From IMG/VR virus record IMGVR_UViG_3300003702_000108, positions 1-21,893 of that record: 21,893 nt of DNA; one strand, given 5' to 3'. The notes beneath the pieces were generated by a model. It was not told the DNA's origin and did no database searches. It saw only the letters and a list, made by a program, of their open reading frames with translations. The position numbers and the translations under genes were made by a program. Below, one piece after another: positions 1 through 21,893 of this stretch. How positions within the stretch are numbered: position 1 is the stretch's first letter; the number at the start of each line of letters is the position of its first letter. This DNA comes from a virus.

Positions 1-489
1 AAGCGCCTAACCTTAGATGCTTACGCTACGCCGGAAAGTGCGATTGAGCCATTGCTTCCGCACCTCGGTTTACGGGTTCGTTTTGACGAGCCGTGTGCCG
101 GGGACAGGGCATTGGTTAAGCATCTGACGAGGCACGGGCATCAGTGTGCTAGGGCCAGCGATATAACAGATGAACACCCTGTGGATGCCTTGGATTTAAA
201 GAGGTCGGGCGCAGAAATATTTATCACGAATCCGCCTTGGGATTGGGCTGTATTGGACCCGCTTATCACGCACCTGTCGGATATGAAGCCGACATTCTTG
301 CTGTTGAACGCCGACCTGATGCATAACAAGAGGATGGGGCGGCATATGTCTCGATGCGAGAAGGTGGTTTCGATAGGCCGCGTCCGTTGGATTGAGGGGT
401 CCAAGAGTACTGGGATGGAAAATTGTTGCTGGTATTTGTTTAAGGACAAGGAAGTTAAAACGGTGTTTTATGGCCGGGGGGCGAAATAA
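1..489 (+). CDS. SAM-dependent DNA methyltransferase-like protein, N-terminus cut by window edge
   Basis: The frame is open from the first base of the window to TAA at 487-489, so the gene probably starts a few codons to the left. An internal TTG at 52 could give 145 residues, but the conserved sequence already begins before it (KRLTLDAYATPESAIEPLL). That stretch resembles the D-x-Y-x-TP start of a family of short phage methyltransferases. EPCAGD fits the SAM-binding motif I, and NPPW fits catalytic motif IV of amino-methyltransferases acting on adenine N6 or cytosine N4. The probable role is methylation of phage or host DNA. No target-recognition domain is visible and specificity is unknown. 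The stop overlaps the next start by one base (TAATG), suggesting co-translation with a nuclease-like gene. Function is inferred from motifs; the family match is fairly secure. Confidence 0.72.
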   Translation, partial: KRLTLDAYATPESAIEPLLPHLGLRVRFDEPCAGDRALVKHLTRHGHQCARASDITDEHPVDALDLKRSGAEIFITNPPWDWAVLDPLITHLSDMKPTFLLLNADLMHNKRMGRHMSRCEKVVSIGRVRWIEGSKSTGMENCCWYLFKDKEVKTVFYGRGAK

Positions 490-920
490 TGCCAGAGGGA
501 GCCTTGAAGGTTGAGCGGGATTTTCAGGCCGAGGACGACGCGAAGGAGTTTATCGGGGCCAAGTGGAAATGCGAAGTACGGGATATGGGGGATTTCGGTG
601 ATATCGATTGGATGCTGTATCGAGATAATCGGATTGTGGCGATTGCGGAGTTTAAGCGGTTATATCGGGAAAGCGGTGAGTGGCCGAATGTACGGATAAA
701 TTTAAAGAAGTGGTTGCCCCTGATGTTTGTGGGGATTGGTTTGAAGGTTCCAGCGTATTTCATTGTGCAGTTTAACGACCGGATTTGTTACATCGATGTG
801 CAGATAGTTGATGCGACTAAACATGAGGTGAATGGCCGGAAGGATCGGGGCCGAGGCTCTGATTTACAGCCGGCTATTTTGGTTCCAGTGAAGACTATGA
901 AAGGGTTTAATTATGGCTGA
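489..920 (+). CDS. PD-(D/E)XK-type nuclease-like protein
   Basis: This 143-residue protein contains D40 in a GDIDW context, then E54-F55-K56 after a short beta-hairpin-like spacer. This is the arrangement of a PD-(D/E)XK active site as found in VRR-NUC, Holliday-junction-resolvase-like and restriction-type nucleases. An N-terminal glutamate or aspartate that could complete metal binding is available in the helix around residues 9-20. The probable role is a small metal-dependent DNA nuclease, perhaps a resolvase acting before packaging, but the substrate cannot be read from the sequence. It overlaps the upstream methyltransferase by one base and the downstream SSB-tailed gene by eight bases, so the three are likely one translational unit. 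The methyltransferase pairing could suggest restriction-modification, but nothing else supports that. The fold assignment is motif-based. Confidence 0.55.
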   Translation: MPEGALKVERDFQAEDDAKEFIGAKWKCEVRDMGDFGDIDWMLYRDNRIVAIAEFKRLYRESGEWPNVRINLKKWLPLMFVGIGLKVPAYFIVQFNDRICYIDVQIVDATKHEVNGRKDRGRGSDLQPAILVPVKTMKGFNYG

Positions 921-1227
921 CAGATATGACCTGAAGACGGCCAGGACGGGCCGCGACGGGAAGACGTATTGGACAAAGATCGGCGTGATGTTCCCGATGC
1001 GGGAGAAGGATGGTTTCAGCATTACCCTGGAAGCCCTGCCGATCCAGCAATTGAACGACGACGGCCGGCTAGAGTGCAGGATCACCGCCTGGGAGCCCTA
1101 CAAGGAGGGGAAGGGTGGGGGAAACAGTGGGGCCAGGGATCACGATATGCCTCTTCCGGCCGCGGTGGACACCGAGGAGAAGGAGAGTGGCGAAGCGGCC
1201 CTCCTCGATGACAAGATACCGTTCTGA
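913..1227 (+). CDS. Small protein with SSB-like acidic C-terminal tail
   Basis: This 104-residue protein has a beta-rich N-terminal part (about residues 1-62, with KTYWTKIGVMFP and GFSITLEALPI patterns). A glycine- and charge-rich linker follows, and the protein ends in LLDDKIPF. Bacterial single-stranded DNA-binding proteins end in a closely similar acidic tip (DDDIPF type) that recruits partner proteins. The tail is seen directly; that the N-terminal part is a ssDNA-binding OB-like fold is inference. Similar short proteins are known to me only as phage hypotheticals. The gene overlaps the nuclease-like gene by eight bases, and its stop overlaps the small terminase start by one base (TGATG). 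Its location between DNA-processing and packaging genes suits a role at replication forks or packaging substrates. Confidence 0.6.
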   Translation: MADRYDLKTARTGRDGKTYWTKIGVMFPMREKDGFSITLEALPIQQLNDDGRLECRITAWEPYKEGKGGGNSGARDHDMPLPAAVDTEEKESGEAALLDDKIPF

Positions 1228-1652
1228 TGGCCCGTGATCCGGTACGCCGTTTCGGCGGCATCAAGGCTTTGCAGCGCCGGCTCCGCGGCAGGTCGAAGGT
1301 GATCTCGCAGAACAAGGATGCCATCGCCGCCGAGCTGGTGTCCATGGCGATGGTCAACCTCACCGATATCATCGAGTGGGACGAGAAGGGCAACGTCACG
1401 GTGAAGGCGAGCGCGGAGATCACCGACGAGGCGACGAGAGCCATTAAGCGTTTCAAGATCACCAACTCGAAGGATGGCCCGGTTCTCGAGATCGAGCTTC
1501 ACGATAAGGTCAGGGTTTTACAGATACTGGCAAAGGCTTCCGGCCTTCTCGAGCCGGTGATGGAAATGCCGAATACGCCAAGCGTCGTCGGCATCACGAT
1601 GAAGGGCCCCGAGATCATCGAGGTCGAGGTTGAGGAGATAAAGGAGGGATGA
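1227..1652 (+). CDS. terS: Terminase small subunit (Terminase_2-like C-terminal part)
   Basis: The 141-residue product matches the C-terminal half of Terminase_2-type small subunits: MVNLTDIIEWDEKGNV, then ITDEATRAIKRFKIT, a beta segment GPVLEIELHD, and KVRVLQILAKASGLLEP. In packaging, the small subunit oligomerises, recognises phage DNA and stimulates the large-subunit ATPase. Its position just ahead of the large terminase supports this. The usual N-terminal helix-turn-helix DNA-binding domain of longer family members is not evident; only a short basic segment (residues 1-28, rich in Arg and Lys) precedes the oligomerisation part. It starts at an ATG overlapping the previous stop and ends with an ATGA overlap into the radical SAM gene. 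The assignment is good from motif and context. Confidence 0.72.
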   Translation: MARDPVRRFGGIKALQRRLRGRSKVISQNKDAIAAELVSMAMVNLTDIIEWDEKGNVTVKASAEITDEATRAIKRFKITNSKDGPVLEIELHDKVRVLQILAKASGLLEPVMEMPNTPSVVGITMKGPEIIEVEVEEIKEG

Positions 1653-2581
1653 GAATCGCGCTATATGATGTGGATAGCAAGATACCCAACCTTGCCCTGA
1701 TGAAACTGTCTAGGTTTCACCGTGAGGCCGCCGATGATGTGGAGATGTATCTCCCCCTCGCCATCAATACCTACGATAGGATATATGCATCCAAGGTGTT
1801 CGACTATTCAGATGGGTCCGGCCTTGACCCCGAGAGGATGATCATCGGCGGCACCGGGTTTGACTTAAAGGTCAACCTGCCGCCAGAGGTCGAGCGCCTT
1901 CAGCCCGACTACACCCCCTATAATTATCCCCACAATATCGGCTTTTCCATGCGCGGATGTAGGTTCAGGTGTAAATTTTGCGTGGTTCCACAGAAGGAGG
2001 GGACACCATACGAGAACAATACTATCGCGGAAATTTGGCAACAGCGAGACAGTGACTTTGTCGTTTTGCTTGATAACGACTTCTTCGGCAACCCATCTTG
2101 GGAGGACCGTATAGAGGAGATACGCCAGTATGATCTTCGAGTATCGTTCAGCCAAGGGCTAAACATCCGCATTATTACCGATGACCAAGCCAAGGCCCTC
2201 GCGTCTGTACATTTCCGAAACCTCTCGGGGAAAAAGAAACAGGTTCATTTTGCTTGGGATCAGTGGGGTAAGGGAACCGAAAGGCTTATCGATGAGGGGT
2301 TCGCTCGCGTCACCGCCGCCGGCATTAAACCATACCAGATGGCTTTTTTTGTTTTGATCGGCTGGCATACTACCGAGGAACAAGACCTCTATCGGATCGA
2401 TAAATTGCACGGTCTTGGGGCCGATGTGTTTGTAATGCCCTACGACAGAAAAGACCCATACCAGAAGGCCCTGTCGCGCTGGAACAACCGCCATGTTTGG
2501 CGGTCAGTGCGCTGGCCTGACTATCGCCGTGCCGGCTGGCAACCGAAGCAACAACGGGCTTATGAGGCGGCAGTTAGATGA
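1649..2581 (+). CDS. Radical SAM enzyme with N-terminal Rossmann (B12-binding-like) domain
   Basis: This 310-residue protein has a canonical radical SAM cluster motif, C104-x3-C108-x2-C111 in RGCRFRCKFC, which binds a [4Fe-4S] cluster that cleaves S-adenosylmethionine. Residues 1 to about 95 (IALYDVDSKIPNLALMKLS, IIGGTGFD) resemble a degenerate cobalamin-binding-like Rossmann domain. I recall this arrangement in a family of radical SAM proteins of unknown function found in bacteria and phages. Downstream barrel elements include LLDNDFFG and a SQGLNIR segment. It is not QueE-like: the cysteine spacing differs and the protein is larger. The gene sits between the small and large terminase genes with ATGA overlaps on both sides, so it is translationally coupled to packaging genes. 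Substrate and product are unknown; a modified nucleobase, nucleotide or protein residue is possible. Codon use looks less GC-rich than in the terminase, suggesting separate acquisition. Confidence 0.85.
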   Translation: MRIALYDVDSKIPNLALMKLSRFHREAADDVEMYLPLAINTYDRIYASKVFDYSDGSGLDPERMIIGGTGFDLKVNLPPEVERLQPDYTPYNYPHNIGFSMRGCRFRCKFCVVPQKEGTPYENNTIAEIWQQRDSDFVVLLDNDFFGNPSWEDRIEEIRQYDLRVSFSQGLNIRIITDDQAKALASVHFRNLSGKKKQVHFAWDQWGKGTERLIDEGFARVTAAGIKPYQMAFFVLIGWHTTEEQDLYRIDKLHGLGADVFVMPYDRKDPYQKALSRWNNRHVWRSVRWPDYRRAGWQPKQQRAYEAAVR

Positions 2582-4107
2582 GCGAAATAGCCGGCCTCGC
2601 CGCCCTCAACCTCGACTTTTCCACCGCCGCCACCGTCTGGAAGATGCTGGTGTCGAATGCTTTTGTCCGCGGTATCGTCGGCCCTGTGGGCAGCGGCAAG
2701 TCCTACGCCTGTGCCGCCGAGATCATGTTGAGGGCCGTCAAGCAGAAGCCGTCGCCGAAGGACGGCGTCCGCTACACCCGGTTCGCGGTGGTCAGGAATT
2801 CGTATCCGATGCTTCGGACGACGACCTTGAAGACCTGGGCCGAGCTGTTTCCCGAGAACGTCTGGGGCCGGATGCACTGGTCGCCGCCGATCACCCATCA
2901 TATCCAGTTGCCGGCAAGGGGCGACGCCGCCGGCATCGATTGCGAGGTGATCTTCCTGGCTCTCGACCAGCCGAAGGATGTCAGGAAGTTGTTGAGCCTC
3001 GAGCTCACCGGCGCCTGGATCAACGAGGCGAGGGAGCTGCCGAAAGCCATCGTCGATGGCCTTACCCATAGGGTTGGCCGCTATCCCGTCAAGTCGGACG
3101 GCGGCCCGACATGGCGCGGCATATGGATGGACAGCAATGCGATGGACGACGACCACTGGTGGTTCAAGCTGGCCGAGCGCGGCGAGGCCCCAGGCGGCAA
3201 GTTCCCATGGAAATTCTGGAAACAGGCGCCGGGCGTCACCGAGGTCGCCGAGGCTGACCTTCCCGATGATCCCGAGGCCAACGGTTTTGTCTTGAGCGCC
3301 GGCAAGTGGTGGATGGTCAACCCCTCGGCCGAGAACCTCAACAACCTGCCGAGTGGGTACTATGAGCAGCTCGTCGGCGGCAAGCGCCTCGACTGGATCA
3401 GGTGCTACGCACGTGGCGAATATACCTACGTTCAGGAGGGCAGGGCGATCACCCCGGAGTATGACGACGAGATGATGAGCGTCGATGGCCTTCAGTACGA
3501 TCCGGCTCTGCCCCTCCACATCGGCCTCGACTTCGGCTTGACGCCGGCGGCCGTCTTCGGCCAGCGGACGGTGGCCGGCCAATGGCGGATACTGCACGAG
3601 TTGGTGACCTTTGACATGGGCCTCGAGAGGTTCGGTAATATGTTGAAACCCGAGATCGAGACGGTCTTCCCGAAGGCCAACGTGATGATCTGGGGCGATC
3701 CGGCCGGCGTCCAGCGCGACCAGATATACGAGGTGACGGCGTTTGATCACCTGAAGACCTTGGGCCTATTGGCGCGGCCGACGCACACCAATGACTGGAA
3801 GACCAGGCGCGAGGCGATGGCTGCGCCGATGATCAGGTTTATCGACAAGAAGCCGGGCCTTCTCGTGGACAAGAAGTGCTTGAGGACACGCAAGAGCCTT
3901 TCCGGCGGCTATCACTTCTCGAGGGTATCGATGGGAACCGGCCAGGAGCGTTTCCGCGATGTGCCCAACAAGAACGAGCATAGCCATGTCGGCGACGCCT
4001 ACGGCTATCTCGTGCTGGGCGGCGGCGAGCACCGACATATGACGCGGCGGCCGGGCGCCGTTGGCCGGCAAAGCGTGGCGGCGATGGACTTCGATGTCTT
4101 CGCATAG
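2578..4107 (+). CDS. terL: Terminase large subunit (ATPase and nuclease)
   Basis: The 509-residue packaging motor carries a Walker A loop at residues 35-42 (GPVGSGKS) and a Walker B-like strand ending at E150 (ELTGAWINEARE). Its C-terminal RNase H-fold nuclease has candidate metal ligands D318 (LHIGLDFG), D374 (IWGDPAG) and D473 (HVGDAYGY). This is the normal order and length for a phage large terminase. It hydrolyses ATP to pump DNA into the prohead through the portal and cuts the concatemer. The start ATG overlaps the stop of the radical SAM gene (ATGA). The next gene starts inside its 3' end. Motifs are complete and nothing is missing. Confidence 0.95.
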   Translation: MSEIAGLAALNLDFSTAATVWKMLVSNAFVRGIVGPVGSGKSYACAAEIMLRAVKQKPSPKDGVRYTRFAVVRNSYPMLRTTTLKTWAELFPENVWGRMHWSPPITHHIQLPARGDAAGIDCEVIFLALDQPKDVRKLLSLELTGAWINEARELPKAIVDGLTHRVGRYPVKSDGGPTWRGIWMDSNAMDDDHWWFKLAERGEAPGGKFPWKFWKQAPGVTEVAEADLPDDPEANGFVLSAGKWWMVNPSAENLNNLPSGYYEQLVGGKRLDWIRCYARGEYTYVQEGRAITPEYDDEMMSVDGLQYDPALPLHIGLDFGLTPAAVFGQRTVAGQWRILHELVTFDMGLERFGNMLKPEIETVFPKANVMIWGDPAGVQRDQIYEVTAFDHLKTLGLLARPTHTNDWKTRREAMAAPMIRFIDKKPGLLVDKKCLRTRKSLSGGYHFSRVSMGTGQERFRDVPNKNEHSHVGDAYGYLVLGGGEHRHMTRRPGAVGRQSVAAMDFDVFA

Positions 4108-4327
4108 CTGGTCCCTGATCCCGATCTTCGCTGCCGCGGTCGTCCTTTATGGGTGCGCCATCATCCAACCCGGCGTCTCGGTCGGCGCCGGATATGTCAC
4201 CCACAAGCGTATAACCACCCTCGAGGATGATGTTGACCGGGCTAAAATTGATGATCTGGAAAGGCGCATTGGGTCTCTCGAGCGGAGGCTTTCGAGGAAC
4301 GTCGGCGGTCGCGTATGTGGTATCTGA
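4094..4327 (+). CDS. Small lipoprotein with coiled-coil tail
   Basis: The ATG at 4094 gives 77 residues; a TTG at 4061 in the same frame would add eleven but would overlap the terminase by 47 bases, so the ATG is preferred. Residues 7-20 form a hydrophobic signal (SLIPIFAAAVVLYG) followed by C21, a lipobox of the L-Y-G-C kind, so the product is probably lipidated at C21 and anchored in a membrane. The rest is heptad-like (EDDVDRAKIDDLERRIGSLE) and likely a short coiled coil. Size and lipidation would suit an outer-membrane spanin, but it is not proline-rich and no inner-membrane partner is obvious, so that role is only a possibility. It overlaps the terminase by 14 bases and the next gene by 13. 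Confidence 0.6.
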   Translation: MSSHSWSLIPIFAAAVVLYGCAIIQPGVSVGAGYVTHKRITTLEDDVDRAKIDDLERRIGSLERRLSRNVGGRVCGI

Positions 4328-4503
4328 TCTATATCGTTTTTAGCGTGACGGGTTTTCCAGAGACGATAAGGGCCGTCGCATCGACGCCGGAAGCCGAGGT
4401 TTGTAAGGTTGCGTTGGCGTCATACCAACAGAACTACACCGCCCTCGAGGGCGGTAAATATAGTTATTTCACCTGCATTAAATTAAGGTCGGGGGGTCAA
4501 TGA
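4315..4503 (+). CDS. Short hypothetical protein with hydrophobic N-terminus
   Basis: I do not recognise this 62-residue product. It begins with a hydrophobic stretch (MWYLIYIVFSVTG) that could be a signal anchor or an uncleaved membrane segment. A soluble part with two cysteines (positions 30 and 54) follows, which could form a disulphide if exported. It overlaps the lipoprotein gene upstream by 13 bases and the GNAT-like gene downstream by four (ATGA). Continuous overlap on both sides is the main reason to accept it as a gene. Together with the lipoprotein it may act at the cell envelope, but this is inference from the hydrophobic start only. Confidence 0.5.
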   Translation: MWYLIYIVFSVTGFPETIRAVASTPEAEVCKVALASYQQNYTALEGGKYSYFTCIKLRSGGQ

Positions 4504-5024
4504 TTCTCGATAACATCGACGCTCTCAACGAGGCGGTGAAGCTGTCGGGCGACAGGCAGCTAGTGCCGTTCTCCCCCGTCCACATCAAGATGATGGACTT
4601 GGGGCCCTTCGATAAGGAATATCTCGAGCATCTCGAGGACTGGGTAGGGATGATCGACGGCATGGCGCGGCTCGGCTTTGCCTTCACCGGGGCCCTCGCC
4701 GGCAAGCCGATGTGCTGTTTCGGGATCATTAAATTATGGCCCGGCGTGGCCGAGATGTGGATGATCCCTGATGCCAATTTGACAACGGTTGCCCGGTCTT
4801 TCCACCGGGTAACGAAGGCTTTCTTCGACATATGTATGGATGAACTACAGTTAGTGCGCCTTCAGGTTACCGTACATACCCTGAATGGACCCGCTGACAA
4901 ATGGATAAAAAGGCTTCATTTTAATGAGGAAGGCGTACTCCGGCGATTCGGGCCCGAGGGCGCCGACTACAAGATGTACGCTAAACTGAAGGAGCCTGGT
5001 CATTATGTGGGAAAAACACGTTAA
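4500..5024 (+). CDS. GNAT-fold protein, T7 gp13-like
   Basis: The 174-residue protein has the pattern of a GNAT acetyltransferase: a central strand and helix region (LAGKPMCCFGIIKLWPGVAEMWMI), then RLQVTVHTLNGPADKWIKRL, and the late element HFNEEGVLRRFGPEGADYKMYAK. In T7-like phages a protein of this fold (gp13 family) lies among virion genes and is needed for assembly or ejection of internal proteins. Whether it acetylates anything is unknown. The classical acetyl-CoA pyrophosphate loop (Q/RxxGxG/A) is not clearly present, so it may be structural. Start overlaps the previous stop by four bases (ATGA). Fold call is fairly good; function uncertain. Confidence 0.6.
   Translation: MILDNIDALNEAVKLSGDRQLVPFSPVHIKMMDLGPFDKEYLEHLEDWVGMIDGMARLGFAFTGALAGKPMCCFGIIKLWPGVAEMWMIPDANLTTVARSFHRVTKAFFDICMDELQLVRLQVTVHTLNGPADKWIKRLHFNEEGVLRRFGPEGADYKMYAKLKEPGHYVGKTR
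4989..4994 (+). promoter_or_regulatory. Shine-Dalgarno site for the 27-residue membrane peptide
   Basis: AAGGAG lies inside the GNAT-like coding region, ten bases before ATG 5005. It is a near-perfect ribosome-binding site and supports the short frame as a real gene. Confidence 0.5.
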
Positions 5025-5088
5025 AAATTGGTTCGCCTGGGGCGGATGGGTACTCGCCGCCTTCCTCCTCGGCTCAATGTTCTTTTAG
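5005..5088 (+). CDS. 27-residue single-pass membrane peptide
   Basis: This short frame starts at ATG 5005, ten bases after a strong Shine-Dalgarno sequence AAGGAG (4989-4994), and stops at TAG 5086-5088. The product is a short basic, aromatic N-terminus (MWEKHVKNWFAWGG) and one hydrophobic helix (WVLAAFLLGSMFF). It overlaps the 3' end of the GNAT-like gene by 20 bases in another frame, and fills a space that would otherwise be empty before the gene at 5098. Small membrane peptides occur among phage lysis and virion genes, but 27 residues is short for a holin. The ribosome-binding site is the best evidence that it is translated; function unknown. Confidence 0.5.
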   Translation: MWEKHVKNWFAWGGWVLAAFLLGSMFF

Positions 5089-5097
5089 GCTGCCGAC

Positions 5098-5364
5098 ATG
5101 GCCGGCCTTTTTTCCGCTCCGAAGGCGCCCCCGCCGCCTCCTGGCCCCGATCCCGAGCTTTTGAAACGGCAACAGGATCAGGAGGACCGCCTCAACCGCC
5201 AGGAGCGGCAGCGTCAAAAGGAAATATCCGCACGTCGCCGGGCCAGGTCGGGCGCCGGCAGTCGTCAGCTTATCTTCCAAGCGCGGCTTAATCCCAGTCT
5301 GGGCATCCCCTTCGATACAACCCTCGGACCCGGCGTCCGCAACCCTGATAGGGAGAACGCTTAA
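5098..5364 (+). CDS. Small virion-associated hypothetical protein, MAGLFSAP paralogue 1
   Basis: The 88-residue product starts MAGLFSAPKAPPPPP, continues with a charged, probably helical stretch rich in Arg, Gln and Glu (RQQDQEDRLNRQERQRQKE), and ends with a low-complexity tail containing TTLGPG. I recall short proteins with this plan (GLFSAP plus proline run, Arg-rich helix, glycine tail) just upstream of portals in podovirus-like genomes, but no function is known. The next gene starts immediately after its stop and shares both the MAGLFSAP start and the TTLGP tail, so the two look like a tandem duplication. Translation start is ATG at 5098 with AGG about eight bases upstream. Confidence 0.6.
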   Translation: MAGLFSAPKAPPPPPGPDPELLKRQQDQEDRLNRQERQRQKEISARRRARSGAGSRQLIFQARLNPSLGIPFDTTLGPGVRNPDRENA

Positions 5365-5580
5365 ATGGCAGGTCTATTTTCCGCTCCAGCCGCCCCCGCT
5401 TACCGTCCACCCCCGCCGCCTCCCGAGCCGACGCCACGGCCAGTGAACAGGGCTGATGAGGAGATGGCGGCAGCAACCCGCGCCCGTCGCCTGTCGGCCC
5501 GGCCGTTGATCTCGGGATCGCCCCTCGGCGTCCAAACCGGCGGCTTGCAGACCACCCTTGGTCCGCCGAGGGCGCCGTGA
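5365..5580 (+). CDS. Small hypothetical protein, MAGLFSAP paralogue 2
   Basis: The 71-residue product begins MAGLFSAPAAPAYRPPPPPP and ends with GLQTTLGPPRAP, matching the start and tail of the gene directly upstream. The middle differs: it has no long Gln/Glu/Arg helix, only a short ADEEMAAATRARRLSARP segment. The ATG follows the upstream TAA with no gap and has a good ribosome-binding site (GGGAGAA at 5351-5357). It is probably produced together with paralogue 1 and the portal. A role in head or connector assembly is a guess from position only. Confidence 0.6.
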   Translation: MAGLFSAPAAPAYRPPPPPPEPTPRPVNRADEEMAAATRARRLSARPLISGSPLGVQTGGLQTTLGPPRAP

Positions 5581-5615
5581 GCTTCCAACGGAACCCCAAG
5601 AAACGGACAAAATAA

Positions 5616-7196
5616 ATGGCGGCGTTGAATCCGGATCAGCTCCGCAAGCGGTCGGCGGCTGCCTGGGACAAGAAGGAGCCCTGGCGGCACCTCTACGACG
5701 AGGCCTACGAGTTTGCCCTCCCCCAGCGGAACCTATACGACGGCAGTTGGGAGAGCGGCACCAGGGGAAGGCGTAAGGGCGCTCGTGTTTTCGACAGCAC
5801 CGCCGTCCACGCCACCCAGCGGTTCGCCAACCGGATGCAGAGCGGCCTCTTCCCGCCCGACAAACGCTGGATGGTTCTACAGCCGGGCACCGACATCCCC
5901 GACGATCGCGATGACGAGGTGCGCGAGGCCCTGCAACTCTTCACCGATCGGTTCTTCGCGATCCTGAACCAAACCAATTTCGACCTGGCGATGGGCGAAT
6001 TCCTGATGGACTTATGCGTCGGCACCGCGGCGATGATGGTGCAGCCCGGCGACGATGACAACCGGATCAAGTTTACCGCCGTCCCTAATTTCCTGATCGC
6101 CATCGAGGAAGGCCCTAACGGCAGCGTCCAGAACGTCTACCGCAAGGTCAAGATGCCGGTGGAGAACATCACCCGCACCTGGCCCGACGCCACCCTCACC
6201 GAGGAATTGAAGAGGTTGCTCGAGGACAAGCCCCAGGAGCAGATCAACCTTAGAGAAGGAACGATCTTCGACATCGCCGACAAGCAATGGCGATATTACA
6301 TCTGGCGGCAGCAAACAGATGATCAGGCTGACATCCTCGTCGAGCGCGAGCTCAAGCGGTCGGCCTGGGTTGTCTCGAGGTTTATGAAGATCTCCGGGGA
6401 GGTCTGGGGCCGAGGCCCTCTCCTCTCGTGCCTTGCGGACGTGAAGACCTTGAACAAGGCCATCGAGCTCCTGCTCAAGAACGCCTCGATCAACATCGCC
6501 GGCGTCTACACCGCCATCGATGACGGCGTCCTCAACCCGCAAACGATCCGAATAGTCCCCGGCGCGGTTATCCCCGTAGCCCGAAACGGTGGTCCGCAAG
6601 GACCGTCTTTGTCTCCCCTGACCCGCTCCGGGGACTTGCAACTCTCCCAGCTCGTCATCAACGATCTCCGAATGCAGATAAAACAAACCCTCCTCGACGA
6701 CAGCCTCCCGCCCGAAAATATGTCCGCTAGGAGCGCAACGGAAATCGTAGAAAGAATGCGCCGGCTGTCTATCAACATGGGAGCGGCATATGGCAGGATG
6801 ATCACCGAGACAATGCTGCCTTTGGTGCGCTTGGTCTTGGATATCATGGGCGACGAGGGCCTGATCGACTTGCCTCTGCGAGTCGATGGCCTCGAGGTGC
6901 AGATAGTTCCCGTCTCGCCCCTGGCCCAGGCCCAAAACCTAGACGAGGTTCAAAGCGTCCTCCAGTGGCTCGGCATCGCATCGCAGCTCGGCCCGGTCGG
7001 CCTGGCGACGGCGAAGATGGATGCCATCGCCGACTGGGTGGCAGAGCAGTTGGGCGTCCCCGTCTCCCTTAGAACCAGCCAAGAGGAGCGCCAGGAGATC
7101 GAGCAGATGGGTCAGCAATACCTCGAGGCCCAGGCACAGCAACAGGCGGCTCCGGTCGAGACCGGCGCACCGCCGCCGGGGGCTCCCGTCCAGTGA
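5616..7196 (+). CDS. Portal (head-to-tail connector) protein, T7 gp8-like
   Basis: This 526-residue protein is close to the 536 residues of T7 gp8. It matches the head-to-tail connecting protein family: N-terminal RKRSAAAWDKKEPWRHLYDEAYEFALPQ, then FDSTAVHATQRFANRMQSGLFPP, KLKR/SAWVVSRF-type core segments (WGRGPLLSCLADVKTLNK), and PLVRLVLDIMGD near the end. Twelve copies form the ring at one capsid vertex through which DNA is packaged and ejected, and which holds the tail. A TAA in the same frame directly precedes ATG 5616, fixing the start. The C-terminus is Gln/Ala/Pro-rich and probably disordered. The stop overlaps the next start (GTGA). Assignment is firm. Confidence 0.92.
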   Translation: MAALNPDQLRKRSAAAWDKKEPWRHLYDEAYEFALPQRNLYDGSWESGTRGRRKGARVFDSTAVHATQRFANRMQSGLFPPDKRWMVLQPGTDIPDDRDDEVREALQLFTDRFFAILNQTNFDLAMGEFLMDLCVGTAAMMVQPGDDDNRIKFTAVPNFLIAIEEGPNGSVQNVYRKVKMPVENITRTWPDATLTEELKRLLEDKPQEQINLREGTIFDIADKQWRYYIWRQQTDDQADILVERELKRSAWVVSRFMKISGEVWGRGPLLSCLADVKTLNKAIELLLKNASINIAGVYTAIDDGVLNPQTIRIVPGAVIPVARNGGPQGPSLSPLTRSGDLQLSQLVINDLRMQIKQTLLDDSLPPENMSARSATEIVERMRRLSINMGAAYGRMITETMLPLVRLVLDIMGDEGLIDLPLRVDGLEVQIVPVSPLAQAQNLDEVQSVLQWLGIASQLGPVGLATAKMDAIADWVAEQLGVPVSLRTSQEERQEIEQMGQQYLEAQAQQQAAPVETGAPPPGAPVQ

Positions 7197-7492
7197 GTGC
7201 CGACGCCGATGTCGTCAGCATCTCCACCCCAGGATGGGATGGCGTCGATGTCGAGCCGCCGCTGGCGCCGGCTTATTTGGAAACGGAGCAAGCCGAGATC
7301 GACAAGGCGATCTCGAGGCTCTTCTCGACCGACGACGGCGAGAAGGTGATGAAGCATCTCGAGAGGGCCTACATGAACCAGCCGTGCTGGGCGCCCGGCT
7401 TCTCCACTGACTACGGGTTTTTCAGGGAGGGACAAAACACCCTTATCCGCGAACTCAAGGCCCGGATCATCCGGGCGAAAGAGAGGACATAA
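7193..7492 (+). CDS. Bbp19-like phage protein
   Basis: The 99-residue protein starts with GTG at 7193, overlapping the portal stop by four bases (GTGA). Residues about 42-95 (FSTDDGEKVMKHLERAYM, CWAPG, FFREGQNTLIRELKARI) match the short Bbp19-like phage domain: a helix ending near a G-x-x-V/L-x-x-L pattern, then the REGxN/R motif and an amphipathic C-terminal helix. Members are common between portal and scaffold genes in podovirus-like phages, but their role is not established. The acidic N-terminal 30 residues seem disordered. The stop TAA overlaps the next ATG by one base (TAATG). Confidence 0.65.
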   Translation: MSADADVVSISTPGWDGVDVEPPLAPAYLETEQAEIDKAISRLFSTDDGEKVMKHLERAYMNQPCWAPGFSTDYGFFREGQNTLIRELKARIIRAKERT

Positions 7493-7608
7493 TGGCGAAG
7501 CAACCGATGACCAAACCACCGAAGGTAAAAGCCAAGAAAGCGACAAAGGCGACAAAGGCGACAAAGCCTCGCCGGCGTGGGCTTTTCTTCCGGCTCAAGG
7601 CCAAATAA
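7492..7608 (+). CDS. 38-residue lysine-rich peptide with KAT repeats
   Basis: An uninterrupted short frame runs from ATG 7492 to TAA 7606-7608. The product is strongly basic (MAKQPMTKPPKVKAKK, three Lys-Ala-Thr-like units, then KPRRRGLFFRLKAK). The repeat is made by three perfect tandem copies of the 9-mer GCGACAAAG. The start overlaps the upstream stop and the stop overlaps the scaffold start (TAATG on both sides), so it exactly fills the space between two genes. That is strong evidence of a real coding unit. Its histone-H1-like, nucleic-acid-binding character is inferred from composition. It could bind packaged DNA or neutralise the acidic scaffold, but no function is known to me. Confidence 0.6.
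   Translation: MAKQPMTKPPKVKAKKATKATKATKPRRRGLFFRLKAK
7540..7566 (+). repeat. Three tandem copies of a 9-base unit GCGACAAAG
   Basis: The three copies are perfect and lie in frame in the 38-residue basic peptide gene, encoding Ala-Thr-Lys three times. The unit number could vary between relatives through replication slippage without breaking the frame. Confidence 0.9.
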
Positions 7609-8429
7609 TGGCAGAGGAAGCAAAAACACAGGAAGAACCGCAACCGGCCCCCGCCGCTGGTAGCCTTCTCGATGACACCCCAATGGAGGAACCGGCGACC
7701 GAGGAGTTGGCGCCCGAGGAAACGACGGTCGATCATGTCGCCAAGGAACCGGACGACGCCGAGACGCCGACCGTTCCCGAGGGAGTGCCCGATAAATTTG
7801 TTAAGGATGGCGAGGTCGATGTCGAGAGCTTGGCGAAGTCCTACACCGAGCTCGAGGGTAAGTTCCGCGCCGGCAAGCACAAGGCGCCGGATGGTGATTA
7901 CGACCTGACGGTCGCCAAGGATCACAAGGTGCCGGAAGACGATCCCGTCTTGCAGACCTACACCACCTGGGCGAAAGAAGCCGGCATTAGTCAGGAGCAC
8001 TTCGACCAGCTCGCCGAGAAGATTCTCCAGAACGGCGAAGATACGGAGCAACAGGTTGTCTTTGATCGCGATGCCGAGATGAAGCGGCTCGGTCCCCAGG
8101 CCGATAAGATCATCGACGACCAGATCGATTGGGCCAGGCGGCTGGTCAAGAGCGGCTACTGGGGCGAAGACGACTTCGAGGAGTTCAAGGTCTGGGGTGG
8201 CACCGCCTCCGGCGTCAAGGCGATGATGTCGATGCGCCGTTTCTACAACGACATCACCACCATCCCGATCAGCGTAAGCCCGGATGCGTCGGCCCTCCCG
8301 TCCAAGGAAGAATGCTACCAGATGGTTCAAGACCCCAAATATAAAACCGATCCGACGTACCGCGCCAAGGTCGAGAAGACCTTCGCTGACGTTTTCGGGA
8401 CCGAGCCTGATCAGAGGACGGTCATGTAG
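7608..8429 (+). CDS. Capsid assembly scaffolding protein, T7 gp9-like
   Basis: The 273-residue product has a very acidic, Glu/Pro/Thr-rich N-terminal part (residues 1-60) and the sequence VPDKFVKDGEVDVESLAKSY, typical of podovirus scaffold proteins. A helical middle follows and a short C-terminal helix near the end (KVEKTFADVFG) that in this family contacts the capsid shell. Scaffolds guide coat-protein assembly and leave before maturation. It directly precedes the major capsid gene, as in T7. Start ATG overlaps the stop of the basic peptide gene. The coding end is followed by a 246-base structured leader and terminator, so scaffold and capsid amounts may be set separately. Confidence 0.85.
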   Translation: MAEEAKTQEEPQPAPAAGSLLDDTPMEEPATEELAPEETTVDHVAKEPDDAETPTVPEGVPDKFVKDGEVDVESLAKSYTELEGKFRAGKHKAPDGDYDLTVAKDHKVPEDDPVLQTYTTWAKEAGISQEHFDQLAEKILQNGEDTEQQVVFDRDAEMKRLGPQADKIIDDQIDWARRLVKSGYWGEDDFEEFKVWGGTASGVKAMMSMRRFYNDITTIPISVSPDASALPSKEECYQMVQDPKYKTDPTYRAKVEKTFADVFGTEPDQRTVM

Positions 8430-8435
8430 GAACCT

Positions 8436-8489
8436 CCCAGTGGTGTCTCCGACGCCAGCCTCCCCTGGCGTAAAAACACCACAACTGGG
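8436..8489 (+). promoter_or_regulatory. Nested RNA hairpins directly after the scaffold gene
   Basis: An outer stem pairs GTGGTGT (8440-8446) with ACACCAC (8476-8482), and can extend by CCCA (8436-8439) with TGGG (8486-8489) across a three-base bulge. Inside it, ACGCCAG (8452-8458) pairs with CTGGCGT (8465-8471) around a six-base loop. All pairs are Watson-Crick. The last bases of the outer stem overlap the first bases of the terminator stem that follows, so the two may compete slightly. No protein is encoded here. The structure could protect the scaffold mRNA 3' end or tune termination; the role is inferred. Confidence 0.55.
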
Positions 8490-8520
8490 GCCTCGTCGCT
8501 TGACGGGGCCCCTATTTTGT
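8487..8520 (+). terminator. Rho-independent terminator between scaffold and major capsid genes
   Basis: GGGGCCTCGTC (8487-8497) and GACGGGGCCCC (8502-8512) form an 11-pair stem with one U-G wobble and a GCTT loop, followed by TATTTTGT. The stem is very GC-rich and the tract moderately T-rich, which makes this a convincing intrinsic terminator. It would reduce read-through from the portal-scaffold unit into the capsid gene, so the capsid gene may have its own promoter in the leader after it, or termination may be partial. Confidence 0.75.
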
Positions 8521-8675
8521 GTTTATAGAGAAGGTGATCGATAACCCATTTCGGTGGGCCGGTTTGGTAGTGGGGAAAACCCACAGCGAAACGGGGAGCT
8601 TTTTCCCCGAGCCGCAGCCAGGTCAGTCCTGACAACTGTAGCGCCCTGTCACAAACTTACAGTGGAGCAACCGAA
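8521..8675 (+). promoter_or_regulatory. Structured 5' leader of the major capsid gene
   Basis: No coding frame is credible here. Three further hairpins follow each other: CCCA/TGGG (8545-8558), GTGGG-GAAAA-CCCAC (8570-8584) and CGGGGA/TCCCCG (8592-8609, six-base loop). The remaining 66 bases carry the ribosome-binding site GGAG (8664-8667), eight bases before ATG 8676. A promoter is expected after the upstream terminator, but I see no sigma-70-like box pair and no motif shared with other gaps, so its position is unknown. The hairpins might stabilise the capsid mRNA, as 5' hairpins do in other phages. This is inference. Confidence 0.45.
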
Positions 8676-8969
8676 ATGGCTGTATCACTATCCACTAACT
8701 TTGTGACCCTGTTTGACGCCGAAGTAAAACAGGCTTATCAGGCGCAGCAACAGCTTGCTGGCACCTGTCGAGCCAGAATGGGCGTCGTTGGGTCCACAGT
8801 TAAATTCCCCAAGATAGGTAAGGGCGTCGCCGGTTTGCGGATACCTCAAACCAACGTCACTCCCCTAAACGTGGCTCACACCAACGTCTCGGCGAGCTTG
8901 TCGCCGCCGCGCCGACCAGATCAAGCTCGATGCCTTGACGGCTTCTTCAACATCATTGACCGTAGCTAA
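8676..8969 (+). CDS. Major capsid protein, N-terminal fragment (frame broken)
   Basis: The start ATG 8676 has a good ribosome-binding site. Residues 1-76 (MAVSLSTNFVTLFDAEVKQAYQ, VGSTVKFPKIGKG, LNVAHTNVSASLS) match the N-terminus of the coat protein found downstream of gp9-like scaffolds in this phage type. After about position 8903 the frame becomes Pro/Arg-rich and unlike a capsid protein, and ends at TAA 8967-8969. The C-terminal half continues in the +1 frame just downstream. The join seems to lack a middle part of the protein. As sequenced the gene cannot make a normal coat protein unless a frameshift event and a shortened fold are tolerated. It may be an assembly deletion, a sequencing fault or a true mutation. 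Confidence 0.8.
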   Translation: MAVSLSTNFVTLFDAEVKQAYQAQQQLAGTCRARMGVVGSTVKFPKIGKGVAGLRIPQTNVTPLNVAHTNVSASLSPPRRPDQARCLDGFFNIIDRS

Positions 8970-9417
8970 TTCCATTGGTGGCTCTAATACCAACTTAAAT
9001 GTGGCTAAAATCAGGGAGGCCAAGCGTCTCCTCGATGGCAAGAACGTGCCGTCTGGGGATCGTTATTTCCTGATGTCTGCCGATGGTCTTGCAAACCTTC
9101 TGTCCGAGACAGAAATTAGTAGCAGCGACTACAACACGGTCAAAAGTTTAGTAAACGGACAAGTCGATACTTTTCTCGGCTTTAAATTTATTATGATGGG
9201 CGACCGTGATGAAGGCGGTCTGGATATCGACGGCTCGAGTGACCGGAGTACCTTCGCTTGGCACAAGGATGGTCTCGGCTACTGTGAGAGCATCAGCCAA
9301 TCGACGGAAATTCACTACATCGCGGAGAAAACGTCTTGGCTGGTAACGGGCAAGCTTTCCGCTGGCGCTGTCGCCATTGACGATGAAGGCATCGTCAAAA
9401 TCACCACTAGAGAATAG
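8935..9417 (+). CDS. Major capsid protein, C-terminal fragment (frame broken)
   Basis: The in-frame family-like sequence begins upstream of this nominal TTG start, at about 8905 (RRADQIKLDALTA). It runs through SSTSLTVANSIGG, VAKIREAKRLLDGKNVPSGDR, NGQVDTFLGFKF, GDRDEGG and EKTSWLVTGKLSAGAVAIDDEGIVKITTRE-type ending segments (given here in parts). This is the HK97-fold coat protein C-terminal half, around 168 residues. No proper start or ribosome-binding site exists for it, so it belongs with the N-terminal fragment at 8676. From memory, relatives carry roughly 40-50 more residues between the halves; this number was not checked. The stop at 9417 is followed by the decoration-like gene with a GGGAG ribosome-binding site. 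Confidence 0.8.
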   Translation: MTASSTSLTVANSIGGSNTNLNVAKIREAKRLLDGKNVPSGDRYFLMSADGLANLLSETEISSSDYNTVKSLVNGQVDTFLGFKFIMMGDRDEGGLDIDGSSDRSTFAWHKDGLGYCESISQSTEIHYIAEKTSWLVTGKLSAGAVAIDDEGIVKITTRE

Positions 9418-9428
9418 GGAGACTGAAA

Positions 9429-9734
9429 ATGGCATTAGACACTGAAAACCTGTCTCTCGTAGGCGGTGGCTCCAAGGCCGGTAACGCTCCGCAAATGTGG
9501 AGTTATAAGTCTACCGATACTCCCGCTGTCATTGACAGCGCCGGCTACTTTGACAATGGCACTACGACGAACACCGGAATGCGAGACTTGATGAAGGTCG
9601 GCGACCTGATCTACATCCACGGCACCTCTGGTGGCACGGCTGTCTATGGCTTGCACATCGTCACCCAAGTGACGGCCGCTGGCATCATCGACGTTACCGA
9701 TGCCACCGTTCTCGGCGGCACCGATACCGACTAA
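9429..9734 (+). CDS. Small head-decoration-like protein
   Basis: This 101-residue protein follows the capsid gene. It has the pattern LSLVGGGSKAGNAPQMWSYKSTD, a glycine/threonine-rich middle (AGYFDNGTTTN), a strand set around VGDLIYIHGTSGG, and a final VTDATVL segment. Short beta-rich proteins of this kind, with a WSYKTTD-like motif, commonly sit right after the major capsid gene in phage genomes. They are presumed to decorate or stabilise the capsid surface. That function is inferred from position and composition. A GGGAGAC ribosome-binding site lies just upstream of ATG 9429. A strong hairpin follows the stop. Confidence 0.6.
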   Translation: MALDTENLSLVGGGSKAGNAPQMWSYKSTDTPAVIDSAGYFDNGTTTNTGMRDLMKVGDLIYIHGTSGGTAVYGLHIVTQVTAAGIIDVTDATVLGGTDTD

Positions 9735-9742
9735 CCAGAGTT

Positions 9743-9768
9743 CTGGGGGGGGCTTCTGCTCCCCCCAG
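9743..9768 (+). terminator. Strong hairpin after the capsid/decoration genes, probable terminator
   Basis: CTGGGGGG (9743-9750) pairs with CCCCCCAG (9761-9768), and the loop can pair further (G-U, then GC with GC around TTCT), giving about 11 pairs. The position matches the T7 terminator downstream of the capsid gene. The following bases (GCTTACCCTCT) are only weakly T-rich, so termination may be partial or depend on a phage RNA polymerase. Confidence 0.5.
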
Positions 9769-9811
9769 GCTTACCCTCTAGGTGGCCGGCTGATCGGGCA
9801 CAAATTTAAAC

Positions 9812-9833
9812 GGCCCCTCGGGCCCTGGAGGTG
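9812..9833 (+). promoter_or_regulatory. Hairpin and ribosome-binding site before the gp11-like gene
   Basis: GGCCC (9812-9816) and GGGCC (9820-9824) can form a tight five-pair hairpin with a CTC loop. Directly after it lies the purine run GGAGGTG (9827-9833), three bases before ATG 9836. The close spacing suggests the hairpin holds the Shine-Dalgarno region accessible or limits it. The rest of the 101-base gap shows nothing else I can support. Confidence 0.35.
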
Positions 9834-9835
9834 CT

Positions 9836-10462
9836 ATGGCGGCCGGCGACACAGATGTAAAGATATGCTCCCATGCCCTGATCCTTTTGGGCGAGAGCGA
9901 GATCAGTAGCTTCGCCGAGGGCACCACCCGTGCCGGCATCTGCGAGGCACTTTACCCGGAAATACGCTCGATCACCCTGGCGATGTACAAGTGGAGCTTC
10001 TCCTTGAAAAAGGTGGAGCTCTTCGAGAGCGTCGGCGATCCCATCAACGAATGGCAGAATTCTTTCCCGATGCCGTCTGACTCCTTGACGGGAGTCCCCA
10101 AAGCCGTTTTCAACTCGACAGCGACGGGCATCGCGCCTGTCGCCACTGGCTGGGATGTGATCGGTGACGAGGTTGTCACCGACTTTGCCACCGTCGTCAT
10201 CGACTATCAGTTCATCCCCCTGGAAGCCGAGATGCCGGCATATTTCATCCAGCTCCTCAAATACATGGTCGCCATGCATATGGCCGAGCCGATCACCGAT
10301 CAGATCACCAAGGCCCAGCATTGGGAGAGGATCGCCATCGGCAACCCCGCCGAGGGCGGAAGGGGGGGCTTCTTCCGCCAGGCGGCATCGATCGACGGTC
10401 AAGGGCAACCCAGCGCCTTTATTGCTGATTATCCGCTGACCGATGCCAGGCTGAGTCTATGA
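9836..10462 (+). CDS. Tail tubular protein A (gatekeeper), T7 gp11-like
   Basis: The 208-residue protein is close to T7 gp11 in length (196). Typical features are the N-terminal helix CSHALILLGESEISSFAEGTTRA, then LYPEIRSITLAMYKWSF, the NEWQNSFPMPSD strand region, and a central VTDFATVVIDYQFIP beta element with helix LLKYMVAMHMAEPIT. Twelve copies of this protein sit below the portal and join it to the nozzle. It comes after the capsid unit and one base before the nozzle gene (stop at 10462, ATG at 10464). The ATG is chosen because of the GGAGGTG site just upstream. Confidence 0.85.
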   Translation: MAAGDTDVKICSHALILLGESEISSFAEGTTRAGICEALYPEIRSITLAMYKWSFSLKKVELFESVGDPINEWQNSFPMPSDSLTGVPKAVFNSTATGIAPVATGWDVIGDEVVTDFATVVIDYQFIPLEAEMPAYFIQLLKYMVAMHMAEPITDQITKAQHWERIAIGNPAEGGRGGFFRQAASIDGQGQPSAFIADYPLTDARLSL

Positions 10463-10463
10463 G

Positions 10464-13346
10464 ATGAGCCGTGTCGTTAAGCTTCAAACTAATTTCACGG
10501 TTGGCGAGATCAACCCCGAGTTGCGTGGCCGTGTTGATCTTCAGCAATACGAAAGCGCCTTGGAGCGAGCGCGGAACGTCGTCATCAACCCCCGCGGCAC
10601 CATCGACCGCCGGCCCGGCCTTCCTTTCAAGTTCCTGATCCCGTCCGCCGCGACGCCGGAAGACGGCGTTACGCTCGTTAATTTTTCCTTTAGTACGACG
10701 CAAACATATATTTTTCTATTTGTCGGCACGAGGGCCTATATCTTCAAGGCCGGCGTCCTTGTCACCAACATCAACGCCACCGGCGATGACTACCTCGATG
10801 TCTCGTCTAGCGTGACCGACGTTACGGACGGCGTCACCTCGACCGAGCTCGCCGACTTGTGGTGGACCCAATCCGCCGACACCCTCCTTCTTTTTCACGA
10901 GGACATGAAGTCCCTGAAGATCGTCCGAGGCGCCACCGATGCGACGTGGACGGTATCGGACATCGCCTGGGACAACATCCCCCGCAACCTCTTCACCGTC
11001 ACCAATACAAACCCGGCGGCGACGCTGACGCCTTCGGCTACGGACGGCAAGGTCGATCTCACGGCGAGCGCGACGGTTTTTCACGATGGCCGCGACGGCA
11101 CCGCCCAGGCCGGCGCATCAACGTCGATCACCCTTGACGGTAGCGCCGTTGCCACCGACGATATCTACAACGGCTCCTCGGTCATCATTCAGAGCGGCAC
11201 CGGCTCCGGCCAGGAGAGGATCATCTCCGACTATGTCGGCTCCAGCAAGGTGGCGACGGTATCTGTCGCCTGGGGCACCAACCCGGACAGTAGCTCTGTC
11301 TTCACCGTCACCAGCCAGGTCGGCCAGCGTATCTTCGACAACGGCAGCGGCATTGGCGAGGCTCGCATCCTCGAGGTTGAAAGCGGCACCGTCGTCAAGG
11401 CCGTCACCCTATCGCCCTTCTTCGACGACGATGCTATCCCATCTGGTGACTGGACCCTGGAGCAGGGCTACCGGGATGCCTGGTCGGTCGCCAGGGGATG
11501 GCCGAGGACGGCGACATTCCACGAGGGAAGGCTTTTGGTTGGCGGCTCGAAGGCTCTGCCGACGACGGTCTGGGGTTCCAAGGTCGGCTTCTTCTTCGAC
11601 TTCAATCCCGGCCAGGCACTCGACGATGAGGGCCTCGAGGCGACCATCGACACCGATAGGGTCAACGCCGTGACGGCTGTCATGTCTGGCCGTAACTTCC
11701 AGTGCTTCACAACCGGGACCGAATTCACCGTGCCCCAGTTGGACGGCGAGCCCCTGACGCCGACCGCCTTCCTTTTCAAGTCGGCGACCAGGCGGGGATC
11801 GGCGACCGGCATCCGGCCCCAGATGACCGAAGGCGGCACCCTCAACGTCCAGCGCGGTGGCAAGGCGATCCGCGAGCTGATCTTCTCGGACCTCGAGGGC
11901 AGTTTCGTTTCCAACGATATCTCGCTATTGAGCTCGCATCTGTTGCAGTCGCCGACGCGGATCGCAATGAGGCGCGGCACCAACGTCGATGAGGGTGACC
12001 TCTTGTTGATCCGCAATGGCGGCACCGGCAGCATCTCCGGTTCGATCACCGCCTTCAGTATCTTGCGGTTGCAGAACGTCATCGCCCCCGCCCTGTGGAC
12101 GACAGACGGCACTTTCGAGGATGTCGGCGTCGATGATGCCGATACGCCCGTCATCTATGTGGTGGTGAAGAGGACACTTCCATTACAGGCCACCTGTACG
12201 ATTACGGTCAGCGATGCAGCCAATATCGCCGTTGGAAGCACATTGACATTCTCGACCAACGCCGGCGTGTCCACCACCATGACGGCTACCGCCGCTGATC
12301 CGGCTGGCGCTCTCGAATTTAGTGTAGGCGGATCACGAACAAATGACGACGTGGCAGATAATATAGCGGTTGGCACCGGGGGCGTCCTCGGAATCAATGG
12401 CGTCAGCGGGTTCTCGGCACCCAACCCTGGAGCCGGTACGCCGGTGATAACTGTGACCAGGGATATAGGCGGCGGCGACAATACGTCCGTTACTAGTTCA
12501 GATAATACCCGGCTGACTGTCACCGATTTCACTGGAGGCACGTCCACCGTCTACCACCTCGAGGCCTTCGACGACAATTATACTACCGACGCCGCCCAAC
12601 AGACATTGCCGCCGGCCTATGGCACCACCCTGGTCGATGGCGCCAGCCAGACTGGCACCACCCTGATCGTCGATGGGTTCACCGTGCAGCCCCAGATCAA
12701 GGACACCTTCACCATCGCCGGCGTCGTTGGCAGCTATACCATCACCGCGGCGACGACATTGTCCGCTACCGAAAGCACCCTCACCATTGAGGAGACCCTG
12801 GACAGCTCGCCGGCGGACGGCGCCGTCGTCACCTTCACCACCGTAATGCAGCTCGACGGCCTGTCGCACCTCGAGGCGGCGACGGTCAAGGTCATCGCCG
12901 ATGATGCCGAGCTCGGAGACGAGACGGTAGTTTCCGGTTCGATAACCTTAGACCGGCCGGCGGCGACTTACGTCGAGGTCGGCCTAGAGTATCCCACCTT
13001 CATCGACGACCTGGCCGAGGATGCGGTAAAGACGACGCCGCTAATCCGCACGATGCCGGTCGAGACGCGGTTGCCATCGGGGCCGGTGACCGGGTTCAAG
13101 AAGCGGATCATAAAGGTTAATGCTATCTTCGACGACACCCAGAATATGACGATAAACGGCGATGCGGTTCCCTTCCGCCGCCTCGATGAAGACAGCCTCG
13201 ACAGCGGCATCGCTTTTTTTACCGGAACGAAGCAGACCGGGCCTTACCTAGGCTACACCCTCAAGGGTCAGATCGAGGTCACCCAGGATGCTCCTCTGTA
13301 CTTCACGCTCCTCGCCCTTGATTACACAGTGAGTCTTGGACAATGA
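10464..13346 (+). CDS. Tail tubular protein B (nozzle), T7 gp12-like, with an inserted domain
   Basis: The 960-residue protein begins with the nozzle family pattern (NFTVGEINPELRGRVDL, ARNVVINPRGTIDRRPG). In the centre it has the propeller-like segments RTATFHEGRLLVGGSKALP, TVWGSKVGFFFDFNPG and FQCFTTGTEFTVP. The C-terminal part (LSHLEAATVKVIADDA, GSITLDRPAATYVEVGLEYP) is also typical. It forms the hexameric tip of the short tail. T7 gp12 has 794 residues, so this one is longer. Part of the difference is a beta-rich insertion, about residues 572-693, which separates YVVVKRT from STVYHLEAF, normally close together in this family. The insert ends in DFTGGTS, has lower GC, and probably comes from another virion protein. 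The stop overlaps the next gene's start (ATGA). Confidence 0.83.
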   Translation: MSRVVKLQTNFTVGEINPELRGRVDLQQYESALERARNVVINPRGTIDRRPGLPFKFLIPSAATPEDGVTLVNFSFSTTQTYIFLFVGTRAYIFKAGVLVTNINATGDDYLDVSSSVTDVTDGVTSTELADLWWTQSADTLLLFHEDMKSLKIVRGATDATWTVSDIAWDNIPRNLFTVTNTNPAATLTPSATDGKVDLTASATVFHDGRDGTAQAGASTSITLDGSAVATDDIYNGSSVIIQSGTGSGQERIISDYVGSSKVATVSVAWGTNPDSSSVFTVTSQVGQRIFDNGSGIGEARILEVESGTVVKAVTLSPFFDDDAIPSGDWTLEQGYRDAWSVARGWPRTATFHEGRLLVGGSKALPTTVWGSKVGFFFDFNPGQALDDEGLEATIDTDRVNAVTAVMSGRNFQCFTTGTEFTVPQLDGEPLTPTAFLFKSATRRGSATGIRPQMTEGGTLNVQRGGKAIRELIFSDLEGSFVSNDISLLSSHLLQSPTRIAMRRGTNVDEGDLLLIRNGGTGSISGSITAFSILRLQNVIAPALWTTDGTFEDVGVDDADTPVIYVVVKRTLPLQATCTITVSDAANIAVGSTLTFSTNAGVSTTMTATAADPAGALEFSVGGSRTNDDVADNIAVGTGGVLGINGVSGFSAPNPGAGTPVITVTRDIGGGDNTSVTSSDNTRLTVTDFTGGTSTVYHLEAFDDNYTTDAAQQTLPPAYGTTLVDGASQTGTTLIVDGFTVQPQIKDTFTIAGVVGSYTITAATTLSATESTLTIEETLDSSPADGAVVTFTTVMQLDGLSHLEAATVKVIADDAELGDETVVSGSITLDRPAATYVEVGLEYPTFIDDLAEDAVKTTPLIRTMPVETRLPSGPVTGFKKRIIKVNAIFDDTQNMTINGDAVPFRRLDEDSLDSGIAFFTGTKQTGPYLGYTLKGQIEVTQDAPLYFTLLALDYTVSLGQ

Positions 13347-14008
13347 GTTTAGCAGGAATGGGACTTGCGCTATCGGCAGCTAGCGCTCTCGGCCAGTATC
13401 GCCAAGGTCAGGCCCAGGCGGCTGGGCTCAAGGCGAGGGGCCAGGGCCTCCTCGTCCAGGCCGACTTCACGCGGTTGCAAGGCCGGCAGGAAGCCCTCAA
13501 ATCGAAGCGCGAGGCCGTTAACCAGCTCCAGGCGATCCTCGAGGCCCTCGCCAGGACGACGGCTGTCGCCGGCGCCGGCAACATCGATCCGTTCTCCGGC
13601 AACCCGGAGGGCGTCAAGATCAAGGCCCTCGATGTCGGCGGCTTGAATGTTGTCGTCTCCAAGGAAAACGAGGCCATTACCCGCCTGGTAGCGAACTTCC
13701 AGGCCAGCCAGTATGAGTTCCAAGCCGGCCAGGCCTTCCGTGCTGCCGCCGCTGCCAAGGGGGCCGGCCTTACCTCGGCCCTCTTCACCCTCGGCTCGGG
13801 CTTATTCATGTTCGGACAGACTGGCGGTTTTGGTAACCTCTTCGGAGGCGCACCGACAACGGCCGCAGCGACATCCGGCGCCGGCAATGTTTTCGGGGGC
13901 GTACCGTCAAACCTTCCATCTCTCGGCAATACTTTCAACCCGGCGCCCTTCCCGTTCCCTGGTTTTGGAACCTCTGCCCCTAATGCGGCTGGAACGGTAA
14001 TCTCCTGA
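13343..14008 (+). CDS. Internal virion protein, T7 gp14-like
   Basis: The 221-residue product starts MSLAGMGLALSAASALGQYRQGQAQAAG and continues with long Ala/Gln-rich helices (LQGRQEALKSKREAVNQLQAILEAL, in part) and FQASQYEFQAGQAFRAAAAAKGAGLTSAL. A hydrophobic segment (about residues 141-156, GLTSALFTLGSGLFMFG) follows, then a Gly/Pro/Phe-rich disordered tail. Size and order fit T7 gp14 (196 residues), the ejected protein that enters the host outer membrane and opens the path for DNA. It directly follows the nozzle gene with an ATGA overlap and precedes the gp15-like gene with a TGATG overlap. Assignment rests on this position and the helix and hydrophobic pattern. Confidence 0.72.
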   Translation: MSLAGMGLALSAASALGQYRQGQAQAAGLKARGQGLLVQADFTRLQGRQEALKSKREAVNQLQAILEALARTTAVAGAGNIDPFSGNPEGVKIKALDVGGLNVVVSKENEAITRLVANFQASQYEFQAGQAFRAAAAAKGAGLTSALFTLGSGLFMFGQTGGFGNLFGGAPTTAAATSGAGNVFGGVPSNLPSLGNTFNPAPFPFPGFGTSAPNAAGTVIS

Positions 14009-14126
14009 TGGCAGCAAGGCTCCCACAAATAGACCCGAAGGCGGCCGTCGCGCCGATCTCGCTGCCGCTCAAAGTTATAGCAACATCTCATCCCGCATCG
14101 ACGCCCTTGGAGCTTCCGTTAACAAG
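14008..14126 (+). other. Probable displaced 5' end of the gp15-like gene (frameshift)
   Basis: The ATG at 14008 overlaps the gp14-like stop (TGATG), as most junctions in this operon do. Its frame starts MAARLPQIDPKAAV, like N-termini of gp15-like proteins. After about 14050 the credible sequence moves to the frame of the 552-residue gene: that frame reads ADLAAAQSYSNISSRIDALG before its first ATG at 14127 and has no usable start. One base gained or lost near 14040-14055 would join both parts. A true single-base shift or a sequence error is likely. Confidence 0.55.
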
Positions 14127-15785
14127 ATGGCCCTCAAGCAGGGAGAGGCGGCTGGCCTCGCACAGGGAGCCGCCTCGGCGACAGAGCTTGTTGAGATAGC
14201 GAAACGTACCGGCAAGCCGATCACTACAGCCGATCTGCCTGGCGATCCCTCTTCCATCAGTGTCATTGAACAGGCGGCGTATAAGGGAGGCCTCGCCGTT
14301 GTGACCAGCCAGTTTGCCGTCGATGGTCGAAAGGCGATCACGGCGGCGGCGTTGGAAGCGTCACAAAACCCGGACATGACGCCCGGCGCCTTCGGCATGA
14401 TCCTCAACAACATCGTCAAAGAACGCACCGATGCGCTGCGCAACATCTCGCCAGCGGAGGCGGCGAAGCTGGGCGCCACCCTTTCCATCGTTGCCAACAG
14501 CACCGGCGTCAGCCAGGCCAGGTCGTTCTTTACTCAACAGAAGAATCTCAGGAAGGCGGCGGCGATCGCCAGCGTTTCGGTCTTTCAGGACGATATCACG
14601 GCCATCATCTCGGGCTATCAGATAACGCCAGGCGAGCCATCCTTAGAGAAAACAATCGACGCCCAGTTAACCCAGCTCGAGAGCCACCTTATCAATGAGG
14701 GTGTTCCAGCCAATACCGTAGCGACAAAACTCAAAGCCGTCAGGGCAGCTATCGTCGAGCAGAAGATCGCGGTCATCAAGAACTATGCCCGACTTTATAC
14801 CAATGATCCCATCGGCGGGATGTATGGGGTCATATCGCAATTTCAAAGCAAGACGGGGAGGGTGGCCGATGACAACATACAGGCGGTTTTTGAAAGCCTC
14901 GACGTTATCGGCAAGAACAAGCTCATCGATGACCTCCGTACCGAGCACAACGCGGAAATTAATCTCGGTCTGGCTCGTGAAAATAACTTCGCGAAAGGAA
15001 GAGAAACGACCATTTTCAAGTTAATCCAAACCTTTATGGGAAACCTCGAATCCAATAGGGAAGTGTCAAAAACAGCTCTCGAAGCGATACGGAAAATTGA
15101 TGCGGATAAAGCCGACACCTTAGACAAAATATATAACGAAGGGCCAAAGCCAGATACGGAAAACAGCGCAGTGGTTCGCGAGTATGTGGCGATGATGATC
15201 GACAAAAGGGTAAGCGTTGAACGCTTACAGGGATTAATTATGGATGACCCTGGATTGAGCGCCAACGAGAAAATTGACCTTTCTACAAAGCTGGCAACTT
15301 TCCAAGATACTAAATTCAAAAAGGCTTTGCGTATTGCCAAAGCCAAAATTGGCATTGATCCCCGTTATGTCAGGGATTTAGGCAAGGAAGCTGCTCCCGA
15401 GCGACGCCGCCTCCTCTCCATTTATGACAAGCTCCACGGCCAGATGGAGGAAGAGATGCTTGATCCCGCCTTCGATCCGATCAAATTTATAAAAACAGAG
15501 CTGCCGAGAATTGAAATACAGGAAACGACATATATTTTAGGTCAGGCACAGAAATCATTAAGGACGCAGATCAAACTTAGTGGCATCCCCGAATGGCAGG
15601 ATTATGATCTCACAACCATTGCCGGCCTGGTGGCCCTCAACGAGGCGCTCAAAGGCTACAAGAGCTTGCCGGCGTCGGAACAACGCAAGAAGGGGTTTAA
15701 TGTTCGACGTTTGGATAGAGCTCAATTAAAAATAACTGATGCCGTCGAAGCCCTTGAGGCGCTCTTAGCATTAGGGAGCCAGTGA
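14127..15785 (+). CDS. Internal virion protein, T7 gp15-position, N-terminus probably in another frame
   Basis: From the first ATG in frame this gives 552 residues; with the displaced 5' end (from 14008) about 592. The product is almost wholly helical, rich in Ala, Lys, Glu and Gln, with no obvious enzyme motif. The N-terminal MALKQGEAAGLAQG and the preceding IDALGASVNK fit the start of gp15-like ejection proteins. T7 gp15 has 747 residues, so this one is shorter. In T7 gp15 and gp16 form a channel across the periplasm after ejection. The stop TGA overlaps the next start (TGATG at 15783-15787). Codon use around 14940-15600 is more AT-rich than in the neighbours, suggesting mosaic origin. Similarity to gp15 is judged by position and helix pattern only. 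Confidence 0.6.
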   Translation: MALKQGEAAGLAQGAASATELVEIAKRTGKPITTADLPGDPSSISVIEQAAYKGGLAVVTSQFAVDGRKAITAAALEASQNPDMTPGAFGMILNNIVKERTDALRNISPAEAAKLGATLSIVANSTGVSQARSFFTQQKNLRKAAAIASVSVFQDDITAIISGYQITPGEPSLEKTIDAQLTQLESHLINEGVPANTVATKLKAVRAAIVEQKIAVIKNYARLYTNDPIGGMYGVISQFQSKTGRVADDNIQAVFESLDVIGKNKLIDDLRTEHNAEINLGLARENNFAKGRETTIFKLIQTFMGNLESNREVSKTALEAIRKIDADKADTLDKIYNEGPKPDTENSAVVREYVAMMIDKRVSVERLQGLIMDDPGLSANEKIDLSTKLATFQDTKFKKALRIAKAKIGIDPRYVRDLGKEAAPERRRLLSIYDKLHGQMEEEMLDPAFDPIKFIKTELPRIEIQETTYILGQAQKSLRTQIKLSGIPEWQDYDLTTIAGLVALNEALKGYKSLPASEQRKKGFNVRRLDRAQLKITDAVEALEALLALGSQ

Positions 15786-18490
15786 TGGCGGAAGTAGTCG
15801 AAACACCCGGCGGCCTGAAGGGCCCAGACGTTCAGCTCCCCGAGAGCGTTCTCCCCGAGAGCGTTCCATCCGAGTCGCCGGTCATCCACATCCCGGCGCC
15901 GGCGATGGATATCAACGAGAGGCTGACCACCCGCTATTATATGCGGACCAACCCGGACGGGTTTAATGTTAACGACGACGGCGACCCCATCGACCCCACC
16001 GTCGAGCCGGCCGTCGAGCCGGCCGTTGAGCCGGCCGTTGAGCCAGTTGATCCCCTCGAGGCGGCGGCCCAGATCGGCGGCACCGAAAGCCGCGATATCG
16101 TAGAAGATATCAAAACGCTGGGCGAGGTCTTGCCTGATGTTGCACAAGGCCTCCTTCTGTCTGGCCCGGCCAAGGGGTTCCATCAGATCAACAAGCTCGA
16201 TCCAACCGGCATCCTTCCGGCCATCGAGGCTTTCGGGGGGCGGATCGCCGACTTCCTCGGCATCGATACTAAAATCGACGAGCCGAAAACACTTCCTGGG
16301 AAGCTGGCCGAGGGCTTTGGTCAGTTCCTCCCAGGCATCCTCCCGGCCACTAAGGTTGCTCGCCTTATGATCGGCACCAGTACAATTATCAGGAGGGTTG
16401 CAGCCGAGCTTCTCGGGGGCGCCGTTGGCGACTACGCCACCTCCAGCGAAGTGGAAGCGGAAGGCCTCGTCGGGCTGGTGAAGATGATCGACGCCGACTG
16501 GGCGCAGAAATTCGGGGACACCATCCAGCATTTCATCACCAAGGGCGGCGGCGAGGATATTGATGAGTTCCGCGCCCGACTGGTCGGGGCGGTTCCCGGC
16601 GTTCTTCTCACCCCCATTTTGGCACCCTTGTTGGAGGGCCTGATCAAGATCGCTACATCCGCCCTGAAGTCGGGCGCGGCTGATGATCTCGTTAAGGTTT
16701 TCGATGAGGTTCAGGCTGATAATCAGAAGGTGGTTGGTAGTGGTGATGAAATTGTCGGCGGTGGTACAGGGGGCGCCAGAGGTGAACGTGTTACCACTAC
16801 CGGGCAGTATATTGGGGCCCCAAAAGGGATCACATCTCCACAGGCGTTGAGCGGCTTGAGAAGAAAATTACAGAACATAACCGTTAAGGGCCAACTCGGT
16901 CGGTTTTGGTATGAAAGATCAAGCCGGCAGATTCTGGACGCTGTCGGAGGCAACATAGATGATGCCGACAAACTGGTTCAGCTTATCGGTATTTTTAGTA
17001 GCGGAACCGATGTGGCGTCGAATTTCAATTACGCTTTACAGGCGTTTACCCAAGCGAAGGCTGGGTTGCCGATTAAGTCGGGGCGTTTTCCAGCACGGCA
17101 ATCAAAGGCTGCACAGGATGTGATGGATGGCATTCCTTGGGGAGGGCGCAAGACCAACAATTTCTACAACAATCTTATGGTTCATATCGATCCCAAACGA
17201 GTGCAGGGGGTCACCACGGATATATGGATAATGAGGGCTTTTGGTTTCAAGAACCCGGATGGTACGCCGTTTGGTTTAAAACAAAAGAACGGCAAGGCAG
17301 GGCTGACCCGTCCCACAGATGCACAGTATGACTTTGTGGAAAAGGAAATTATCAGGATCGCTGATCAAATGGGCTGGGAACCGCAACAGGTGCAAGCGGC
17401 AATATGGGTTGCTGAAAAAGCAAAAGGTGAAGGCACCTCGGTTGCCCAAGCAAAGTTCGACTTTGCCGATGCTCTACAAAACAACCTCGGTCAGGTCAGT
17501 TGGGAGAGCATCCCAGGCCGTACCTCTCGTCATATGCCGGAGATGTTCGACGCTCCCTACCAGCAACAAGTCGAATACCATCAGGCGGTTTCAAAGGTCT
17601 TCCTTGACGATGCCGGCAATGACATTATCGCGAAGGAACTGGGGATTCCCTCGCCGCGGGAATTTGAGGCTCCCGGTCATTTTGAAGGAAAGACAAGTCC
17701 CGGCACCCAAACTGAAGTCGCCCTTCCAAGGTTATATAAAGGCCCGGCATACGGAAAAATTGACGCCGGCGCGGAGGCGTTGGTTAACGCCTATGCTGCC
17801 GTCAGGGGTATCTTGCTGAAGCAGGATGGTGTCGGATGGCACCGGCCTTTCTATAACGCCACGATCGATGCCTCGAATGGCATAGAGATCAGGATCGGCC
17901 GGAAGTTAAGCACCGGCGAGACCAAGCGTCTGGCGAAGCTTATTGCGGATGAGGCGGGACATACGGAATATAACCCGATCAGCTCTCCGCTCGGCACCCG
18001 TATTATTAACTTCGATCATTTATTAAAGAACCCGGATGGTACGCCTGTGATGCCAGACACTTGGATAGACCATGAATTATTAGTTACAAATAAGGAATTC
18101 CACGCTATAGTCGGCCGTGCGCTGAATCATATGCAGTTCGATAATGGCGCGAAGTATGATGCTGGGCGGTTTGCGTCCCAGAATGGGTATCTCGATAACG
18201 ATTGGGGAGTAGGGAAAAATGGCGAAAGGTACTTGGAGACAACTCTCAAAGGACGACCCGATCTTCAGCGGAAGGTTCGTGATATCGTCAAAAAACTCGG
18301 CCCAAGAATCGACGAGCTCGACGAAGACTTCAGCCGTCGATACGGCTGGACCCTCAACCGTGAAATCAACAGCGGAAACCAAAGAGGGTTAATCAAAAAA
18401 GCTATCCTGCCGGCAGCCGCTGTCGCGGCACCCATGCTCTTGAGTGGGTCAGAGGAAAGTGGCGCAGAGTTAAATGAGGGAGGCCCCTGA
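15785..18490 (+). CDS. Large internal (ejected) virion protein with possible helix-hairpin-helix-like domain
   Basis: The start ATG at 15785 overlaps the previous TGA; a GTG at 15782 would add one residue. The 901-residue protein has a Pro/Glu/Val-rich, disordered start with EPAV repeats (residues 73-88). An Ala/Gly/Leu-rich hydrophobic middle follows (about 115-290, with VPGVLLTPILAPLLEGL). A globular region (about 360-560) contains GGRKTNNFYNNL (453-464) and VTTDIWIMRAFG (from 476), which recall the hairpin-lysine and Asp elements of HhH-GPD glycosylase folds; this link is only by eye. A C-terminal globular domain (about 670-850) follows, then a short hydrophobic segment. Position corresponds to T7 gp16 genes, but no lytic transglycosylase motif is seen. 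It is likely ejected with DNA, similar in concept to polyvalent phage proteins. Confidence 0.62.
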   Translation: MAEVVETPGGLKGPDVQLPESVLPESVPSESPVIHIPAPAMDINERLTTRYYMRTNPDGFNVNDDGDPIDPTVEPAVEPAVEPAVEPVDPLEAAAQIGGTESRDIVEDIKTLGEVLPDVAQGLLLSGPAKGFHQINKLDPTGILPAIEAFGGRIADFLGIDTKIDEPKTLPGKLAEGFGQFLPGILPATKVARLMIGTSTIIRRVAAELLGGAVGDYATSSEVEAEGLVGLVKMIDADWAQKFGDTIQHFITKGGGEDIDEFRARLVGAVPGVLLTPILAPLLEGLIKIATSALKSGAADDLVKVFDEVQADNQKVVGSGDEIVGGGTGGARGERVTTTGQYIGAPKGITSPQALSGLRRKLQNITVKGQLGRFWYERSSRQILDAVGGNIDDADKLVQLIGIFSSGTDVASNFNYALQAFTQAKAGLPIKSGRFPARQSKAAQDVMDGIPWGGRKTNNFYNNLMVHIDPKRVQGVTTDIWIMRAFGFKNPDGTPFGLKQKNGKAGLTRPTDAQYDFVEKEIIRIADQMGWEPQQVQAAIWVAEKAKGEGTSVAQAKFDFADALQNNLGQVSWESIPGRTSRHMPEMFDAPYQQQVEYHQAVSKVFLDDAGNDIIAKELGIPSPREFEAPGHFEGKTSPGTQTEVALPRLYKGPAYGKIDAGAEALVNAYAAVRGILLKQDGVGWHRPFYNATIDASNGIEIRIGRKLSTGETKRLAKLIADEAGHTEYNPISSPLGTRIINFDHLLKNPDGTPVMPDTWIDHELLVTNKEFHAIVGRALNHMQFDNGAKYDAGRFASQNGYLDNDWGVGKNGERYLETTLKGRPDLQRKVRDIVKKLGPRIDELDEDFSRRYGWTLNREINSGNQRGLIKKAILPAAAVAAPMLLSGSEESGAELNEGGP
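16001..16048 (+). repeat. Four 12-base units encoding Val-Glu-Pro-Ala
   Basis: Units GTCGAGCCGGCC (twice) and GTTGAGCCGGCC, then a diverged last unit GTTGAGCCAGTT, follow without gaps and encode VEPA three times and VEPV. They make a flexible Pro-rich linker near the N-terminus of the large internal protein. Confidence 0.85.
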
Positions 18491-21400
18491 TGGCGATCCC
18501 TCAAGACCCCATCATCCCCACGATCACCACCGTCCCCGAGCCGGCACCCCAGATCGACGGGCCTATCGAGGAGGCTATATTGCCTCCCGAGCAGATCAGC
18601 CTCTTTGAAGATGATAGCGATGTGCAGCCGCCCATCGAGGCTGTCGAACCTGTCCCCGTCACCACCGATGAGCCCGTCCAAGTAGCCGGCCTTTGGCAGA
18701 CGATAACCGGGGCTGCGAAAAAGGCAGCGAAAAAGATCGAAGAGGCCGAGCCCATCGGGGCCAAGCCTCCCGAGGAACCCGTCACCAAGGTCGGCGACTT
18801 TTGGGTAGTGCGTGAATCATCCGACCAAGAGGTGGCCGCTTACAACTCGATCATCGGCGTCACCGAAGGCAAGCCGCCATCGGTTGCTATCAATTATGAT
18901 CGCATGGTTGGGACCAACAGCGAGCTGGAAACCTTCGATAAAATTGCTCAAGTCTACAAGAAATACATCGACAAGCAGAAGCGTGGCAGCATCACCTTCC
19001 TCGAAACCATCCAGGCGGCCCAACGGAAGATCGATGGCGGTGTCATCGAGGCGGTCAAGAAGGGGGGAGAGACCGTTGCCAAGCTGAAGGAGGGTGGTGT
19101 TGACGGCATCCTCGACTTGCTGTTCAAGCGCAATATCGGTCAGCCCATCAACGCGGAAGACCTGATCGCCGGCCGTCTTGCCCTCGCCGCCGTCAACCGG
19201 GATGTCACTTTATTGCAGCAGAAGATCACTGCCGGCATAGCAACCGAGGCCGAAAAAATACAGTTCCGGCAAGCGATGGCGATTGAGGGAGCTGCAATGG
19301 CTTCTCTCCTGGGCGGCAGGGCCGAGGCCGCGAGAACGACAGCGGCGGGGCGTATCGTCGCCGATATCAGCGAGGCGCGAGCTGACGAGATCACCAGGCT
19401 TCTCACCGAGGGCGGTGATCAGACGGTGGAATGGCTGGCGGAACGCTATGCTATACTGCCGACCGCCGAGGCCAAGGCCCAGTTTTCCAGGGGCATCCTT
19501 GGTAAGGCTGTCGATGTCTGGCAAACCATTTTCCTCAACGCATATCTTTCCGGGCTGACGACACAAGGTGTCAATATCGTCGGCAATACCGGCATGGGGT
19601 TGCTTCAGGTCGTCGAGCGGTTGGGAGCGGAGCTGATCGGCGGAACCCGAAGGTCGGGCGCAAAGCTTTTAAAGAAAGGCGTGGATAAGTTCGCCAAGCC
19701 GCTAAAGCCCGGCCAGAACGAGCTGCCTAGTTTCCTCCAGAGGACATCTGCCCTCCTCGGCCGGGAGGCAGCGGGAGGCGTTCAGCGTGGCGAGGCCCTA
19801 GCGATGCTGCACGGTTTAATCGTCGGCACTCCACAAGCCCTGCGCCTGATGATTAAGTCCTACATACTGGATATGCCCCAGTCTGGCGGACTGACCACCA
19901 AGCTCGATATCAGGGGTCTTCGCAACCCCATCAGTGGGGAGAACCTCCTTCCCGAAAAAATCAGGAACTTCGGTTTAGGCCCCTACGCCAACCTGGGCCG
20001 CGCCGTCGATGCCCTCGGTTTTATTTTCACCCAACCCGGTCGGTTCCTGATGAGCGCCGATGAGTTTTTCAAGGCGTGGAACCAGCAAGCCCAACTCCAC
20101 GCTCTTTCCCTCCGGCGCATGAAACAGAATATCTCGGCCGGGATGTCACCTGAAGACGCCAAGGTGCGTTACGATGTCGATATGCGCGATCCGCCGGCTG
20201 ACCTAGTCGAGGCGACGCGGGAGTTCGCCGATGTCTCCACCTTCACCAATGAACTGGAGGGGGCGCTGGGCAACCTTCAGGCGACGATGTCCCACCCCGC
20301 CATCAAGATCGCCGTGCCGTTCTTCAAGACACCCACAAACATCGGCGGCCAGACGGCGCAACGGGCCGGGCCCCTCGCCCTCCTTTCACCTAAATTCCGC
20401 AAGCTGATGATGAGCGCCGATCCGGCCGATCGCGATCTTGCGATGTCGCGGTTGGCAATCGGATCGACGATAATGGGCACCTTCGCGATGATGGCCGGCG
20501 GTAACCTCTTCGACGACGACGGCAACCTCATCGACGACATCACCATCACCGGCTCTGGTCCGACCGCTCGCGGGGCGAAAGACGCCTTCCGCCGGCAGAA
20601 GCTTCAGCCCTATTCCATCTGCGCTCGGATAGGCAGCGGCACAACGTATTCCTGTGTCTCTTATTCCCGTTTTGATCCCATCTCCGGGTTGCTGGCGATG
20701 GCCGGCGACTACGCGGATTATGCCAGATACAGTGACGACAAGGAGGAGCTGGAGTTGCTGGCGACGGCGGCGGCCCTGGCTGTCGAAAACTACATCGACG
20801 AGCTTCCCATGCTCCAAGGCATGGTCGATATCGGTTCGATGTTTGGGCGGTCAAACGAGGACGGCGCCTTCCTTCCGGGCCTTCTCGATAAGCTGGCAGA
20901 GATGACCGCATCGACGATCCTTGAGCCGGGGATGGCGATAGTGACGAGCGGCACCAACTACTCCTCACTGATCGCCAGTATCGAGAGGCTCCAAAACCCG
21001 ACCGTCAAGGATACGACACCCGATCCAAACCTGCCGCTCGTATTCAGGGGTTTCTATGCCGCCCTCCTCAAGGCGAAAAGCCGGAACCCTTGGTTCACCG
21101 ACGAGGTGCCTGACCGCCTGAACCTTTGGGCCGAAACGATAAACGCCGGCGAGGGTAGGGCGTGGGAGTTGTTCTCCCCCATCCGTATTCAGGAGGCAAA
21201 GTTTAACCGCGTCGATACCGAAATCCAGCGGCTTAATTTCTTTGTCGGCGGCCGGCTGACGATGGACCCGTTCAAGAAAGTCAACGGCGTTAAGTTGAAC
21301 ACCCTCCAGAAGAACGCCTTTATCCAGGCCACCAACGAGTTCGAGATCAACGGCGTAAACATGAAGGAGGCCTTCCTCGACTTGATAGACTCCGACAGAT

Positions 21401-21630
21401 ATTACGATCTTAGCAACGAAGATAAGGTGAAGGAGATGGCTAACATCGTCACCACCTACAGGGGCTCGGCCGGAACCATGTCACCCGATGGGACTCTAGA
21501 AGCCCGTTGGGCTACCGGCGGCATCAAAACCCTTTTGGAGGGGGATATTGAACTTGAGGAAAAGGTGATGTTCAGAAACCTGCCGCCATCGGAACAGCGA
21601 GAGCTGAAGAAATTGGGTTCTGCCCCGTGA
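18490..21630 (+). CDS. Large internal virion protein with LPD38-like domain
   Basis: This 1046-residue protein starts at ATG 18490, overlapping the previous stop (TGATG). Residues 1-90 are Pro/Glu-rich and disordered. Helical regions follow (about 95-330). From about 345, SGLTTQGVNIVGN (354-366), then long helices and PFFKTPTNIGGQ (610-621), match the large polyvalent protein-associated domain LPD38, common in big phage ejection proteins. A hydrophobic stretch lies at about 655-672 (LAIGSTIMGTFAMMAGG). The C-terminal region (about 800-1046) carries helices such as NPWFTDEVPDRLNLWAE. It is in the place of T7 gp16, but no SLT-type lytic transglycosylase motif is visible. The likely role is DNA ejection or protection of entering DNA; no direct activity can be read. 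Confidence 0.68.
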   Translation: MAIPQDPIIPTITTVPEPAPQIDGPIEEAILPPEQISLFEDDSDVQPPIEAVEPVPVTTDEPVQVAGLWQTITGAAKKAAKKIEEAEPIGAKPPEEPVTKVGDFWVVRESSDQEVAAYNSIIGVTEGKPPSVAINYDRMVGTNSELETFDKIAQVYKKYIDKQKRGSITFLETIQAAQRKIDGGVIEAVKKGGETVAKLKEGGVDGILDLLFKRNIGQPINAEDLIAGRLALAAVNRDVTLLQQKITAGIATEAEKIQFRQAMAIEGAAMASLLGGRAEAARTTAAGRIVADISEARADEITRLLTEGGDQTVEWLAERYAILPTAEAKAQFSRGILGKAVDVWQTIFLNAYLSGLTTQGVNIVGNTGMGLLQVVERLGAELIGGTRRSGAKLLKKGVDKFAKPLKPGQNELPSFLQRTSALLGREAAGGVQRGEALAMLHGLIVGTPQALRLMIKSYILDMPQSGGLTTKLDIRGLRNPISGENLLPEKIRNFGLGPYANLGRAVDALGFIFTQPGRFLMSADEFFKAWNQQAQLHALSLRRMKQNISAGMSPEDAKVRYDVDMRDPPADLVEATREFADVSTFTNELEGALGNLQATMSHPAIKIAVPFFKTPTNIGGQTAQRAGPLALLSPKFRKLMMSADPADRDLAMSRLAIGSTIMGTFAMMAGGNLFDDDGNLIDDITITGSGPTARGAKDAFRRQKLQPYSICARIGSGTTYSCVSYSRFDPISGLLAMAGDYADYARYSDDKEELELLATAAALAVENYIDELPMLQGMVDIGSMFGRSNEDGAFLPGLLDKLAEMTASTILEPGMAIVTSGTNYSSLIASIERLQNPTVKDTTPDPNLPLVFRGFYAALLKAKSRNPWFTDEVPDRLNLWAETINAGEGRAWELFSPIRIQEAKFNRVDTEIQRLNFFVGGRLTMDPFKKVNGVKLNTLQKNAFIQATNEFEINGVNMKEAFLDLIDSDRYYDLSNEDKVKEMANIVTTYRGSAGTMSPDGTLEARWATGGIKTLLEGDIELEEKVMFRNLPPSEQRELKKLGSAP

Positions 21631-21683
21631 TTTTTTTTGGTTCTTAGTGTATAACCACCAGATGTAGTGATTAGGAAGTAGAT

Positions 21684-21893
21684 ATGGCCGATATACCCAT
21701 TAATGCCGTTCACCGCCGGATACAGTACACCAGCACCGGATCGGTTGGGCCGTACTCCTTCGCCTTCGCCATCCTCGATGAAGGCGACCTGGCTGTCTAT
21801 GATTCGACTACCTTGAAAACCCTGACGACTCACTACACGGTCAGCCTTGGTTCTACCGGCACCGGATCGATAACCTTCACCAGCGGCAACGCA
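21684..21893 (+). CDS. Tail fibre protein, N-terminal part, cut by window edge
   Basis: The frame starts at ATG 21684 and is still open at the last base, giving the first 70 residues. They match the T7 gp17-type tail fibre N-terminal domain: RRIQYTSTGSVGPYSFAFAILDEGDLAVY, THYTVSLGSTGTGSITFTSG (given in parts). This domain attaches six fibres at the portal-gatekeeper-nozzle junction; the missing C-terminal part would recognise the host. A ribosome-binding site AGGAAG lies at 21673-21678. The gene follows a 53-base gap after the LPD38-like gene. Its start domain is clear; the receptor part is outside this window. Confidence 0.85.
   Translation, partial: MADIPINAVHRRIQYTSTGSVGPYSFAFAILDEGDLAVYDSTTLKTLTTHYTVSLGSTGTGSITFTSGNA

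Follow-up and report, generated by a model that had tools for sequence, protein, structure and literature searches.

The radical SAM (rSAM) gene that lies between the two terminase genes of a podovirus-like phage is, in our view, probably an accessory (moron-type) gene. It would encode a predicted radical SAM enzyme with a single cluster, which belongs to the B12-rSAM/MiaB-like clade and functions outside DNA packaging. The gene appears to have been acquired as a precise one-ORF cassette, received by a variable slot between the genes for the small (TerS) and large (TerL) terminase subunits.

The gene and its setting

The stretch analysed, called the window here, is the 21.9-kb virus record IMGVR_UViG_3300003702_000108. 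Its late region is podovirus-like, with a T7-type head-tail connector (PF12236, E 1.2e-100), a T7-type scaffold (PF05396) and tail genes. After the tail genes come two large ORFs (902 and 1046 aa; window 15782-21630), of which the 902-aa one is matched only weakly in PHROG (phrog_3842). The features relevant to the argument are:

1-489, plus strand: DNA methyltransferase-like gene (phrog_799), truncated at the 5′ end by the contig edge
489-920, plus strand: PDDEXK_14 phage nuclease-like gene (Pfam)
1227-1652, plus strand: TerS (PF03592 Terminase_2, E 5.5e-7), left border of the apparent cargo slot (blastn with L093 and L094)
1636-2577, plus strand: exchangeable segment, with the rSAM ORF here and unrelated genes instead in L093 and L094
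1649-2581, plus strand: rSAM ORF, 310 aa, ATG start, TGA stop, phrog_9298
1958-1981, plus strand: CxxxCxxC motif of the rSAM protein (residues 104-111), holding its only cysteines
2578-4107, plus strand: TerL (phrog_2, E 2.9e-24), right border of the apparent cargo slot

The rSAM gene overlaps TerS by an ATGA at 1649-1652 and TerL by an ATGA at 2578-2581, as an earlier sequence-only reading of this DNA had noticed. Such overlaps would couple the gene translationally to its neighbors, so that it would be expressed with the terminase genes.

The interval between the terminase genes

Relatives of the window TerL were found at 80 or more loci, of which those listed (L093-L172) are 68-95% identical. 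Among these listed matches, the rSAM gene is missing from all 80, and their terminase genes stand anywhere from 5 to 1588 bp apart. The closest two of those listed, L093 and L094, have TerL proteins 95 and 94% identical to that of the window. Their DNA homology to the window ends at 1635 and 1644, respectively, and resumes at 2578 and 2577 (blastn), with other genes in between that are joined to the terminase genes by the same kind of tight junction. The slot of L094 holds a PAPS-reductase-like gene, and that of L093 small cysteine-rich ORFs together with a DUF551-like ORF (the latter read from its translation). Elsewhere in the group, a PDDEXK_14 nuclease occupies the slot alone (L111, L115, L117, and L118) or with a phrog_799-type methyltransferase (L116), a glycosyltransferase of family 8 is found in L146, with a relative in L171, and DUF3310 is present in the slot of 16 loci.

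Comparison with another carrier of the gene, L001, defines the unit of exchange. The rSAM ORF is common to the two at 89.9% DNA identity over 934 nt (window 1648-2581) and no further; the surroundings are unrelated save for an 86-bp piece of a methyltransferase gene. The L001 protein is 93% identical to that of the window. The base composition also sets the gene apart, its GC3 being 0.61 vs. 0.816 for TerS and 0.841 for TerL. On these comparisons, the rSAM gene is evidently a cassette of a single ORF, and the TerS-TerL interval that holds it a variable cargo slot; in the L093-L172 phage group this interval is apparently a cargo hot spot, open to many alternative genes.

The methyltransferase-like and PDDEXK_14 genes at window 1-920 are the same pair that fills the L116 slot, in reversed order. 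Relatives of the phrog_799 type also lie just upstream of the rSAM gene in L001 and L017. The phrog_799-like gene appears to belong to the same accessory gene pool and need not act jointly with rSAM.

These findings bear directly on the packaging link that the sequence-only reading had drawn from the location of the gene. The rSAM product might modify the packaged DNA, one of the terminase subunits or a protein of the virion, in which case its gene would sit in the terminase operon for a functional reason; the four-base overlaps with both terminase genes are what such a role would lead one to expect. Yet all 80 listed relatives with the same TerL lack the gene, including those 94-95% identical, where other genes are joined just as tightly, and in most rSAM relatives the gene is found in a replication/nin-like region. 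Given this absence, the variable contents of the slot and the exchange of cassettes, the location is no evidence for packaging, and we regard a packaging role as very improbable. As the main reading it was set aside, the gene being absent or replaced in close TerL relatives. Since cassette exchange can by itself create ATGA coupling, where the gene sits in the operon is no guide to its function in this case. The apparent link between enzyme and packaging makes a more general point: a precise exchange of one-gene cassettes can yield tight ATGA coupling to terminase genes.

Position of the gene in other phages

The sequence-only reading had also proposed testing whether the terS-rSAM-terL order is conserved, and the order did not hold up. 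Two rSAM carriers, L010 and L012, have a TerL of the same family as the window (L010 surfaced through the rSAM query only). In L010 (95% identical), the contig starts inside the rSAM gene, which is followed by a 154-aa ORF and only then by TerL; in L012, the gene lies about 2.8 kb upstream of TerS. The order was likewise absent among the annotated phage records of phrog_9298 carriers that were compared. The 154-aa ORF (L010:639-1103) has a relative (phmmer E 1e-16) in L036 and L048-L050, encoded directly before TerL and rSAM, and the two genes may therefore travel together.

Around 50 non-redundant rSAM loci, DNA methyltransferases, helicases, primases, NinB/NinG and PAPS-reductase-like genes predominate, with terminase and portal genes downstream. 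In several lineages rSAM directly abuts a terminase whose type is unrelated to that of the window: Terminase_6 in L041, a TerL upstream in L036 and L048, and GpA in L080. Adjacency or near adjacency recurs with at least four unrelated terminase types (Terminase_6-like terB, terC, Terminase_3-like terD, and GpA), which counts in favor of a packaging role. Single-sequence hhalign was too insensitive in the search for additional terminase genes: the GpA terminase of L080, detected by Pfam, escaped it. The recurrence itself is real, and this degree of contact may exceed what a wholly random position predicts. The recurring linkage is most simply explained by a shared cargo location, the preferred home of the gene being the boundary between the early accessory and the late packaging modules. 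A preference for late co-expression could still lie behind it.

DNA methyltransferases were found at 38 of the 80 listed rSAM loci vs. 13 of the 80 listed TerL loci, an enrichment that is suggestive only, because the profiles were built from the rSAM loci themselves and the sequences are related. The association may only reflect a general accessory region. PAPS-reductase-like genes were present at 11/80 rSAM loci vs. 6/80 TerL loci and 2/38 Dcm loci, differences too weak to keep a functional pairing with rSAM under consideration. Starting from one PAPS-reductase gene, a scan in the reverse direction added five loci, none with rSAM, and a control with a YqaJ-like protein, which yielded only four loci including the contig of the query itself, was of no use. 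In the annotated phages L091 (LoVEphage), L090, and L088, PAPS-reductase-like genes and several DNA methyltransferases lie within 7 kb of the rSAM family gene.

Conservation of the family

The protein matches phrog_9298, annotated as "radical SAM domain protein," over its full length (E 5.5e-65; residues 1-289 on positions 1-288 of the 305-position profile). The assignment to a radical SAM subgroup without a function thus stands: phrog_9298 is already catalogued as a family but is uncharacterised, and the window protein is a new member. The literature searched held no description of what the family does; phage radical SAM genes are mentioned only as cassettes of unknown role, for example in pelagimyophages (PMC7029224). 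The Pfam model Radical_SAM (PF04055) finds the window protein at E 1.2e-4, under its gathering cut-off, and matches 56 of 59 family members at E≤0.01 (best 1.2e-7).

Relatives of the protein are encoded in at least 80 viral loci. The three cysteines of the CxxxCxxC motif that had been read from the sequence (C104, C108, C111) are invariant in all 59 aligned members, which are about 34-93% identical to the window protein. No other invariant cysteine occurs among the 59, and the window protein has no further cysteine at all. Also invariant are GG(T)G at 67-70, DNDFFG at 142-147, Q169-G170-N172-R174, A202-W203-D204, and R277. The dN/dS ratio is 0.083 against L001 and 0.066 against L010 (dS is saturated for more distant pairs), so that the gene is under strong purifying selection and its product is kept functional. 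In L018 (about 6001-6904), the reading frame shifts between query residues 21 and 23, so that this copy is either frameshifted or lies on a contig with an indel error.

According to the sequence-only reading, a passenger gene would be missing from close relatives or would vary in its cluster cysteines. The first holds and the second does not: the gene is absent from close relatives, and its cysteines do not vary. The invariance of the cysteines suggests that the gene is a functional passenger rather than debris.

Among cellular genomes, homologues were few. A single-sequence query found only six loci among genome contigs. When 190 genomes from the class to which one carrier belongs were surveyed, only that carrier had full-length matches; three further matches were short and limited to the motif region, and the gene is therefore rare in chromosomes of that class.

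Fold and kinship

The AlphaFold2 model of the protein is of high confidence (mean pLDDT 93.6, pTM 0.87). Strands alternate with helices in the N-terminal 90 residues or so, which agrees with the Rossmann-like domain proposed earlier for that end. By fold, MiaB (7mjz) is the sole PDB match at E≤1e-3 (E 1.4e-7; TM 0.60 by query length), followed by QueE and LipA with high probability and E about 0.013; among viral structures, a viral methylthiotransferase ranks highest of the named hits, TM-scores being moderate throughout. By profile-profile comparison with targets built from bacterial genome proteins, rSAM proteins with a B12 domain come first (prob 96.3, 201 columns, with a profile of four sequences only), the match taking in the residues that precede the cluster as well as the DNDFF motif, vs. 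MiaB/RimO at prob 81.3 and 152 columns.

The fold match, together with matches of the TIGR00089 MiaB/RimO model to 23 of 59 members at E≤0.01, raises the prospect of a methylthiotransferase-like enzyme of the MiaB/RimO type that modifies tRNA and reshapes host tRNA in infection. We find this quite improbable: the TIGR00089 scores, 12.5 bits in the case of the window protein, fall far short of the curated threshold (251 bits), the sequence profile is nearer to the B12-type proteins, the family has three conserved cysteines only and no extra N-terminal ones for an auxiliary cluster, and no TRAM domain was matched in the 59 members. MiaB-type sulfur insertion was rejected on account of the absence of the extra cysteines and of TRAM.

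The better profile match invites the converse proposal of a cobalamin-dependent radical SAM methyltransferase whose B12-binding domain has been shortened. A B12 site, which had been put forward as something to look for, did not emerge: the B12-binding domain (PF02310) went unmatched in 59 of 59 members at E≤0.01, and the N-terminal domain, only about 90 residues long, lacks a DxHxxG motif by inspection. This proposal is also improbable, if less so than the tRNA enzyme. With three cluster cysteines only, no TRAM and no recognisable B12 domain, the protein does not qualify as an established methylthiotransferase or B12 enzyme. We place it, from its sequence and predicted structure, in the same broad clade as the B12-rSAM and MiaB proteins and assign it to neither family.

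Possible activity and role

By analogy with the superfamily, the three cysteines would hold one [4Fe-4S] cluster, and SAM would be cleaved to a 5′-deoxyadenosyl radical. The radical would take a hydrogen from a substrate bound between a partial TIM barrel and the N-terminal Rossmann-like domain, which is short and contains no cysteine. With a single cluster and neither auxiliary cysteines nor a B12 domain, the enzyme is likelier to perform simple hydrogen abstraction, a rearrangement or the modification of a small or nucleic-acid substrate than sulfur insertion.

As the neighbors are genes of DNA metabolism and DNA modification, our preferred guess, which we hold with somewhat less than even confidence, is that the enzyme acts on nucleotides or nucleic acids and that the benefit lies in host range or in a role against host defence. 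Radical SAM enzymes of the B12-rSAM/MiaB-like clade act on many small molecules, and the main alternative is that the enzyme modifies a small metabolite or cofactor, as an auxiliary metabolic gene without a tie to nucleic acids. The mixed functions of the slot partners, a PAPS-reductase-like gene and a glycosyltransferase included, are in keeping with it, but no metabolic pathway partner recurs beside rSAM and genes of DNA metabolism dominate its neighbors, and we consider this alternative rather unlikely. The protein matched no family of PADLOC-DB at E≤1, and membership of a defence system was accordingly rejected.

To take the preferred guess of a nucleotide or nucleic-acid substrate further, phrog_9298 might constitute an undescribed class of phage enzyme, which performs single-Fe-S radical chemistry on DNA or nucleotides without an auxiliary cofactor and travels as a one-gene anti-restriction cassette, exchanging with methyltransferase, nuclease and PAPS-reductase-like cassettes beside the terminase genes of many lineages. 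This is a long shot. The family, which is present in at least 80 viral loci and under strong purifying selection, lends itself to biochemistry through its high-confidence model, invariant residues and minimal single-cluster architecture.

Comparison with known systems

The slot of the window shares with other phage moron or cargo slots an ORF-precise insertion, a differing base composition and alternative cargo in relatives. It is unlike them in lying between two terminase genes with ATGA coupling kept on both sides. Other members of phrog_9298, such as those of Bacteroides phage LoVEphage and Methanomassiliicoccales virus vir215, have the same two-domain length and the CxxxCxxC motif, the LoVEphage protein being 33.5% identical over 97% of the window protein. 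Their settings differ: in LoVEphage, the gene lies between DUF551 and small ORFs plus Dam, and in vir215, about 2.4 kb upstream of TerL. The nearest solved fold is that of MiaB/RimO (TIGR00089, 7mjz), which has a similar cluster region, "(M)RGCxxxCxFCxVPxxxG." However, MiaB/RimO proteins are about 450 aa long and have auxiliary-cluster cysteines (three, N-terminal) and TRAM, whereas the window protein has 310 aa and neither. The radical SAM proteins with a B12-binding domain give the best profile-profile match, and the window protein differs from them in having no detectable domain of that kind.
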